Positions 1 to 64,000 of a stretch of DNA of 64,000 nucleotides are shown here, in pieces (within the stretch, counting starts at the first letter, position 1; each line of letters starts with the position of its first letter). Position numbers and translations under genes: made by a program. The DNA is from an uncultured Synergistales bacterium (lineage in GTDB: Bacteria; Synergistota; Synergistia; Synergistales; Aminobacteriaceae): positions 124,001-188,000 of the forward strand of contig CAJOMU010000005.1 in NCBI GenBank assembly GCA_905235735.1. The letters are read 5' to 3'. The notes beneath the pieces are model-generated. The model did not search any database, was not told the DNA's origin, and saw only the letters and a list, made by a program, of their open reading frames with translations.

Positions 1-958
1 AGTCATCAAGGCAGTAACGGGTGAAGCAATAACGAGTGAAGATTTAGGCGGAGCAGAAGCACATAACACGAAGAGCGGAGTTGCACACTTTGAAGCAAAA
101 GATGAAGCTGAATGTTTCGCTCAGGTTCGTAAAGTTCTCTCGTATCTCCCATTGAACAACTTAGACGATGCACCCTTCAAAGCTACGGCTGATGATGTGA
201 ACCGTGCAGATGTTTCATTGCGTGAATTAGTCCCAGTGAATCCCAACAAGAGTTATGATGTTCATGAAGTTATCACGCGTGTAGTTGATGACGGAGAGTT
301 CACGGAAGTACAGGCCGGATTTGCGAAGAATATCGTTACAGGTTATGCTCGCATAGGCGGACGCTCAGTAGGAATCGTAGCGAATAATGCAGATGTTCTT
401 GCAGGATGCCTCGACATTGATGCGTCAGATAAACTTTCGAGATTCGTGCGTCATTGTGATGCGTTTAACCTTCCTGTTGTAACGTTCGTTGATGTACCCG
501 GATATTTGCCAGGAGCAGATCAGGAACATAACGGTATAATCCGTAAGGGAGCAAAGATTCTTTATGCGTACAGTGAAGCAACTGTGCCGCTTGTAACGGT
601 GATAATGCGGAAGGCTTACGGCGGAGCATATATCGCAATGGGAAGCAAAGTTCTCGGAGCTGATGTTGTACTTGCATGGCCACAGGCAGAGATCGCTGTT
701 ATGGGTGCGGAAGGTGCGGCTAATATCGTGTTCAGGAAAGAGATTGAAGCAGCAGATGATCCGAGTGCAAAGCGTCTTGAGAAAATTGACGAGTACCGTG
801 ATGCATTCGCGAACCCATACAGAGCAGCAGAGAGAGGTTATGTTGACTGCGTAATAATGCCCGAAGAAACACGCAAGGCAGTTGCACAAGCATTGAACGC
901 AATGGAAAGCAAACGTGAAGGAAGACCCAGCAAGAAACATGGAGTAATCCCTCACTAA
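1..958 (+). CDS. mmdA: Methylmalonyl-CoA decarboxylase-type carboxyltransferase (alpha) subunit, 5' truncated by window edge
   Basis: The reading frame is open from base 2 to the TAA at 956-958, so the gene begins before the window. The first visible residues include LGGAEAHNTKSGVAHF, a hallmark of the acyl-CoA carboxylase beta/MmdA carboxyltransferase family, followed by the second crotonase-like half with AYGGAYIAMGSK and the acyl-CoA site region. In this family the subunit moves CO2 from a short acyl-CoA (usually methylmalonyl-CoA) to biotin. The next two genes encode an OadG-like membrane subunit and a biotin carrier, which favours a sodium-translocating decarboxylase over a biosynthetic carboxylase. 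The TTG at 152 is an internal codon, not the start. Substrate is inferred from family and neighbours; glutaconyl-CoA or propionyl-CoA cannot be excluded. Confidence 0.85.
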   Translation, partial: VIKAVTGEAITSEDLGGAEAHNTKSGVAHFEAKDEAECFAQVRKVLSYLPLNNLDDAPFKATADDVNRADVSLRELVPVNPNKSYDVHEVITRVVDDGEFTEVQAGFAKNIVTGYARIGGRSVGIVANNADVLAGCLDIDASDKLSRFVRHCDAFNLPVVTFVDVPGYLPGADQEHNGIIRKGAKILYAYSEATVPLVTVIMRKAYGGAYIAMGSKVLGADVVLAWPQAEIAVMGAEGAANIVFRKEIEAADDPSAKRLEKIDEYRDAFANPYRAAERGYVDCVIMPEETRKAVAQALNAMESKREGRPSKKHGVIPH

Positions 959-985
959 GAGATAAAAGACAGGAGGAAAGAATAA

Positions 986-1393
986 ATGCATTTTGAAGGA
1001 ATTGCAGGGGCAGTAAATGTCAGCATAGTAGCATTCTCGATAGTGTTCGGAGTACTGTTAGTGCTCACGGGAATGATATTTGCAATGAGGCTTTTTGCAG
1101 GTTCAGGCGACGAAAAAAAAAATGATGTAGCCCCGCAGAAACCATCGCCTGCTCCAGTGAAAGCAGCTCCTGTTCAGGCTGTGAATGCTGCTGTTCCTGC
1201 TTCAGACACGAAGAAGATAGTAGCGGCAATTACGGCGGCAATAGTGGAGTTCACCGGCAGTTCTGATTTCAGAATCTTATCGGTACAGCAGGAAGGCAAT
1301 GCAGGAATGCCCGGTGATTACTGGACAAGCAGATGGAAGACGGCGGGAATGCTTGCGTTGAATTCCAACAGATTAAACCGCAAGTGGCATTAA
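986..1393 (+). CDS. mmdD: OadG/MmdD-like small membrane subunit of sodium-pump decarboxylase
   Basis: A 135-residue protein with one strong transmembrane helix at about residues 12-38, then a charged and Ala/Pro-rich stretch and a small C-terminal part containing ITAAIVEFTG and a WKTAGM segment, as in OadG-family delta subunits. These small subunits tether the carboxyltransferase and biotin carrier to the membrane beta subunit. A clear ribosome site (aggagg, 971-976) precedes the ATG. It sits 27 bases after the carboxyltransferase and 25 before the biotin carrier, so the three genes form one operon. A run of ten A residues lies in the coding sequence just after the helix. Sequence similarity in this family is low, so the call leans on size, topology and context. 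Confidence 0.75.
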   Translation: MHFEGIAGAVNVSIVAFSIVFGVLLVLTGMIFAMRLFAGSGDEKKNDVAPQKPSPAPVKAAPVQAVNAAVPASDTKKIVAAITAAIVEFTGSSDFRILSVQQEGNAGMPGDYWTSRWKTAGMLALNSNRLNRKWH

Positions 1394-1418
1394 GAATAAC
1401 GAAAGGAGAAAATGAATC

Positions 1419-1841
1419 GTGAGTAATAAATACAGAGTAATAGTTGATGGTACTGCATACACCGTTGAAGTTGAAAGTCTCGGCGCGGGAAGTGCTGCTC
1501 CTGTGGCGGCTGCACCTGCACCTGTTGCTGCACCTGCGGCACCTGCACCAGCTCCGGCACCTGCTCCTGCTGCTGCACCTGCACCGGCTGCTCCAGCACC
1601 TGCGGCACCTGCTCCTGTTGCAGAAGATGCAATGACAGTTACGGCACCGATGCCCGGAAAGATTCTGAGCATTAAGGTCAACGTTGGAGACAGCGTGAAC
1701 AGCGGAGATTTAGTGCTGCTTCTTGAGGCCATGAAGATGGAGAATGAAGTCTTTGCTACGGCATCAGGAAAGGTAACACAGATTCGAGTGAAGTCAGGAG
1801 ACAGCGTGAACACGGGCGATGTATTGATGGTGATTGCGTAA
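1419..1841 (+). CDS. mmdC: Biotin carrier protein of the decarboxylase (biotin/lipoyl attachment)
   Basis: A 140-residue protein with a short N-terminal beta segment (about 1-22), a long Ala/Pro linker (about 24-68) and a C-terminal biotinyl domain (about 70-140). The domain shows EAMKMEN, in which the Lys between the two Met residues is the biotinylated residue, flanked by the usual PMPGKI and VKSGDSV turns. Start is GTG at 1419, because the nearby ATG at 1412 hits a stop after four codons; the ribosome site is aaggag at 1403-1408. It is the last gene of the operon and is followed by a strong terminator. The biotin arm shuttles carboxyl groups between the alpha subunit and the membrane beta subunit, whose gene is not in this window. 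Confidence 0.88.
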   Translation: MSNKYRVIVDGTAYTVEVESLGAGSAAPVAAAPAPVAAPAAPAPAPAPAPAAAPAPAAPAPAAPAPVAEDAMTVTAPMPGKILSIKVNVGDSVNSGDLVLLLEAMKMENEVFATASGKVTQIRVKSGDSVNTGDVLMVIA

Positions 1842-1869
1842 GACAGACAGAAGAAGTAAATTAATTATT

Positions 1870-1902
1870 CCCTCCTGTGAAGAGATTTGCAGGAGGGTTT
1901 TT
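1870..1902 (+). terminator. Rho-independent terminator of the decarboxylase operon
   Basis: An 8-bp perfect stem (CCCTCCTG/CAGGAGGG) with a 12-base loop is followed by five T residues. It lies 28 bases after the biotin carrier stop. The convergent GTPase gene ends at 1906, so the hairpin could also serve that operon, but the T-run is poorer in that direction. Confidence 0.85.
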
Positions 1903-1905
1903 GAT

Positions 1906-3666
1906 TCATATTTTCAAACTCTCAAGTTCACGCACTGCCGATTCAATTTCTCTTCGTGCATTCTCCCTGACCTGCGCTACTGGAGCAATGAAACTCTCTG
2001 CAACTTTTCTCATAATCTCCGGGACTTTATCCGCAAATATTGAATCTATTCCGTTCCTCACTGACGATAACACTTCCTGAAGATTTACGCCGAGATTCAC
2101 TGATATATATTCTTTCCTGTCTTTTGTCCCCAGTTCGTAGTATCTTGTCTCAAGGTTAAACCATCCGCGAACAGTTTTTCTTGCGTTCTCCCAGAAACCG
2201 CGTGCTTCCCGTTCAACCTCGTACACTTCCTGACGAGTGTATGTGAATGTCTCTCTTCGCATGTTCAAATCCTTCATGCCTTCAACCTTCAGACTGTCAG
2301 AATATCCCGAAATTATTCCTTCACGGCCGGAGAACTCATCAGCACATGTCTTCATGATTACACGATAGATTTCACTTCCGATTATGTCCTCAAGAACTGA
2401 CGCATTCACACCAGAACTGCCGCTCTCAATTTCTCTTGCCTTCTGTGAGACCAATTCAGTTATGCCGCTCATGCATTCATTCAGCATCTTTGACTGCAAG
2501 TAATCATTACGCTCACTAAGTCTGCTCCTTGCATCCTCAAGACTTCTCATGTGCTCATCAAGTTTCGATTCTGCATCACGCAATCCCTTCACAATCTCAT
2601 TTACCGCAGAATTAATCCTTTGCGATGGAGTTGAAAGTTTCAATTTTGCCGCATCATTATTCGTTATGCTCACCATGACATCAAGAAAGCGTTTAAGATT
2701 GCTTGCGTCAAACATGGCCTCATCGTTATTCTTCAATGCTTCAAGCGCAAGTTTCGTTGATATTGTCAGCATCTCTTTATCAATGTCCAGATCATTTATG
2801 CCTTCCTTTATCAGTTCTTCGCATATATATCCTTCCATTTCCTTGCGCTCATTATCACTTCTCGGAGCAAGAACCGAGACAAGATTTCCGTTTTCATCAA
2901 CATCTTCTGCAAATGTATCTGACTGCGTGAGCAATAACAGAAATCTTTTGCCTTTAGCGTGAAGTTCCTTCATCTCTTTGAAGTCCTGTTTTGTTCCTGA
3001 GTTACCGGAATAGCTCATGTAAACGATAAGGTCTGCGTTATCGACATAATCTTTCGCGAGCATTTCATTTTCCCATGTTACGCTCCCTATTCCAGGCGTA
3101 TCAATCCAGACCATACCGCCGAGCCTGAATAACTGAATCGTACTTGTTGCCTCGTTAGGATCAACTCTGAATTCTTCTTTGCCTTCTTCATCGAATTCTG
3201 CAAGTTTGCTCTGCGTACTCTTCCTGCCTCTGTCGTAAACTTCAACCTTTGGGCGTTCTATCTTATCGTATGACGTTGAGATTCCCATATCGCGAATCAC
3301 ATTCCCCATGATGAAATTTCCCGTGTAACTCTTTCCGGCCTTCACCTTTCCGAATACCGCAATGTTGAATGAATCTTCATATTCACGGATAAACTTCATG
3401 CCCTTACGAGCTGATTCGAGACTTGATGCTACACTCTCAAGCATTCTACGAAGTTCCGAAATCTGACGCTGTGATATGTCTTGAAGTTCACTGTCTGACA
3501 CATTCACTCCCTTGCTGACGATTGAGTCTATCTTTGACCTGAAACGTGATATGCATTCCCTGAGCGATTCATTTCGTCTGTCAGTCTCGGCTTTTATGTC
3601 ATGAAATCTTGTTTTGCTGTCCAGCATGACATCTACGAACTGGTTTATCGATTCGATTGCTGTCAT
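1906..3666 (-). CDS. Dynamin-like large GTPase
   Basis: A 586-residue protein. After an N-terminal helical part (about 1-100) comes a G domain: P-loop GKVKAGKS at 106-113, a conserved Thr region around 173-176, DTPG at 189-192 (G3) and TQSD at 247-250 in the G4 position. The remaining 300 residues are mainly long charged helices (about 340-420 and 540-586), as in stalks of bacterial dynamin-like proteins. Such proteins hydrolyse GTP and remodel or bridge membranes, often as pairs. It is the last gene of a four-gene operon, overlapping the coiled-coil gene by 4 bases (ATGA). A second GTPase lies two genes upstream. Known relatives act in membrane repair, vesicle release (Leo-type) or phage defence; which of these applies cannot be told from sequence. 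Confidence 0.8.
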   Translation of the reverse strand: MTAIESINQFVDVMLDSKTRFHDIKAETDRRNESLRECISRFRSKIDSIVSKGVNVSDSELQDISQRQISELRRMLESVASSLESARKGMKFIREYEDSFNIAVFGKVKAGKSYTGNFIMGNVIRDMGISTSYDKIERPKVEVYDRGRKSTQSKLAEFDEEGKEEFRVDPNEATSTIQLFRLGGMVWIDTPGIGSVTWENEMLAKDYVDNADLIVYMSYSGNSGTKQDFKEMKELHAKGKRFLLLLTQSDTFAEDVDENGNLVSVLAPRSDNERKEMEGYICEELIKEGINDLDIDKEMLTISTKLALEALKNNDEAMFDASNLKRFLDVMVSITNNDAAKLKLSTPSQRINSAVNEIVKGLRDAESKLDEHMRSLEDARSRLSERNDYLQSKMLNECMSGITELVSQKAREIESGSSGVNASVLEDIIGSEIYRVIMKTCADEFSGREGIISGYSDSLKVEGMKDLNMRRETFTYTRQEVYEVEREARGFWENARKTVRGWFNLETRYYELGTKDRKEYISVNLGVNLQEVLSSVRNGIDSIFADKVPEIMRKVAESFIAPVAQVRENARREIESAVRELESLKI

Positions 3667-4160
3667 GCTGCGTTTCCCTGTTCAATCTGCGATATTTTCC
3701 TCAGAAGGTCATCAACGAGTGCAAGTTCATTCTTCAGTGCTGATGTATCACATACTTCATCATGTTCTATCTGACGATTGATTCTGCTGTTTACATCGTT
3801 TGTCATCTCAGCTTCCGATACTCGCATGGCATTTTGTGCTTTGAGTGTCTGACTGCTCAGCTGAGGATTCACTGTGCTGCTCTTATAGTTCGAGAGTTCA
3901 CGTGCGGCAGATTCAGTATCTGATTTGAGGGTTGATAGTCTCATTGCCTTTTCACGTTCTGCCCGTTCTCGTTCGCGTTCTCTTCTCTCTTCTGCTCGTT
4001 GACGGTCGCGTTCTAATTTTTCTTCATGTTGGCGATGTCTCTCTTCTGCTCTACGGCACGCCTCTTCATATTCACGTTGTATCTTTCTTTCATCGTATTT
4101 TAGTTTTGCATCTCCAATCTTCTCAAGACCGCTCCAAAATAAATCCCCAAAAAGTCCCAT
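3663..4160 (-). CDS. Charged coiled-coil protein of the GTPase operon
   Basis: A 165-residue protein I do not recognise as a named family. Residues 1-15 (MGLFGDLFWSGLEKIG) look like a short amphipathic helix that could sit on a membrane surface. Residues 20-75 are almost entirely Glu/Arg/Lys/Gln with heptad character, strongly predicting a coiled coil. The rest is more mixed and probably helical. It is translationally coupled to the large GTPase by an ATGA overlap and follows the smaller GTPase by 17 bases, with a good ribosome site (aggagg, 4168-4173). The position between two dynamin-like GTPases suggests an adaptor or scaffold that brings them together at the membrane; this is inference. 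Confidence 0.7.
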   Translation of the reverse strand: MGLFGDLFWSGLEKIGDAKLKYDERKIQREYEEACRRAEERHRQHEEKLERDRQRAEERRERERERAEREKAMRLSTLKSDTESAARELSNYKSSTVNPQLSSQTLKAQNAMRVSEAEMTNDVNSRINRQIEHDEVCDTSALKNELALVDDLLRKISQIEQGNAA

Positions 4161-4177
4161 AGTAATATCCTCCTTCG

Positions 4178-5110
4178 TTACATGTCATAAATTCTGTTCT
4201 CAAAATATGAGTCATACGATATTGATTTGCATTCATTCAGCTTACTCTGAACATTGCCTCTCATGCTCGTAAACCTGCTCAGAATTCCACGCCAGGTTTC
4301 AAATGCACCATCATATCTGCTTCGTATGCGCCTCTTCCTGCCGTCAATCTCATCACTGACACTGCGCCTCTTATCGTTCAATCTGTCTCTCGTGATTCTG
4401 CACAAGTTCAAGAGTTCCTGCCTGCGTAATGATTCTGCCTTCTCAGAAAATTTTTTCGCCGCATCAATCACAAAATTTCTGAATTCTGGAATTCCGCTCG
4501 CATCAACAAGTGCCTTCTTGTCATTCTCAATTCCTGTCTTGAATCTCTTCGCGCTTACTTCCGCATATCGAATCTCAATCCCATTTGCTGCCTCTCTTAC
4601 CTGTCTTTGAATCTCACTGCGCAGTTTCTCCAGGTCAGATTTGTCTTGAATTTCATCCGTCCATGTCGATACGAATATCATTCTGTCAGCTATGGTCTCA
4701 CGGTTCATTCCTTCGGCTATACGTTTCAGCCATTCATATTCGGCACGGTTCAGCATTCCAGTTTTCACATTGTGGATCATCAGGATTATGTCCGAACGCA
4801 TTAACGCATCAAACGCAGCAGCATCATCAGATGAATCTGGTGTATCAATTCCAGGTGTATCGAGAAGTTCAATGCTGTCCGTAAGAATTTCGCGGTCTCC
4901 TGTCTTTGTCGTTGGGATTGCTCCGACCTTGAAGTGTTCACGTCCTAATAGCGCGTTGAACAGACTGCTCTTGCCTGAATTGTATAACCCAGTGTTCGCG
5001 ACTGTGATTTTGCTTCCTGATGATAATTTTTCGATTAGCCCCTGCCATTTCTGATATACTTCCGGCCCTGCAAGCATACCTAATGCATCAACGTCTTTTT
5101 TACTCAGCAT
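4178..5110 (-). CDS. Dynamin/Era-like GTPase, second member of the pair
   Basis: A 310-residue protein with a complete small G domain in the N-terminal two thirds: P-loop GLYNSGKSS at 41-49, switch I Thr in GAIPTTKT (63-70), DTPGID at 84-89, and an unusual G4 of STWTD around 148-152 in place of N/TKxD. The C-terminal third (about 215-310) is Arg/Lys-rich helices. It resembles the shorter partner seen with bacterial dynamin-like proteins. Start is the ATG at 5110 with ggagg at 5119-5123. It overlaps the upstream glycine-zipper gene by 7 bases, so expression is coupled. Absence of a trans-membrane helix implies it works with a membrane partner. Confidence 0.8.
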   Translation of the reverse strand: MLSKKDVDALGMLAGPEVYQKWQGLIEKLSSGSKITVANTGLYNSGKSSLFNALLGREHFKVGAIPTTKTGDREILTDSIELLDTPGIDTPDSSDDAAAFDALMRSDIILMIHNVKTGMLNRAEYEWLKRIAEGMNRETIADRMIFVSTWTDEIQDKSDLEKLRSEIQRQVREAANGIEIRYAEVSAKRFKTGIENDKKALVDASGIPEFRNFVIDAAKKFSEKAESLRRQELLNLCRITRDRLNDKRRSVSDEIDGRKRRIRSRYDGAFETWRGILSRFTSMRGNVQSKLNECKSISYDSYFENRIYDM

Positions 5111-5754
5111 GTTATCTGCCTCCTTAATTCATGAACTTGACCGCGTAAACCCTTCAGTTTTCCGAGTGTGTTCGTTATTGCCGCATTGGTCTTCGCGATT
5201 CGTGATATTGCTTCGTCTATGATGTTCATTACGCCGTTAAAGTTTTTCTCTATGATGTCTGCGTATGATGTCCGCAAGTCTCTTATGATTGAGTTAATCT
5301 GATTCGTTGCCGCAACTCTGGCATCCTGCCTTCGCCTGTTCTCTTCTTCAGCTCTGCGTTCCTGCCTCTCATTGTATGCTTCAACTTCACGTAATCTCCT
5401 GTCGTACTCTTCGCGTTCACGTCCTGCATTCCCTATGAGTACATCTGCGAGTTTCCCTAATGCACCTCCGATTACACCTCCTGCAATTGTGCCTACAACA
5501 GGGACAAATGTTCCGATTATCGATCCCAATGCTGTACCTGCTGCTGTCATTGCATGTGAATTCGAGGTGTCTGATGTTACGGGTTCAGGCCGTAAGTCTT
5601 TGTTGTCGTAGTCGTTCATATCATTGTATGTCTGTGATAGTGTTTCCGTTGGAGTGTTCAGTGTTACGTGTCCTGCTTCATCTATTGAAACATGAAGCTC
5701 CGAAAAGTTATCGCGTACATAGCTGACCAGTGATGCGCTTGATCTTCTGTACAA
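5104..5754 (-). CDS. Glycine-zipper membrane protein heading the GTPase operon
   Basis: A 216-residue protein without a family I can name. Residues 70-110 form a glycine-zipper-like hydrophobic segment (GTALGSIIGTF, then IAGGVIGGALG), typical of membrane-inserting or pore-forming helices. Residues 112-150 are a very charged coiled coil, and 155-216 are further amphipathic helices. It is the first gene of the operon and overlaps the next by 7 bases. The start is uncertain: no ATG is in frame near the 5' end, so TTG at 5754 is used, with only a weak purine-rich site upstream. The frame stays open upstream into the palindrome at 5782-5823, so the 5' end may have been altered by that element. Confidence 0.65.
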   Translation of the reverse strand: MYRRSSASLVSYVRDNFSELHVSIDEAGHVTLNTPTETLSQTYNDMNDYDNKDLRPEPVTSDTSNSHAMTAAGTALGSIIGTFVPVVGTIAGGVIGGALGKLADVLIGNAGREREEYDRRLREVEAYNERQERRAEEENRRRQDARVAATNQINSIIRDLRTSYADIIEKNFNGVMNIIDEAISRIAKTNAAITNTLGKLKGLRGQVHELRRQITC

Positions 5755-5781
5755 TTCTTCAGAATCCCTGCATATATCATC

Positions 5782-5823
5782 TTGACATACTCCCCACGCC
5801 TAAAGGCGGGGGGAGTATGTCAA
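5782..5823 (-). mobile_element. Solo IS200/IS605-type right-end palindrome
   Basis: A near-perfect 42-base palindrome: outer arms TTGACATACTCCCC and GGGGAGTATGTCAA (14 bp) around an inner CGCC/GGCG stem. Read on the minus strand it ends GGGGAGTATGTCAAG, the same ending as the right end of the element at 26.7-27.1 kb (positions 27073-27087). I see no transposase or left end beside it. It lies 28 bases upstream of the TTG start of the glycine-zipper gene, so it could affect that promoter or start. The alternative is an ordinary palindromic repeat unrelated to transposition. Confidence 0.55.
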
Positions 5824-5908
5824 CTAAAATTTATCTTACATGCTGGAAAAAGAATAATCGAATGCATTTGACTCGAAAGAGACGAGACAATATCCGTTCA
5901 GATGGCAA

Positions 5909-5938
5909 CAAAAAAACCTCCTGCAATAATACAGGAGG
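5909..5938 (-). terminator. Terminator of pgi
   Basis: On the minus strand a CCTCCTG/CAGGAGG stem with an 8-base loop is followed by seven T residues. It begins about 24 bases after the pgi stop codon. Confidence 0.85.
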
Positions 5939-5961
5939 CCATGATGAATGAAATTAATTGA

Positions 5962-7269
5962 TTACTTTCCTGGTTTGCCGAGCAGCTTGAACATATTCGA
6001 CTTGTAGAACTCAACGCCGGGCTGATCAAACGGATTTATTCCGCCGATGTAACCTGATACTCCACATGCGAACTCGAAGAAGTAGAACAGTTCACCGAGT
6101 GATTTTTCATCCTGAGCAGGAATGTTGATCAAGAGATTCGGAACTCCTCCCTCAACATGTGCCGCCGCTGTACCCTTCATTGCACACTGATTCACGTAGC
6201 TCATCTTCTTGCCTGCAAGGTAGTTAAGGCCGTCAAGGTTATTATCTTCTTCTTTGAGAACGAAATCTTTTCTCGGTGTCTCAATGTTCAGAACTGTCTC
6301 GAACATGATTCTTGCGCCGTCCTGAATGAACTGACCCATTGAATGCAAATCCGTCGTGAGGTCAACTGATGCGGGCATGATACCCTTCTGATCTTTGCCT
6401 TCACTCTCACCGTAAAGCTGCTTCCACCACTCTGAGATATAGTGCATTGAAGGTTCATAGTTCGCGAGAATCTCAACGGTCTTTCCCTTGCTGTGAAGAA
6501 TGTTTCTGAGTGCCGCATACTGTAACGCCGGGTTCTCCTCAAACGCTTTGTTCAGTGCAATTTCTCTTCCTGCTGCTGCTCCTGCCATGAGCGCATCAAT
6601 GTCTGCTCCGCTCACTGCAATGGGAAGCAACCCTACAGCCGTTAAGACCGAGAACCTTCCGCCTATGTCATCAGGTATCACGAATGATTCATAGCCTTCT
6701 GCATCTGCGAGCGTCTTCAATGCACCGCGTGCCTTGTCTGTTGTCGCGTAAATTCTCTTTGCGGCATCTTCACGTCCATACTTCTTGATGAGCAATTCTC
6801 TGAACACTCTGAATGCTATTGCTGTTTCTGTTGTCGTTCCTGACTTTGAGATTACGTTTATGCTGAAGTCTTTTCCTTCGAGAAGGTCTATTACGTCCTC
6901 AATGTATGTGCTGTTCATTGAGTTCCCAACGTAATATATTCTCGGTGTCTTTCGTGCTTCAGGTGTCATCTCGTTATAGAATCCATGACGTAAGAATTCA
7001 ATTGCCGCTCTTGCTCCGAGATATGAGCCTCCGATTCCTGCAACAAGCAGAACATCCGAATCGCTCTGTATCTTCTTGGCCGCCTTTTTGATTCTGTTGA
7101 ACTCTTCCTTGTCGTAATTCACGGGAAGGTCTATCCAGCCGAGAAAATCATTGCCTGCACCTTTTCTGGATTTGAGGAGTTCTGCCGCTGTGAGTGTAAT
7201 TGCCTTCATGCTCTCGACTTCATGAGCACGGACGAATTTTAACGCATTGGAATAATCGAAGCCTGTCAT
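5962..7269 (-). CDS. pgi: Glucose-6-phosphate isomerase
   Basis: A 435-residue cytosolic enzyme that interconverts glucose 6-phosphate and fructose 6-phosphate. It shows the family landmarks: [15 protein letters not shown] near residue 80, SKSGTTTET around 142-150 (the sugar phosphate-binding SIS motif) and the Glu/His catalytic region further on. Length matches the shorter bacterial/Firmicute-type Pgi. The ATG at 7269 follows aggagg at 7282-7287. It is the last gene before a strong terminator and lies 30 bases after the secreted GH3 gene, so co-transcription with that glycosidase is plausible. Standard glycolytic/gluconeogenic role; the call is firm. Confidence 0.95.
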
Positions 7270-7299
7270 TCTGATTTTTAACCTCCTGTTATTGATAAA

Positions 7300-9669
7300 T
7301 TAACGTTTTTTATGAACGTACACTGATAATCCTGCCATTGCAAGCAGACCCATTACGCTCAAGCCCATATCACAGCCGCCGCCCGAACTGCCTAGTATGT
7401 TACTGCCCGATGATTTTATTGTCAGACCGAATTTTGATTCGTAATAATTGCCTTCACTATCACGATACGCATAGCCTTTGCCATTTGAATCTAACAGTTC
7501 AGCCGGAAGATACTTGTCTTTATCGTAACCTGCTACATCATTGGGTGAAATGCAGTTCCCATTCTCATCTACAGCTATGACGGCATCATTCTTCGGAAGG
7601 GTAACAGGCAGCACACCTGTCGGACTGTATACTCCTGTTATGACATCAACGGTTGCATCGGTGAAAGTGTCAAACCCTGCGGTCAATGCATCAGCGTAAG
7701 GTTCTACATTTCCCATGAGCCATGGCAGAGTGATATTTACATTTGCGATTACAAAACCGCCGTTAAGGTGTACAGCTGTGGCGATCACTGCAATTTCGTC
7801 TGCATCTTTCAGCGTTGTTTCTTCGCATGTCTCATCTGTAGGCAATCCTGTTTCAGTATCAACTTTAACAACAGTTTTTCCATCGCAGATGTCTAACTCT
7901 AAGTATCCTTCAGTAGCTGACGAGTAATTCCCCGATGAAGGATTGATGAACAGTATAGCATAATCTGCATTTGTGTAATCGTCTGTAACTGTGATTCCGC
8001 GTTTTGTGAAACTCTCTTTAAGTGCTGATGTAGTTTCGGAAGTCTCTCCGGATTTGTTGAAGAATCTGACGTAAATTTTTTTCCCTGCTAACTTCTCATC
8101 AGTTAATGGAAGAATATTCTTCCTGTTCTTGAGCAGGACAACGGATTTCTGATGAGCCTTATATACACGTTCATCTGCACGTGCCTTAGCAACTGCTGTC
8201 TCTGCACCATCAGGATCACGGTAAGGATTCTCAAAGAGACCGAGCAGAAATTCTTCTTTAAGCAAACGCCCGACTGCTTCATTAAGACGTTCATCACTCA
8301 GTAAGCCTTTTTCATACATTTCCTTCAGTACAGTAACGTCAGTAAGACCTGAAATAGCATCTGTACCTGCGTTGATTGCAATAGATGCCTGAGTTGCTCT
8401 GTCGTAACTTTCAACTCCCCATGCCATATTGCCGAGTATGCCTGTATCTGAATTAATGTAACCTTTGAAGCCCATTGTACCGCGAAGGAAATCAGTTATG
8501 ATCTTCTTGTTGAAAGCAAATCCGAATTCTTCACTGAGATCTATTTCTTTCCCATTGTAAGTTTGTTTTGCGCTCTTCGCTGGATAAGGTTTAGCGTAGT
8601 AAGGCATTATTGATGAAGCGTTATTATCAATTGCGGCTTTGAACGGAGGAAGATGATATTTCTCAAGTGAGCCTTCGGTCGGGTAAACATTCCTTCTGCC
8701 TAAGAAATAGTGAGGGTCAAAACCATTCTCACGGGCACCGCCTCCAGGAAAATGCTTGATTGTCAGTGCTACACCGTTTGACTGAACACCTTCAGAGCTT
8801 CCCTGAAAGCCTCTGATTATGCGTATAATAGCATCTGTTATGAAGTCTGTACGTTCTCCGAATGTGCCGTAACCCCTCTGCCATCTCGGATCAGTTACGA
8901 CATCGACCATGTACATATAACCTTTTCTGAGTCCTGAAGCATCCCATTCAGTTCTGGAAATTTCTGCAAAGTCCGAGATTAACTGTGCGTTGCCTCCTGC
9001 TTTAATATCGCCTAATGCTGCTGCCGCAAGTCCTAATGTACCAGGCCATGTTGAGAATACGCCTGAAGCATCGTTCATTCCGAAAATCATTTCAGCGTTT
9101 TCATTACGGCTGTTGGAGACTATCACAACAGGAATGCCGTTGTCTGTGCCTTCTGCTACCTGCTGCATTGCGTTATTCCACCTTGCAATATAGGAAGGTT
9201 TCGGGCTTTGACGGAATATGAAATGACGCATACCAAATTCATCTATAGCTTTGGTAGTTCCTATGACCTGAAATGTTCCGAACATATTGCTCACTTCACC
9301 GGTGAATTCATCGAGCAGACCGTCAAGTGAATCAATATCTAATGATGTACCTGGACTTCTGTCTCCAATGGTAAGCATTCCGAGTTTCTGGTCAGCAGTC
9401 ATTCGTGAAACTAAATCATTGACGCGCATATCAACATTAAGCTCCCAGTTCTCGAATGGATCAAGTTCACCATTGCCGTTTGAATCGCGGTAATACTTCC
9501 CGTTCACTGTTAAAACGGATCTTACAGTAGTACCGATAGTAGGGCCGTTTGCGTTGACGGTGAAAGTCGGCTTGATGTACTGACGATTTTCTGCTGCTTC
9601 AGCAATGTTCAACACACTGCCTAAGACAACAGCACTGATTAATGAAACAATAAATGCATAGCGTTTCAT
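7300..9669 (-). CDS. Secreted glycoside hydrolase family 3 enzyme with Synergist-CTERM anchor
   Basis: A 789-residue protein. Residues 1-26 form a signal peptide (AEA cleavage). DSNGNGELDPFENW (62-75) is the short acidic loop common near the N-terminus of GH3 enzymes. The catalytic (beta/alpha)8 domain carries KHFPGGG at 305-311 and INSDTG at 405-410, where Asp408 is the expected nucleophile. A second GH3 domain with VVLLKN around 515 follows. The last 29 residues (SSGGGCDMG, a hydrophobic helix, then HKKR) form a Synergist-CTERM-type sorting signal, implying processing and surface anchoring. The likely reaction is removal of terminal beta-linked sugars outside the cell; the sugar is unknown. 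The ribosome site is aaggagg at 9679-9685. Confidence 0.88.
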   Translation of the reverse strand: MKRYAFIVSLISAVVLGSVLNIAEAAENRQYIKPTFTVNANGPTIGTTVRSVLTVNGKYYRDSNGNGELDPFENWELNVDMRVNDLVSRMTADQKLGMLTIGDRSPGTSLDIDSLDGLLDEFTGEVSNMFGTFQVIGTTKAIDEFGMRHFIFRQSPKPSYIARWNNAMQQVAEGTDNGIPVVIVSNSRNENAEMIFGMNDASGVFSTWPGTLGLAAAALGDIKAGGNAQLISDFAEISRTEWDASGLRKGYMYMVDVVTDPRWQRGYGTFGERTDFITDAIIRIIRGFQGSSEGVQSNGVALTIKHFPGGGARENGFDPHYFLGRRNVYPTEGSLEKYHLPPFKAAIDNNASSIMPYYAKPYPAKSAKQTYNGKEIDLSEEFGFAFNKKIITDFLRGTMGFKGYINSDTGILGNMAWGVESYDRATQASIAINAGTDAISGLTDVTVLKEMYEKGLLSDERLNEAVGRLLKEEFLLGLFENPYRDPDGAETAVAKARADERVYKAHQKSVVLLKNRKNILPLTDEKLAGKKIYVRFFNKSGETSETTSALKESFTKRGITVTDDYTNADYAILFINPSSGNYSSATEGYLELDICDGKTVVKVDTETGLPTDETCEETTLKDADEIAVIATAVHLNGGFVIANVNITLPWLMGNVEPYADALTAGFDTFTDATVDVITGVYSPTGVLPVTLPKNDAVIAVDENGNCISPNDVAGYDKDKYLPAELLDSNGKGYAYRDSEGNYYESKFGLTIKSSGSNILGSSGGGCDMGLSVMGLLAMAGLSVYVHKKR

Positions 9670-9764
9670 ATGAGAAAAACCTCCTTGTAAAATTTGATAT
9701 TGATTTAATATGGAATGAAATTAAGTTTATCATTAAACACGATGTGTCGCAACGCTCAAAGAAT

Positions 9765-9794
9765 AAAAAAAGACCCCCTTAAATACAGGAGGCC
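9765..9794 (-). terminator. Terminator of the acidic lipoprotein gene
   Basis: On the minus strand a GGCCTCCT/AGGGGGTC-type stem with wobble pairs is followed by seven T residues, directly after the lipoprotein stop at 9807. The remaining 95 bases up to the GH3 start are AT-rich and should hold the GH3 promoter, though I see no convincing pair of hexamers. Confidence 0.7.
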
Positions 9795-9806
9795 ATGAAA
9801 AGATTT

Positions 9807-11300
9807 TTACCTGCCGGGCGGTGTTGGACGTGAATCTCCGCCTCCGCTATTGCCCGATGAAATTTCAATTGCTGTTCCTGTCGATGAACTTCCTGACACA
9901 TAAGCCGTACCGTTCACATAAAGACTATAGCCGTTAAGATTGATGCTGTCGGCTGCACAAGTCAGTGATGTTATGTATGAATCACCCGTTAATGTCCATG
10001 TCGAAGAGTTCAGTTCAACGTAAATCTGTCCTCCTGAATTCTCATTGTTCAGTGCACCGGTGAACGCAGAACTGTCTTTGAGGTACATGTTCAGAATTGA
10101 AACTTCATCCACAACAATATTATCTTTGATAAGCTGGTCATTCGCATAGAGATTCACTTTACCTCCGTTTGAACCTGATGTACCCCATCCTGCTGCCTCT
10201 GCACGCATGAACACACCATCACCGTTATTGATGATGTCAGCGTCATTAAGTGTGATGTCAGCTATCGTGTTATTGATGAAGAACACATCCTCATTCTGAT
10301 TCGTGAGAGTTCCTCCTGTCATTGTGAATTCACCTTTGCCCTCGCTCGCATCACCTGAACCTGACTGATATATCATGACCGCTTGATAGTGTGATGACTT
10401 ATCGCTGTTATGCGTTACGTTATTCGCAATGAGGTCGCAGTTATTGAGTGTTACGGAATTTTTCCCTTCAACTACGATACCCTGAGCAGTTGTTGATTCA
10501 AGATGAGCATTCGTTACTGTTATGTCTGCCGTTGAATATATCGCAGGTGAGCCGCGTCCTGCTGCCGTGTAGCTTCCTCCTGTAACATTGACAGTACCGC
10601 CGCCTCTGTCAGAACGAATTGCCGCTGAAGATCCGCCTTCAGTAGTAATCGTTAAGTTCGTGGCATTCATTGTGCCTCCGCCAGTTGTCATTATGCCGCC
10701 GGAATTGTTATCGTGAGTTATTATCACGCAGTCCTGAACATTTACCGTTGTATCTTCGCCATAAGAGAACACTGCGTTTGCATGTGCTCCGTCAGTTACT
10801 ATGAGTGAATCTGTGAGTGTAAGTGTTGCTCCGTTTGTTGCGAATACAGCTGAATTTTCACCGTAAAAATCTGCATCTTCACCGTCAGAATCACCTGTCT
10901 TATTGATTCTAAGATGTGAATAGCTTACTGTTACTCCGTCTGCCTCGATAACATGCGTTCCGTCTCCTGTGTCTGATGAAGTGGTCTGAACGTCAATATC
11001 ATCTGATGTCAGATAGTCGCCTGTGCTTGTGTCTTCATCATCATCTCCGCTAATATCATCACTGTCCGTTGAGGGTGTATTATCATTGCTTTCAATGACG
11101 GGTACATCTGGTATCTCTGGTTCAGACGGTGAATTATCATCACTCTCTACAACCGGCACTTCTGGTTCAACATCATCACTATCAAGCCGCTGAACATCTT
11201 CATTGTTCACGAATTTATGACTTGAACCGCCGCACCCTGAGACAACAAACAGTATCAACATGAAAAACATTACATAGAAAAAAAATTTACTTTTTTTCAT
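9807..11300 (-). CDS. Surface lipoprotein with acidic linker and beta-helix/adhesin-like domain
   Basis: A 497-residue protein. Residues 1-23 are a lipoprotein signal with lipobox VSGC (Cys23). Residues 35-100 are a low-complexity Asp/Glu/Ser/Pro/Val linker that repeats PVVESDDNSPSEPEIP-like units. From about 105 to 480 the sequence has short repeats rich in Asn, Thr, Gly and Ser (for example VTLNNCDLIANN and MNATNLTITTEG) typical of right-handed beta-helix adhesins. No catalytic residues are recognisable. The C-terminus is Gly/Ser/Pro-rich (SGNSGGGDSRPTPPGR) but lacks the Cys-helix-basic sorting signal seen on neighbours. Good ribosome site (aggagg, 11308-11313). Probably a cell-surface protein that binds something; ligand unknown. 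Confidence 0.7.
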   Translation of the reverse strand: MKKSKFFFYVMFFMLILFVVSGCGGSSHKFVNNEDVQRLDSDDVEPEVPVVESDDNSPSEPEIPDVPVIESNDNTPSTDSDDISGDDDEDTSTGDYLTSDDIDVQTTSSDTGDGTHVIEADGVTVSYSHLRINKTGDSDGEDADFYGENSAVFATNGATLTLTDSLIVTDGAHANAVFSYGEDTTVNVQDCVIITHDNNSGGIMTTGGGTMNATNLTITTEGGSSAAIRSDRGGGTVNVTGGSYTAAGRGSPAIYSTADITVTNAHLESTTAQGIVVEGKNSVTLNNCDLIANNVTHNSDKSSHYQAVMIYQSGSGDASEGKGEFTMTGGTLTNQNEDVFFINNTIADITLNDADIINNGDGVFMRAEAAGWGTSGSNGGKVNLYANDQLIKDNIVVDEVSILNMYLKDSSAFTGALNNENSGGQIYVELNSSTWTLTGDSYITSLTCAADSINLNGYSLYVNGTAYVSGSSSTGTAIEISSGNSGGGDSRPTPPGR

Positions 11301-11341
11301 ACAAGAAACCTCCTGGAAAATGTAATGTTTTATATTATACG

Positions 11342-12490
11342 TTATTTTTGTAAAATTTTTTCCATTTCATTCATTGCTTTCATCAGTGTATCCATTGACT
11401 GCGTACATGCTATGCGTATATATCCTTCGCCAGTCTGACCGAATGCACTTCCGGGAAGAACAGCAACATGTGATTCATTCAGCAAACGCCACGTGAATTC
11501 TTCGCTTGTAAGTCCAGTTCCAGAAATATCAGGGAAGAGATAAAACGCTCCTTCCGCAGGATGACATTTCACACCTTTCATTGCATTCAATCTCGCTTCT
11601 ACTGCCTTCATTCTTTCCTCGAAAATTCTTGCTCTGGCTTTCACCTTTTCGTCCTGAGTGTTGAGCGCATATACTGCCGCCTTCTGTGAGAGCGCATTCA
11701 CTCCGTATGTCTGGAACGATGAGAGAACGCACATTGTGTTGATGACGTTCTGAGGAGCAAAGACGTAACCGATTCGCCAGCCTGTCATGCAATGGCTCTT
11801 TGAGAGTCCTGCGGTCAGTAATGTACGTTTCTTCATGCCGGGAATATTCGCGAAGCATACATGATTTCCTGTATAGACCATTGATTCATATATCTCATCA
11901 CTGAGAACAATCAAATCTTTTTCCTCTGCGAACTCTGCAATTTCTTCGAGCTGTTTCTGTGATGCAACTCTTCCTGTTGGATTGCCGGGATAATTCAGAA
12001 CAATCGCACGTGTTCTGGGTGTAGCTGCTGCACGTAACTCCTCAATGCTCGGCGCAAAGTTATTCTCTTCACGTGTCTTTATGTAAACAGGAACTCCTCC
12101 GTTGCCGCGAATTTGAGCATCATAGCATGTGAAATACGGTTCAATCAGCATGACCTCATCACCTGGATTCAGCAATGCACCGAATGCTAGCCATGGGACA
12201 TGAAGACCTCCGACTGACATGCACACTTCATCGGGTGTAGCTTTGAATCCGTGATGACGTTCCCAGTACGCACATACTGCTTCACGGACATCAAGATAGC
12301 CCTGCAAAGGAGGGTAATGGGTGAAGCCATCTTTAGCTCCTTTTGCTGCTGCGTCTACTATGTCGGGTTCAGTTACGAAGTCAGGTTCACCTATGCTGAG
12401 GTTGAGAACGTCCTGCATTTTATCGATTGCCTGAAACACTCTCACCATTCCCGAAGGTTTTTGCTCTTGGAATTTCTTTGCCAGTTCCAT
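11342..12490 (-). CDS. Class I/II PLP-dependent aminotransferase
   Basis: A 382-residue fold-type I aminotransferase. Visible landmarks are LSIGEPDF near the N-terminus, the NYPGNPTG motif around 170, the SDEIY element and the lysine in GLSKSHCMTGWRIGY that holds PLP. The frame extends four codons further to a GTG at 12502, but that codon overlaps the ribosome site (aaggag, 12501-12506), so ATG at 12490 is the better start. Family members transfer amino groups from aspartate, aromatic or branched amino acids to 2-oxoglutarate; the sequence does not settle the substrate. It is a single gene between two terminators. In an amino-acid fermenter it could serve either biosynthesis or catabolism. 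Confidence 0.85.
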   Translation of the reverse strand: MELAKKFQEQKPSGMVRVFQAIDKMQDVLNLSIGEPDFVTEPDIVDAAAKGAKDGFTHYPPLQGYLDVREAVCAYWERHHGFKATPDEVCMSVGGLHVPWLAFGALLNPGDEVMLIEPYFTCYDAQIRGNGGVPVYIKTREENNFAPSIEELRAAATPRTRAIVLNYPGNPTGRVASQKQLEEIAEFAEEKDLIVLSDEIYESMVYTGNHVCFANIPGMKKRTLLTAGLSKSHCMTGWRIGYVFAPQNVINTMCVLSSFQTYGVNALSQKAAVYALNTQDEKVKARARIFEERMKAVEARLNAMKGVKCHPAEGAFYLFPDISGTGLTSEEFTWRLLNESHVAVLPGSAFGQTGEGYIRIACTQSMDTLMKAMNEMEKILQK

Positions 12491-12514
12491 TAATATAATC
12501 ACTCCTTAATGTTA

Positions 12515-12552
12515 CAAAAAAACGGAGAAGCAAAATCAATTACTCCTCCGTT
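12515..12552 (-). terminator. Terminator of nfnBA
   Basis: On the minus strand an AACGGAG/CTCCGTT stem with a loop of about 18 bases is followed by seven T residues, about 24 bases after the nfnB stop. Confidence 0.75.
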
Positions 12553-12575
12553 ATAGTTCACATGATTACTATTCT

Positions 12576-14081
12576 TTACTTGCCTGCTAAGTATTCATTC
12601 ATACTTGCCGCCGCACGTCTTCCTTCTCCCATTGCAAGAATGACCGTTGCTGCTCCGAGAACAATATCTCCGCCTGCCCACACTCTTGGAATACTGGTTT
12701 TCTGATTCTCATCGACGATGATGTTTCCCCATTTCGTTACGTTCAAACCCTTTGTAGTCTGTGCCATTAACGGGTTTGAATCGTTTCCGAGTGCTATGAC
12801 TGCCGCATCAATGTCGAGTACATGCTCAGTTCCAGGAATTGCTACGGGTCTGCGTCTTCCTGATGCATCTGGTTCACCGAGTTCATAGGTGAGGAGTTCA
12901 ACGCCGATTAACCTGCCTTTGTCATCACCAATGAATTTCGTCGGGTTCTCAAGGAAATGGAAATCAACTCCCTCTTCAAATGCGTGTGCAACCTCTTCGA
13001 TTCTTGCGGGCATCTCTGCACGTGTCCTGCGGTAGACGCAATAGACTTTCTCAGCTCCGAGACGTAATGCTGTCCTTGCACCGTCCATTGCGACATTTCC
13101 GCCTCCGAATACTGCTACGCGTTTCGCATCATACAACGGTGTATCTGAATGCTCACGGTCATATGCCTTCATTAAGTTGGAACGTGTGAGATATTCATTT
13201 GCGCTGAATACGCCGATTAAGTTCTCGCCTTCAATGTGCATGAACTTCGGAAGTCCTGCACCTGTTCCGATGAATGCCGCATCATATCCGCCCTCATCAA
13301 GAAGCTGTTCGAGTGTCTGTGTGCGTCCTACTAAGAAACTTGTCTTGAACTCAACGCCCATTTTCTTGAGATTATCAACTTCTTTCGCGACAAGTTCTTT
13401 CGGAAGTCTGAACTCTGGAATTCCATAGACCATAACTCCGCCGGTCTTCTGGAATGCCTCAAACACTGTTACACTATGTCCTGCTCTGCGAATGTCTGCC
13501 GCAACTGTGAGACCTGCAGGGCCTGATCCTATTACTGCAACCTTCTTGCCTGTCTCAGGTGCAGGTGTCGGGACGGTAATCTGATCGTGTGAGCGTTCCC
13601 AGTCAGCAACGAAACGCTCAAGTCTTCCGATTGCTACTGCTTTTTCAGGAGCTTTCATCATCTTTCCGACTGTGCAGAATTTCTGACACTGATTCTCCTG
13701 CGGGCATACACGTCCACAGATTGCAGGAAGTAAATTCGTCTGCTTGATTGTGTCTACTGCGCCTTTGAAATCGCCTTCCTGAATGTGCTTGATGAATTCA
13801 GGAATCGGTACTCCTACAGGACAGCCGTTTTTGCATGGTGCACCGCCGCACTGAATGCATCTCTCTGATTCAAGACGTGCCTGTGTCTCTGTGTAACCGA
13901 GCGCAACTTCTGACATGTTATGAGCACGTACAGTAGGTTCCTGCGATGGCATTTCCTGAAGAGGAATTGATGTTCTGTCCTTCGGTGTTAATTTCGTTCC
14001 GGCAGCTTTCTTCGCTTCAATTTCGGCAAAAAGTTTCGCTGCTTCTTCCTGTAACATTTCAGTCGTCTTGTGTTCACTCAT
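12576..14081 (-). CDS. nfnB: NADH-dependent ferredoxin:NADP oxidoreductase subunit B / glutamate synthase small subunit-like
   Basis: A 501-residue flavoprotein. The N-terminal part has two cysteine clusters (CIQCGGAPCKNGCP and CGRVCPQENQCQKFC) that bind [4Fe-4S] centres, then an FAD fold (GSGPAGL near 184) and an NADP fold (GGGNVAMD near 330). This is the GltD/SudA/NfnB architecture. It lies 2 bases after a gene for an NfnA-like FAD/[2Fe-2S] subunit and no large glutamate synthase subunit is adjacent, so the electron-bifurcating NfnAB complex is the best reading. That enzyme uses NADH and reduced ferredoxin together to make NADPH in anaerobes. A sulfide dehydrogenase (SudAB) role is the main alternative because the families are indistinguishable by motif alone. 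Confidence 0.85.
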   Translation of the reverse strand: MSEHKTTEMLQEEAAKLFAEIEAKKAAGTKLTPKDRTSIPLQEMPSQEPTVRAHNMSEVALGYTETQARLESERCIQCGGAPCKNGCPVGVPIPEFIKHIQEGDFKGAVDTIKQTNLLPAICGRVCPQENQCQKFCTVGKMMKAPEKAVAIGRLERFVADWERSHDQITVPTPAPETGKKVAVIGSGPAGLTVAADIRRAGHSVTVFEAFQKTGGVMVYGIPEFRLPKELVAKEVDNLKKMGVEFKTSFLVGRTQTLEQLLDEGGYDAAFIGTGAGLPKFMHIEGENLIGVFSANEYLTRSNLMKAYDREHSDTPLYDAKRVAVFGGGNVAMDGARTALRLGAEKVYCVYRRTRAEMPARIEEVAHAFEEGVDFHFLENPTKFIGDDKGRLIGVELLTYELGEPDASGRRRPVAIPGTEHVLDIDAAVIALGNDSNPLMAQTTKGLNVTKWGNIIVDENQKTSIPRVWAGGDIVLGAATVILAMGEGRRAAASMNEYLAGK

Positions 14082-14083
14082 GA

Positions 14084-14956
14084 TTACGCACCAGCCTTCC
14101 CCGCATCAAGTCCAACACGGCACTTGTGATCTGCTTCTCGCTCTTTGTCCTTGAATGCCGTCATTCTCTGCATCATGTTGTCGAAATCTACCTTGTAGCC
14201 GTCGAATTCAGGGCCGTCAACACAGACAAACTTCGTCTCTCCTCCGACGCTTACACGGCAGCACCCGCACATACCAGTTCCGTCGATCATAATCGTGTTC
14301 AGTGATGTTGTGATTGGAACACCGAAAGGTTTTGCAGCGGCAACGCAGAACTTCATCATTATTGCCGGGCCGATTGATACGATCTCGCTGACCTTTTCCT
14401 TCTCGCATATCTCAGTGAGAGGAACTGTAACTACTGCCTTGCGTCCGTATGAACCGTCATCTGTTACTACGATAAGTTCATCACTTGCGGCTCTCATTTC
14501 GTCCTCGAAGAACAATAAATCTTTTGTTCTTGCACCGATGATCGTTACGACCTTGTTCCCTATTGCATGATTTGCCTGCACGATTGGGTGTAACGGTGCG
14601 ATTCCAATTCCGCCTCCAACACAGAGAACTAAACCGTCTTTCTTCTCAATGTGCGTAGGTTTGCCTAACGGGCCAACAAGTACAGGAATGTTATCACCCT
14701 CGTTGAATGTCATTGAGAACCTTCGTGTTGTTGCTCCGACTGTCTGGAAGACGATTGCAATCCATCCTTCTTTGGGATTTGCGTCCGCGATAGTCAGAGG
14801 AATGCGTTCACCATAGTTATCGTCAATCTGGAAGATTATGAACTGTCCTGCTTTACGGTTACGGGCTATTTCTGGAGCATCTACTTTATAGTAGAATACG
14901 CTCTGATCTCTCTCTTTATCGTAAGAGAGCTGCCTTTTTTCGAGTATCTTATGCAA
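14084..14956 (-). CDS. nfnA: NADH-dependent ferredoxin:NADP oxidoreductase subunit A (FAD/[2Fe-2S])
   Basis: A 290-residue protein of the ferredoxin-NADP reductase/dihydroorotate dehydrogenase electron-transfer type. It shows a RIPLTIAD flavin-binding segment around 50-60, the CVGGGIGIAPLHP nucleotide-binding loop around 112-124, and a C-terminal [2Fe-2S] cluster site (GMCGCCR, then FVCVDGPEFDG). The start is TTG at 14956, supported by gaggggg at 14966-14972. It is the promoter-proximal gene of the nfnAB pair. The complex is expected in the cytosol and balances NADH, NADPH and ferredoxin pools during fermentation. Confidence 0.85.
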   Translation of the reverse strand: MHKILEKRQLSYDKERDQSVFYYKVDAPEIARNRKAGQFIIFQIDDNYGERIPLTIADANPKEGWIAIVFQTVGATTRRFSMTFNEGDNIPVLVGPLGKPTHIEKKDGLVLCVGGGIGIAPLHPIVQANHAIGNKVVTIIGARTKDLLFFEDEMRAASDELIVVTDDGSYGRKAVVTVPLTEICEKEKVSEIVSIGPAIMMKFCVAAAKPFGVPITTSLNTIMIDGTGMCGCCRVSVGGETKFVCVDGPEFDGYKVDFDNMMQRMTAFKDKEREADHKCRVGLDAGKAGA

Positions 14957-15110
14957 AAAGATTCCCCCTCGTTTTTTGAATTGAATGAGTCTGATTTAGA
15001 AGTTGACTTGCTAAATAATAAGCCCAAAATCCTTTTAAGACAAGGAATATAACAACCAGATTTTTTGTTGAGCATACTAATTCATAAGCGCACAAACCTG
15101 AATCCTTTTT

Positions 15111-15118
15111 GATATAAT
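15111..15118 (+). promoter_or_regulatory. Extended -10 promoter of uxaC
   Basis: TGATATAAT at 15110-15118 is an extended -10 element (TG, one base, perfect TATAAT). No good -35 hexamer is placed 17 bases upstream, which is common for extended -10 promoters. The uxaC ATG lies 60 bases downstream of the -10. Confidence 0.6.
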
Positions 15119-15177
15119 TGCTTTCATCCAAAATTATGAAGTTTTTTCACACCAATACAACGAAAGGAGCTTTCATT

Positions 15178-16584
15178 ATGAAACCGTTTATGGACAAAGA
15201 TTTTCTCCTAAACACAGAAACTTCCCGTATCCTTTATCATGATGCTGCTGAGACATGCCCCATCATTGACTATCACTGTCATCTGAATCCTAAAGAGATT
15301 CACGATAATATTCACTATGACAGCATTACTCAGGTCTGGCTTGGCGGCGATCATTACAAGTGGCGTTTAATGCGCTGTGCAGGTGTACCTGAGAGATTCA
15401 TCACAGGAGATGCAAGTGAACATGACAAGTTCATAAAATGGGCCAGTGTAGTGGGACGTGCAATAGGAAACCCATTATACCATTGGAGTCATCTCGAACT
15501 GCGCAGATATTTCGATTATGACGGAATACTTAACTCTTCAACTGCCGAATCTGTCTGGGAACTCTGCAACAAAAAACTTCATCAGCCTGACTTCGGCGTT
15601 CGGAATTTAATTCAGCGAAGCAATGTTGAAACCATATGCACAACTGATGATCCCGTTGACTCCCTTGAATGGCACGAAAAAATTTCCCGTGATGAATCTT
15701 TCAGCACAAAAGTTCTCCCAGCATGGAGACCTGATAAGGCCATGAACATCGAAAAAAATACCTGGACTGATTACATTCAGATGCTCAGCAAAGTTTCAGG
15801 TACACGAATCGAATCATTCAGAGATCTCAAAACAGCTCTCTCAAAACGCATGGACTTCTTTGCGTCTCATGGCTGCAAACTCAGCGATCATGCCTTGAAT
15901 TACGTCATGTATGCTCCAGCTTCAGATGAAGATATTGAACGTATCTTCTCTGAACGTTTTGCAGGCAAAATACCAGATGCATCTGATGAAGCAAAATTCA
16001 AGACAGCTTTCATGCTCTTCGTTGCTGGTGAATATGTCAGACGTGGGTGGGTTATGCAGTTACACTATGGCTGCCGACGCGACAATAACACTCCGATGTT
16101 CGAGAAACTTGGCCCTGACACTGGTTATGACTGCGTTGACAACAGCGCACCTTCTGTTCAGACTGCACAGTTCTTAGGTGCACTCGAAGCTAATCACGAA
16201 CTCCCGAAGACAATCCTCTACAGCTTGAACGGTAACGATAACTCTGCTATCGATACAATCTGCGGATGCTTCCAGGATGATACTATTGCTGGGGTCTCAA
16301 AGGTTCAGCATGGTTCTGCATGGTGGTTTGAAGATCACTTTGAAGGCATGACTGCTCATATGAAATCTCTTGCCTCTCTCGGTTACGTTCCAGGCTTCAT
16401 TGGTATGCTCACTGACAGCAGAAGTTTCCTGAGCTATCCGAGACATGAATACTTCAGACGAATCATTTGCAGGCAATTAGGTGAATGGGTTGAAGACGGT
16501 TTCTTCCCTGATGACATTGATACACTCAAGGACATAGCACGTTCAATAAGTTACGGGAACGCAAAGAAATATTTCGGATTCTAA
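15178..16584 (+). CDS. uxaC: Glucuronate (uronate) isomerase
   Basis: A 468-residue member of the UxaC amidohydrolase-superfamily isomerases. HCH at residues 33-35 (DYHCHLNP) supplies metal ligands, and the typical LTDSRSFLSYPRHEYFRR segment lies near the C-terminus. The enzyme converts D-glucuronate to D-fructuronate and D-galacturonate to D-tagaturonate. The frame is open 20 codons upstream, but the ATG at 15178 is chosen because aaggag sits 9 bases before it and the resulting length fits the family. It is transcribed alone, convergent with the uxaA-TRAP operon. uxaB and uxaA are nearby, so the window encodes galacturonate breakdown to 2-keto-3-deoxygluconate. Confidence 0.95.
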   Translation: MKPFMDKDFLLNTETSRILYHDAAETCPIIDYHCHLNPKEIHDNIHYDSITQVWLGGDHYKWRLMRCAGVPERFITGDASEHDKFIKWASVVGRAIGNPLYHWSHLELRRYFDYDGILNSSTAESVWELCNKKLHQPDFGVRNLIQRSNVETICTTDDPVDSLEWHEKISRDESFSTKVLPAWRPDKAMNIEKNTWTDYIQMLSKVSGTRIESFRDLKTALSKRMDFFASHGCKLSDHALNYVMYAPASDEDIERIFSERFAGKIPDASDEAKFKTAFMLFVAGEYVRRGWVMQLHYGCRRDNNTPMFEKLGPDTGYDCVDNSAPSVQTAQFLGALEANHELPKTILYSLNGNDNSAIDTICGCFQDDTIAGVSKVQHGSAWWFEDHFEGMTAHMKSLASLGYVPGFIGMLTDSRSFLSYPRHEYFRRIICRQLGEWVEDGFFPDDIDTLKDIARSISYGNAKKYFGF

Positions 16585-16602
16585 TTCACATATTCGAATC
16601 AA

Positions 16603-16645
16603 AAAGTGCCGCCCTCCTGCTATCTTTCAGGAACAACGGCACTTT
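16603..16645. terminator. Bidirectional terminator between uxaC and dctM
   Basis: A perfect 9-bp stem (AAAGTGCCG/CGGCACTTT) with a 25-base loop. Five T residues follow in the minus direction and a weaker T-rich stretch in the plus direction, serving the two convergent operons. Confidence 0.75.
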
Positions 16646-16663
16646 CTTATTCACAGATTATAA

Positions 16664-17977
16664 TTACATTGCATAACCGAATACTGCGGGCAGCCACATA
16701 CTTATCTGCGGAACAAACGTAATCAGAAGCAGCGTTATTATCATGCACAGATAGAACGGTAGCGTCGCCTTCACCACTTTCTCCATAGGCAATTTTGCTA
16801 TTGCTGATCCTATGAACAGTACGCTTCCTACAGGAGGTGTAAGAAGTCCTATGCCACAGTTCAGAATTACCATTATTCCAAACTGTACCGTTGATATTCC
16901 TATCGACTGTGCCACTGGAAGCAATATCGGTGTTGAAATCAGGATTATAGGTGCCATGTCCATGATACAGCCAAGAACAAGAAGTATCGCATTCAGCATT
17001 AATGCTATTGCTATTGGGTTATCCGAGATACTCTTGATGAGATTCGCCGCTTTCGCAGGAACATGAAGCATCGTAAGACAGTAACCGAATGCCGCTGATG
17101 TCGCAATAAGAATCAAAACGATTGCAAGAGTTTCAACGCATGTATCAAGAGACTTCCATACTCCCCGCCACGTTAAGCCTCTGTATATAAACACCGAGAC
17201 CAGCAGAGAATACACAACTGCAATTGCCGCTGATTCTGTCGCAGTGAATACTCCTCCTACTACTCCGACTACTACTATCAGAATTGCCGCTAATGCCCAG
17301 AATGATTGTAGCAGCTGCTTAATGAACACTACAAAACTGAAAGGTTCTCCTTTGGGATAATTACGCTTCACCGAGATTATATATGAACCTACCATGAGTG
17401 ATAGTGCAAGAAGTGCACCAGGTATGTATCCGGCCATGAATAACGCTCCTACTGATACTCCTCCTGCTGTCGTTGCATATATAACCATGTTATGGCTTGG
17501 CGGCACTAATAGTCCCTCACATGATGATGTTATCGTTACTGCCGTCGAAAAGTCCGCATCATATCCCTGATCTACCATCATCGGAATTAATATCGAACCC
17601 AGTGATGCCGTATCTGCACTCGCTGAACCTGATATGCCTCCGAAGAAGTATGATGCAACGATATTCACCATTGCAAGACCTCCGCGCATCCACCCGACTA
17701 ATGAGTTCGCCAATGCAATTAACTTATCTGATATTCCTCCTGTTCCCATTAATACACCCATCGTTATGAAAAATGGGACTGCCATTAACGAAAATGACCA
17801 GATACCTTTTACCATCTGCTGAGGAAACGTTACCAGTGCCTGACCCTGCGATACAAGACAGAACACAGTCGATAATCCTACCGCATAGGCTATAGGGAAA
17901 CGCAAGAGTATCATGATTAGGAAACTGCCTAACAGAACAAGTGTTGAAATATCTTCAGGGCTAAGAGTGTAACTCAT
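16664..17977 (-). CDS. dctM: TRAP transporter large permease (DctM family)
   Basis: A 437-residue hydrophobic protein with about 12 membrane helices, opening with a helix followed by LLRFPIAYAVGLS and showing the FGGISGSASADTASLGSILIPMM segment characteristic of DctM/SiaM large subunits. It drives sodium-coupled uptake of an organic acid delivered by the periplasmic protein. The ATG overlaps the dctQ stop (TAATG), so translation is coupled. It is the last gene of the operon uxaA-dctP-dctQ-dctM, which points to a hexuronate or its breakdown product as substrate. Confidence 0.92.
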   Translation of the reverse strand: MSYTLSPEDISTLVLLGSFLIMILLRFPIAYAVGLSTVFCLVSQGQALVTFPQQMVKGIWSFSLMAVPFFITMGVLMGTGGISDKLIALANSLVGWMRGGLAMVNIVASYFFGGISGSASADTASLGSILIPMMVDQGYDADFSTAVTITSSCEGLLVPPSHNMVIYATTAGGVSVGALFMAGYIPGALLALSLMVGSYIISVKRNYPKGEPFSFVVFIKQLLQSFWALAAILIVVVGVVGGVFTATESAAIAVVYSLLVSVFIYRGLTWRGVWKSLDTCVETLAIVLILIATSAAFGYCLTMLHVPAKAANLIKSISDNPIAIALMLNAILLVLGCIMDMAPIILISTPILLPVAQSIGISTVQFGIMVILNCGIGLLTPPVGSVLFIGSAIAKLPMEKVVKATLPFYLCMIITLLLITFVPQISMWLPAVFGYAM

Positions 17978-18483
17978 TATGCCGCCTCCTTCTTGAATAA
18001 TCCTTCTATATCCATGAATATCTGCTCAATCTCAAAAATTATCATCCCTGCTCCTGCTATCGGTACAGGAAGATACATCCATACCCTGCTCAACTGCGGA
18101 AGGGATTCGTAACGTCCGAAACGCGCTAACGGGGAATTGCACACTTTTATCCCGTAAAACAGCATCACTATTCCAAGTCCAAGAACCGAAGCGTCCGCAA
18201 GTAAATCAAGGAACTTCACGAGACCTTTCGGAAGATACGGATCAAACGAGGTCATTCTGATATGTGCCTTGCGTCTTATTGCAAGCGTTGCTGATAAGAC
18301 TGCCATGTATACCATTAGCGTTAAAACTATCTGCTCGCTCCACGCAGGATCGGGTATGAATGATATATAACGTCCTGCTACTGCCATTGATGTTATTCCT
18401 ACGTCTGCTATCAATAAGAGCTTACAGATGAACATTATGATTTTATCTGTCCAGTCATAAATTGTACGAAGAAAACTTAACAT
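17977..18483 (-). CDS. dctQ: TRAP transporter small permease (DctQ family)
   Basis: A 168-residue protein with four predicted membrane helices, as is usual for the small TRAP subunit. The sequence WSEQIVLTLMVYMAVLSATLAIRRKAHI matches the conserved region around the second helix (Glu near the start, Arg-Lys-His loop). It pairs with DctM to form the membrane unit. The ATG at 18483 follows aaaggagc at 18491-18498. It lies after a hairpin in the 99-base gap downstream of dctP. Confidence 0.88.
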   Translation of the reverse strand: MLSFLRTIYDWTDKIIMFICKLLLIADVGITSMAVAGRYISFIPDPAWSEQIVLTLMVYMAVLSATLAIRRKAHIRMTSFDPYLPKGLVKFLDLLADASVLGLGIVMLFYGIKVCNSPLARFGRYESLPQLSRVWMYLPVPIAGAGMIIFEIEQIFMDIEGLFKKEAA

Positions 18484-18512
18484 GTTTCAATAGCTCCTTT
18501 CTTAGCATTAAG

Positions 18513-18554
18513 AGAGGCAGAGAGTGCATTTTTGCTTCTCTTCTCCCCGCCTCT
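18513..18554 (-). terminator. Intercistronic hairpin between dctP and dctQ
   Basis: On the minus strand GAGGCGGGGAGA pairs with TCTCTGCCTC around a GCAAAAATGC tip, giving a long imperfect hairpin without a T-run. Its place just after the binding-protein gene suggests mRNA stabilisation or partial attenuation, so that the binding protein is made in excess over the permease. Confidence 0.5.
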
Positions 18555-18582
18555 TGTCTTTCATTGAATGCTTCGATTCAAC

Positions 18583-19569
18583 TTACTGAAGGTCTACGAT
18601 CTTCTTGTAGAGGTCTGCCTGGCTTGAGGTGTTCGCCTTTATCGTTGGCTGGCACGCTTCAACCCATTCTGCTTTGTTCTCTACTTCGATTACATGCACT
18701 CCGGCTTCTTTCAGCTGAGCTATAACTTTCTCTTCGGCCGCTGCTGAATACTTCTCATTCTCCTTCTGCACTACTTTCCCTGCTTCGATTATCCATGCCT
18801 TTTGCTGGTCATTCAGTTTCGCCCATCCTGAATCTGCAATGATAATCTGAACTGCTCCGAGCGTATGACCGTCAAGCATTATGTACGGTGCAACTTCAGG
18901 GAATGCATTCGATTTGTAGTTTGCCGCTGGCTGTTCTGCTCCGTCTGTTACTCCCGTCTGTAATGCACTGTAAAGCTCCGTGAAGTTTACGACCGTCGGA
19001 CTTGCTCCTAAATCACGAACCATACCCGTCATTATTGGGTCTTCTGATACACGAATCTTTTTGCCTTTGAGGTCTTTCATGCCGCTCACTGCTTCCTTGA
19101 AGAAGAAATGTCTGAAACCTTCCTCACCGTAGCATATGCCTCTTAACGGTAAACCTATCTGATTCGGTTCTGCAAGAAACTCTGCCGCTAAATCACTGTT
19201 CGCAAACTTCCAGAAATGTTCACGGCTCACGAACGTGTAAGGAATTGAGAGAAGCATGGCCTTCTGACAACCGTAGCTTGAGAGTGCAAATGCACTTATC
19301 CTCATGATGTCTACTGTGTCGCCTCCGCCAAGCATACCGTCAAGTATCTGTGCCTCTGTTCCCAATACTCCGCCTGCCTGTACATCAATCTTGATGTCTC
19401 CGTTTGAGAGCTTCTCGACTGCCTCTTTGAACGTCGTTGCTATGTGCCCTACGATCGTGTCCAGAGGATTCACTTCAGCATAGACCAGCGTAACTGGTGC
19501 TGACATTGCCGGTGAAACACTAACTAATAACATCATAACGAGTGAAACTGAAACTAAAAACTTCTTCAT
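18583..19569 (-). CDS. dctP: TRAP transporter periplasmic binding protein (DctP family)
   Basis: A 328-residue protein with a signal peptide (residues 1-24, cleavage near MSA). The mature part has the DctP landmarks LKGKKIRVSEDPI with the ligand-binding Arg, then FTELYSALQTGVTDGAEQPAANY in the second lobe. It captures an organic acid outside the membrane and passes it to DctQM. It lies 40 bases downstream of uxaA. The ligand is probably a hexuronate by context. Confidence 0.92.
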   Translation of the reverse strand: MKKFLVSVSLVMMLLVSVSPAMSAPVTLVYAEVNPLDTIVGHIATTFKEAVEKLSNGDIKIDVQAGGVLGTEAQILDGMLGGGDTVDIMRISAFALSSYGCQKAMLLSIPYTFVSREHFWKFANSDLAAEFLAEPNQIGLPLRGICYGEEGFRHFFFKEAVSGMKDLKGKKIRVSEDPIMTGMVRDLGASPTVVNFTELYSALQTGVTDGAEQPAANYKSNAFPEVAPYIMLDGHTLGAVQIIIADSGWAKLNDQQKAWIIEAGKVVQKENEKYSAAAEEKVIAQLKEAGVHVIEVENKAEWVEACQPTIKANTSSQADLYKKIVDLQ

Positions 19570-19609
19570 AAAACCAACTCCTAATATAAATTTTGTATTT
19601 TAGGAAGGA

Positions 19610-21097
19610 TTAAAGAGTCGTGCCTGTCTTGAATATGGCTAAACTCTGAAATCCGTTTTCCTCATTGCGGGTCTTTCTGCCTTCTGCAACCTGAATAACG
19701 AAGTCAAAAAGTTCCTGTGCTTTTTCCGATATTGTTCCAGATTCAACAAGTGTACCTGCATTGAAATCTATCCATCGGGATTTATGAATCGATAACGGCG
19801 TGTTGCTTGAAATTTTCATCGTTGGAACTGGACAGCCAAAAGGTGTTCCTCGTCCTGTCGAGAATAATACTATTTGTGCGCCCGCAGATGCAAGTGCTGT
19901 TGACGCTACAAGGTCATTGCCTGGTGCTGAGAGAAGGTTCAAACCTGATTCGCGTACTTGGCCTCCGTAAGGCAGAACATCAGCGACAGGTGAACTTCCA
20001 CTCTTCTGTGTGCATCCTAATGCTTTATCTTCAAGTGTCGTAATTCCTCCTGCCTTGTTGCCCGGTGATGGATTCTCATAGACCGGCTGACCTGATGCCT
20101 CGAAATATGCTTTGAAGTCATTGATTAGCTTAACTGTCTTCCTGAACGTCTCTTCATCTTTGCACCTGTTCATCAGTATCGTCTCTGCTCCGAACATCTC
20201 AGGTACTTCCGTGAGAATCGTACTGCCTCCGTGTGCAATCAGCAAGTCAGAGAAACCTCCGATTGTTGGGTTCGCTGTTATACCTGATAGTCCATCACTG
20301 CCTCCGCATTTAAGACCGACAACTAACTTTGAGACAGGACATGATACTCTTGAATCCTGATTCATTCGTTCAGCAAGTTCCTTTAGGAGCGCAAAACCTG
20401 TTTCAATTTCGTCTTCAACGTCCTGAGAAATTAAGAACCTCACACGTTCAGAATCATAATCTTTCATATGTGCCTTTATCGTATCAATGCCACTGTTCTC
20501 ACACCCAAGTCCAAGCAGAAGAACTCCTCCTGCATTAGGGTGCGTAACGAAATTCGCAAGTACTGTTCTCGTATTCTCCTGGTCATTTCCCATTTGTGAA
20601 CAGCCATAAGGATGAACGAACGCTCTTACATTCTCAACGTGATTCCCAAGAAGACAATGTGCTTTCTTCTCTAAAGTCTCCGCAATGTCATTCACACATC
20701 CTACTGTCGGAATAATCCAGAGTTCATTACGCACACCAACTCTGCCGTCTTTCCGAAGATAGCCATTAAAGAATCTTTCAGGCATAGGATTAATCTTAGG
20801 ATACGCAGGGCTGTATGTATATTCATGTGCTCCAGATAAAAGCGTTCTGATATTATGAGTATGAACATGAGTTCCCTGTTTTATATCCTTTGTTGCCTCT
20901 CCAATCGGAAAACCATATTTGATTACTGCTTCTCCTGATGCAATATCCTTCAACGCTATCTTGTGTCCCATTGGAATATCTTCGTGAATCTCCGCCGTTA
21001 TTCCTGCACCTGTAACAGCGACATATTCACCAGCCTTCAAAGAACGCAATGCAACTGCGACAGAATCATTTTGATTGATTCTAATTAGTTCGTTCAT
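19610..21097 (-). CDS. uxaA: Altronate dehydratase
   Basis: A 495-residue enzyme of the UxaA/GarD hydrolyase family. The N-terminal SAF domain (about 1-85) ends with GTHVHTHN, and the C-terminal domain contains RKDGRVGVRNELWIIPTVGC, HPYGCSQMGND, GLKCGGSDGLSGITANP and the GRGTPFG segment. It dehydrates D-altronate to 2-keto-3-deoxygluconate using a divalent metal. The ATG has aaggaggag upstream (21101-21109). It is the first gene of the leftward operon and starts 177 bases from the divergent second dctP, with a shared regulatory region between them. Kinase and aldolase for the product are not in this window. Confidence 0.93.
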   Translation of the reverse strand: MNELIRINQNDSVAVALRSLKAGEYVAVTGAGITAEIHEDIPMGHKIALKDIASGEAVIKYGFPIGEATKDIKQGTHVHTHNIRTLLSGAHEYTYSPAYPKINPMPERFFNGYLRKDGRVGVRNELWIIPTVGCVNDIAETLEKKAHCLLGNHVENVRAFVHPYGCSQMGNDQENTRTVLANFVTHPNAGGVLLLGLGCENSGIDTIKAHMKDYDSERVRFLISQDVEDEIETGFALLKELAERMNQDSRVSCPVSKLVVGLKCGGSDGLSGITANPTIGGFSDLLIAHGGSTILTEVPEMFGAETILMNRCKDEETFRKTVKLINDFKAYFEASGQPVYENPSPGNKAGGITTLEDKALGCTQKSGSSPVADVLPYGGQVRESGLNLLSAPGNDLVASTALASAGAQIVLFSTGRGTPFGCPVPTMKISSNTPLSIHKSRWIDFNAGTLVESGTISEKAQELFDFVIQVAEGRKTRNEENGFQSLAIFKTGTTL

Positions 21098-21136
21098 GCA
21101 ACTCCTCCTTTTATTTTTTTCTGGATATTAGTATTA

Positions 21137-21153
21137 TATGATATACAATCATA
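21137..21153. promoter_or_regulatory. Palindromic operator candidate between the divergent hexuronate operons
   Basis: TATGATATACAATCATA is a perfect 6-bp inverted repeat (TATGAT/ATCATA) with a 5-base spacer. A related half-site, GATACAAT, follows at 21163-21170. It is centred between the uxaA and rightward dctP starts, in an AT-rich region. Size and shape fit a GntR/FadR-type regulator such as those controlling hexuronate genes, but no regulator gene is nearby. Confidence 0.5.
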
Positions 21154-21274
21154 CCATTTAAAGATACAATTGTTTCAGATTTCAGATTTTTTTTCATTTA
21201 ATTTATCTTTGCGAATTGATGATCTGATTCATGCAATCAGACTTCAAGATAAAACATTAAGGAGGAAATGTAAA

Positions 21275-22258
21275 ATGAAAAAACTTGTCGCTTTATTCGT
21301 TATGATGATGCTCATTCTCTCTGCATCATCGGCATTTGCTGATGTAGTCTTACAGCTTGGCCTCGAAAATTCAATCAGTGAACCAATAGGTCAGGCAGTA
21401 ACGAAATGGTCTGAACTCCTCAAGGAGCGCAATACAGGCTTAACTATGGAAGTGTTTCCTGATTCACAGCTCGGAAACAAGACAGACATCATTGATCAGA
21501 TGCTTCTCGGTGAACCCGTCATGACTCTCGCAGATGGTGCATTCTTCGCAGATTACGGTGTGCCTGATATGGGAATAGTCTTCGGGCCGTTCCTCTTCAC
21601 GAATTGGGATCAGTGCTGGAAGTTAATCGAATCAGACTGGTGGAAAGAACAGAGTGAAAAACTCAACGCAATGGGACTAAAAATAGTTGCGTCAAACTGG
21701 GTCTACGGTGAACGTCATACACTTACGACCAAACCCGTTAAGACAGTCGAAGATCTCAAGGGTTTGCAGATTAGAGTTCCAACGAATCAGATTCAGACAA
21801 AAGGATTCGAAGTTCTCGGTGCAACTCCAGTCGGAATGAGCTTAGGTGATGTGTATACGGCATTACAGCAGGGAACAATTGACGGAGGAGAAAACCCATT
21901 GAGCACACTTTACGGACGCAGACATCATGAAGTTGCAAAGTATCTCATCCTTGACGGCCATGTTCTGAACTATACGAACTGGATATGTTCATCAATGTGG
22001 TTTGACGGTCTCACTCCTGAACAGCAGAAAGCTCTTCTCGAAACCGGCCATGAAGCTGGAGTGTTCAACAATGAACTTCAAGCTAAAGCCAATGACTACT
22101 ATCTTGATCTCATGAAGAAGGAAGGAGTTACAGTTGTAGTTCCTGATGAAAAAGTTCTTGAAGGTTTCAGAACTAAAGCTAAGGACTTCTACAAGGAAGG
22201 TGCATTGTTCAAATGGTCGGACGGACTTTATGAGCGTGTCATGAATGCAATGAAATAA
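21275..22258 (+). CDS. dctP: TRAP transporter periplasmic binding protein (DctP family), second system
   Basis: A 327-residue protein with a signal peptide (1-22, cleavage after AFA). The mature region shows VFPDSQLGNKTDIIDQML, the TTKPVKTVEDLKGLQIRVP segment with the conserved ligand Arg, and LGDVYTALQQGTIDGGENP. The frame is open upstream, but ATG 21275 has aaggagg at 21259-21265 and gives a clean signal peptide. It is the first gene of a rightward operon ending with uxaB, so a hexuronate such as galacturonate or tagaturonate is the likely ligand. It is clearly different in sequence from the leftward DctP. Confidence 0.93.
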   Translation: MKKLVALFVMMMLILSASSAFADVVLQLGLENSISEPIGQAVTKWSELLKERNTGLTMEVFPDSQLGNKTDIIDQMLLGEPVMTLADGAFFADYGVPDMGIVFGPFLFTNWDQCWKLIESDWWKEQSEKLNAMGLKIVASNWVYGERHTLTTKPVKTVEDLKGLQIRVPTNQIQTKGFEVLGATPVGMSLGDVYTALQQGTIDGGENPLSTLYGRRHHEVAKYLILDGHVLNYTNWICSSMWFDGLTPEQQKALLETGHEAGVFNNELQAKANDYYLDLMKKEGVTVVVPDEKVLEGFRTKAKDFYKEGALFKWSDGLYERVMNAMK

Positions 22259-22271
22259 GATGCTGATGTTT

Positions 22272-22306
22272 AAACAGGGGGTTTATCTGAAGCTCCCTGT
22301 TTTATT
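22272..22306 (+). terminator. Attenuator-like hairpin after dctP
   Basis: AAACAGGG pairs with CCCTGTTT (8 bp) around a 15-base loop and is followed by a T-rich stretch. It lies within the operon between dctP and dctQ, so it probably lets only part of the transcripts continue. Confidence 0.65.
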
Positions 22307-22340
22307 TTCTGTTTTTCATTTTCACGAAGAGGTGATTAAT

Positions 22341-22865
22341 TTGGAAACAAAGAAAGTTAATCCGTTGGTCAGGACAATCTGCAATTTAGACCTCATTATC
22401 GCATGTATTGCCCTCATCGTCTTAACTCTTATCACTGTTGCAGGAGTTTTCAAACGTTACGTAGTGAAAGATCCGATTCTATGGCAGGAAGAAGTTTCTG
22501 CATTCTGTCAGGTATGGATGGTCTATATGGGAGCTAGTGTAGGTTTCAGGACAGGCAGTCATGTTGCAATTGAGATGCTGGTTGAAGCATTGCCTCAGAA
22601 ATTTCAGAAGTTCATTTCTTACGTCATAGATATAATTGTTCTGTTTGTTCTCGTATTCCTGCTCGTAAAATCTCAGGCATATATAGCGCAGGTATTCGGT
22701 CGGTCAGGGAGGTCAACGCCAATTCTCAGAATACCGTACACATATCTTTACGGCATAGCTCCTTATGGTTGTACTCTGATGATCGTCAGCTACTTTACCT
22801 CAAAGTATGCACCCATGTTCACGAAGTCTATTGAATTTCCTGAAGGGAGCGTGAACGAGGAATGA
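22341..22865 (+). CDS. dctQ: TRAP transporter small permease (DctQ family), second system
   Basis: A 174-residue protein with four predicted helices; FKRYVVKDPILWQEEVSAFCQVWMVYMGASVGFRTGSHV is the conserved DctQ core. The start is TTG at 22341 with aagaggtga just upstream; the 27 codons before it overlap the attenuator hairpin and are unlikely to be translated. The stop overlaps the dctM start (ATGA). It forms the membrane unit with the following DctM. Confidence 0.87.
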   Translation: METKKVNPLVRTICNLDLIIACIALIVLTLITVAGVFKRYVVKDPILWQEEVSAFCQVWMVYMGASVGFRTGSHVAIEMLVEALPQKFQKFISYVIDIIVLFVLVFLLVKSQAYIAQVFGRSGRSTPILRIPYTYLYGIAPYGCTLMIVSYFTSKYAPMFTKSIEFPEGSVNEE

Positions 22866-24325
22866 TGAATGAACTTACATTGAGCATAACAGGAGCAATA
22901 GCACTCATAATTCTGCTGAGACTGCTTAAAATTTCATGGACATTCGCAATCATTGCCGCATTAACTCTTCTTGTCGGAGTAAATATTCAATGGGTAAAAC
23001 CATTCCTTGAGGGTATAGGAAAATCATTAGGCACAAATACAGTTCTGGGAATATCAGCAATCGTTATGCTTGTTCTGCTGTTCCTGAAAGTCCCGGTATT
23101 CATATCAGTGTTCGGAGGCTCATTAATATACTTCCTGTTCAACTCAGGAATCAATCAGATAATCTTCGGACAGAAAGCAGTAACAGGAACAGAAAGTCCA
23201 TCACTGTTAGCGATACCGTTTTTTGTGTGTGCAGGAACATTCATGAATCATGCAGGGGTAACAACACGAATCATGAATTTCTGTTCAGCAGTAACAGGAC
23301 GTATGACAGGAGGACTTGCACAGGTAAACGTTCTTCTATCGACGCTTATGGGAGGACTATCTGGTTCAAATCTTGCTGATGCGGCAATGGAAGCAAAGAT
23401 GTTAGTGCCAGAAATGGAGAAGCAGGGATTTTCAAAGGAATTCAGCTCAGTAGTTACAGCGGCAAGTGCAATGATTACGCCGTTAATACCGCCTGGAATT
23501 GCAATGATACTTTACGGATGCATAGCAGATGTCTCAATAGGGAAGCTATTCATGTCAGGGATAACAGTGGGAGGATCACTGTGCATAGGAATGATGATAC
23601 TGGTGCACATAATCTCGAAGAAGAGAGGATACCTGCCCATACGCAAAGAGAAAATGACACGTTCTGAATTCTGGAAATGTCTGAAGCCCGCATTACTTCC
23701 TTTGTGCCTTCCCATAATCATAATAGGCGGCATTCGTCTGGGCGTATTCACAGCAACGGAAGCAGGAGCAATAGCGATAGTCTATGCAATAATATTAGGA
23801 CTGATTTACGGTGAACTATCAGTTAAGGGAATCATTCAGGCGTGCAAAGAAACAGTATGCACAACTGGCGGAATAATGCTCATAGTATCAGCGGCATCAG
23901 TATTCTCGTGGGTACTGACTAAGGAACGAATACCTCAGCAGCTCACAGAATTTATAGTCTCAATATGTCCGAATAAATATGCATTCCTGATTGCTGTGAA
24001 CATTTTCATTCTGATTGTAGGAATGTTCATTGAGGGCAATGCAACGATGATAGTATTAGTTCCATTGCTTGCACCAATAGCGCGGAAGTATGGAATCGAT
24101 GACATTCAGTTTGCAATGGTGTATATATTCAACAATGCGATAGGTGCTCTCTCTCCTCCAATGGGAACGCTGATGTTCGTAACGTGTTCAGTAACAGGAT
24201 GCAAGACGAAACCATTCATGAAGGAAGCGATACCGTTCTATCTTCTTCTTGTGATTCTGTTAATGCTTCTGACATTCTGCCCGCCGGTAACGACAGCTAT
24301 AGTAAAATTAACATACGGCGGATAA
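22862..24325 (+). CDS. dctM: TRAP transporter large permease (DctM family), second system
   Basis: A 487-residue polytopic protein, longer than the leftward DctM. It has the LLSTLMGGLSGSNLADAAMEAKMLVPEM segment, the IPPGIAMILYGCIADVSIGKLFMSG segment and the LSPPMGTLMFVT element near the end, all typical of large TRAP permeases. The ATG overlaps the dctQ stop by 4 bases. It sits 23 bases before uxaB, so transporter and enzyme are co-expressed. Confidence 0.92.
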   Translation: MMNELTLSITGAIALIILLRLLKISWTFAIIAALTLLVGVNIQWVKPFLEGIGKSLGTNTVLGISAIVMLVLLFLKVPVFISVFGGSLIYFLFNSGINQIIFGQKAVTGTESPSLLAIPFFVCAGTFMNHAGVTTRIMNFCSAVTGRMTGGLAQVNVLLSTLMGGLSGSNLADAAMEAKMLVPEMEKQGFSKEFSSVVTAASAMITPLIPPGIAMILYGCIADVSIGKLFMSGITVGGSLCIGMMILVHIISKKRGYLPIRKEKMTRSEFWKCLKPALLPLCLPIIIIGGIRLGVFTATEAGAIAIVYAIILGLIYGELSVKGIIQACKETVCTTGGIMLIVSAASVFSWVLTKERIPQQLTEFIVSICPNKYAFLIAVNIFILIVGMFIEGNATMIVLVPLLAPIARKYGIDDIQFAMVYIFNNAIGALSPPMGTLMFVTCSVTGCKTKPFMKEAIPFYLLLVILLMLLTFCPPVTTAIVKLTYGG

Positions 24326-24348
24326 AAAAACGAAAGGATGATTAAAAC

Positions 24349-25836
24349 ATGGCTCAATTAAACTATCGGGTTCTTCAGGAATCAGGGTATGATGGATTCG
24401 TACTCCGTGATGCACCTGAAAAAGTAATGCAGTTCGGAGAGGGAAATTTCCTTCGTGCTTTTGCGGATGACTTCTTTGACATTGCGAATGAGAAGGCAGG
24501 TTTCAACGGAAAGGTTGTTATGGTTCAGCCGATAGCATCAGGTCTGTCAGAGATAATCAACAGGCAGGAAGGGCTTTATACGCTTTATCTGCGAGGGAAT
24601 GAGAAGGGCAGAAAGGTTGACGATAAACGTGTAATCTCATGTTGCAGCCGTGCACTGAATCCCTATGGAGAATGGGACAAGGTACTGGAACTTGCACGTA
24701 GCAAAGACCTTGAGATAATAGTGAGCAATACGACAGAGGCGGGAATAGTTCACGAGACAGAGAGCAAGTTTGACCAGACCCCTCCGATAAGTTTTCCTGC
24801 GAAACTGACGCGCGTATTATATGAACGTTTCAAGGCAGGACTTCCGGGAGTAGTGATTCTCAGCTGTGAACTCATCGACAATAACGGGAAAGAATTACTT
24901 CGCTGTGTGAATGAGTATATCAGGGACTGGAATCTTGATGATAAGTTCAAGGCATGGGTGAACAATGAAAACGTTTTCTGCTCAACACTAGTTGACCGAA
25001 TCGTTCCGGGAAGAATCAGAGACCCCAAAGAAGTTGAAGCATTGAACGCGAAGAATGGCTACGAGGATGAACTGATAGATGTAGGAGAAGTATTCGGAGT
25101 ATGGATAATCGAAGGGCCTGCAGGACTTGAGGATAAATTACCGTTCAAGAAGGCAGGAGTACCTGTTCATGTAGTGCCAGATGTAACGCCGTACAAGAAG
25201 CGTAAAGTTCGCATACTCAACGGAGCGCATACAGGTTTTGTACTGGGAGCATATCTTGCGGGGTTTGATATTGTCCGAGATTGCATGAACAATGATACTA
25301 TTCGCGGCTTCATGAACAAGATGCTCTATGACGAAGTGATACCGACATTACCGTTGGACAAAGCGGATTTGATTCAGTTTGCGGAAGCGGTCCAGGATCG
25401 TTTCAACAACCCGTTTGTGAATCATGAACTGATGAGCATATCATTGAACTCAGCATCGAAATGGAAAGCGCGAAACATGCCGAGCTTTCTTGCGTATGTT
25501 GAAGAGCAGAAGAAACTTCCTGCATGTCTGACGATGAGTCTTTCTGCATTCATAGCGTTCTACTCGAATCAGATTCAGGAACTCAATGACAAAGGACTTG
25601 TGTGCAAGCGTGCGAAGGGTAACACGTACACCATATCAGATGACAGATGGGTACTTGAGTTCTTCTATGAGCACAGGAATGATTCAGTTGAAGAGCTGGT
25701 ACATTCAGTGCTGACGAACGCAAAGATGTGGGATATGGATCTTTCAGACGTAGCAGGATTTGAGGAAGCAGTAGTGAAAGGTCTGAAGAAGATTCGTACA
25801 GACGGAGCAGAGGCAGCATACAAGAGCTGTATATGA
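24349..25836 (+). CDS. uxaB: Tagaturonate reductase (altronate oxidoreductase)
   Basis: A 495-residue member of the long-chain mannitol dehydrogenase family. VMQFGEGNFLRAFADDF at 26-42 is the nucleotide-binding start, and IVSNTTEAGI, DRIVPGRI and KVRILNGAHTG (catalytic Lys/Asn/His region) follow. The enzyme reduces D-tagaturonate to D-altronate with NADH, the step between uxaC and uxaA. Fructuronate reductase (UxuB) is the close alternative, but the neighbouring altronate dehydratase favours UxaB. ATG is preceded by gaaagga. It is the last gene of the rightward operon. Confidence 0.92.
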   Translation: MAQLNYRVLQESGYDGFVLRDAPEKVMQFGEGNFLRAFADDFFDIANEKAGFNGKVVMVQPIASGLSEIINRQEGLYTLYLRGNEKGRKVDDKRVISCCSRALNPYGEWDKVLELARSKDLEIIVSNTTEAGIVHETESKFDQTPPISFPAKLTRVLYERFKAGLPGVVILSCELIDNNGKELLRCVNEYIRDWNLDDKFKAWVNNENVFCSTLVDRIVPGRIRDPKEVEALNAKNGYEDELIDVGEVFGVWIIEGPAGLEDKLPFKKAGVPVHVVPDVTPYKKRKVRILNGAHTGFVLGAYLAGFDIVRDCMNNDTIRGFMNKMLYDEVIPTLPLDKADLIQFAEAVQDRFNNPFVNHELMSISLNSASKWKARNMPSFLAYVEEQKKLPACLTMSLSAFIAFYSNQIQELNDKGLVCKRAKGNTYTISDDRWVLEFFYEHRNDSVEELVHSVLTNAKMWDMDLSDVAGFEEAVVKGLKKIRTDGAEAAYKSCI

Positions 25837-25847
25837 TTTAGAGATTG

Positions 25848-25888
25848 GGCAGTCATTGGAGGAGCAATCAACTTCTCCAGTGATTGCC
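25848..25888. terminator. Long hairpin between convergent uxaB and DUF554 genes
   Basis: A 14-bp stem with two G-T pairs (GGCAGTCATTGGAG/CTCCAGTGATTGCC) around a 13-base loop. There is no clear T-run in either direction, so it may act as a mutual barrier or a 3' stabiliser. Confidence 0.5.
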
Positions 25889-25916
25889 TCGACTATGTAA
25901 CATCTCTCTCCTTTCC

Positions 25917-26621
25917 TTATGCGAATATCATCGTGAAGAATATAACATACACTAACGCAGGAAGCATATCACCGAGCTTCAATTTCGTAACCTTCAGCAA
26001 GTTTAATCCTATTCCCAGAATCATTAAGCCCCCTAAACCCGAAATGTTCGCGTACATGTCCGACGTAATGAATGGTTCTGCCCATACAGCAAGAAACGTT
26101 AATGCACCCTGATATATGAACATCGGAATGATAGAGAATATTACGCCCGTTCCAAGTGAACCCGCAAGAAGCATTGATGATATACCGTCCATTATGCCCT
26201 TCGTCATTAAGAGTTCAGGGTCATGTCGAATTCCATCATTGAACGCTCCTATTATCGCCATTGAGCCAACACAGAATAACAGTGTTGCATTCACAAAGCC
26301 CTGCGTGAAACTTGCATTTGATGCATGAAGTTTTGCTTTCAATGTGTCGCCGAGACTATTCAGTTTCATCTCAAGACCAAGAAGTTCACCTGTTACTGTC
26401 CCCGTTACCAGTGAAAGAAGAACTGCTATTGAATGTTTCGTGCCGAGCGTCATGTTAATCCCTACATACATTGTGAAAAGACCAAGACAATTAAATATCG
26501 TTGTCTGCATTTTCTCAGGGATAAACTTTCCTATGAATAATCCTAACAGACTTCCAATGAAAACAGTCAATGAATTAAATACTGTCCCGCCTGCAGGAAT
26601 TGCTTTGAAGATTTCAATCAT
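25917..26621 (-). CDS. DUF554 family membrane protein
   Basis: A 234-residue protein with about seven membrane helices. The opening PAGGTVFNSLTVFIGSLLGLFIGKFIP and the later FCVGSMAIIGAFNDGI are characteristic of DUF554 (YdfK/YqgA-like) proteins, whose function is unknown, possibly transport. The ATG at 26621 follows aaggag at 26635-26640. A -10-like TATAAT is visible on the minus strand at 26654-26659. It is a single gene. Confidence 0.85.
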   Translation of the reverse strand: MIEIFKAIPAGGTVFNSLTVFIGSLLGLFIGKFIPEKMQTTIFNCLGLFTMYVGINMTLGTKHSIAVLLSLVTGTVTGELLGLEMKLNSLGDTLKAKLHASNASFTQGFVNATLLFCVGSMAIIGAFNDGIRHDPELLMTKGIMDGISSMLLAGSLGTGVIFSIIPMFIYQGALTFLAVWAEPFITSDMYANISGLGGLMILGIGLNLLKVTKLKLGDMLPALVYVIFFTMIFA

Positions 26622-26679
26622 GATTCGTAGAATGCTCCTTATGTTTTCGCGTTATTATACGTGATAGAATTTATTTAAA

Positions 26680-27087
26680 ACAGCCAGAAAGCCCCTAGCT
26701 TTAGCTAGGGGGGATGAATAGCTTAATTTAATATAATTTTGTTATAATTTCTCATGCGTAATGGCAAATGAGATTGTAAAGTCGGAAAAACCATCAAGGG
26801 CAGGCCAACGTGTGGAGGACGTAATTTAAAGACCTTGCGTATCTGCGAAGCATCGAGCCAGGGAAGCCAGGTTGGGGTTGCTATTAGAAGCGTAGAGAGC
26901 GAGCACAGGGTAAAAAGGGCGGCAACTATGCAATGATTGAGGCATTAATCATAAAAATAAAAAAAGAGGAAGAATAAAATATGGTTGGGGCATCAGCCAT
27001 TGGAGGAGAACCCGTAAGACGCTCTACGGAGTGCAAGGTTTGTTGATACCAGAATCCCCCTGCTTTAGCTGTGGGGAGTATGTCAAG
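26680..27087 (+). mobile_element. tnpB-less IS200/IS605-like element (left and right ends with about 340 bases of non-coding core)
   Basis: The left end has a 9-bp hairpin GCCCCTAGC/GCTAGGGGG (26691-26712) followed by ATGAATAGC. The right end has a CCCC/GGGG hairpin with a CTGCTTTAGCTG tip (27055-27076) followed by AGTATGTCAAG, nearly the same as the solo palindrome at 5782. These subterminal hairpins are the hallmark of IS200/IS605 ends. Between them there is no intact transposase: a short frame at 26981-27046 (MVGASAIGGEPVRRSTEC) could be a remnant of a TnpB C-terminus, and the core 26750-26930 is GC-richer than its flanks and could fold into an RNA. It occupies the place directly upstream of ebfC. 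A TATAAT at 26743-26748 could be a promoter for the core. Confidence 0.6.
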
Positions 27088-27117
27088 CGTTCAAAATTCA
27101 ATTCAGGAGTGAAAATC

Positions 27118-27429
27118 ATGAATATAAACTCAATAATGAAACAGGCCAAACAAATGCAGTCAAAGATGATGCAAATTCAAGAGAAACTTGCTGATGAAAA
27201 AGTAGAAGCAAGTGTAGGCGGAGGAATGGTAACAGCAACTTTCACAGGACAGGGAGACATATTGAGCATAAAGATAGATCCCGAAGTAATTAACCCAGAT
27301 GATAAAGAGATGCTTGAAGATTTAGTTGTGTCAGCAGTGAGTGAGGGCTTGAAGAAAAGCAGAGAGTTAATGACTCAGCGTATGGGAGGATTAACAGGAG
27401 CACTCGGTGCTATGGGAATGGGGATGTAA
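27118..27429 (+). CDS. ebfC: YbaB/EbfC family nucleoid-associated protein
   Basis: A 103-residue protein. MKQAKQMQSKMMQIQEKL at the start and VEASVGGGMVTATFTGQGDILSIKIDPEVI are diagnostic of YbaB/EbfC, a small dimeric DNA-binding protein. The start is ATG 27118 with caggag at 27104-27109; the frame is open upstream into the mobile element but not convincingly coding. It precedes recR, as in most bacteria (dnaX-ebfC-recR). The usual dnaX is not upstream here. Confidence 0.93.
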   Translation: MNINSIMKQAKQMQSKMMQIQEKLADEKVEASVGGGMVTATFTGQGDILSIKIDPEVINPDDKEMLEDLVVSAVSEGLKKSRELMTQRMGGLTGALGAMGMGM

Positions 27430-27436
27430 ATCACGA

Positions 27437-28030
27437 ATGGATTCACTTAATGACTTAGTGAACATTCTCAAGAAACTTCCCGGATTAGGTACAAAAAGCT
27501 CACGACGAATCGCATACTATCTTCTGAAACAAGATGATAAATTTCTAGCTGAATTCAGCAGCTTAATTTCAAACCTCAGAAAGGGTTTATTTACCTGTGA
27601 TATATGCGGCAACCTTTCGCAGAAGAATCCATGTAACATATGTTCGGATAAACTGAGGGACAGAAATACAATGTGCGTAGTTGAAGACATAGAAGCACTC
27701 TCAGCATTTGAGCAGGCCGGAATATACAACGGGGTCTATCACGTTCTTGGCGAAAGGGTATCACCTCTTGACGGTGAAGATTTATCTGATAAGACGATCG
27801 AATCATTGAAAAGGCACATAAAGACTAATAAGCCTGACGAGATAATCATAGCGACGAATCCGATTCTTGAAGGTGATTTAACGTTCTACGCACTTCTTGA
27901 AATATTGAAGAATCTCGGTATCAAGAAAATATCGAGATTAGCATATGGTCTGCCTGTAGGAGGGTGCATTGAATTTGCAGACAAGATAACATTGCACACT
28001 GCATTAGATTCGCGGAGGCAGGTGATGTGA
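27437..28030 (+). CDS. recR: Recombination protein RecR
   Basis: A 197-residue protein. An N-terminal helix-hairpin-helix part (LPGLGTKSSRRIAYYLL), a zinc finger with Cys54, Cys57, Cys66 and Cys69, and a Toprim domain (MCVVEDIEALSAFEQAG ... GVYHVLGERVSPLDGE) are in the expected order. RecR works with RecFO to load RecA at gaps. ATG 27437 is 7 bases after the ebfC stop; an upstream in-frame start at 27407 would overlap ebfC and adds residues absent from the family. It overlaps ispDF by 4 bases. Confidence 0.95.
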   Translation: MDSLNDLVNILKKLPGLGTKSSRRIAYYLLKQDDKFLAEFSSLISNLRKGLFTCDICGNLSQKNPCNICSDKLRDRNTMCVVEDIEALSAFEQAGIYNGVYHVLGERVSPLDGEDLSDKTIESLKRHIKTNKPDEIIIATNPILEGDLTFYALLEILKNLGIKKISRLAYGLPVGGCIEFADKITLHTALDSRRQVM

Positions 28031-29151
28031 TTGTGAGTGAAAAGAGCGTATCATTCGTGATAGTTGCAGGCGGAAGCGGAATGAGGATGCGCGGTGAGAT
28101 GAAACAGTTCATGATGCTCGGAGGCCGTCCGTTATGGAGATGGAGCTATGACGTACTCACACCTGAAAACGTAAAAGAGGCAATTTTGGTAATTCCTCAG
28201 GGAAGCAAGATAAATCATGTTCCAGAAAGCTTAACAGTACCTTTGAAGATTGCTTACGGAGGAAAAGAACGTGCCGAATCCGTAATGAATGGATTGAAAG
28301 AGGCCAAGTGTGATTACGTTATGGTTCATGATGCAGCACGTCCATTCCTGAGCGTAAATCTGATTCGTTCACTGATTGACGCTACTGATGAAAATCATGG
28401 TGCAGTTCCAGTTCTTCCCGTTTCGGATTCATTGAAGAAGATTGACGATGATAATATCTCATGTGTTGACCGTGATGGATTGTATGTTACGCAGACCCCT
28501 CAAAGTTTCCCAAGAGAAAAGCTGATTGATTCACTGCGTGATAATCTCAAGGTTAAAGACGAGGCAGAAGCATGGATGAAAAAGGGACATGAATTGAGAT
28601 ATGTTGAAGGAGAGAGGCTGAACTTCAAAGTTACATGGCCTGAAGATATGATGATTTCACGAGCACTTACTGAAGGAATAACCAGAACAGGAACGGGCTA
28701 TGACATACATAGATTAGTGCCTGAACGAAAATTGATACTCGGAGGCATTGAGATTGATTCGCGTCTTGGCCTTCTTGGACATTCTGATGCTGATCTTCTT
28801 ACACATGCAGTTATGGATTCGATACTAGGTGCGGCTGGACTTCCTGACATAGGCAATATCTTTCCTGCGAGTGATGAGAAGTTCCGTGATGCTGACAGTA
28901 TAGAGTTATTGCGGGAGGTCATGAGTATGGTCAGTGCTGAAGGCTGGCATGTTGAGTTCGTTGACGCAGTTGTACAGGCACAAGTACCGAGACTGAATGC
29001 ATATAGAGACGCGATAATTGAGAGTATGAGACGGTTCTTTGAGTTCAATGTTAAGTTCAAATCCGCAGAACACATTGATGATTCAGGTGATGGATTATCT
29101 ATGTCATGCTGGGCAGCATCAACGTTAAGGAGGGCGGACATATGGCACTGA
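28027..29151 (+). CDS. ispDF: Bifunctional IspD/IspF isoprenoid enzyme
   Basis: A 374-residue fusion. The IspD part (about 1-220) has FVIVAGGSGMRM (nucleotide loop), VHDAARPFL and VTQTPQSF. The IspF part (about 222-374) begins with TGTGYDIHRLVPERKLILGG (metal-binding Asp-x-His) and contains LGHSDADLLTHAVMDSILGAA. Together they carry out the CTP-transfer and cyclisation steps of the MEP pathway from methylerythritol phosphate. The start is GTG 28027 (or GTG 28033), overlapping recR. A fused IspDF is found in several bacterial lineages. Confidence 0.94.
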   Translation: MIVSEKSVSFVIVAGGSGMRMRGEMKQFMMLGGRPLWRWSYDVLTPENVKEAILVIPQGSKINHVPESLTVPLKIAYGGKERAESVMNGLKEAKCDYVMVHDAARPFLSVNLIRSLIDATDENHGAVPVLPVSDSLKKIDDDNISCVDRDGLYVTQTPQSFPREKLIDSLRDNLKVKDEAEAWMKKGHELRYVEGERLNFKVTWPEDMMISRALTEGITRTGTGYDIHRLVPERKLILGGIEIDSRLGLLGHSDADLLTHAVMDSILGAAGLPDIGNIFPASDEKFRDADSIELLREVMSMVSAEGWHVEFVDAVVQAQVPRLNAYRDAIIESMRRFFEFNVKFKSAEHIDDSGDGLSMSCWAASTLRRADIWH

Positions 29152-29327
29152 AAATTTCGCACAACATAGAATGCGACAATAAATTATGGCTTGGAGAGGT
29201 TGCACTGAATGACTTTGAAGAGTATATCCTGACAGATGATATTATGATTCCTCCGCTGTTTGATTCGTACAGTGATTTCATTGAACATTCATGGTCTGAT
29301 TTTGTGGAGGACAGTTTATATTCGTGA
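29142..29327 (+). CDS. Small acidic protein between ispDF and tsaD
   Basis: A 61-residue protein I do not recognise. It is acidic and aromatic (WLGEVALNDFEEYILTDD, then DSYSDFIEHSWSDFVEDSLYS) with no Cys and no membrane helix. ATG 29142 has an excellent ribosome site (aaggaggg, 29127-29134). It overlaps the end of ispDF by 10 bases and runs into the tsaD start (TGATG), so it is coupled to both and very likely translated. Confidence 0.65.
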   Translation: MALKISHNIECDNKLWLGEVALNDFEEYILTDDIMIPPLFDSYSDFIEHSWSDFVEDSLYS

Positions 29328-30319
29328 TGTTGACACTTGGAATAGAAACGAGCTGTGATGATACGGGAGTATCAATCATTCGAGATGAACGCGAAGTATT
29401 ATGTGAATTGCTGTCCAGCCAGATAAAAGATCATTCGCGATTCGGAGGAGTGATACCTGAATTCGCCGCACGTAAACATCTTGAGAATTTGCTTCCGTTA
29501 GTTGATGCCGCACTGAATGAATGCAGTATCAGAGGCCAAGACCTAAACTTGATTGCAGTAACGCGCGGGCCAGGACTTATGGGTTCATTGATTGTGGGAG
29601 TGATGACAGCACGAGCATTATCGCAGTCATGGAATGTTCCGTTAATCGGAGTGAATCATCTTGAAGGTCATTTATTCGCACCTCTCGTTGATGCTGAAGA
29701 CTTAGAGCCTCCTTTCTTGTCGCTGATAGTTTCGGGAGGACACACAGAGATAATCTGCGTACATGAATTCGGGAAGTATGAGCTTCTTGGTGAAACGAGA
29801 GATGATGCCGCAGGTGAAGCATACGATAAGGCCGCGAGAATTTTAGGACTGAAATATCCCGGAGGCCCGGAGATTGATAAACTTGCGAAGACAGGAGACC
29901 CTTACGCATTCGATTTCCCGATTCCATTGAGGAATACACATGAAGTTGAATTCAGTTTCAGCGGATTGAAGACGGCATTATTATGGCAGGTGAAGAAGTT
30001 CGAGAATGACTGCGTGAACATACCAATGAATGATTTGTGCGCATCATTTCAGCGTGCAGTAACGGAGGCGTTGATGTCGAAGGTGAATCTTGCTGTGCGT
30101 CTCACTGGCATAAAGAGAGTTTCAGCATCAGGAGGAGTATCAGCGAATAGTGCATTGCGTGAGGCGTTGAGTTCAGCAAAAGGTTTCCGTGCGTGGCTTC
30201 CGAAATTGAATCGCTGTACGGATAATGCGGTTATGATTGCTATGGCGGGTCATAATGCATGGAAGAGAGGAAAGGTTTGCGGTGATGTTATGCCGAATCC
30301 ATCACTGCATGATTTATAA
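29324..30319 (+). CDS. tsaD: tRNA N6-adenosine threonylcarbamoyltransferase
   Basis: A 331-residue protein of the Kae1/TsaD family. LGIETSCDDTGVSI at the start is the ASKHA nucleotide-binding loop, and His112 and His116 in NHLEGH bind the metal. It also shows SLIVSGGHTE, GEAYDKAARILGL and SASGGVSAN. With TsaB and TsaE it adds the threonylcarbamoyl group to A37 of ANN-decoding tRNAs. The start is GTG 29324 or the next codon ATG 29327; ggagg lies at 29306-29310. The start overlaps the stop of the small gene before it. Confidence 0.95.
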   Translation: MMLTLGIETSCDDTGVSIIRDEREVLCELLSSQIKDHSRFGGVIPEFAARKHLENLLPLVDAALNECSIRGQDLNLIAVTRGPGLMGSLIVGVMTARALSQSWNVPLIGVNHLEGHLFAPLVDAEDLEPPFLSLIVSGGHTEIICVHEFGKYELLGETRDDAAGEAYDKAARILGLKYPGGPEIDKLAKTGDPYAFDFPIPLRNTHEVEFSFSGLKTALLWQVKKFENDCVNIPMNDLCASFQRAVTEALMSKVNLAVRLTGIKRVSASGGVSANSALREALSSAKGFRAWLPKLNRCTDNAVMIAMAGHNAWKRGKVCGDVMPNPSLHDL

Positions 30320-30347
30320 TGAATTCATAAAAATGGAGGTTGACAAA

Positions 30348-31184
30348 ATGAAAAGTTCATGCATAATTGAACAGAACAGAACAGAACAGAACAGAACAGA
30401 ACAGAACAGAACAGAACAGAACAGCTTACGTGCGCTCTTACGCAGGAGTAGTTTACTTCACAAGTGTGTTCATTCTATTCGTGTAATCCGAAATTACTTC
30501 CGATACAGCAAATTCTGGAAGCCGTACAATGAGATGTTTGCATCTAAGGTGTGTCTTGAGATAGGTGGCCCTTCAGCACTGTTTTCACCGATTTACCTCA
30601 AGTGCAAATTTTGTGATGGTGTGAATTTCAGCGCAAATACAGTTTGGTGGAAAAAAGGAAGTTCTGAGAAGTATACGTACAGCTTTTTGACGCTTGGAGA
30701 TTTATACATAGCTGATGCTGTGAAAATAGATTGCCTTCATGATGCTTCATATGATTTTGTCATGTCATCGAATAACCTTGAACACATAGCCAACCCCATC
30801 AAAGCACTCAAGGAAATGACAAGAGTACTCAAATCCGGCGGAAGTATTGTGATACTCGTCCCAGATAAACAATACACGTTTGACCACAGACGAGAATACA
30901 CCAGTTTTGAACACATGCTCGAAGACTACGAGAATGATACGCCTGAAACAGACCTTACGCACCTTCCAGAAATTCTTGAACTTCATGATTTGTCTATGGA
31001 TCTTCCGGCTGGAGATATTGAAAATTTTCGTAAACGTTCTGAACTCAACTACGAGAACAGATGCCTTCATCAACATGTATTTTCTGAGGACAGCCTGAAG
31101 AGGATATTTGAGTATTTAGGTATTGAGGTTATTAATTGCTGTAAGTGTTTCCAGAATTACATGATAGCAGGCAAAAAAGTATAA
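30348..31184 (+). CDS. SAM-dependent methyltransferase with an in-frame pentanucleotide repeat (probably phase-variable)
   Basis: A 278-residue protein. After MKSSCIIEQ, residues 10-28 are made of NRTEQ units encoded by eleven AACAG repeats. The following class I methyltransferase domain has VCLEIGGPS (SAM-binding motif I), DLYIADAVKID, SNNLEHIANPIKALKEM and LKSGGSIVILVPD. ATG 30348 has ggagg at 30335-30339; the repeats begin 22 bases into the gene and the frame is open (ON) in this copy. Gaining or losing one 5-base unit would shift the frame. The next gene is a membrane acyltransferase, so the substrate is probably a surface glycan. The methyl acceptor is unknown. Confidence 0.8.
   Translation: MKSSCIIEQNRTEQNRTEQNRTEQNSLRALLRRSSLLHKCVHSIRVIRNYFRYSKFWKPYNEMFASKVCLEIGGPSALFSPIYLKCKFCDGVNFSANTVWWKKGSSEKYTYSFLTLGDLYIADAVKIDCLHDASYDFVMSSNNLEHIANPIKALKEMTRVLKSGGSIVILVPDKQYTFDHRREYTSFEHMLEDYENDTPETDLTHLPEILELHDLSMDLPAGDIENFRKRSELNYENRCLHQHVFSEDSLKRIFEYLGIEVINCCKCFQNYMIAGKKV
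30370..30424 (+). repeat. Simple sequence repeat (AACAG)x11 inside the methyltransferase gene
   Basis: Eleven perfect tandem copies of AACAG (55 bases). As 5 is not a multiple of 3, each slippage event changes the reading frame, except changes of three units, which add or remove NRTEQ. Its position near the start codon is typical of phase-variable contingency genes. Confidence 0.95.
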
Positions 31185-31226
31185 TGTGCGTGTAGAATAT
31201 CAGCAGTAAGGTTAAGGAGTGAAAAT

Positions 31227-32243
31227 ATGTTCGGCCATGAAAGAATAAGCTATCTCGATTCTCTGAAAGTATTATCTGCATTCTGCGTCGTATTCATTCA
31301 TTCAGCTTCTGGTGTATGGCATGAATCCGATGTGTATTCCTTCGAGTATTTCATAATCAACATATACGAAGGTCTAATCAGATGGTGCGTACCTGTATTC
31401 GCTATGATAAGCGGCGCAATTTTCCTCAGAAAGGACATAACGATACGAGAACTCTTCAGCAAATATATTCTCAGAATCTTTACGGCATTCATATTCTGGT
31501 CAGTGTTCTATGCATTGATTCATTATCACGTCAATGAAGATTTCAACATGGCCGTTACTCTCCTCATTATCGGCTATTTTCATATGTGGTATCTCCCAAT
31601 GACAATGACACTGTATGCAGTAACTCCATTCATGAAATTAATCTCGCAGTCAGAATCACTCGCGAAATATTTTCTCGTTCTCTCATGCATTGCGTTTCTT
31701 GCATTCCCTCAGACAATCAATACAACACTGCTATTCTCTGGCCTTTATGGTGATATATTGTCTCAGTTATCCGGCAAATTTTACTTCAGTCTTGCAGGAG
31801 GCTTCACAGGATATTTTCTTCTTGGTTATGTGCTGAGTGTGATTGAAATTGATTCTAGACTTGAGAAACTGATATATATTCTGGGGATTGCAGGCTTCAT
31901 TATGACGGTCGTATTCTCTCATATTGCATCAGTCATGATGAACGAACCAGACCAGAGATTTTATGACGCAATGAACATTCATATTATGCTTGAGAGCGTT
32001 GCAGTCTTCGTGTATTTCAGGAAGCATAATCTCAGCAGTGAATTTCTGAGCAGAATATCGCGTTACAGTTTGGGAGCATATCTCGTACATGCTGAAGTTC
32101 TACGATGGGCACGCATGATGAATCTCTTTTCATTCTGTCCGTTAATCTCCATTCCAGTTGTATCACTTGCTGTACTGGTCATCTCGTATGCATTATCGGC
32201 ACTGCTGAATCACATTCCATTCATCAACAGGTATATCGTGTAA
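31227..32243 (+). CDS. Acyltransferase family 3 membrane protein
   Basis: A 338-residue protein with about ten membrane helices. RISYLDSLKVLSAFCVVFIHSASG near the start is the acyltransferase-3 signature with the conserved His (FIHS). Members acetylate or succinylate sugars of cell-surface polysaccharides, peptidoglycan or lipids. ATG follows aaggag at 31214-31219. It lies 42 bases after the repeat-containing methyltransferase, and the two interrupt an otherwise housekeeping gene run (tsaD, radA), suggesting a later insertion for surface modification. Substrate unknown. Confidence 0.85.
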   Translation: MFGHERISYLDSLKVLSAFCVVFIHSASGVWHESDVYSFEYFIINIYEGLIRWCVPVFAMISGAIFLRKDITIRELFSKYILRIFTAFIFWSVFYALIHYHVNEDFNMAVTLLIIGYFHMWYLPMTMTLYAVTPFMKLISQSESLAKYFLVLSCIAFLAFPQTINTTLLFSGLYGDILSQLSGKFYFSLAGGFTGYFLLGYVLSVIEIDSRLEKLIYILGIAGFIMTVVFSHIASVMMNEPDQRFYDAMNIHIMLESVAVFVYFRKHNLSSEFLSRISRYSLGAYLVHAEVLRWARMMNLFSFCPLISIPVVSLAVLVISYALSALLNHIPFINRYIV

Positions 32244-32245
32244 TC

Positions 32246-33592
32246 ATGGCCTCAGCGAACATCACAAAATACATTTGCACAGAATGCGGAAGCATAACGA
32301 CAACTAAGACGGGTAAATGTTCATCATGCGGTTCATGGGGAACTCTCGAAGTCCTTAATGAATCACCAAAGCCAAAATCGAATCAGCCTAGCGTAAAGAT
32401 AATTAGTGCGTCAGATGTGAAAGCTCCGAAGAGAATATCAACATGCATAACTGAACTTGACCGTGTACTTGGAGGCGGATTAGTTCCCGGAGGAGTTGTG
32501 TTAATCGGAGGTCAGCCAGGTATCGGAAAATCAACGCTCTTATTGCAGGCGGCAGGAAGTGTAGCGAAGAATTATGATATTCCTGTACTCTATATCTCAG
32601 GTGAGGAATCAGATGCACAGGTATCATTACGTGCTTCAAGGATAAATACCATGTCTGAGAAATTGTATCTCTATTCCGGCTCAAATCTTGAAGAGGCATT
32701 AAGCAGTCTTGATTCTAATTCATTCGCATTCTTTGTTCTCGATAGTGTGCAGGCAATGAGTGCGGATAGTAATTCAGGCTGGCCCGGAACAGTTACGCAG
32801 GTACGTGCAGTAGCACAGAGGGTGATTGACTGTGCACGTGATAAAAACATTCCGGCGGTCTTAATCGGACATATCACGAAGGACGGAAAAATTGCAGGCC
32901 CTATGATGCTTGAACATATGGTTGATACTGTCCTGAACTTTTACGGTGAAGGATACTCATCATACAGAATGCTTCGTGCAGTGAAGAATCGTTACGGCAG
33001 TACAGATGAACTTGGAATATTCGAGATGAATGAAGACGGATTGACTCCCGTGAAAGATAAGAGCGGATTATATTGGAATCGCGATGATGTATCTGTACCC
33101 GGAGTAGCAATGACGATAGCACTTGAGGGAAATACACCATTAGCGGCAGAAATTCAGACGTTATCAGCGAGGACTATATTCCCATATCCGAGACGTACAT
33201 CAAGAGGGATTGAGCTTAATCGTTTTCAGTTGTTGACCGCAGTAATCGACAGACGATGCAATATCTCAACGGGAAATCATGATCTGTATATCAATGTTGC
33301 AGGGGGATTAACGCTTTCAGACCCTTCTGCGGATCTCCCGTCATGTGCGGCAATAGCATCATCATTGAGAAATATTTCGTTGCAGTCAGGAACATGCTGG
33401 TTAGGTGAAGTTGGACTTGCGGGAGAGATTCGTCCAGTAACGCGAATAGATTTGAGGCTGAAGGAGGCGGCACGTTTAGGTTTTCACAGTGCGGTTGTGA
33501 GTTCGAGGGAGAGAATCAAATTTGACGGCATAAAGATAATTTCTGTGTCGCATATTGACGATGCACTTTCGGATATTCTGAGTAAACGCTAA
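32246..33592 (+). CDS. radA: DNA repair protein RadA
   Basis: A 448-residue protein. The N-terminal zinc finger uses Cys11, Cys14, Cys25 and Cys28; the RecA-like ATPase domain has Walker A GQPGIGKST (89-97) and the RadA-specific KNRYGSTDELGIFEM; the C-terminal Lon-like domain shows DLYINVAGGLTLSDPSADLP. RadA helps process recombination intermediates. ATG 32246 is 2 bases after the acyltransferase stop. An upstream in-frame start would lie inside that gene and is rejected. Confidence 0.95.
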   Translation: MASANITKYICTECGSITTTKTGKCSSCGSWGTLEVLNESPKPKSNQPSVKIISASDVKAPKRISTCITELDRVLGGGLVPGGVVLIGGQPGIGKSTLLLQAAGSVAKNYDIPVLYISGEESDAQVSLRASRINTMSEKLYLYSGSNLEEALSSLDSNSFAFFVLDSVQAMSADSNSGWPGTVTQVRAVAQRVIDCARDKNIPAVLIGHITKDGKIAGPMMLEHMVDTVLNFYGEGYSSYRMLRAVKNRYGSTDELGIFEMNEDGLTPVKDKSGLYWNRDDVSVPGVAMTIALEGNTPLAAEIQTLSARTIFPYPRRTSRGIELNRFQLLTAVIDRRCNISTGNHDLYINVAGGLTLSDPSADLPSCAAIASSLRNISLQSGTCWLGEVGLAGEIRPVTRIDLRLKEAARLGFHSAVVSSRERIKFDGIKIISVSHIDDALSDILSKR

Positions 33593-34620
33593 TTCCAATC
33601 AAAACCAGTCGGAATATTATGCAGTTTCCAAGATGCACGCGACATGTAGATGGTGTAACTTGCATACTCTGATTTCCAGTATTCAGAAGGCCATGCAGAT
33701 GGTTTCTGTGTATTCTTTGAGGTATTATTGCCTCCGCTTGCGAGAACGTACATATCAAGAATATTTTGTGATGTGTCGAGTTCAAAATAAACTTCAAGTA
33801 TGCCTTCTTCATTTGAGTATTCACCTGCCCATATGCCCCCATTATCTTCAGTTCCGAAACGCTTAAACTTAAAATTTTGCCCCTCAACAAAAAATCTTTC
33901 ACACTTTAGATATAGCAATTCATCGCCAGGATAAACTTCAACGTAAGGTGTTGATGATGTATTTGTTTGCAGGTTAAGTTTGAAACGTCCATTGTCTTTT
34001 GGTGTAGTCTGGATATAAAGAGGTTTTCCTGCTCCTACCATAACTGTGTAGCTGTTCAGAGAGTTCTTTGAAGCATATGGTGAGAAGTCTGAAGCATTAT
34101 AATCTATCTTCCCTGATGAACCTGTAACAAAACCTACTTCTGTTGCATTCTGAGAAACAGTTATAGGAATATTTTTCCCGCTTTTGTCAGGGCTTTCTAT
34201 TGTATTGATTGTGAAGTTTAATCCTTCTGAAGGTCTCTGTGTGTAAAGCAAAGTTAATCTGTTACCCTTAAATTTTTTGTCGCTATCATCTACGGCTTTA
34301 TAGTTCCAGTTATCCTGTGTTACAGCAACAGGCAGAGTTAAATTTTTATTTTCAAGCAGTGCTGAACTGAGAGGATACAAAGAATCTCTAACTTCAGATG
34401 AATTATCACATTCACGAAGTCCTAAACCCACATTCCTGATTCGCGCATCAACATACGCAATCACTTTCTTTCCCTTCTGACGTGCCGCAAGAGTCTGCTG
34501 CGTCCTGGTGTAGAATGACAGCATAAGATAAAACGATGTGCACAAGGTCAAAATGAATACCGCCTGAAGAGCCATACCTGTTAGAATTTCAACAAGAATA
34601 AAAGCCTTAGAACGTTTCAT
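33589..34620 (-). CDS. Prepilin-like (pseudopilin) protein, PilW-type
   Basis: A 343-residue protein starting MKRSKAFILVEILTGMALQ: a short basic leader, a probable prepilin cleavage before or after Ala6, the Glu five residues into the mature part and a hydrophobic helix (about 7-30). This is the type IV prepilin/pseudopilin layout, although the residue before the cleavage is Lys rather than Gly. The rest is a large secreted beta-rich domain, as in minor pilins such as PilW. ATG 34620 is favoured over the one at 34629 by spacing to aaggtg. No other pilus genes are near. The stop overlaps the convergent radA end by 4 bases. Confidence 0.65.
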   Translation of the reverse strand: MKRSKAFILVEILTGMALQAVFILTLCTSFYLMLSFYTRTQQTLAARQKGKKVIAYVDARIRNVGLGLRECDNSSEVRDSLYPLSSALLENKNLTLPVAVTQDNWNYKAVDDSDKKFKGNRLTLLYTQRPSEGLNFTINTIESPDKSGKNIPITVSQNATEVGFVTGSSGKIDYNASDFSPYASKNSLNSYTVMVGAGKPLYIQTTPKDNGRFKLNLQTNTSSTPYVEVYPGDELLYLKCERFFVEGQNFKFKRFGTEDNGGIWAGEYSNEEGILEVYFELDTSQNILDMYVLASGGNNTSKNTQKPSAWPSEYWKSEYASYTIYMSRASWKLHNIPTGFDWN

Positions 34621-34648
34621 AAAATACATGCACCTTTTAAGTAATGAT

Positions 34649-34657
34649 TGATATAAT
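34649..34657 (+). promoter_or_regulatory. Extended -10 promoter of the dfx-ftn operon
   Basis: TGATATAAT is an extended -10 identical to that of uxaC. No clear -35 is seen. It lies 41 bases before the desulfoferrodoxin ATG, in the gap from the divergent pseudopilin gene. Confidence 0.6.
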
Positions 34658-34698
34658 AGCGACATTCTAACAAAAAAAGAATCGGGGGTAAAATCACG

Positions 34699-35064
34699 AT
34701 GGAAAAGTTGAACGTATTCAAATGTGCAAAGTGCGGAAATATCGTTGAAGTCCTTCACGTCGGCGGCGGAACTCTTGTATGCTGCGGTGAACCAATGAAG
34801 CAGCTTAAAGAGAATACAACTGATGCGGCAACAGAAAAGCATGTACCAGTTCTCGATAACGGTGTAGTGAAAGTCGGAAGCGTTGCACACCCAATGCAGG
34901 ACGATCATTATATCGAATGGATTGAAGTGATTGACGGTGAGAAAGTCTGTCTCAAGTTCCTGAAGCCAGGCGAGAAACCGGAACGTGAATTTGCGTGCGC
35001 GAAACCAGGTGCAGTTATGCGTGAATACTGCAACAAGCATGGACTCTGGAAGGCTGATGTATAA
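34699..35064 (+). CDS. dfx: Desulfoferrodoxin (superoxide reductase)
   Basis: A 121-residue two-iron protein. The desulforedoxin part holds four Cys (CAKCG at 9-13 and CC at 28-29). The superoxide reductase centre uses the His in EKHVP, the His in SVAHPM and HYIEW, and the C-terminal CNKHG. It reduces superoxide to peroxide without releasing oxygen, typical for anaerobes. The gene overlaps ftn by one base (TAATG). Confidence 0.95.
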
Positions 35065-35552
35065 TGCACATTTCTGATTCAATGGTCGCTGCCATTAATG
35101 ACCAGATAAAGGCAGAATTCGATTCAGCGTATATATACTTGGCCATGTCAGCATATCTCAAAGATGCTGGGCTTGATGGTATGTCTCACTGGATGTACAA
35201 GCAGTACAAGGAAGAAGTTGAACATGCAGAGAAGTTCATAAACTATCTTTATGAGCGAGGTGCACGTGTAATCATTCCTGATGTTGCGAAACCTAAAGAG
35301 ACATACACGGATGCAATTGAAGTTTTCAAGACGGCATATGCGCATGAACAGTATGTTACATCGAGAATATATAAGCTGGTTGACCTTGCAGTCTCAGAGA
35401 AGGATTATGCAACGCAGTCAATGCTGAAATGGTATGTTGATGAGCAGATGGAAGAAGAAGATAACACCGGCGGAATAGTGAGCAAGCTGGAGTTTCTTGG
35501 CGGGGATAAGCACGGAATATACACAGTAGACCGTGAGCTTTCATCCCGTTAA
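35064..35552 (+). CDS. ftn: Ferritin
   Basis: A 162-residue non-haem ferritin. The di-iron ligands are visible in IKAEFDSAYIYLAM, EEVEHAEKF and MLKWYVDEQMEEED. It stores iron and removes Fe(II) that would feed Fenton chemistry, which fits co-expression with superoxide reductase. It is followed by a strong terminator. Confidence 0.95.
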   Translation: MHISDSMVAAINDQIKAEFDSAYIYLAMSAYLKDAGLDGMSHWMYKQYKEEVEHAEKFINYLYERGARVIIPDVAKPKETYTDAIEVFKTAYAHEQYVTSRIYKLVDLAVSEKDYATQSMLKWYVDEQMEEEDNTGGIVSKLEFLGGDKHGIYTVDRELSSR

Positions 35553-35565
35553 TGTGAGGATTATG

Positions 35566-35598
35566 CAGGGGAGCTTAACAAAGAGCTTCCCTGTTTTT
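35566..35598 (+). terminator. Terminator of dfx-ftn
   Basis: CAGGGGAGCT pairs with AGCTTCCCTG (one G-T pair) around a 7-base loop, followed by five T residues. The next gene starts 3 bases later, so that gene needs its own start signals. Confidence 0.85.
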
Positions 35599-35600
35599 AT

Positions 35601-36389
35601 ATGAAAATGGACAAAGAAAAACTGAAAGCATTTCTTGAGGGAATGTATTACGTATATGCCAGGCGTGAGATAATCAATCCTGATCCGTTATATTTTCTGT
35701 ATCAATATGAAGATATAAGAGACAGAGAGGTTGTTGGATTAATTGCTTCATCGTTGGCATACGGAAGAGTTGCACAGATTATGAAGAGTGTGGAGAAGGT
35801 TCTTGCGTGTTTAGGTGATGAGCCTCATAAATTCCTTATGGACAATGATAAATTTGATTTAGTGCCTGAGTATTTCAAGCATAGATTTACGACTGCATAT
35901 GACATGAATAATTTTCTAAGGAACATATCGGGAGTTCTTAGTGAGTATGAATCAGTTGAGGGATTTATGAGAGAGTGCCTTAATGCATCGGAAGGGAATT
36001 TATTTTCTGCGCTTGATAAATTTTCTGAAAGGTTATCAATGAATCGTAAGCCTAAATCATTTTCTCTGATAACTGCGCCTAAGGATGGAAGTGCATGCAA
36101 GAGATTATTCTTATATCTTAAATGGCTAGTTCGACATGATGATGTTGATCCTGGTGGCTGGGAAGTATTGAAACCGAGTGAATTAATTGTCCCTACTGAT
36201 GTACATATGCATAGAATTAGTCTTCAGCTTGGCCTAACGCAAAGGAAGGAAGGAGATCTGAAGTGTGCAGTTGAAATCACAAATTCCTTCCGTTCTATTA
36301 ATCCTCTTGACCCAACTAAATATGACTTTTCTCTCTCTCGTTTTGGCATACGTAACCTCTTCTCTTCACTCAATGTCATTATATCCTAA
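35601..36389 (+). CDS. TIGR02757/DUF2400 family protein
   Basis: A 262-residue protein. NPDPLYFLYQYEDIRDREVVGLIASSLAYGRVAQI, PKDGSACKRLFLYLKWLVR and LIVPTDVHMHRISLQLGLTQRK are unmistakable for this family, whose function is not established; it is widespread in Bacteroidetes and anaerobes. The last third has an HhH-glycosylase flavour. ATG 35601 (or 35607) has no ribosome site, because the terminator of ftn ends just before it; the transcript may be leaderless or arise by read-through. Confidence 0.85.
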   Translation: MKMDKEKLKAFLEGMYYVYARREIINPDPLYFLYQYEDIRDREVVGLIASSLAYGRVAQIMKSVEKVLACLGDEPHKFLMDNDKFDLVPEYFKHRFTTAYDMNNFLRNISGVLSEYESVEGFMRECLNASEGNLFSALDKFSERLSMNRKPKSFSLITAPKDGSACKRLFLYLKWLVRHDDVDPGGWEVLKPSELIVPTDVHMHRISLQLGLTQRKEGDLKCAVEITNSFRSINPLDPTKYDFSLSRFGIRNLFSSLNVIIS

Positions 36390-36420
36390 CTTATGGGAAT
36401 AGAAAAAAAGGATTAAGATT

Positions 36421-36876
36421 ATGTATTACGGACATGAAAATTCAAATCAGATTCACGCCCTGAATCAAATGTATAAAGGCATAGATACACCTGATGATTT
36501 ATATAATGCCTTGATGAACGTCTGGTGCGAATATTCCTGCACTCCAAGATTACGTTCTCAATGGACATCGAAGAATATTACACTGGGGCAATGTTCAATT
36601 ACTGCTTTTCTTGCACAGGATATTTTTGGAGGAAAAGTATTCGGAATTCTCATGCAGGAAGGTAACTATCACTGTTATAACGTCGTGAATAATATTGCTT
36701 TCGATTTGACGAGTGAACAATTTGAAAATGAAGAACTAAGTTACGTGAATAATCCGGAACAATCAAGAGAGATTCATTTTGCCAGACGAGAAAAACAAGA
36801 ACGATATGAATATCTAAAAGACGAGTTGAAAAAATTCTTGTCTTCAAAAAATATTTACTCATTTGACAAGTTTTAA
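36421..36876 (+). CDS. YunG-like family protein
   Basis: A 151-residue protein. The order WTSKNITLGQCSITAFLAQDIFGG, then HCYNVVNNIAFDLTSEQF matches the YunG-like family (Cys-His-Asp arrangement compatible with a papain-like hydrolase fold). No biochemical role is known to me. ATG follows aaagga. The promoter of the next tRNA pair overlaps its 3' end. Confidence 0.7.
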   Translation: MYYGHENSNQIHALNQMYKGIDTPDDLYNALMNVWCEYSCTPRLRSQWTSKNITLGQCSITAFLAQDIFGGKVFGILMQEGNYHCYNVVNNIAFDLTSEQFENEELSYVNNPEQSREIHFARREKQERYEYLKDELKKFLSSKNIYSFDKF

Positions 36877-36889
36877 CCCTCGTTATAAT
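36863..36889 (+). promoter_or_regulatory. Promoter of the tRNA-Ser/tRNA-Arg unit
   Basis: A perfect -35 TTGACA (36863-36868) and a perfect -10 TATAAT (36884-36889) with a 15-base spacer. The predicted start lies about 15 bases before tRNA-Ser. The -35 lies inside the end of the YunG-like gene. Confidence 0.8.
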
Positions 36890-36910
36890 ATATTCCCGTT
36901 TTGCGTAAAT

Positions 36911-37002
36911 GGTGGGTTGGCCGAGTAGGTCGAAGGCGCTCGCCTGCTAAGTGAGTATAGGGGCTGAAACCTCTATCGTGAGTTCGAATCTCACACCCAC
37001 CG
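36911..37002 (+). tRNA. tRNA-Ser (anticodon GCT)
   Basis: A class II tRNA: acceptor stem GGTGGGT/ACCCACC, anticodon stem CTCGC/GTGAG with loop CTGCTAA giving GCT, a long variable arm and T-loop TTCGAAT. Discriminator G at 37002 and an encoded CCA at 37003-37005. Reads AGC/AGT. Confidence 0.97.
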
Positions 37003-37022
37003 CCATTCTATGCATAAACAAT

Positions 37023-37096
37023 GCGGCAGTAGCTCAGCTGGATAGAGCGAAGGCCTACGGAGCCTTAGGTCGTGGGTTCGAATCCTGCCTGCCGCG
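37023..37096 (+). tRNA. tRNA-Arg (anticodon ACG)
   Basis: Acceptor stem GCGGCAG/CTGCCGC, D-arm with AGCTCAGCTGGATAGAGC, anticodon stem AAGGC/GCCTT with loop CTACGGA giving ACG, and T-loop TTCGAAT. CCA is encoded at 37097-37099. Reads CGN via inosine; it is 17 bases after tRNA-Ser and shares its promoter. Confidence 0.97.
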
Positions 37097-37121
37097 CCAA
37101 ATATTCCGAAACCAAAGAGAG

Positions 37122-37155
37122 GCGGTTGCTGAGTTATTCTTCAGACCGCTTTTTT
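37122..37155 (+). terminator. Terminator of the tRNA unit
   Basis: GCGGTTGCTGA pairs with TTCAGACCGC (with a mismatch) around a short loop, followed by six T residues, about 25 bases after tRNA-Arg. Confidence 0.75.
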
Positions 37156-37250
37156 GCATATTTGGGCTTCAATCCTGAATCATGATTCTGAAATGGCCGC
37201 AGATAATTTTTCAGGTTAAGCATAAATTTATATGAAGGAGAAAGATTTTC

Positions 37251-38375
37251 ATGACAAAAAGAATTTTCACTTGTGCATTACTCATTCTCGCAATGTCTTC
37301 ATGTGCCTTTGGTGCCCCCTTCAAACTCGGAGGAACTGCACCTCTCACAGGCGGAGCAGCAATTTACGGAACAGCAGCGCGTAATGGTGCGGCAATCGCA
37401 GTTGAAGAGATTAACGCGAAGGGCGGAGATATTCAATTTGAACTTCGATATGAAGATGACACTCACGATGCAGAGAAGGCTGTTAATGCATACAACGCAC
37501 TCAAAGATTGGGGAATGCAGTTATCGCTCGGTTCAGTAACATCAAAACCATGTGAGGCAACTGCGGCAGAGAATTTCTCAGACAGAATTTTTGCACTCAC
37601 ACCTTCAGCGTCAAGTGCGGCAGTAACCGAAGGTAAAGATAACGTTTTCCAGATGTGCTTTGTCGATCCGAATCAGGGAACAGCAAGTGCACAGTATATC
37701 GGTGAAAAAGGCTTTGCGAAGAAAGTTGCGGTTATCTGGAAGAATGATGACGTATATTCAAAGGGAGTTTATGATACTTTCATCGAAGCAGCTCCAAAAT
37801 ACGGACTTAATATTGTGAGTGATACGACTTTCGCAGACGGCAACGATACTGACTTCTCGGTTCAGCTCACAGATGCAAAGGACAAAGGTGCAGAACTCGT
37901 TTTCCTTCCGATGTATTATCAGCCTGCATCACTCATTCTCGCTCAGGCTCAGGCTATGGGATATGCTCCGAAATGGTTCGGCATTGACGGAATGGACGGA
38001 ATTCTCACTATGGAAGGTTTCGATAAATCACTTGCAGAAGGTGTTATGCTCTTAACTCCGTTCAACGCAGATGCAAAAGATGAACTCACAGTAAAATTCG
38101 TAGCTAAGTACAAAGAGAAGCACGGCGAAATTCCGAATCAGTTTGCCGCTGACGGTTATGACTGCGTATATGCCTACTATCAGGCACTCACTCAGGCAAA
38201 AGCAAATGCAGATATGAGTGCTGAAGAACTTTGCACGAAGATGATTGAACAGTTTACGACAATGACATTCAACGGCGTAACTGGAGAAAATGTAAAGTGG
38301 TCAGCAAACGGAGAAGTTACGAAAGATCCCAAAGGTATGGTCATAAAAAACGGCGCGTATGTCGGTCTTGACTAA
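37251..38375 (+). CDS. livK: Branched-chain amino acid ABC transporter substrate-binding protein
   Basis: A 374-residue type I periplasmic binding protein. Signal peptide at 1-21 (SSCAFGA). The mature start KLGGTAPLTGGAAIYGTAARNGAAIAVEEINAKGG and the hinge region are typical of LivK/LivJ. It binds leucine, isoleucine, valine or related amino acids for the LivHMGF importer that follows. Ribosome site aaggagaaag at 37235-37244. The region upstream holds a 12-bp palindrome GAATCATGATTC (37177-37188) that might be an operator. A large hairpin follows the gene. Confidence 0.93.
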   Translation: MTKRIFTCALLILAMSSCAFGAPFKLGGTAPLTGGAAIYGTAARNGAAIAVEEINAKGGDIQFELRYEDDTHDAEKAVNAYNALKDWGMQLSLGSVTSKPCEATAAENFSDRIFALTPSASSAAVTEGKDNVFQMCFVDPNQGTASAQYIGEKGFAKKVAVIWKNDDVYSKGVYDTFIEAAPKYGLNIVSDTTFADGNDTDFSVQLTDAKDKGAELVFLPMYYQPASLILAQAQAMGYAPKWFGIDGMDGILTMEGFDKSLAEGVMLLTPFNADAKDELTVKFVAKYKEKHGEIPNQFAADGYDCVYAYYQALTQAKANADMSAEELCTKMIEQFTTMTFNGVTGENVKWSANGEVTKDPKGMVIKNGAYVGLD

Positions 38376-38405
38376 TCAGAATCATAATCACTGAATTGAA
38401 ATATA

Positions 38406-38457
38406 AACAGCTTGGGGATTACGGCCTGATAAAATAATCTCCGGCTGTTATTTTTTT
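38406..38457 (+). terminator. Attenuator-type terminator between livK and livH
   Basis: AACAGC/GCTGTT plus an inner GGGGATTA/TAATCTCC stem form a long hairpin, followed after one A by seven T residues. Placed inside the operon, it should reduce transcription into the permease genes relative to livK. Confidence 0.8.
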
Positions 38458-38480
38458 GGTCAAAGGGAGTAATAAATTTC

Positions 38481-39362
38481 ATGACATTCCTGAATTTTTT
38501 CATATCGGGTATAAGTCTGGGCAGTATCTATGCGATAATTGCACTGGGCTATACAATGGTTTACGGCATTGCTAAGATGCTCAACTTCGCACACGGTGAT
38601 GTTATCATGGTCGGTGCTTACGTATGCTTCTATGCGGTGTCGCGTTACAATCTTAATCCGTTCTTGGGCGTAATAATCGCAATGTTCTTGTGCACCGTTC
38701 TGGGAATTCTCGTTGAACGATTCGCATATAAGCCATTGAGACAGGCTCCGTCTCTTGCAGTTCTCATTACGGCTATAGGCATGAGCTATTTCCTTCAGAA
38801 TACAGCATTGCTGTTATGGTCATCTAATCCTAAAGTCTTTCCGTCGATTATAGGCAGAGGTTCATTCAAACTCTTTGACGGAAATCTTTCTGTCTCGCAC
38901 ATCACAGTTCTCACGATTTCAGTATGTATCGTAATCATGATTGTGCTCTCACTGTTCATCGGCAAGACTAAACTCGGAAAGGCAATGCGTGCATGTTCAG
39001 AGGACAAAGGAGCGGCGCAGTTAATGGGAATAAATGTGAATGCAACTATCTCAATGACATTCGCAATAGGTTCAGGGCTTGCAGCAATTGCAGGAGCGTT
39101 ATTGTGTTCAGCCTACCCCACACTGATGCCTACAACGGGAGCTTTGCCGGGCATTAAGGCATTTACGGCGGCAGTCTTCGGAGGAATTGGTTCAATACCT
39201 GGTGCATTTCTTGGAGGATTAATGCTCGGAGTGATTGAGATTTTTGCAAAGGCGTATATCTCAAGCCAGTTATCAGATGCAGTTGTATTCGCAGTTCTGA
39301 TTATCGTGTTGCTTGTGAAACCCGCAGGCTTACTCGGCAAGAGCATACAGGAGAAGGTGTAA
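38481..39362 (+). CDS. livH: Branched-chain amino acid ABC permease LivH
   Basis: A 293-residue membrane protein with about eight helices. GISLGSIYAIIALGYTMVYGIAKMLNFAHGDVIMVGAY and AVFGGIGSIPGAFLGGLMLG are diagnostic of LivH. It forms the channel with LivM. The ATG at 38481 has aaaggga upstream. The stop is 2 bases before the livM start. Confidence 0.95.
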   Translation: MTFLNFFISGISLGSIYAIIALGYTMVYGIAKMLNFAHGDVIMVGAYVCFYAVSRYNLNPFLGVIIAMFLCTVLGILVERFAYKPLRQAPSLAVLITAIGMSYFLQNTALLLWSSNPKVFPSIIGRGSFKLFDGNLSVSHITVLTISVCIVIMIVLSLFIGKTKLGKAMRACSEDKGAAQLMGINVNATISMTFAIGSGLAAIAGALLCSAYPTLMPTTGALPGIKAFTAAVFGGIGSIPGAFLGGLMLGVIEIFAKAYISSQLSDAVVFAVLIIVLLVKPAGLLGKSIQEKV

Positions 39363-39364
39363 CT

Positions 39365-40423
39365 ATGACGATGAAGAGACTGATAAACTTAAAACGCACG
39401 GAGGCAAGAAGAATTTTCATTACGTACTCAGCTGTCGTGATTGCATACGTAATCTTTCAGGTTATGAGCAGTTCGGGCTTTCTGAGTTCATCAATGAGAG
39501 GAATGCTTGTGCCTATATGCGCATATATGGTCATGGCCGTATCGTTGAATCTAGTTGTCGGTATTTCAGGTGAGTTATCACTTGGCCATGCAGGATTTAT
39601 GTCAATCGGAGCGTTCTCAGGTGTAGCTAGTGCGATTCTAATGCAGTCAACAATAACGAATGCACCAGTCAGATTAGCACTTGCTATGATTGTCGGAGCA
39701 ATATTCGCGGCAATTGCAGGTTTTCTAATTGGAATTCCCGTTTTGAGATTAAAGGGTGATTATCTTGCTATCGTTACACTTGCATTCGGAGAGATCATAA
39801 AGAGCATACTCAATAACTTTTACTTCGGAGTTGATGCACAAGGGCTTCACTTCTCAATGCTCACGGATACAACGAGATTGCTCAAAGGAGGAAGGCTGAT
39901 TATTCGCGGGCCAATGGGTATATCAGGCATAATGAAGATTGCGACATTCCCAATGGGATTCATTCTCGTAATGATTTCATTAATGGTCGTGTTTAATCTC
40001 GTAAATTCGCGTTCAGGTCGTGCGTTCATGGCCATACGTGATGACAGAATAGCGGCAGAAAGTATCGGACTGGACATAACGAAGTATAAGATGATGGCAT
40101 TCGTAACAAGTGCGGCATTAGCTGGAGCGGCTGGTGCATTGTTCGCGATGAATTATTCTACGATTGTTGCGAATAAATTCGACTTCAACACTTCGATTCT
40201 GATTCTGGTCTTCGTTGTATTGGGAGGTCAGGGTAACATGTTAGGTTCAATAATTGCGGCGGCAGCACTAACTGTATTACCCGAAAAGTTACGAGGCTTC
40301 TCTGATTACAGAATGCTTCTCTATGCCATTATCCTGATTGTTACGATGCTTGGAACGAATAACGCTGAAATTCGGGAATTCTTCACGAAACTAAATCCCT
40401 TCAGGCGTAAAGAGGAGGCATAA
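39365..40423 (+). CDS. livM: Branched-chain amino acid ABC permease LivM
   Basis: A 352-residue membrane protein with about nine helices. SLNLVVGISGELSLGHAGFMSIGAF, LRLKGDYLAIVTLAFGEI and VLGGQGNMLGSIIAAA are LivM landmarks. It pairs with LivH. ATG 39365 follows aggagaaggtg at 39350-39360. The next gene starts one base after the stop. Confidence 0.95.
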   Translation: MTMKRLINLKRTEARRIFITYSAVVIAYVIFQVMSSSGFLSSSMRGMLVPICAYMVMAVSLNLVVGISGELSLGHAGFMSIGAFSGVASAILMQSTITNAPVRLALAMIVGAIFAAIAGFLIGIPVLRLKGDYLAIVTLAFGEIIKSILNNFYFGVDAQGLHFSMLTDTTRLLKGGRLIIRGPMGISGIMKIATFPMGFILVMISLMVVFNLVNSRSGRAFMAIRDDRIAAESIGLDITKYKMMAFVTSAALAGAAGALFAMNYSTIVANKFDFNTSILILVFVVLGGQGNMLGSIIAAAALTVLPEKLRGFSDYRMLLYAIILIVTMLGTNNAEIREFFTKLNPFRRKEEA

Positions 40424-40424
40424 C

Positions 40425-41261
40425 ATGAGAACTAAGACGAAATATATTCCTGTCCCTTCAAATGCGATATTGCCAGAGAGAGATGCGGCACGTGAACCTG
40501 TACTTGAATGCGTTAATCTTGGAATCATGCTCGGAGGAATTAAGGCAGTCGATAATTTCAATCTCACTGTAGGACGCACTGAGATTGTCGGATTGATTGG
40601 GCCTAACGGAGCAGGCAAGACTACAGTCTTCAATCTGCTCACGAAAGTTTATCACCCTACGACAGGTACAATTCTGCTCAACGGCAAAGACACTCACGGA
40701 ATGACAACGGTGCAGGTGAACAGGGCAGGAATTGCGAGAACGTTTCAGAACATACGACTCTTCAAGAACCTCAGTGTTGCGGATAACGTGAAGGCGGCCA
40801 TGAATAATGACATGCGATATAACATGCTGAGTGCAATATTGAGACTTCCAGGCTACAGACGTGAAGAGATTGCGGCTCACAGACGCGCATTGAAACTGTT
40901 ATCGATATTCGACATGCAGAATATGGCTGACGTTCCAGCAGGGTCTCTCCCATACGGTGCACAGAGAAGACTTGAGATTGTTCGTGCACTTGCAACTAAT
41001 CCGTGTCTGTTACTGCTCGATGAACCTGCCGCAGGTATGAATCCTTCAGAGACTGCTGAATTACTCGACAGCATAAGGAAAGTACATGAGATGTTCCAGA
41101 TTGCAATTATCCTGATTGAACACGATATGAGCCTCGTCATGAATATCTGCGATGGAATATGTGTACTCAATTTCGGTCAGGTTATCGCGAAGGGTACACC
41201 TGATGAGATTCAATCAAATCCAGCAGTTATTGAGGCGTATTTAGGGAGGCGGAAAGAATGA
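40425..41261 (+). CDS. livG: Branched-chain amino acid ABC ATPase LivG
   Basis: A 278-residue ATPase. Walker A GPNGAGKTT around 63-71, the Q-loop QNIRLF, an LSY-type signature replaced by LPYGAQRRLEIVRAL (variant of LSGGQ, usual in LivG), and Walker B LLLLDEPAAGMN. The first 25 residues are an extension before the ATPase fold. It overlaps livF by 4 bases. Confidence 0.94.
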   Translation: MRTKTKYIPVPSNAILPERDAAREPVLECVNLGIMLGGIKAVDNFNLTVGRTEIVGLIGPNGAGKTTVFNLLTKVYHPTTGTILLNGKDTHGMTTVQVNRAGIARTFQNIRLFKNLSVADNVKAAMNNDMRYNMLSAILRLPGYRREEIAAHRRALKLLSIFDMQNMADVPAGSLPYGAQRRLEIVRALATNPCLLLLDEPAAGMNPSETAELLDSIRKVHEMFQIAIILIEHDMSLVMNICDGICVLNFGQVIAKGTPDEIQSNPAVIEAYLGRRKE

Positions 41262-41971
41262 GCGAACCTGTATTGAAAGTTGAAAATATCAATGTGTATT
41301 ACGGGAGCATTCATGCAATCAAGGGAATATCATTTGAGGTATACGAAGGAGAAATCGTAACGTTAATCGGTGCGAACGGTGCAGGAAAATCTACAACACT
41401 GAACACTATATCGGGATTACTTCATCACACAACAGGAAGCATATCTTTCATGGGTGAATCACTCGACAAGATACCGCCGCATAAAATCGTTGAACGAGGT
41501 CTTGCACAAGTCCCTGAAGGCCGAAGAGTATTCGCACAGATGACAGTTCATGAAAATCTCGAAATGGGAGCATACACGCAGAATGATGATGCGATTCATG
41601 AAGACATTGAAAAGGTTTATGCGTTATTCCCTCGACTGAAGGAACGTTACAGACAGTTAGCAGGTACACTTTCAGGCGGTGAACAGCAGATGCTCGCTAT
41701 GGGACGTGCATTAATGAGCAGGCCTAAACTCTTAATGCTTGATGAGCCTTCGATGGGATTAGCTCCGATTCTTGTTGAGCAGATTTTCGACATCATCTCT
41801 GAACTTCACAGGACAGGTGCAACTATATTGCTTGTTGAACAGAATGCACAAATGGCATTGAGCATAGCATCACGAGGTTATGTACTTGAGACTGGCAGGA
41901 TAGTTACGACAGGAACGGGCAAAGAGTTATTATCATCTGAGGAAGTCAGAAAGGCATATTTAGGCGGATAA
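41258..41971 (+). CDS. livF: Branched-chain amino acid ABC ATPase LivF
   Basis: A 237-residue ATPase with Walker A GANGAGKST, QVPEGRRVF, signature LSGGEQQMLAMGRAL and Walker B LLMLDEPSMGLAP. Length and LAQVPEGR are typical for LivF. It is the last gene of livKHMGF and is followed by a bidirectional terminator. Confidence 0.95.
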   Translation: MSEPVLKVENINVYYGSIHAIKGISFEVYEGEIVTLIGANGAGKSTTLNTISGLLHHTTGSISFMGESLDKIPPHKIVERGLAQVPEGRRVFAQMTVHENLEMGAYTQNDDAIHEDIEKVYALFPRLKERYRQLAGTLSGGEQQMLAMGRALMSRPKLLMLDEPSMGLAPILVEQIFDIISELHRTGATILLVEQNAQMALSIASRGYVLETGRIVTTGTGKELLSSEEVRKAYLGG

Positions 41972-41977
41972 GTGCGC

Positions 41978-42023
41978 AAAAAAATTTCCCTCCCAGAAAG
42001 TTTATGTTCAGGGAGGGCTTTTT
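41978..42023. terminator. Bidirectional terminator between livF and metK
   Basis: A 7-bp perfect stem CCCTCCC/GGGAGGG with a 16-base loop; CTTTTT follows in the plus direction and a T-rich stretch in the minus direction. It serves both convergent units. Confidence 0.85.
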
Positions 42024-42033
42024 CATCTTCAAG

Positions 42034-43230
42034 CTATATTCCTGCCGCTTTACGCAATTCCTCTGCTCTGTCAGTCTTCTCCCATCCAGGTAACACAGGC
42101 AGATCTATTCTTCCCATATGACCATATGACGCAACTGCTTTATATTGCGGCTTCCTCAAATCCAAATCGCGAATTATTGCCGCAGGTCTGAAGTCAAAAT
42201 GTTCACGCAGAAGTTCAGCAATCTTTTCATCACTCAGCTTGCCAGTTCCGAAAGTGTTCACGTTCAATGAGACTGGTTCAGCAACACCGATCGCATAGGC
42301 AACCTGAATCTGACACTCATCAGCAATACCTGACGCAACGATATTCTTGGCCGCGTAACGTGTCATGTATGCACCTGAACGGTCAACCTTCGTGGGGTCT
42401 TTGCCTGAGAATGCACCGCCTCCGTGTGGTACCCATCCGCCGTATGTATCAACGATAATCTTTCTTCCTGTCAAACCTGAATCTGCCGCAGGGCCTCCCT
42501 TAACGAATCTTCCTGTTGGGTTCACGAATATTCTCGTCTTATCGTCAATCAGATATTCGGGCATTATCGGCTTGATTACATGTTCAATCATGTCTTCACG
42601 AATCGTCTTCAGACTTGCTTCAGGGCTGTGCTGTGTCGAAACTACAATCGTATCTGCATGTACTGCTTTGCGGTTCTCATATCTCAATGATACCTGCGTC
42701 TTTCCGTCTGGACGAAGATATTTGAGTGTTCCGTCTTTACGAACCTTCGCGAGCTGTCGTGCTAATGCGTGTGATAATGCTATGGGCATTGGCATGAACT
42801 CTTTCGTCTCATTCGTAGCATATCCGAACATCATTCCCTGATCCCCTGCACCTGTCTTCGCAATTTCGTCTTCACTCAGTGAATCACGAACCTCTATAGC
42901 CGTGTCTACTCCCTGTGCAATATCTGCTGATTGTTCATCTATTGCCGTGAGTACTGCGCATGTCTCACCGTCAAAACCATATTTCGCCCTCGTGTAGCCG
43001 ATTCCGTTTATCGTCTCACGCACTATCTTCGGAATATCAACGTATGTAGTCGTGCTGATTTCTCCTGCCACTACTGCCATTCCTGTTGATACGAGAACTT
43101 CACATGCAACGCGTCCCATTGGATCATCTTTGAGAATTGCATCGAGAACTGCATCTGAAATCTGATCCGCAACTTTATCAGGATGTCCTTCTGTTACAGA
43201 CTCTGATGAAAATATGAATTTGTCTGACAT
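42034..43230 (-). CDS. metK: S-adenosylmethionine synthase
   Basis: A 398-residue enzyme that makes SAM from methionine and [26 protein letters not shown] opens the protein; [12 protein letters not shown] and [19 protein letters not shown] are the two PROSITE-type signatures. The frame extends 16 codons upstream, but ATG 43230 gives the family start and has aaggagg at 43242-43248. The 5' leader holds a SAM-I riboswitch and a terminator, so high SAM should switch the gene off. Confidence 0.97.
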
Positions 43231-43252
43231 AATTTGTATTTGCCTCCTTACA

Positions 43253-43288
43253 TAAAAAACGTACCCTCTATGATTCAAGAGAGTACGC
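43253..43288 (-). terminator. Riboswitch expression-platform terminator of metK
   Basis: On the minus strand GCGTACTCTCT pairs with AGAGGGTACG (one mismatch) around a 9-base loop and is followed by six T residues, 28 bases after the aptamer and before the metK ribosome site. Confidence 0.85.
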
Positions 43289-43315
43289 TATGATTTCGTT
43301 GTTGTGTATGTCTCT

Positions 43316-43421
43316 CTCTCATCATCCAGCTTCAGCTATTACCTGCTGCCGGTATTGGCACCTGATTCAAACAGGTTGCCGGGCTTCATAGGGCCGGTCC
43401 CTCCACCTCTCTCGATAAGAG
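43316..43421 (-). ncRNA. SAM-I (S-box) riboswitch
   Basis: Read on the minus strand: P1 5' arm CTCTTATC, then GAGAGAGGTGGAGGGACCGG, CCCTATGAAGCCCGGCAACC, a P3 hairpin, GGTGCCAATACCGGCAGC, a P4 hairpin and the P1 3' arm GATGAGAG. These match the S-box consensus (GGTGGAGGGA, GCCCGGCAACC, GGTGCNAA). SAM binding should free the terminator hairpin downstream and stop metK transcription. Confidence 0.95.
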
Positions 43422-43443
43422 TTATGTTGTGTTCGTCTTTCTG

Positions 43444-44055
43444 CTACTTTGAGTACAACTCGACTGCGAGTATTTCGTTCACCTCAATGGGCAATTCTTC
43501 GCGTAATGGTTCACGAATCAGTTTTGCACAGAAATTCGCTTTGTCCTTCTCAAGATACGGAACACTGAAGTTCACGAACCCGTTGAAATTATCCTCAACT
43601 AATGGATTCGTTCTCGTCTTCTCCTTGAGTGATATTACATCATTGACTTGTACGCCGAATGAAGGAATATCAACCTTCTGGCCGTTCACAAGAACATGAC
43701 CGTGTGATACAAGCTGACGTGCCTGACGTATTGAACGTGCAAATCCTGTTCTGTATACGAGATTGTCTAATCTGCATTCAAGTGATTTAAGCAATGCTAC
43801 ACCTGTCATATCCTGGCTCTTCTTGGCCATGTCGAAATAACGTGCAAACTGTCTCTCAAGTATTCCGTAATACGCTTTAATCTTCTGTTTCTCCATTAAC
43901 TGCAATCCGTACTGTGAGACTTTCTGTCCTGTACGTGCACTTGCCGCCGCTGATGCCTTCTTAGGGTCTGACCTCTTTAATGCTTTAGGATGTCCGCATA
44001 CATTGACACCCAGATGACGGCATAATTTAAATCTTGGTTCTCTTCGTGTTGCCAA
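43444..44055 (-). CDS. rpsD: 30S ribosomal protein S4
   Basis: A 203-residue protein. [22 protein letters not shown] at the N-terminus contains Cys residues of a zinc-type S4, and the S4 RNA-binding domain has [33 protein letters not shown]. The frame is open 35 codons upstream, but TTG 44055 has aaggag at 44066-44071 and gives the family N-terminus. It stands alone, away from the usual S13-S11-S4-rpoA cluster. Confidence 0.95.
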
Positions 44056-44260
44056 TTTGGTAAACGCTCCTTGAAATTTTATATGTACTTCCACAAAGTT
44101 ACATGTGAGTTTAGCATTCAAGGCCGAAAATGTAAAGTTTACGGAATCAGTGAAGCTCATAGATTTATACGCTCATAAATGATTGAATAATGCTCCCTGA
44201 AAGATGAGAAATTCATGTTATCATTCAGCGCAAAATTTAACAGCAAGGCAGTGATAAAAG

Positions 44261-45277
44261 ATGATAAAAGAAGCAATCGTAAAACTCGTGAATAAGGGAG
44301 ACCTCACATATGATGAAGCCTACTCAGTGATGAATGAAATCATGAACGGATCAACAAGCCCGACACAAAATGCGGCATTCCTTGCGGCAATGTCTACGAA
44401 GAGTGCAAGAGCAGAAACGATTGATGAGATTTCAGGATGTGCAGCAGCAATGAGAGAACATGCATTGAAAGTTGATACAGGAATGGAAGTTCTTGAAATA
44501 GTAGGCACAGGAGGAGACAACGCTCACAGTTTCAACATATCAACCACATCTGCAATCGTAGCGGCAGCAGGAGGAGTGAAAGTTGCAAAGCACGGAAACA
44601 GAGCAGCATCATCACAATGCGGAACGGCAGACTGTCTTGAAGCATTAGGTGTGAACATTGAACAAAACCCTGAGAAATGCATTGAGCTTCTGAAGACAGC
44701 AGGAATATGTTTCTTATTTGCGCAGAAATATCATTCATCAATGAAGTATGTCGGAGCAATCAGAAAAGAATTAGGATTCAGGACAGTGTTCAATATTCTT
44801 GGGCCTCTCACCAATCCTGCATCACCGTCAATGCAGCTTCTCGGAGTTTATGATGAATATCTAGTGAATCCATTGGCACAAGTGCTCGTGAATCTCGGAG
44901 TCAAAAGAGGAATGGTAGTTTACGGTCAGGATAAGCTCGATGAAATTTCACTTTCTGCACCGACATCAATATGTGAGATTCGAGACGGGTGGTTCAAATC
45001 GTACACGATTACGCCGGAGATGTTCGGGTTCGAGAGATGCACAAAGGAAGATATGAAAGGCGGAACTCCGAAAGAGAATGCGGAGATTACGCGGGAACTT
45101 CTCAGAGGCGCAAAGGGTCATAAAAGAAATGCGGTATTGATGAATGCAGGTGCAGCACTCTACATCGCAGGTAAGGCTGAAAGCATGAAGGAAGGAATTT
45201 CACTTGCAGGAAAGATAATTGATTCAGGGAAGGCACTTGAGACGCTGAAGAAATTTGCAGAGATAAGCAATCAATAA
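44261..45277 (+). CDS. trpD: Anthranilate phosphoribosyltransferase
   Basis: A 338-residue enzyme. [25 protein letters not shown] (substrate loop GTGGD), [15 protein letters not shown] and [10 protein letters not shown] are diagnostic. It joins anthranilate and PRPP. It is the first gene of trpDCBA here, divergent from rpsD, with 205 bases between them in which I see no T-box or leader-peptide attenuator. trpE/trpG are absent. Confidence 0.95.
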
Positions 45278-45282
45278 TCAAT

Positions 45283-46065
45283 ATGAATATTCTCGATGAA
45301 ATTGCAGAATTCACACGTGAGAGAGTGAAACGTTCAAAGCAGATTGTATCAGCTGATGAGATTCGGAAGAGTGCATATGCAAATCAGAAGGGAAAGTTTG
45401 AATTTGAAGATGCACTGAAGAAGGAAGGCTTATCATTCATATGTGAATGCAAGAAGGCTTCACCGTCAAAGGGATTAATTGCTGAAGATTTTCCATATGT
45501 TGAGATTGCGCGTGAGTATCAATCTGCCGGAGCTGATGCAATATCCGTTCTGACTGAACCGAAATATTTTCTTGGCCATGATGAATATCTTCATGAGATT
45601 GTGAATGCTGTTGATATTCCATGTCTTCGGAAAGATTTCACGGTTGATGAATACATGATATATGAGGCAAAAGTTCTCGGAGCTTCGGCAGTATTATTGA
45701 TATGCGCAATCCTGAATGATTCACAGCTCATAGATTATATTCGTGTCTGTGATGAACTCGGAATGTCTGCACTTGTTGAGGCTCATGATGAAAGTGAAAT
45801 ACGCAGGGCAGTCAATGCAGGTGCAAGAATAATAGGTGTGAACAACCGTAACCTGAAAGATTTCAGCGTTGACCATGAAAACAGCATGAGACTTCGCAGA
45901 TTAATTCCCGATGATATTCTGTTCGTATCTGAAAGCGGCATAAGGAATGCAGACGATGTGAAGATGATTCGTGATTCGGGAGCTGACGCTGTGCTTATTG
46001 GTGAAGTTCTGATGAGAGCGCATGATAAACGTGCAATGCTTTCTGAACTGAAAAGGAAGGTGTGA
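45283..46065 (+). CDS. trpC: Indole-3-glycerol phosphate synthase
   Basis: A 260-residue TIM-barrel enzyme. FICECKKASPSKGLIAEDF is the N-terminal signature with catalytic Lys; LRKDFTVDEYMIYEA, LVEAHDESE, IGVNNRNLKDF and SESGI follow in order. It makes indole-glycerol phosphate. It lies 5 bases after trpD and touches trpB (TGAATG-type junction). Confidence 0.95.
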   Translation: MNILDEIAEFTRERVKRSKQIVSADEIRKSAYANQKGKFEFEDALKKEGLSFICECKKASPSKGLIAEDFPYVEIAREYQSAGADAISVLTEPKYFLGHDEYLHEIVNAVDIPCLRKDFTVDEYMIYEAKVLGASAVLLICAILNDSQLIDYIRVCDELGMSALVEAHDESEIRRAVNAGARIIGVNNRNLKDFSVDHENSMRLRRLIPDDILFVSESGIRNADDVKMIRDSGADAVLIGEVLMRAHDKRAMLSELKRKV

Positions 46066-47259
46066 ATGATGACTAACAAAAAAGGTCGTTTCGGTGTTCA
46101 TGGAGGGCAGTATATCCCGGAGACATTGATGAATGCGGTAACGGAACTTGAAATAGCATATGATTTCTACAAGAATGATTCAGAGTTTAACGAAGAACTT
46201 TCGAGACTGTTCAATGATTATGCGGGAAGACCGTCAAGATTATATTATGCGGAGAGAATGACACGTGATTTAGGAGGCGCAAAGATATATCTGAAACGTG
46301 AAGACCTGAATCACACAGGAGCGCATAAAATCAATAATGTACTTGGCCAGGCACTATTAGCCAAACGAATGGGAAAAACGAGACTCATCGCTGAAACTGG
46401 AGCGGGGCAGCATGGAGTAGCAACAGCTACAGCGGCGGCATTAATGGGAATGTCATGCGTTGTATTCATGGGAGAAGAAGATACAAAGAGGCAGGCTCTT
46501 AACGTCTATCGTATGCGTCTGTTAGGAGCTGAAGTGATACCCGTTAAGACAGGAACAAGTACTCTCAAAGATGCAGTCTCAGAGGCATTCCGTGAATGGA
46601 CATCGAGAATTGACGACACGCATTATTGTCTTGGTTCAGTGATGGGGCCTCACCCATTCCCTACGATAGTTCGTGATTTTCAGGCTGTAATTTCAAGAGA
46701 GATTAAAGCACAGATTCTTGAACGTGAGAATAGACGTCCTGATTACGTTATTGCATGTGTAGGAGGAGGTTCAAACGCAATAGGAAGTTTCTATCACTTC
46801 ATTGAAGACGAGAATGTAAAGCTGATTGGGTGTGAGGCAGCAGGAAGAGGAGTTGATACGTTTGAGACAGCCGCGACAATCTCAACGGGTAAACTTGGAA
46901 TATTTCACGGAATGAAATCGTATTTTTGTCAGGACGAATACGGACAGATTGCACCAGTCTACTCAATATCGGCAGGTCTCGATTATCCAGGTATAGGCCC
47001 TGAACACGCATATCTTCACGACACAGGAAGAGCTGAATATGTAGCCGTAACAGATGAAGAGGCAGTGAATGCATTTGAATATCTCTCAAGAACTGAAGGC
47101 ATAATCCCCGCAATTGAATCGGCACATGCAGTGTCATACGCGATGAAACTTGCACCATCATTGAGCCGGGAGAACATAATCGTGATAACAATTTCAGGCA
47201 GAGGCGATAAGGATTGTGCATCGGTAGCGAGATACAGAGGAGAGAATATCGATGAGTAA
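46066..47259 (+). CDS. trpB: Tryptophan synthase beta chain
   Basis: A 397-residue PLP enzyme. [16 protein letters not shown] starts the family domain; [15 protein letters not shown] holds the PLP lysine (Lys88); [18 protein letters not shown] and [15 protein letters not shown] follow. It condenses indole with serine. It overlaps trpA by 8 bases. Confidence 0.96.
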
Positions 47260-48034
47260 TATACATTGTGCATTTGAACACGGAAAAGCATTTATCCCTT
47301 TCATTACGTGCGGATACCCTGATATAGAGACAACGAAGGCTGTAGTTCGTGAGGCAGTGAAGAACGGAGCAGATTTGATTGAACTGGGCATACCGTTTTC
47401 AGATCCTACAGCGGAAGGAGTTGTGATTCAGTCTGCGAATTACAGTGCATTAAAGACAGGCATAACGACGGATAAAGTGTTTGATATGGTACGTGAACTT
47501 CGCAATGATATTCATATTCCGATGGTGTTCATGACGTATGCGAACGTGATATTTTCATACGGGACTAAAAGATTTATCTCGACATGCAGAGACATTCAGA
47601 TAGACGGAATTATAGTACCTGATGTGCCGTTTGAGGAGAAAGATGAATTTCTTCCTGAATGCAAAAGATACGGTGTTGATTTAATCTCGATGATTGCACC
47701 GACATCTGAAGACAGAATCGCAAAGATTGCACATGAAGCTGAAGGTTTTCTGTATATCGTTTCAAGTCTGGGAGTAACGGGCACAAGAAGTGAAATTACG
47801 ACAGACCTCAAAGCGATAATCAATGTTGTACGAAAGCATACGAGTATTCCATGTGCGATAGGCTTTGGGATTTCGACACCAGAGCAGGCCAAGCGTATGT
47901 CAGAAATATCTGACGGTGCGATAGTTGGTTCAGCAATCATAAAGATACTCGCTGAATACGGAAGTGATTCGCCTGTTCATGTCGGAGAATATGTGAGGTC
48001 AATGAAGAACGCCGTACATACAGTGAGACATTAG
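47252..48034 (+). CDS. trpA: Tryptophan synthase alpha chain
   Basis: A 260-residue TIM barrel. [15 protein letters not shown], the catalytic region [19 protein letters not shown] (Glu and Asp) and [13 protein letters not shown] are all present. It cleaves indole-glycerol phosphate and feeds indole to TrpB. Ribosome site agaggaga at 47236-47243. It is the last gene of the operon. Confidence 0.96.
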
Positions 48035-48044
48035 CATAAAATCA

Positions 48045-48070
48045 CAGACCCCGATTTAATTCGAGGTCTG
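48045..48070. terminator. Hairpin between trpA and the aldehyde dehydrogenase gene
   Basis: CAGACC/GGTCTG with an inner CGA/TCG pair and one mismatch, between two convergent genes. The T-run is weak in both directions. Confidence 0.5.
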
Positions 48071-48089
48071 CAAACTCTTTCCTGAAAAA

Positions 48090-49571
48090 CTATTCTTCGT
48101 CCATTCCGTCCTGATAAAACTCTCCGAATAATTCCTTGAGTGAAGGCATATCCTCTGGAATCGGACGCGCTACCCACGTTGTATTCATATAATGCTTCAG
48201 CGTGATGTTCTCGCTCACTATGTTTCCGCCCCATGTACCGCAACCCATTGAGTTTGTCGGAGGCATTCCGTTTGTTGCACTTCCTGCATTTCCCCTGTTG
48301 TTCGGCTGGCGAATCATGCAGCGTGAAACAGGTGCGCACATTCCGAGACGATGAATGTGATCATCATCGAATGAGTACAGTCCGCATGAATGTCCCTTGC
48401 CGCCTGACTTGTCGAAAATCTCAAGCATTATGTCTAATGCTGTCTGGAACTCTCCGCCGTACTTGAAGAGCGTTAAGAGTGTCGTTAGCTTCTCTGTGCT
48501 GAAGAAGTGCTGCTTTCCGATGCATTTCTTGATGTCGTCAGCATTGCGAATCGTGAAGCCTTCCTTCTGTCCGTTATTGGGAACTGCGATAAACTTTCTG
48601 TCCGCAGGAATTTCAAAACCTGCTGCCTTTGCGATTGCCTGTGCTGATATTGCAACTGTATCGGGCAGTCTGTGTCCTGTCTCGTCCCACATGACTTTTT
48701 TGATTGCCTCTGCCTCTTCCCATGTCGGAATATACGCGCCTTCCTTCACGAGGCCTTCAACGAAATCATCATAGACACTCTCATGAACGATTAAATTTCC
48801 ATCGCATGAACACCCTGATCCGAAATCTGCACACTTTGATATTCTGGTATTGGTTGCGGCTTCGTATGCACGTTCTTTCGTGTTGGCTGTGTTGTCTACT
48901 ATTACCGTTGAGTTTCCTGCACCTGAACCGTAAGCCGGAACTCCTGCCGAATATGCCGATTTGACCATTGGACGGCCACCTGTTGCGATGATGAGATCAA
49001 CTCTCTTCATGAGTTCCTGAGTGAGTGTGATGCTCGGCTCTTCGATTACTTGAATGATGTCTGCGGGTGCACCTTCACGAACAAGGACATCGCGAATCAT
49101 GTTTACTGTCTTGCATGTTACCTTCTTTGCTCTTGGGTGCGGTGAACAGATGAGAACGTCTCTTGCTTTCACTGCATAAATTGCCTGACCTGCCGGAGTT
49201 ACGCAAGGGTTAGTTGTAGGTACGAGTGTTGCGATTACACCTACGGGCTTTGCATATTTCACGAGACCTTTTTCTGGAATCTCTTCAATGATTCCTACGC
49301 TCTTATTTCTGAGGCAGTCTCTGAGAATCAGTTTCAGTTTGTTCCTCTTATTGCGTTTCGTAACTTTGTCGCCTAATCTGGTTTCATCAACTGCTTCATC
49401 GCAGATAGGCCCCCAGACTTTAAGCGGGTAGATTGCCGCACAGATTGCCCTGCAAAGACGATCTACGCGTTCCTGATCATACGTTGCGATGATGTCAGCC
49501 GCTACTCTGGCTTTCTTCACCATTTCCTCAATCATTGCAATTTCTTCGGGTGTTACTTCATGATGTGCCAT
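48090..49571 (-). CDS. CoA-acylating aldehyde dehydrogenase (SauS/EutE-like)
   Basis: A 493-residue enzyme of the acylating aldehyde dehydrogenase group. YAKPVGVIATLVPTTNPCVTPAGQAIYAVKARDVLICSPHPRAKK is the conserved cofactor region, and the catalytic Cys lies in GSGCSCDGNLIV. It oxidises an aldehyde to acyl-CoA with NAD(P). The closest family resemblance I can see is to sulfoacetaldehyde dehydrogenase (SauS) and propanediol/ethanolamine-type enzymes. It lies 24 bases after a TPP-dependent enzyme on the same strand, suggesting that the latter makes the aldehyde from a 2-oxo acid. Substrate unknown. Confidence 0.78.
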   Translation of the reverse strand: MAHHEVTPEEIAMIEEMVKKARVAADIIATYDQERVDRLCRAICAAIYPLKVWGPICDEAVDETRLGDKVTKRNKRNKLKLILRDCLRNKSVGIIEEIPEKGLVKYAKPVGVIATLVPTTNPCVTPAGQAIYAVKARDVLICSPHPRAKKVTCKTVNMIRDVLVREGAPADIIQVIEEPSITLTQELMKRVDLIIATGGRPMVKSAYSAGVPAYGSGAGNSTVIVDNTANTKERAYEAATNTRISKCADFGSGCSCDGNLIVHESVYDDFVEGLVKEGAYIPTWEEAEAIKKVMWDETGHRLPDTVAISAQAIAKAAGFEIPADRKFIAVPNNGQKEGFTIRNADDIKKCIGKQHFFSTEKLTTLLTLFKYGGEFQTALDIMLEIFDKSGGKGHSCGLYSFDDDHIHRLGMCAPVSRCMIRQPNNRGNAGSATNGMPPTNSMGCGTWGGNIVSENITLKHYMNTTWVARPIPEDMPSLKELFGEFYQDGMDEE

Positions 49572-49595
49572 TTTTCTAATTTTGCTCCTTTCAAT

Positions 49596-51443
49596 TTATT
49601 TCGTGATATGTGATTTCGCATGACTTGGCGGTACATACTTTCCGTTTTCTTTCTTCACGAGCTTTCCTTCTTTGACAAGTTCACTTGGAGTGTAGATATC
49701 GTTGATGTTCCAGCATCCAGGTGTAGGAACTGCGATATTCTCCATGATTGCCTCAACAAGGAAAGGTCTTCCTGCTTTGTTGGCTTCAACAGCTTTTCTC
49801 ATGGCCGGAGCGAATTCCTCTGCTGAGTTCACTCGAATTGCTTCAACTCCGTAACCTTCGGCGACCTTTGCCCAGTTAGGCGAGTATGGCTGTCCGTCAG
49901 GCGTATGGAACTTAGTACCGAACTGCGTGTGATAATTTGCGTTCTCAAGTCCTGCAATCGTACCGAAGGCCATGTTGTTCATGACTACCCATGTGCATGC
50001 AATTCCTTCTTCTACTGCTGTGGCCATGCATGTTGGGTTCACTCCGAAACCACCGTCTCCGATTAACGCGATACAAATCTTATCGGGTGCTGCCTTCTTG
50101 CCTCCGAGAACTGCACTTGCACCGAATCCCATTGTCGCCAGTCCTGATGAATGATGAACTGTGCCGGGAATCGTAATCGTGAACTGTTGAGCTACACCGT
50201 TTTTATTCCAGCCAACATCGGTGAATATCAATGCGTCTTCAGGCAATGCTTCTTTGACATCCTTCAATATTCTCTGAGGTGTCATTGGGAATCTCAGATC
50301 TTCCGTGATTGCTTTCACTGATTCTTTGAATTCTGCTTTTGCCTTTGCGATTCCTTCTCGTAATCCGGGTCTCTTTATGCCTTCGGGTTTGATTGCTTTT
50401 GCGGCATCGAGTATCTGTGCGAGTGCTAGTTTGAGGTCAGCTACTGCACCGATTTCAACGGGATAATTCCTTCCGATTTCAGTCGGATCGATATCAATCT
50501 GAATGAACTTCGTAGTTTCAGGATCAAAAGTTACTCCCTGATACCAGCTCGATGAATCCGCCTCTGCGAATCTCGTACCCAATGCAAGAATTACATCTGC
50601 ACCTAGCGTGAATGCGTGAGTGTGTGCAAGTCCCCAGAAGCCAGTCTGACCGACCATGAGAGGATGAAGATCACTTACGCACCCTTGACCCATGAGAGTA
50701 CGTGAAATTGGAATATCGAGAAATTCTGCGAGTGCTGCGAGTTCATCTGATGCCTGAGCTAAGAGAATTCCTCCGCCTGCATGAATAACTGGGTTCTTGG
50801 CCTCGATTAGTCTTTTTGCGATTGCATTTGCACATGCAGGGTCTAACGCAGGTTTCACTGTGATATGACTATCCTGATATGTTCTAGCGAAGAGGTCTTC
50901 TTCGATTTCTCTGCTCCAAATGTCCATAGGCATATCGATTAAGACGGGGCCGGGTCGTCCTGATTCTGCGAGTCTGAAAGCCTTATCGAGAATGTCAGGT
51001 AATGCTTCAGGGTCATCAACTCTCCAGCAGCGTTTGCAGACAGGTTCAAGCAATCTGTACTGTGTTGCGTCGCCATGCATATTGACTTCCTGATGAGGGT
51101 GCTTGCCATAATAATAGCTCGGAACATCACCGGCGAATACGACCATAGGAATTGAATCGAATGCTGCGTTTGCGACACCTGTTAATACGTTCGTGATTCC
51201 CGGCCCAAGATGACACATTACGACAGAGGCTTTGTGAGTTACACGTGCGTATCCGTCTGCTGCTGTGGAAGCGACTGCTTCATGACGGTTTGAGATGTAA
51301 CGAAGTTTTCCGCCTTTTTCGAGGTTACGGTTGAGGGCATCGAGCATACCGATGACGGTATGACCGCAAAGGCCGAAGATGTACTTTACATCTCTGCGTT
51401 CAAGGTAATCAACTATGAGATCCGCGACTAACTTTTTGCTCAT
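49596..51443 (-). CDS. Thiamine diphosphate-dependent enzyme, acetolactate synthase-like
   Basis: A 615-residue three-domain enzyme. The N-terminal PYR domain has RHEAVASTAADGYARVT with the catalytic Glu; the central domain binds a nucleotide-like cofactor; the C-terminal PP domain has GDGGFGVNPTCMATAVEEGIACTWVVMNN (GDG...NN TPP/Mg motif). The overall shape is that of acetolactate synthase, oxalyl-CoA or sulfopyruvate decarboxylases. No small regulatory subunit is adjacent, which argues against acetolactate synthase in amino acid synthesis. The coupling with an acylating aldehyde dehydrogenase points to 2-oxo acid decarboxylation. Ribosome site aaggagg at 51454-51460. Confidence 0.78.
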   Translation of the reverse strand: MSKKLVADLIVDYLERRDVKYIFGLCGHTVIGMLDALNRNLEKGGKLRYISNRHEAVASTAADGYARVTHKASVVMCHLGPGITNVLTGVANAAFDSIPMVVFAGDVPSYYYGKHPHQEVNMHGDATQYRLLEPVCKRCWRVDDPEALPDILDKAFRLAESGRPGPVLIDMPMDIWSREIEEDLFARTYQDSHITVKPALDPACANAIAKRLIEAKNPVIHAGGGILLAQASDELAALAEFLDIPISRTLMGQGCVSDLHPLMVGQTGFWGLAHTHAFTLGADVILALGTRFAEADSSSWYQGVTFDPETTKFIQIDIDPTEIGRNYPVEIGAVADLKLALAQILDAAKAIKPEGIKRPGLREGIAKAKAEFKESVKAITEDLRFPMTPQRILKDVKEALPEDALIFTDVGWNKNGVAQQFTITIPGTVHHSSGLATMGFGASAVLGGKKAAPDKICIALIGDGGFGVNPTCMATAVEEGIACTWVVMNNMAFGTIAGLENANYHTQFGTKFHTPDGQPYSPNWAKVAEGYGVEAIRVNSAEEFAPAMRKAVEANKAGRPFLVEAIMENIAVPTPGCWNINDIYTPSELVKEGKLVKKENGKYVPPSHAKSHITK

Positions 51444-51673
51444 ACGGAATAATACCTCCTTGAAAGATAAATATGATTCACATGAAAAACATTGAGTGAA
51501 ATAAATTTTACTGGATACGTGAATAAGATAGTATAAATTCTTTTTTTCGTCAACGAAGATATACTTACGTTCAATGGAAAATTATTAGAAAGTGAACATA
51601 GCCGTAAATGAATGAAGATGATGTGATAAAATTAGAAAAAAATTTTTGATTTCACATGAAAGGAGATTGACAA

Positions 51674-53035
51674 GTGAAGAATAGCAACGGTATAATCGAC
51701 CATCGACCAGCGACTTTTTGTCATAAAACACAAAATTCCCCAAAAATAGATTCACTTATATTTTGGGCGGTAATGGTTAATGTTTTAATTCCTAAAGCAG
51801 GTTTTAAAATTGGCGGTATTCCTATTACGCTTGGTAATATTCTCTTGTTTTTGTTGCTTATAAGAACATGTATAAAACCATTTAGGATTAAAATTAAAGA
51901 CAAAAATTTTATGTTTTTATTTCTATTATTTCCTTTGTATTGTTTTTTGCGAATTTTAATACCATCAATTGCAGGTACACTTGAAGTGTCAAGTGCGTTT
52001 TCACTCATGGCGGCTAGCTCTGTATACCCTTTAATCTTTCCTGTTATTATCACGAAAATAAGAGATGATAATCAATTAGAAACCCTGACTAAAGTTATAA
52101 CTGCCTGCCTTTTTATAACGATGATTTATGATATTCTTCAGGCCATCTTTGGTATAGCAGCTGTTCAAATTCCGGGCATAACAGTTAATTACAGTGATTA
52201 TGCGAATGCTCCAGGTCACTGGTGGTTGTTAAAATATAATGGTGGTTCTGATAATTCAAAAATTTTTTCAACATACCAAAATGGAAATTTATACGGTGTC
52301 AATATGCTTATGTTTTATCCGTTATTTAGTTTGTATTTTAGAAAAAACAAAGGTATTTTTATTTGTGCTCTTATGGTTGTGTTATTCAGTATTATTGTAT
52401 TTTTGACAGGTTCCAGAACGGTTTGGATAGGAGCACTTGTATATTCATGCCTTTTAGCATTCGAGAGTATCAGATACAGTAAAATTAAATTAAAAGGTTT
52501 GATGATTACAATAATTTTCTTATCTTTTTTTGCATTTTCCGTCGGTTATTTTATGTCACTGTTTTCGACACGAATGGGCAGGTTGTTTTACTCTCTCAAT
52601 TGGAGTGTGCTTTTAGCAGGGGGAGGCAGAACAGAGGGTGTTATACGCTCATTTCAATGGCTCTTTGACAATGGTAATATTTTGCATTTTTTGTTTGGTT
52701 CTTATGGCACAGGAGGTTATGCAGGAGCTTACGAAATGACATATTTTGCAATATTTTTCGGATATGGAATTATCGGACTGATACTATGGTTGTTGCCTAT
52801 TGTACTTGTGAGCTTGAGAATAAGACAAAAATGCATAAAATCAAAAGATATATTACTAGGGGGATTGTACAAAGGTATTTTTATCTACATGGCCTGTGCT
52901 TTTATTGATGGAGGATGGTGGCTGCCTCCAACTGTAATAAACTTATGGACACTGATAGCCTTAGCTTACAAGAAGATGCAATTCTTACCCTTAAAATGCA
53001 AATACCATGAACATCCTCTCCCGCAGTCAATGTAG
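51674..53035 (+). CDS. O-antigen ligase/polymerase (Wzy-like) membrane protein
   Basis: A 453-residue protein with about eleven membrane helices and a large loop. GSRTVWIGALVYSCLLAF and the GGGRTEGVIRSFQWLF region resemble the Wzy_C/RfaL (O-antigen ligase) domain. The gene is visibly AT-richer than its neighbours and uses AAA, TTT and ATA codons heavily, which suggests recent transfer. GTG 51674 follows aaaggaga at 51658-51665. It stands alone, with no glycosyltransferase genes nearby. Whether it polymerises or ligates glycan cannot be told. Confidence 0.7.
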   Translation: MKNSNGIIDHRPATFCHKTQNSPKIDSLIFWAVMVNVLIPKAGFKIGGIPITLGNILLFLLLIRTCIKPFRIKIKDKNFMFLFLLFPLYCFLRILIPSIAGTLEVSSAFSLMAASSVYPLIFPVIITKIRDDNQLETLTKVITACLFITMIYDILQAIFGIAAVQIPGITVNYSDYANAPGHWWLLKYNGGSDNSKIFSTYQNGNLYGVNMLMFYPLFSLYFRKNKGIFICALMVVLFSIIVFLTGSRTVWIGALVYSCLLAFESIRYSKIKLKGLMITIIFLSFFAFSVGYFMSLFSTRMGRLFYSLNWSVLLAGGGRTEGVIRSFQWLFDNGNILHFLFGSYGTGGYAGAYEMTYFAIFFGYGIIGLILWLLPIVLVSLRIRQKCIKSKDILLGGLYKGIFIYMACAFIDGGWWLPPTVINLWTLIALAYKKMQFLPLKCKYHEHPLPQSM

Positions 53036-53058
53036 GAGAGGAAATCGCTTCATCTTCA

Positions 53059-53373
53059 CTATATATTAGCTTCAACCCACGCTTTTAATTCTGGTGCTGA
53101 TTGAAATCCTACCTGCCTCGCCGTAACCTTTCCTTCCTTCATTATCATCAGGTTCGGAATGCTCATTACTCGTAATTTCCTTGCGAGTCCTGGATTTTCT
53201 TCCGCGTCTGCATTGAAGACTTCAAGTTTTCCGGCTAACTCTTCAGATAATTCTTCAATCACAGGAGCAATTGCCTTGCATGGCCCGCACCATGTTGCAG
53301 ACACATCGAGCAGTGCAACCTTCGCCGCATCAAGTTCTGTCGTGTCATCATTCATTATCTTTTTGACTGTCAT
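53059..53373 (-). CDS. trxA: Thioredoxin
   Basis: A 104-residue thioredoxin with ATWCGPCKAIAPVIEEL (active site WCGPC) and the cis-Pro in MSIPNLMI. It is cytosolic. ATG 53373 follows taggagtg. It sits 12 bases after the glutathione peroxidase-like gene on the same strand and probably reduces it, as most bacterial enzymes of that family use thioredoxin. Confidence 0.92.
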   Translation of the reverse strand: MTVKKIMNDDTTELDAAKVALLDVSATWCGPCKAIAPVIEELSEELAGKLEVFNADAEENPGLARKLRVMSIPNLMIMKEGKVTARQVGFQSAPELKAWVEANI

Positions 53374-53385
53374 TTTGATTCACTC

Positions 53386-53934
53386 CTACAGTAATGATTT
53401 CACAAATGCTTCTACTTCGGCCATGTCCGCAGTAGGTTCAAAGCGTTTCACGACGTTTCCGTTCCTGTCGACGATGAATTTCGTGAAGTTCCATTTGATG
53501 TCAGGTTTCTTCGCATAATCAGGGTCTGCCTTGCCGAGAAGGTCTTCAAGAACTGGTGTGAGTTTATTGCTCTTGTCGAATCCCTCAAAACCTTTCTGGC
53601 TCTTCAGGTAGGTGTACAGAGGAAGTTCCTTCTCGCCATTCACATCTGACTTCCTGAACTGCTCATACGTTGTGTTGAAGTGAAGTGTGCAGAACTCATG
53701 AATCTCTTCGTCTGAACCTGGTGCCTGTCCTCCGAACTGATTGCAGGGAATATCAATTATCTCAAGTCCATTATCATGATACTTCCTGTACATCTCTTCA
53801 AGAGGTGCGTACTGTGGTGTGAATCCGCATCCTGTTGCTGTGTTGACGATGAGAAGAACCTTTCCTTTGAACGCTGAGAGGGATACTTCTTCGCCTTTTG
53901 GTGTAAATACTGAATAATCATAAATCTTGCTCAT
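53386..53934 (-). CDS. Glutathione peroxidase-family thiol peroxidase
   Basis: A 182-residue protein with VNTATGCGFTPQYAPLEEMY (peroxidatic Cys), PCNQFGGQAPGS and KWNFTKFIVDRNG, the three signature regions. It reduces hydroperoxides. ATG 53934 has ggagg at 53943-53947. The frame is open upstream to 53997 and would add MISLAAVILFFTTEAYS, a possible signal peptide, but that has no positive residues and a poor ribosome site, so the cytosolic form is preferred. It forms an operon with thioredoxin. Confidence 0.85.
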   Translation of the reverse strand: MSKIYDYSVFTPKGEEVSLSAFKGKVLLIVNTATGCGFTPQYAPLEEMYRKYHDNGLEIIDIPCNQFGGQAPGSDEEIHEFCTLHFNTTYEQFRKSDVNGEKELPLYTYLKSQKGFEGFDKSNKLTPVLEDLLGKADPDYAKKPDIKWNFTKFIVDRNGNVVKRFEPTADMAEVEAFVKSLL

Positions 53935-54033
53935 TGAATATGCCTCCGTTGTGAAAAATAGAATTACTGCTGCGAGGGAAATCATAATACATCTCAATTA
54001 TGTATCACCAGGAACTATTATACATGAACACGC

Positions 54034-54066
54034 AAAAAATCCCCGCTAACCTTAAAGCTAACAGGG
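54034..54066 (-). terminator. Terminator after the YHYH fragment
   Basis: On the minus strand CCCTGTTAGC pairs with GTTAGCGGGG (wobble pairs) around a short loop, followed by six T residues after GGGGA. It ends the leftward unit that begins with the HNH gene. Confidence 0.75.
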
Positions 54067-54111
54067 ACATTATTCTCTACGGTTCTTTCTACGGTCAATG
54101 TATAAAACACA

Positions 54112-54327
54112 TCAATGCCTTGTTCTTGATCTGCTACGGCGAATTCGTCTCGTCCTTCTTGATGTCCTTTTGCGACTACGTGTCGTTTTCTTGCTGACTG
54201 ATTTCGGCCCTCTATGATAATGATATGTTCCCGTCTTATGATTTAAATGCCCTCCATTACCGTCTAACCGGCCGGGATGTGCATCTGATGTTACGGGAGG
54301 GATTATCATTACGAACAGCAAGAACAA
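54112..54327 (-). pseudogene. YHYH-domain protein fragment
   Basis: A 71-codon frame from a TTG at 54327. It contains AHPGRLDGNGGHLNHKTGTYHYH, the YHYH domain (small, secreted, probably metal-binding His cluster), followed by a very basic Arg/Lys/Ser tail. The stretch before it is hydrophobic without positive charges, so it does not look like a complete signal peptide. The upstream membrane-protein frame overlaps it by 71 bases in another frame; the two may be halves of one gene split by a frameshift. Confidence 0.5.
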
Positions 54328-54559
54328 ATATCACATACAGCCATAACTTTACGCCGGATATTTCAAGTCCTTTCCGATACGCAATTAATACTGCTCCTGA
54401 GCCAATTGCTGCAAGAAGTCCTATAAACATAAATGGCAAAATAATATCTGCACCCTGTGAGAATTTGACAGCAAAACTAGCCGCAAGAAACATTAATGTG
54501 AAACCACAAACTACTACACAGACTATGTGTTTCAAAAATCTTAAAATATCTTTAATCAT
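54257..54559 (-). CDS. Small two-helix membrane protein, possibly the 5' half of the YHYH gene
   Basis: A 100-residue protein with two hydrophobic helices (about 10-32 and 38-60) followed by a third (GVKLWLYVIFVLAV). After that the frame runs into an Arg/Asn-rich tail (NDNPSRNIRCTSRPVRR) that has no membrane or domain character and is read through the region where the YHYH gene begins in another frame. This suggests the natural C-terminus was different. ATG 54559 follows aaaggtg. I do not recognise the family. Confidence 0.5.
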   Translation of the reverse strand: MIKDILRFLKHIVCVVVCGFTLMFLAASFAVKFSQGADIILPFMFIGLLAAIGSGAVLIAYRKGLEISGVKLWLYVIFVLAVRNDNPSRNIRCTSRPVRR

Positions 54560-54570
54560 GTTCACCTTTC

Positions 54571-54996
54571 TTACGCTGTAGCTAAAAGATTACTAGACAT
54601 AGACTCATCTACAATTTCGTGAAACCACGACACATTATCTGGGGTTGCCTGGACAATAAGCTGCTTCCCATCCTTATCCTGATAAAATAGAACATGCCCG
54701 CTACCTGTGAAATCACCTTCCCGTATGAAGGAGGCATCTTTTATATTGCGGACAGAAGGTGCGTTTACATTTTCCACATCTATATTGACGTATTCAGAAT
54801 TATTTGTTTCACCAGAGATATATGACACCGTAGTATCAAGTACTCATGCAATGTTACGCAACATCTCTATATCTGGAGAACGTTTACCCTGTTCCCATCG
54901 TCTAAAGATATCTACAGACACATTCAACTTTTCGGCTAATTGTTTCTGATTTATTCCCTTTTCTTCACGTAGACTCGCGATTCTGTCTGAAAACAT
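54571..54996 (-). pseudogene. XRE-family HTH regulator interrupted by an in-frame TGA
   Basis: From ATG 54996 (ribosome site ggagag) the frame reads an XRE helix-turn-helix domain: IASLREEKGINQKQLAEKL, then VDIFRRWEQGKRSPDIEML, then RNIA followed by TGA (54844-54846, codon 51) and VLDTTVSYISGE. In intact relatives this position is usually Arg or Lys (A-R/K-VLDTTV-Y), so CGA to TGA is a likely nonsense change. The 3' part continues 90 codons in frame to 54571 (141 codons without the stop). A 50-residue DNA-binding peptide or restart at GTG 54828 are possible. Probably a decaying gene. Confidence 0.75.
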
Positions 54997-55223
54997 TTTT
55001 TACTCTCCAATGAGTTCGGTAAAATCAAATGATTGGATTTGCTGCGATTACAGTGAACACAAGCAGTAACTAAATTATCAAGGTCATTACTCCCTCCGCA
55101 GGAAATAGGCATAACATGGTCGATTTCAAGTTCAACTCCAGAACAGCCACAACAACGGCATGTATACTTATCACGCTTAAATATTTTCAATCGAAGCCAG
55201 TCAAGTATATATTTACATTTCAT
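54951..55223 (-). CDS. HNH endonuclease family protein
   Basis: A 90-residue protein. CRCCG forms the first zinc pair, EIDHVMPISCGGSNDLDNLVTACVHCNRSKS is the HNH motif with the second Cys pair. The McrA/HNH group includes restriction, phage and mobile-element nucleases. ATG 55223 follows aggaag. It overlaps the interrupted XRE gene by 46 bases. It may belong to a lost mobile element or defence gene; the target is unknown. Confidence 0.75.
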   Translation of the reverse strand: MKCKYILDWLRLKIFKRDKYTCRCCGCSGVELEIDHVMPISCGGSNDLDNLVTACVHCNRSKSNHLILPNSLESKKCFQTESRVYVKKRE

Positions 55224-55275
55224 TTTAAACTTCCTAAATTGTAAAACAAATTAGCAAAGCTTCAAAGTAAAGTAA

Positions 55276-55458
55276 ATACTTATTAGTATAAGACGCTGGG
55301 AAATCAACACAATAGAGCCACGTACATCTGACCTAATCAGACTTTGTGATGTGTTGCAGTGCACGGAAACTGAGTTGTTGAATGGCCCGGCAAAACAGAA
55401 ATTCAAGGTAAAAATCGTACGTAGAAAGAACCGTAGAAGACAAAAAAACATGCATTAA
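55276..55458 (+). pseudogene. 5'-truncated XRE-type HTH regulator
   Basis: After a stop at 55273 the plus strand reads SIRRWEINTIEPRTSDLIRLCDVLQCTETELLNGP and then a basic tail to TAA at 55456-55458. This is the second half of an XRE/HTH_3 domain (W-E-x-x, P-x-x-x-L-x-x-L-C-x-x-L, E-L-L-x-G). The first helices and a start codon are missing. It is a remnant on the opposite strand from the HNH/XRE pair. Confidence 0.6.
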
Positions 55459-55525
55459 CGTTAAGTGATTGCTATTAGATGTTTTTGTGGGTTTTATTCG
55501 GAGTTTCTATACCTACCGAGATTGA

Positions 55526-55557
55526 GCCTTGAGGAATTCAAACCTTAAGGCTTTTTT
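55526..55557 (+). terminator. Terminator downstream of the truncated HTH fragment
   Basis: A 9-bp stem GCCTTGAGG/CCTTAAGGC (one G-T pair) with an 8-base loop and six T residues, consistent with a former plus-strand gene ending here. Confidence 0.75.
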
Positions 55558-55579
55558 CACACTTTTTCACGTCCATAAA

Positions 55580-55936
55580 CTAAAACAGTCTGTGCTGTCT
55601 GTTCGGCGATGCAGATACAACGTTCGGATTCTTGTTGAGTGCTTCTGCTAATTCTTCTGAAGTTTTCGTGTCGGACACAAAGAATACGAATATATATCCG
55701 TCCTTATTTGCAAGCGATAACGAATCGAATACGCCTGCTGTTTTTGCATCTTCTGACTCTGCAATTGCATCAATGTATCTGCGAACCTTTCCGTCTTTGA
55801 GGCACTCTTCTTTGAGAGTTATTCCCGAAGGTGTTCGGAGTACAGCGAGAACTTCACCCTTTTGATTTCCGGCCTCTGCTGCTGATATTGCCGTGAATAT
55901 CAGACATAATATGACGATTACTTTCAATACTCTCAT
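55580..55936 (-). CDS. Stand-alone secreted prodomain/I9-like inhibitor
   Basis: A 118-residue protein with a signal peptide (1-22, cleavage near AEA). The mature part aligns by eye with the prodomain of the S8 protease encoded just upstream on the same strand: GEVLAVLRTPSG versus GDVIVVLRNTSG, DGYIFVFFVSDTK versus GDYVFMLVHSDTK, and NPNVVSASPNRQHRL versus RPDVIAASLNHRVHL. It stops where the catalytic domain would start. Free prodomains can act as inhibitors or folding helpers. It could equally be a relic of a duplicated protease. The ribosome site is aggaggag (55947-55954). Confidence 0.75.
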   Translation of the reverse strand: MRVLKVIVILCLIFTAISAAEAGNQKGEVLAVLRTPSGITLKEECLKDGKVRRYIDAIAESEDAKTAGVFDSLSLANKDGYIFVFFVSDTKTSEELAEALNKNPNVVSASPNRQHRLF

Positions 55937-55998
55937 GATTATATTTCTCCTCCTGAAAATAAATTTTATGTATTATATATCGGCTTATATATCGGCAT

Positions 55999-56028
55999 TA
56001 AAAATCCCCCTGCCTTAACGACAAGGGG
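55999..56028 (-). terminator. Terminator of the S8 protease gene
   Basis: On the minus strand CCCCTTG pairs with CAGGGGG (one wobble) around a 9-base loop, followed by five T residues, about 11 bases after the protease stop. Downstream, a 12-base direct repeat (TTATATATCGGC twice on the plus strand, 55974-55997) lies before the prodomain gene and may hold its promoter. Confidence 0.7.
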
Positions 56029-56038
56029 AAAATGTGCG

Positions 56039-59000
56039 TCAGTGTTTCTTTCTGAATATCATCATGCATAACGGAAGCAATAATGCCATGCCTGACGATA
56101 AAGCATTACAGCCTCCTCCGCCTGCTGAACCCGGCACTCGTGAATCACTGCTGGCGACTGCCGAAATAACCGGCGCATATGTCTTTCCTGCATCAAGCCA
56201 CGCCGAGATATTCACGATATGATTCTGCTGAACACGTTCAATCTCTTTTCCTTCAGCGTCATAGAACACCGCAGAACTGTTTTCATCTTCGTATGCTTCA
56301 TATGCGTCATTAGTCCTTGTGAACGGATGCCACACAAGAGCATAGCCTGAAGGAACATCAGGAGAGAGTTTTACGTTCGCGAATACGTCATAGCTGATGA
56401 AAGTATACATGCCGGAAGTATCAGCTTTAATCTCAGGAAGTACTGCGGCTATAATGCCTCTCTCACCCGCAATCACACTCATCTCACCGGCTGTAAGGTC
56501 TGCTGCTCCTCTTTCAGTTCCAACTTCGATTGCTGGTGCAGGTGTCGGAGTCGGAGTTGGTGAAGGTGTCGGTTCTGGTGTTGGTGTCGGTTCTGGTGTT
56601 GGTGTCGGTGTCGGACTATCTGAAGCTGCTATTTCGACAATGAAAGTCTTCGTGTCATATCCTGCCGCATTTCCGGCCATTACAGTAAACGTATACACAC
56701 CGTCCTTTATGGGTGTTCCGTATACAACGCCGTTTGACGAGAGCATTAACCCTTCCGGCATATTACCCTCAACGACTGACCAGAAAACATTATCTGTAAC
56801 GTCAGCACTGAGTGTGTAAGCAGCGTATGAAACGTTCACTTTGCCGTCTGGAAGTCCTGATGTCTGTATCACGGGAACAGATCTTACTATTAAAGTGTAA
56901 TTCCTTGTGCCGGATACTTTGCTGTTGTCAGGTAACGTGCCTGTGATAGCTATACTGAATTTGCCTGCTTCCGTCGGAATGCCCGTAAGATTTCCTGTTT
57001 CTGAAAGCGCAAGACCGGGTACATGTACATCACCTGAAATTTTCCATGAGAGCGATATATCATTGAATGAATCAAGTTCAGCGTCATATGATCTGCCTTT
57101 GACTGCATCAGGAAGGAAATATGTCGTTATGTATGCAGGTTCAGTAATATTCACAAGAACATTCACGGAGTCATTGCCGACATCATTTGAGGCGTAAAGG
57201 TCGAACTCATACGTTCCTGTCTTTGTCGGAACACCTTCAAGAGAAGCTGTATTTTCCCCGAACGTAAATTGCATTCCGTCAGGTATATCTCCGCTTACAG
57301 TGAACGACAGCGGCCTGCTTCCAATAGCACGGAATCTTTTGTATCCATTTATGCCTCTCTGAAACATCAGCGGACGCTCAAGAATATCTTCAGCCTTTAA
57401 GAACTCAGGAGCTTTATCCTCAACAGTCAGAACATAATCTCTGCTGTCAGTGCCGTATTTATTCTCTGCTGTTATGTGAACATCAAAACTGCCTGCGCTT
57501 TTGGGAATTCCTGTGATTTTGATGCTGTTGTCGTCAACGGTCCCGAACTTCAAGTCTTCGGGAAGACCTGTAACATCCCATGAGATTTTAGTTACACTAT
57601 CCGCTGATACTGTTGAGCTGAAGTCTGCATATTTTACATTGATGGTAATACCATAAGGCATTCTGTTAACCGCATTCTTAAGCTCCGCAGTCCTAATCAC
57701 AGGGGCTTTGTTGTCCTTGTCTGTGATAACGAACGTAAAGGTATGAGTATCACTGCCCGCATAATTCGATGCCTTCACAGTGAACGAGTATGTCCCGTTC
57801 TCAGCAGGTATTAAGCTCAATATTCCTGTATCTGCACTTATTGCCGGCTTAAAACTTTCAGGCATGTCAGTACTCTCTATGCTGTATTTAATTGGCCAGC
57901 TTCCTTTGACAGTAATATCAAATTTTAAAGAAGCATCATTTTTTGCGAGTTCAGATACTTCATTGTCCGCAGATATAACAGGAGCAATCCCCTTGTCTAC
58001 GCTTATATCAAGTACAAGTGAATCATAGCCGTAATCATTTTCAACTGTAACTATGAATGAATAAGTGCCTTCTTTAACTGGAGTGCCTGTGATTTTTGCG
58101 GTGCTCTTATCAAAACTCATTCCTTCCGGCAGTTCACCTTCAATGCTCCATGTTAATTCAGGTGTACCTGACGCGTAGAACTCAATATTGCGCGGCTGAT
58201 TCACGATACATTTACCAATGCTTACGGGCGAAATTACCGGCGCGCTGTTCTGAGAACGTGATGCATTCATGAATTCAATTGCTCCGCGAATATCAATCAG
58301 GCCATGTCGTGATGTTCCGTCATCACGAAGATAGCTGCTGTTTGCACCTCCAAGAATTGCCGCTTTAATCTCTGACGCATTTGCATCCGGGAAAATTGCT
58401 TTGAGCAATGTAGCAGTGCCTGTAACATGAGGAGCTGCCATTGATGTACCGTTCATCATGTCATAAGGAGAAATTCTGTTTAACGCATCATATTCTAAGT
58501 CCTCGCTGGCCGATGAACGTATTGTGCTGAGTATATCCACTCCAGGTGCTGCAACATCAACATAATCCCGGCCGTAATTGCTGAAAACTGCACGTGTAAG
58601 ATCAGGTTTTGCCGCCGCAACTGCTATCATGTTGTCGATACCCTTGAAACTCGTAGGGTAAACATAATATCCCTTCCTATCTCCTCTTTCTCCAGAATCA
58701 GGGGAAGGCACTCCGGCTTCATGAGCTTCATTGCCTGCTGAAACACATATAACTGTCCTGTTCATGTCGCTTAGTGTCTTGAACACAAGCCGGTAAGGGT
58801 TATTCATTTGCTGTTCGGGTGTTGCTTCTTCCCAGCCGCCCACAGAGTAATTAACCGCCGCAATGTTCATGTCGGGATTATTCCTCAGAAGACCGACGAT
58901 ATAATTGAATGCCTGCACAATATCAGCATAATCAGCACCTTGATCAATATCATCCTCAGGAAATATTCTGAGTGCTATTATCTTCGCCTTCCAGTTTACG

Positions 59001-59662
59001 CCTGCAACACCAGTTCCGTTATTGCCCATAGCCGTAATCGTTCCTGAACAGTGTGAGCCGTGATCGTCAACGTCATAAAACGCTGTCTCGTCATAGCCGG
59101 GCTTGCCGTAACCTGCAAAGTTCCTGCTGTATTCACGAGAAACGTAATCTCTGAGGTCAGGATGATTAGCGTCAACTCCAGTATCAACTACTGCTACATA
59201 CAAATCATCTGAACCTGTGCTTATGTTCCATGCGTAAGGAGCATTGATTGCCTCCATTCCCCAGAGCTGAAAATAATCCGGGTCATTGGGTATTCTCTTA
59301 TCGTCTTTATCTTCGTTGAGGTGCACTCTGTGATTCAGTGAGGCCGCTATTACGTCCGGGCGTTTCTGAATCTCGCTTAAAAGTTCGTTCTCGTTCTTCG
59401 TGTCTGAATGTACGAGCATGAACACATAATCTCCCTCGTCAGATAAAGCATCATATGTCCTCGTAACATTAACGCCTGTTGCTTTCGTGAATGACTGTAC
59501 AGCCGACATTGCTTTAATGCCGCCCGAAGAAGCAGAGTTAATGCGATGGCCTGAAGTGTTCCTGAGTACAACGATAACATCACCAGGCACTGAATCAGAT
59601 GCATATGAACATGATGCAAAAGACACAATGCACAGAATGATTAATGCAAAGATTTTTCTCAA
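56039..59662 (-). CDS. Large secreted subtilisin-like (S8) protease with Ig-like repeats and Synergist-CTERM
   Basis: A 1207-residue protein. Signal peptide 1-21; prodomain about 25-115; S8 catalytic domain with Asp160 (AVVDTGVD), His201 (DDHGSHCSG), oxyanion Asn311 (SAGNEAH) and Ser407 (NGTSMAAPHV); then about seven He_PIG/Ig-like repeats (about 475-1040) of the form LPEGM-x-G-TP-x-x-GTY-F; a Pro/Thr linker near 1045-1075; and a C-terminal signal with GGGGCN, a membrane helix and RKKH. The sorting signal matches the one on the GH3 enzyme. Start is TTG 59662 with aggagg (59673-59678). It probably digests proteins at the cell surface, releasing peptides for fermentation. Confidence 0.9.
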   Translation of the reverse strand: MRKIFALIILCIVSFASCSYASDSVPGDVIVVLRNTSGHRINSASSGGIKAMSAVQSFTKATGVNVTRTYDALSDEGDYVFMLVHSDTKNENELLSEIQKRPDVIAASLNHRVHLNEDKDDKRIPNDPDYFQLWGMEAINAPYAWNISTGSDDLYVAVVDTGVDANHPDLRDYVSREYSRNFAGYGKPGYDETAFYDVDDHGSHCSGTITAMGNNGTGVAGVNWKAKIIALRIFPEDDIDQGADYADIVQAFNYIVGLLRNNPDMNIAAVNYSVGGWEEATPEQQMNNPYRLVFKTLSDMNRTVICVSAGNEAHEAGVPSPDSGERGDRKGYYVYPTSFKGIDNMIAVAAAKPDLTRAVFSNYGRDYVDVAAPGVDILSTIRSSASEDLEYDALNRISPYDMMNGTSMAAPHVTGTATLLKAIFPDANASEIKAAILGGANSSYLRDDGTSRHGLIDIRGAIEFMNASRSQNSAPVISPVSIGKCIVNQPRNIEFYASGTPELTWSIEGELPEGMSFDKSTAKITGTPVKEGTYSFIVTVENDYGYDSLVLDISVDKGIAPVISADNEVSELAKNDASLKFDITVKGSWPIKYSIESTDMPESFKPAISADTGILSLIPAENGTYSFTVKASNYAGSDTHTFTFVITDKDNKAPVIRTAELKNAVNRMPYGITINVKYADFSSTVSADSVTKISWDVTGLPEDLKFGTVDDNSIKITGIPKSAGSFDVHITAENKYGTDSRDYVLTVEDKAPEFLKAEDILERPLMFQRGINGYKRFRAIGSRPLSFTVSGDIPDGMQFTFGENTASLEGVPTKTGTYEFDLYASNDVGNDSVNVLVNITEPAYITTYFLPDAVKGRSYDAELDSFNDISLSWKISGDVHVPGLALSETGNLTGIPTEAGKFSIAITGTLPDNSKVSGTRNYTLIVRSVPVIQTSGLPDGKVNVSYAAYTLSADVTDNVFWSVVEGNMPEGLMLSSNGVVYGTPIKDGVYTFTVMAGNAAGYDTKTFIVEIAASDSPTPTPTPEPTPTPEPTPSPTPTPTPAPAIEVGTERGAADLTAGEMSVIAGERGIIAAVLPEIKADTSGMYTFISYDVFANVKLSPDVPSGYALVWHPFTRTNDAYEAYEDENSSAVFYDAEGKEIERVQQNHIVNISAWLDAGKTYAPVISAVASSDSRVPGSAGGGGCNALSSGMALLLPLCMMIFRKKH

Positions 59663-59719
59663 TTCCTAAACCTCCTGTGTGAAAATGAATTAAGATTACA
59701 TCACAAAAACTAAGCTAAG

Positions 59720-59768
59720 TAAGCGCAATTCATCTCGCCGCCTATAGATGCAGGAGACTTCTTGCGCG
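59720..59768 (-). mobile_element. Solo IS605-type left end
   Basis: Read on the minus strand: CGCGCAAGAAGTCTCC, a hairpin, GGCGAGATGAATTGCGC. It is nearly identical to the left end of the element at 62998-63045 (CGCGCAAGAAGTCTCC ... GGTGAGATGAATTGTGC), in the opposite orientation. No right end or coding remnant is attached. It lies between the S8 protease and the malQ stop. Confidence 0.6.
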
Positions 59769-59774
59769 ATTACG

Positions 59775-61280
59775 TTAAATTCTTCCGTAGAGTTTACATG
59801 CCGATCTTATTCTGTCTGATAATCCCTCATGAATTGCATCATCGGACATCCTCCATGACCAGTTACCCGAAGGCGTTGAAGGAATATTTACTCTTGCATC
59901 AGCACCGAGACGCAGATAATCCTGCATCGGAATTATCGCAGTGTCTGCCACAGAACTCACGGCTAACCTCGTAACCTCTGACGTAAATATATATCCGTCC
60001 ATAACATCACGGCCAATGTATGACGCGAAATTCTTTATCTCGTTTTCTGTCGCATCATTCTCAAACCATCCGCGAGATGTGTTATTGTCGTGCGTACCCG
60101 TGTATACAACGCTGTCCCTCGTGTGATTGTGTGGTGCATACGGATTATCTGAAGGATTGCCGAACGCAAAATGAAGTATCAGCATTCCGGGAAGATTCAT
60201 CTCCTTGCGAAGCTCTTCAACATCAGGCGTAATGATTCCGAGATTCTCTGCCCAGAATGGCATCTCTGGAAATTCTCTCTTCAGTGCCGCAAAGAACTCC
60301 TTGTACGGTACATCAATCCATTCACCATTTATCGCAGTCTCCTCACCAGACGGAACGGCCCAGTACGCTACAAGCCCTCTGAAATGATCTATGCGTACCC
60401 TGTCGAATAATCCGAGAAGATTCTTCAGACGCATAAGCCACCAGTCAAAGCCTCGTTCCTTCATTACGTCCCATTTGTAGCACGGATTTCCCCAGAGCTG
60501 CCCCGTTGCACTGAAATAATCAGGCGGTACTCCTGCAACCGTTACGGGATTCAAATCTTCATCGAGGTCAAAGAGTTCCGGGTTCTGCCATACATCTGCA
60601 CAGTCCATCGTTACGTACAGAGGCATATCTCCGATAAGCTCAATGTGCATTTCATTCAGATACTTCCTGAGTGCCTTTGCCTGTCTGAAGAATATATACT
60701 GATAGAACTCCTGACGCGATATTTCTTCTGCGTATTCATTCCTGAATCTCCTCATTGCTTCCGGCTGTCTGTGCTTCAATTCATCCTGCCAGTCATACCA
60801 CGCTGCTCCCCCCGAAACCTGCTTTATCACGCTGAACAATGCAAAGTCCTCAAGCCATTTCGTATTTTCGCAGAACAATTTGAAGTCCGATACACTGCCC
60901 CTCATGTAACGTTTGTATGCCGCATTGAGTATCTCCGTCTTGAACTCACGGGCTGATTCGTAATCTGTGCGTTCAGGGTTCTTAGTGAAATTATATTTTG
61001 CCGCATACTTCTCTAACTCTTCGGGTGTAATCAGATTCTCATCAAGCAATATTTCAGGACTGACTAACAGATAGTTTCCTGCAAATGCTGACGTTGGACT
61101 ATAAGGTGAATTCCCGCACCCTGAATCAACTGTCGTCAATGGGAGTACCTGCCACATTGATTGTCCTGCATCATGAAGAAACTTCGCGAATTTAAACGCT
61201 TCAGGCCCTAAATCACCAATGCCGTATCTTGATGGAAGAGATGTTAACGGCAGTAATATCCCTGCACTTCTTTTTCTCAT
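59775..61280 (-). CDS. malQ: 4-alpha-glucanotransferase (amylomaltase)
   Basis: A 501-residue GH77 enzyme. RSAGILLPLTSLPSRYGIGDLG and WQVLPL start the family, FDRVRIDHFRG holds the nucleophile Asp, the acid/base Glu lies in FWAENLGIITPDVE, and YTGTHDNNTSRGWF contains the third conserved Asp. It rearranges alpha-1,4 glucans such as glycogen. It lies 29 bases after the amidohydrolase-like gene, probably in one operon. ATG 61280 follows gagagga. Confidence 0.95.
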   Translation of the reverse strand: MRKRSAGILLPLTSLPSRYGIGDLGPEAFKFAKFLHDAGQSMWQVLPLTTVDSGCGNSPYSPTSAFAGNYLLVSPEILLDENLITPEELEKYAAKYNFTKNPERTDYESAREFKTEILNAAYKRYMRGSVSDFKLFCENTKWLEDFALFSVIKQVSGGAAWYDWQDELKHRQPEAMRRFRNEYAEEISRQEFYQYIFFRQAKALRKYLNEMHIELIGDMPLYVTMDCADVWQNPELFDLDEDLNPVTVAGVPPDYFSATGQLWGNPCYKWDVMKERGFDWWLMRLKNLLGLFDRVRIDHFRGLVAYWAVPSGEETAINGEWIDVPYKEFFAALKREFPEMPFWAENLGIITPDVEELRKEMNLPGMLILHFAFGNPSDNPYAPHNHTRDSVVYTGTHDNNTSRGWFENDATENEIKNFASYIGRDVMDGYIFTSEVTRLAVSSVADTAIIPMQDYLRLGADARVNIPSTPSGNWSWRMSDDAIHEGLSDRIRSACKLYGRI

Positions 61281-61309
61281 ATGAATTTCTTTCCTCTCAG
61301 AAAAATTTT

Positions 61310-62629
61310 TTATACCGCTCCTGAATCATATACAGTACATCCTGCTATGAATGTCATGCTCACGTCTATTCCCGCTATTTCCTCTGGTCTCACTGAAAAC
61401 GGATCCTGTTCAAGCACAACCATATCTGCATCATTTCCTACAGCAAGTTCTCCGCGATGTGAATCAACTCCTCCGTTCCATGATGCTCCCCATGTATATA
61501 CGCTCAATGCTTCAGCAACACTCAGACCGTCAGATACCATTTTGCTGATGTTCTTCATTGGAGGCACAAGGACTTCATCACTTCCCGCTGAAATCACAAG
61601 TCCGTTTCTGAATGCATCATGAATGAATGTGTCATCATGGCCATGTATCAAAATTCCTCCGAGATTGAGAATTTTCATTCTGTCGGTTATGCTCGCACTT
61701 ACATCACGGATTACATGCCTCGAACTTTTCCGCACTCTCTTTATGACGTGTTCAAGTGCGTTGATACATGATTTGTTGTTGTCGCTGATTATCTGACAAC
61801 CCGATAGATGAGCTGACGTTATCATACCTTTCTGTTCTTTCTGGTCTAGCTGTCCGTTTATGAGAATTCCTCCGAGCCTGCAAAATGGCAAACCGTCTCC
61901 TGTGCGTAATCCCGTTGAGAGAAATTCATTGAGTGAATGAACATCATCAAATCCGAAATTCGTGCGCATTCTGAACGTGAACATATCAATTGCCTCACCG
62001 AACAATATATCCCAAAGTCTTTTTGCGTCTCCGTAGAAGTCAGACCATATTTCTGTTATTCCCAGTGCATTAATCTTAGGGCCGTATGTCTTCACGAGAT
62101 ACAGTATATCTTCAGTGCTGAAGTCTGGAAGGTGCTGATTGAATTCATCAAGTTCAACGTTATCCTGAGGCATATTGAATTCATTCATTGCCTGAGTGTT
62201 TAATACTGCATGACTGTTTCTTGAATCTATGACTGCACAGGGCAATGCTGAAATCAAATCGTCAATGTCATCGCGTGAGATAACTATATCATCAGGAAGA
62301 TTATTCGCGATATACCACCCTCTTAATGGCTTTGGGTTTGCATGTGCGTATGTGCTCAGTGAATCTCCGAACTCTTTTAATGAATGCACACTGCTCAAAT
62401 TCAGACGTTCCTGATTCTCTGACCATGAAAGGAAATCGAGACCTGTATCACAGAATCCAGGAAGAACAGTTCTGCCTCGAAGGTCAATAATTTTTCCGTC
62501 GAGACTGCTTGCAGTATCACCTATTGAAACTATACGGCCATGTTCAAACGTTATGTTCGATGATATTCCTGAAGCTGTATGAATACGTCCGTTGATGAGT
62601 GAAAGTTTTTCGTTCTGGGTCTGCTCCAA
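61310..62629 (-). CDS. Amidohydrolase-3-like protein lacking the metal-binding HxH
   Basis: A 439-residue protein with the amidohydrolase-superfamily layout: a beta domain at the start (LINGRIHTASGIS, ITFEHGRIVSIGD), the DLRGRTVLPGFCD transition near residue 50-61, a barrel, and a C-terminal VYTWGASWNGGVDSHRGELAVGNDADMVVLEQDPF. In active members the transition reads PGF-x-D-x-H-x-H; here it is PGFCDTGLD, so both histidines are missing (Gly63 and Asp65 in their places). GILIHGHDDTF and VISAGSDE remain. It may be a pseudo-enzyme or have changed chemistry. Start TTG 62629. It precedes malQ. Confidence 0.75.
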   Translation of the reverse strand: MEQTQNEKLSLINGRIHTASGISSNITFEHGRIVSIGDTASSLDGKIIDLRGRTVLPGFCDTGLDFLSWSENQERLNLSSVHSLKEFGDSLSTYAHANPKPLRGWYIANNLPDDIVISRDDIDDLISALPCAVIDSRNSHAVLNTQAMNEFNMPQDNVELDEFNQHLPDFSTEDILYLVKTYGPKINALGITEIWSDFYGDAKRLWDILFGEAIDMFTFRMRTNFGFDDVHSLNEFLSTGLRTGDGLPFCRLGGILINGQLDQKEQKGMITSAHLSGCQIISDNNKSCINALEHVIKRVRKSSRHVIRDVSASITDRMKILNLGGILIHGHDDTFIHDAFRNGLVISAGSDEVLVPPMKNISKMVSDGLSVAEALSVYTWGASWNGGVDSHRGELAVGNDADMVVLEQDPFSVRPEEIAGIDVSMTFIAGCTVYDSGAV

Positions 62630-62644
62630 TAAAAAAAGCCCCCC

Positions 62645-62681
62645 TTCGTAAAATAATAGCCCGCCCGATTGAAGGCAGGCT
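62645..62681 (-). terminator. Terminator of the small Met-rich gene
   Basis: On the minus strand AGCCTGCC pairs with GGGCGGGCT around a 7-base loop, followed by ATTATTTTA. It lies between the 86-residue protein and the amidohydrolase-like gene and may be partial. Confidence 0.6.
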
Positions 62682-62694
62682 GTGTGATTGATTG

Positions 62695-62955
62695 CTAGTA
62701 TAGCCCGCTGTGCTGAGTTCCTATGCCGAATATCTGGAGTGATTGCTCCATCATTTCATTCTGTGCATTCACCAGCCACGCGCCTACTGCCATTTGAACC
62801 TTTGCTGTGCTCATATCCATTGATGCTTCTGCTATGCTCATAGGGTCAGTGCTTTCCATAACTTTTGCACTTGCCGCATTTGATGTGTTCATTGCGTTCT
62901 GCATCATTGCGAGTCCGTTCTGTCCGAGAGTGTCAAAGCTCTTTAGGTTGACCAT
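62695..62955 (-). CDS. Small Met/Ala-rich protein, unknown
   Basis: An 86-residue protein I do not recognise. It is rich in Met, Ala, Ser and Asn (for example LAMMQNAMNTSNAASAKVM and EASMDMSTAKVQMAVGAW), amphipathic helical, without signal peptide or membrane helix. The composition recalls small structural or motility-associated proteins (YjfB-like or RebB-like) but no motif confirms this. ATG 62955 follows aaggag at 62968-62973; three more upstream residues are possible. Single gene with its own terminator. Confidence 0.6.
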   Translation of the reverse strand: MVNLKSFDTLGQNGLAMMQNAMNTSNAASAKVMESTDPMSIAEASMDMSTAKVQMAVGAWLVNAQNEMMEQSLQIFGIGTQHSGLY

Positions 62956-62997
62956 GAAAAATACATCTCCTTTCGTGATAACATATTTTAACAAACC

Positions 62998-63271
62998 GCG
63001 CAAGAAGTCTCCCGCCTCTAAGCGTAGACGGTGAGATGAATTGTGCTAATTGAGTTGAGTTTTTATGATAAAATAACAAAAAATAATATTAGCGATTATG
63101 TCTTGTGTGAAACGAAAACCAAGTAAGCACAAAAATCGCAAACTACCGTAGGGACTACGGGAAGTAACGCCTATGGAGAGGGTGTAAGACGACTTCAGCC
63201 AGTAACATCGGTTGTAGCGCAGTCTTCGTTGAAGTAGGAAGCCGCAACTTCAATAAGTGGCGGTAGTTCAC
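62998..63271 (+). mobile_element. tnpB-less IS605-type element with TnpB C-terminal remnant and RNA-like 3' end
   Basis: Left end: CGCGCAAGAAGTCTCCCGC hairpin and GAGATGAATTG (62998-63043). Right end: a GCCGC/GCGGT-type hairpin and GGTAGTTCAC (63241-63271), the classic ending of many IS605 right ends. In between, frame 63127-63237 reads TTVGTTGSNAYGEGVRRLQ, the conserved C-terminal tail of TnpB, ending at TAG within SLK-QEA, where Q is common. About 80 bases of AT-rich sequence replace the rest of tnpB. In TnpB systems the guide (omega) RNA overlaps exactly this 3' portion and the right end. It could move in trans with an IS605 transposase elsewhere. Confidence 0.75.
63110..63271 (+). ncRNA. 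Candidate orphan omega (reRNA) guide RNA
   Basis: The segment from the TnpB C-terminal remnant to the right-end motif GGTAGTTCAC corresponds to the scaffold part of TnpB-associated guide RNAs. A guide would be the bases directly after 63271. There is no TnpB protein in the window, so function would need a protein in trans. No promoter is clear. Structural call is by family analogy only. Confidence 0.4.
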
Positions 63272-63347
63272 CAGTAGTATACAACTTTACATTTATATTT
63301 TCGTATCTTAAAATTCATCAACTGTAAGGAGGTTTCACATTATATCA

Positions 63348-64000
63348 ATGAAACATATTATTTCACTTACGCTCGCAGTTATGATTCTCGTTTTTGCATC
63401 TTCAGTTTCATACGCTGATGTCAAAGACGGATTCTACATGAAAAAGATTGATGATGAAATTTTTTCACGCATCAAGGGAAAGTCATTCAAGGATAACTGC
63501 ACACTTCCGAGAGAAGATTTACGTTATCTTCATGTTCTTCACAAAGACCTCGAAGGCAATACTCACGAGGGAGAATTAATCTGCAACGTCTACATAGCAT
63601 ATGATGTTCTCGATATTCTCATGAAACTTTACGAGGCGAATTATCCGATTGAAAAGATTCGTCTTGTTGATGAGTATAATGCAGACGATGAGACTTCAAT
63701 GCGCGATAATAACTCGTCATCATTCAATTTCAGGTTCATATCGCACACAACGAAAATCTCAAAGCATGGTCTTGGCCTCGCGGTGGACATCAATACGCTG
63801 TACAATCCATACGTGAACAGGAAAGGTGAAACTGAACCGGCAACAGCAGGAGCATATTTAGACAGGACAAAGGATTTCCCGTACAAGATTGACCACAATG
63901 ATTTATGCTTCAAGCTGTTCACTGAGCATGGATTTGAATGGGGCGGAGACTGGAAGAGTGTGAAGGACTATCAGCACTTTGAAGTTCCAGACAGAATGAC
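63348..64000 (+). CDS. Secreted M15-family (VanY/Ply-like) peptidase, 3' truncated by window edge
   Basis: The frame is open from ATG 63348 to the end of the window (217 complete codons). Signal peptide MKHIISLTLAVMILVFASS with cleavage near YA. SKHGLGLAVDIN (zinc His and Asp) and QHFE near the end (zinc His, catalytic Glu context) are the metal motifs of M15 D-Ala-D-Ala carboxypeptidase/endolysin-type peptidases. It likely trims peptidoglycan peptides outside the membrane. aaggagg lies at 63326-63332. The gene is outside the computed long frames because its stop is beyond the window. Confidence 0.82.
   Translation, partial: MKHIISLTLAVMILVFASSVSYADVKDGFYMKKIDDEIFSRIKGKSFKDNCTLPREDLRYLHVLHKDLEGNTHEGELICNVYIAYDVLDILMKLYEANYPIEKIRLVDEYNADDETSMRDNNSSSFNFRFISHTTKISKHGLGLAVDINTLYNPYVNRKGETEPATAGAYLDRTKDFPYKIDHNDLCFKLFTEHGFEWGGDWKSVKDYQHFEVPDRM

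Follow-up and report, generated by a model that had tools for sequence, protein, structure and literature searches.

A stereotyped promoter-and-repeat cassette, proposed to act as a reading-frame switch, lies at the start of a methyltransferase gene and recurs across a Synergistales genus

The methyltransferase locus and its pentanucleotide array

The window analyzed here is a stretch of 64,000 nt from an uncultured Synergistales gut bacterium, and its forward strand carries at 30348..31184 an ORF of 278 aa for a class I SAM-dependent methyltransferase (ATG at 30348, stop codon at 31182-31184). Starting 22 nt into these 278 codons is a tandem array that TRF places at 30369..30424 on the same strand (period 5, 11.2 copies of GAACA, 100% match, score 112) and that includes eleven perfect AACAG units at 30370-30424. 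The sequence, the TRF output, and the ORF call all agree with the initial annotation, which had placed eleven AACAG units 22 nt into a methyltransferase coding region. TRF found no second array of this kind across the whole 64 kb window.

The locus passes a test for the array itself (a perfect tandem unit, not divisible by three, near the start of an ORF) as well as a test for frame closing, in which an extra unit ends the ORF early: the frame runs for 278 codons at the assembled unit number, for 47 with one added unit, and for 37 with two. With eleven units the methyltransferase frame is open (“ON”) in the assembled copy. The only other start codon that stays open into the array is TTG at 30367, which has no Shine-Dalgarno site and closes after 39 codons, so that the switch would be close to binary. 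It had been proposed that slippage flips this gene ON and OFF and that the present copy is ON; the three ORF lengths, the anatomy of the locus, and the comparison between species given below support this reading, with switching itself not observed.

Several signals are crowded into 30315-30367, all on the forward strand. A TATAAT at 30315..30320, recognized by its sequence and by family-wide enrichment, is a possible −10 element of an upstream promoter (P1); it overlaps the stop codon of tsaD and lacks a TGn extension in this copy, and the methyltransferase mRNA could alternatively arise by read-through from tsaD. A Shine-Dalgarno-like GGAGG (30335..30339) lies 8 nt before the ATG and is followed by a −35-like TTGACA (30340..30345) and a −10-like CATAAT (30362..30367) that ends 1 nt before the array. 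This pair, P2, matches the consensus at 11 of 12 positions and passes the sigma-70 motif criterion (TTGACA, 16-18 nt, TATAAT-like), and while there are no in vivo start data, by motif it looks like a sigma-70-like promoter. The methyltransferase ATG sits inside the P2 spacer.

The fold class of the encoded enzyme is clear from Pfam, in which class I families are matched (Methyltransf_11, E 2.7e-11). Across Pfam and NCBIfam the matches are of the Methyltransf_11/23/31 type, with a UbiE-like match far below the cut-off, and no DNA-methyltransferase family is matched in either, so that the criterion for a phasevarion failed. Matches to solved structures are weak and to generic methyltransferases, including one sugar O-methyltransferase (E 0.0065). 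Given a family of the Methyltransf_11/23 type and the lack of a DNA-methyltransferase match, the enzyme is predicted to be a small-molecule or glycan-type SAM enzyme, with DNA an unlikely substrate. The initial annotation had named surface polysaccharide or DNA as methylation targets to compare between ON and OFF variants; the first remains a candidate, and the second is unlikely.

The surface-type acyltransferase noted next to this gene is indeed there: an Acyl_transf_3 membrane acyltransferase (31227..32243, forward strand; Pfam E 6.7e-30) begins 42 nt past the methyltransferase stop codon. No terminator-like site was found between the two genes, and they are probably co-transcribed. A search of the methyltransferase locus against Rfam gave no match.

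A recurring element in the genome and genus

The AACAG array is not isolated and belongs to a cassette that recurs in this genome and across the genus. The element consists of a Shine-Dalgarno-like site, TTGACA, 16-18 nt, a −10-like hexamer, and, a few nt on, an array of 5- or 7-nt units, with the start codon usually within the 16-18 nt spacer. We surveyed 43 genomes of the genus with the pattern AAGG-N0-3-TTGACA-N16-18-ATAAT and obtained roughly 120 matches in 31 of them, compared to a handful for the reversed pattern. Among the 109 distinct elements that were read, 92 lead straight into a tandem repeat, the unit being 7 nt long in 51, 5 nt in 38, and rarely of another length. In the genus loci (368 kb), period 5 accounts for 64 arrays, period 7 for 47, and period 8 for one, with none of period 2-4, 6, or 9-12; in 97 of these 112 arrays, a TTGAC is followed after 15-19 nt by a −10-like hexamer whose end falls −2 to +5 nt from the array. 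About a hundred putative switches of this layout are present across the genus. All listed family members have A at position 2 and T at position 6 of the P2 −10 hexamer, which is partly imposed by the search rule; the same pattern is seen at most arrays in hexamers collected without that rule. Units of 4 and 8 nt, which would also shift the frame, are nearly missing, and the preference for 5 and 7 nt is unexplained. At three loci (L180, L184, L185) pyrimidine-rich units (GGTCT, CATCT, TGTCT) stand behind the promoter of the family, which shows that units can lie on either strand. Two narrower searches for the family were set aside: the leader GAGGTTGACAAAWTG as a signature gives 8 matches in 7 of 41 genomes, and A??AG arrays alone recover only one class of unit.

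As the genus loci were chosen by the pattern, the window's own genome (2.1 Mb) was also sampled without selection over 444 kb. All seven arrays of period 5 or 7 (at least 3 copies) in this sample sit in the element, which is far beyond chance and makes a chance origin of the AACAG array far-fetched, and 8 of 9 TTGACA-N16-18-YATAAT promoters bear arrays or remnants. This genome holds at least 16 elements, and perhaps about 40 by extrapolating the sampled density. It should be kept in mind that the elements are related copies, so that the counts are not independent and comparisons with shuffled sequence overstate independence.

Two of these elements lie in the window, at 30340 and 51667. The second (51660..51714, forward strand) reads AAAGGAGA TTGACA N18 TATAAT and is followed by a decayed 7-nt array, CGACCAT CGACCAG CGAC. 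A GTG within its P2 spacer opens a membrane-type ORF of 453 aa (51674..53035, forward strand) that has no Pfam match and is in frame as assembled, element and ORF both falling within 51642-53035; the ORF seems locked in frame, and to our impression it resembles an O-antigen ligase or polymerase. Decay is also seen at L226 (G000:C8:33762), which retains about 1.6 units and is followed by what looks like a glycogen branching enzyme gene. A near-identical element in a sister species (L321, G012:C49:14673) has 6.9 units and a different gene behind it, and with the flanks differing in this way the element itself may be mobile between loci.

Many arrays in draft genomes are 25-29 nt long, and several are at contig ends, which suggests assembly collapse and makes the copy numbers and ON/OFF states there untrustworthy; some genes called out of frame may be so only through misassembly. 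At six loci (L154, L158, L160, L162, L163, L166) the draft contig terminates within the array after 26-29 nt, pointing to k-mer collapse that masks the true unit number, and many such genes may be hidden in draft genomes in the same way.

Judged by Pfam families, the genes behind the element are mostly predicted glycan enzymes. The 80 downstream proteins include GT2, GT1/4, GT11, GT61, Acyl_transf_3, MBOAT, and SAM methyltransferases, and further pyruvyl transferases, sugar transferases, sulfatases, nitroreductases, and radical SAM proteins; in the window's own genome the targets are GT2, two sugar transferases, GT61, GT11, a sulfotransferase, and three further methyltransferases. That these targets modify surface glycans is an inference from families and neighbours and is undemonstrated. 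One locus, L174 (G024:C17), has a broken AAGAC array before what appears to be the housekeeping gene lepA, an odd target for a switch.

Translation of the array and alternative readings

The evidence from the sequences says that the array is translated. Among 97 elements, an open ATG lies upstream of the array in 85, compared to 29.7 expected from shuffled spacers, some open start codon is present in all 97, and a Shine-Dalgarno-like motif precedes TTGACA in 93. The P1 region is likewise enriched, with an exact TATAAT upstream in 46 of the 97 (5.8 expected) and a TGn-extended −10 in 53 (3.2 expected). None of the 34 distinct units contains a stop codon in any frame, compared to 3.3 expected, which is weak support for translation. 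The possibility that the ATG is an accident of the spacer and the array pure 5' UTR was rejected because fused genes (below) have no later start codons and open ATGs are over-represented. If P2 were the sole promoter, the mRNA would begin inside the array, without a start codon.

Two designs can be distinguished. In the fused design (51 loci), one frame continues across the array into a long ORF; for dozens of codons past the array, many of these genes offer no start codon. As assembled, 17 of the 51 are in frame, which is the one third expected from a random switch, and the out-of-frame genes retain long intact ORFs. In the second design (24 loci), a Shine-Dalgarno site and a start codon belonging to the gene itself follow the array, and one frame of the leader ORF ends −12 to +8 nt from the gene start in 21 of 24, often as an ATGA overlap, compared to 9.4 expected when the intervening DNA is shuffled. 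The stop/start adjacency criterion for translational coupling, which concerns this design and not the methyltransferase locus, is passed, and it suggests translational coupling, with the dependence on leader translation being inferred. Closed frames in both designs meet a stop codon at a median of 26 nt past the array. Unit number would then act through the reading frame at fused genes and through reinitiation at coupled ones.

Comparison between species adds to this picture. Orthologues of the methyltransferase in two genomes of the same genus (66% and 65% identity) carry other pentamers at the matching position, approximately 10 units of AGAAG and approximately 5 units of GACCA, and protein similarity extends up to the array. 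In the first 60 codons past the array, the differences between the window and G034 fall at codon positions one to three as 21, 14, and 36, the third being highest. The close relative G012 (uncultured Synergistales, Reindeer_1_mag_22; flank 94% identical) has at least 13.4 units compared to 11.2 in the window, its contig breaking inside the array after 13.4 units. The initial annotation had asked for the unit number in related genomes, and at one pair of orthologous loci of sister species (L153/L317) it does differ, at about 15.6 and 3 units. These comparisons are between species only, without reads or strains of one species.

With this in mind, we consider it highly probable that the array is a translated frame switch within a cassette that recurs across the genome and genus. 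An mRNA from P1 or from the preceding operon would include the ATG at 30348 together with the Shine-Dalgarno site, with ribosomes translating through the array into the methyltransferase. Slippage would alter the count of 5-nt units (7-nt in sister cassettes), each gain or loss shifting the frame, such that one unit number in three would give the full methyltransferase and the other two would stop soon past the array. Three parts of this account are inferred, namely frequent slippage in cells, a surface glycan as the substrate of the methyltransferase and perhaps also of the acyltransferase behind it, and a gain in cell-surface diversity through switching. This reading is strengthened because orthologues bear different pentamer arrays in the matching position, because intact genes sit out of frame behind the element elsewhere in the genus, and because unit numbers differ at orthologous loci of sister species. 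Frame switching is thus well supported by anatomy, and the switching itself is inferred rather than observed.

It is also important to consider an action of the array on transcription, in which P2 works and the unit number tunes promoter output or mRNA stability. Promoter-like pairs ending within a few nt of most arrays, the loci with their own start codon past the array, and the presence of the motif before tRNA genes in sister genera, which points to a working kind of promoter in the order, would all be expected if this were so. However, many fused genes have no start codon near the array end, and the next in-frame start of the methyltransferase is 109 nt on and within the conserved region; a P2 transcript could therefore not yield the full methyltransferase. 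Since open ATGs before the array are also strongly over-represented and the −35/−10 spacing is unaffected by unit number, we regard a transcriptional role of the array as quite improbable.

If, instead, the unit number does not vary in the species and the gene merely yields a protein with a repetitive N-terminal tail, the one assembly of this species examined would be in frame, as it is. This is very hard to reconcile with sister-species loci that differ in unit number, with the break of the G012 contig inside the methyltransferase array, and with orthologues that carry other units. Least credible to us is that the arrays are neutral or selfish, i.e., chance repeats at a dispersed promoter-like element with the genes behind them being lost: the copies are dispersed and alike, and some arrays have nearly decayed (51667 in the window, L226), yet no unit length is divisible by three, the targets are chiefly glycan enzymes, the out-of-frame genes keep long intact ORFs, and leader ORFs reach gene starts above the shuffle expectation.

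The place of P2 and comparison with known repeat switches

Frame switching, the account we prefer, leaves the role of P2 unexplained, as P2 is strongly conserved though its transcript would miss the start codon. P2 is kept at nearly lost arrays (51667 in the window, L226), and it is misspaced or absent at some live arrays (L188, L182). Possible roles are raising slippage, interfering with P1, or providing a frame-independent transcript for coupled loci. Sister genera have the same promoter motif, often ahead of tRNA genes, and arrays are absent at all 13 copies read there. AAGG-TTGACA-ATAAT as a general promoter of the order was considered and rejected, as it is rarer in the sister genera and the copies read lack arrays.

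Contingency genes with simple sequence repeats in their coding region are well known from Haemophilus lic (CAAT), Neisseria opa (CTCTT), and the Campylobacter phasome. They share with the cassette short units that are not a multiple of three near the coding 5' end, surface-modifying targets, and many loci per genome, whereas the cassette has one stereotyped element (Shine-Dalgarno site, −35, start codon, −10) before its arrays, units of 5 or 7 nt in many sequences, and a coupled leader-ORF design in addition. Promoter-located repeat switches are also familiar, as in H. influenzae hmw1A and in meningococcal nadA, the latter described in PMC2791445. There too a tandem array is close to promoter elements, but unit number alters promoter spacing or output, whereas in the cassette the array comes after the −10 and translation through it is the better-supported reading. 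The concept of a phasome has been set out previously (PMC6321876), and as far as that citing account conveys it, a CACAG repeat in the type III mod gene of Pasteurella haemolytica (Ryan and Lo 1999, cited in PMC6321876) is likewise a pentanucleotide array proposed to switch a methyltransferase gene; mod is a restriction-modification DNA methyltransferase, in contrast to the predicted small-molecule or glycan-type enzyme of the window. Termination-reinitiation coupling via ATGA or TGATG overlaps (PMC6728339) resembles the second design, where the leader stop overlaps or adjoins the gene start in most loci, and differs in that the array's unit number would decide whether a ribosome reaches the leader stop.

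Within Synergistota, the initial annotation had held such phase variation to be little described, and we likewise found no account of repeat-based phase variation in the open-access literature; a putative inversion has been noted in one of two Synergistetes species (PMC5903667). The larger result is that a stereotyped phase-variation cassette runs through the genus, with fusion and coupling as its two outputs and a promoter beside the array that is puzzling. An apparently uncultivated Synergistales genus gains a large and uniform phase-variation repertoire (at least 16 loci in a 2.1-Mb genome), and with one element common to all of the switches, a simple pattern search is enough to list them in any genome of the genus. 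The leader-ORF coupling and a promoter that would start inside the array lead on to the questions of how repeat switches are put together and at what rate they operate.

Promoter-like pairs are also found next to (AACAG)n arrays in other phyla, where 12 of 68 arrays have a pair ending −1 to 6 nt before the array, compared to 0.25 expected from simple shuffles and 0-2 at other distances. Two of the 12 (L065, L074) lie in what we take to be hsdS coding sequence, and their pairs may be coincidental. In nine genomes of other phyla the consensus promoters that were read have no arrays, with the exception of L345. It is conceivable, and on balance we doubt it, that the cassette is a purpose-built contingency switch whose consensus promoter, by firing into the array, makes it hypermutable, with a rate set by transcription; if true, the promoter-beside-array layout at some (AACAG)n arrays of Lachnospiraceae, Oscillospiraceae, Treponema, and Streptococcaceae would be a wider unrecognized design. 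A TTGACA-TATAAT-like pair directly precedes (AACAG)n in other phyla at L053, L084, L096, L111, L098, L105, L088, and L072. In Brachyspira pilosicoli PC5538III-hc (L050 and L070, on one contig), several (AACAG)n arrays occur within a few kb, with short open frames after them.
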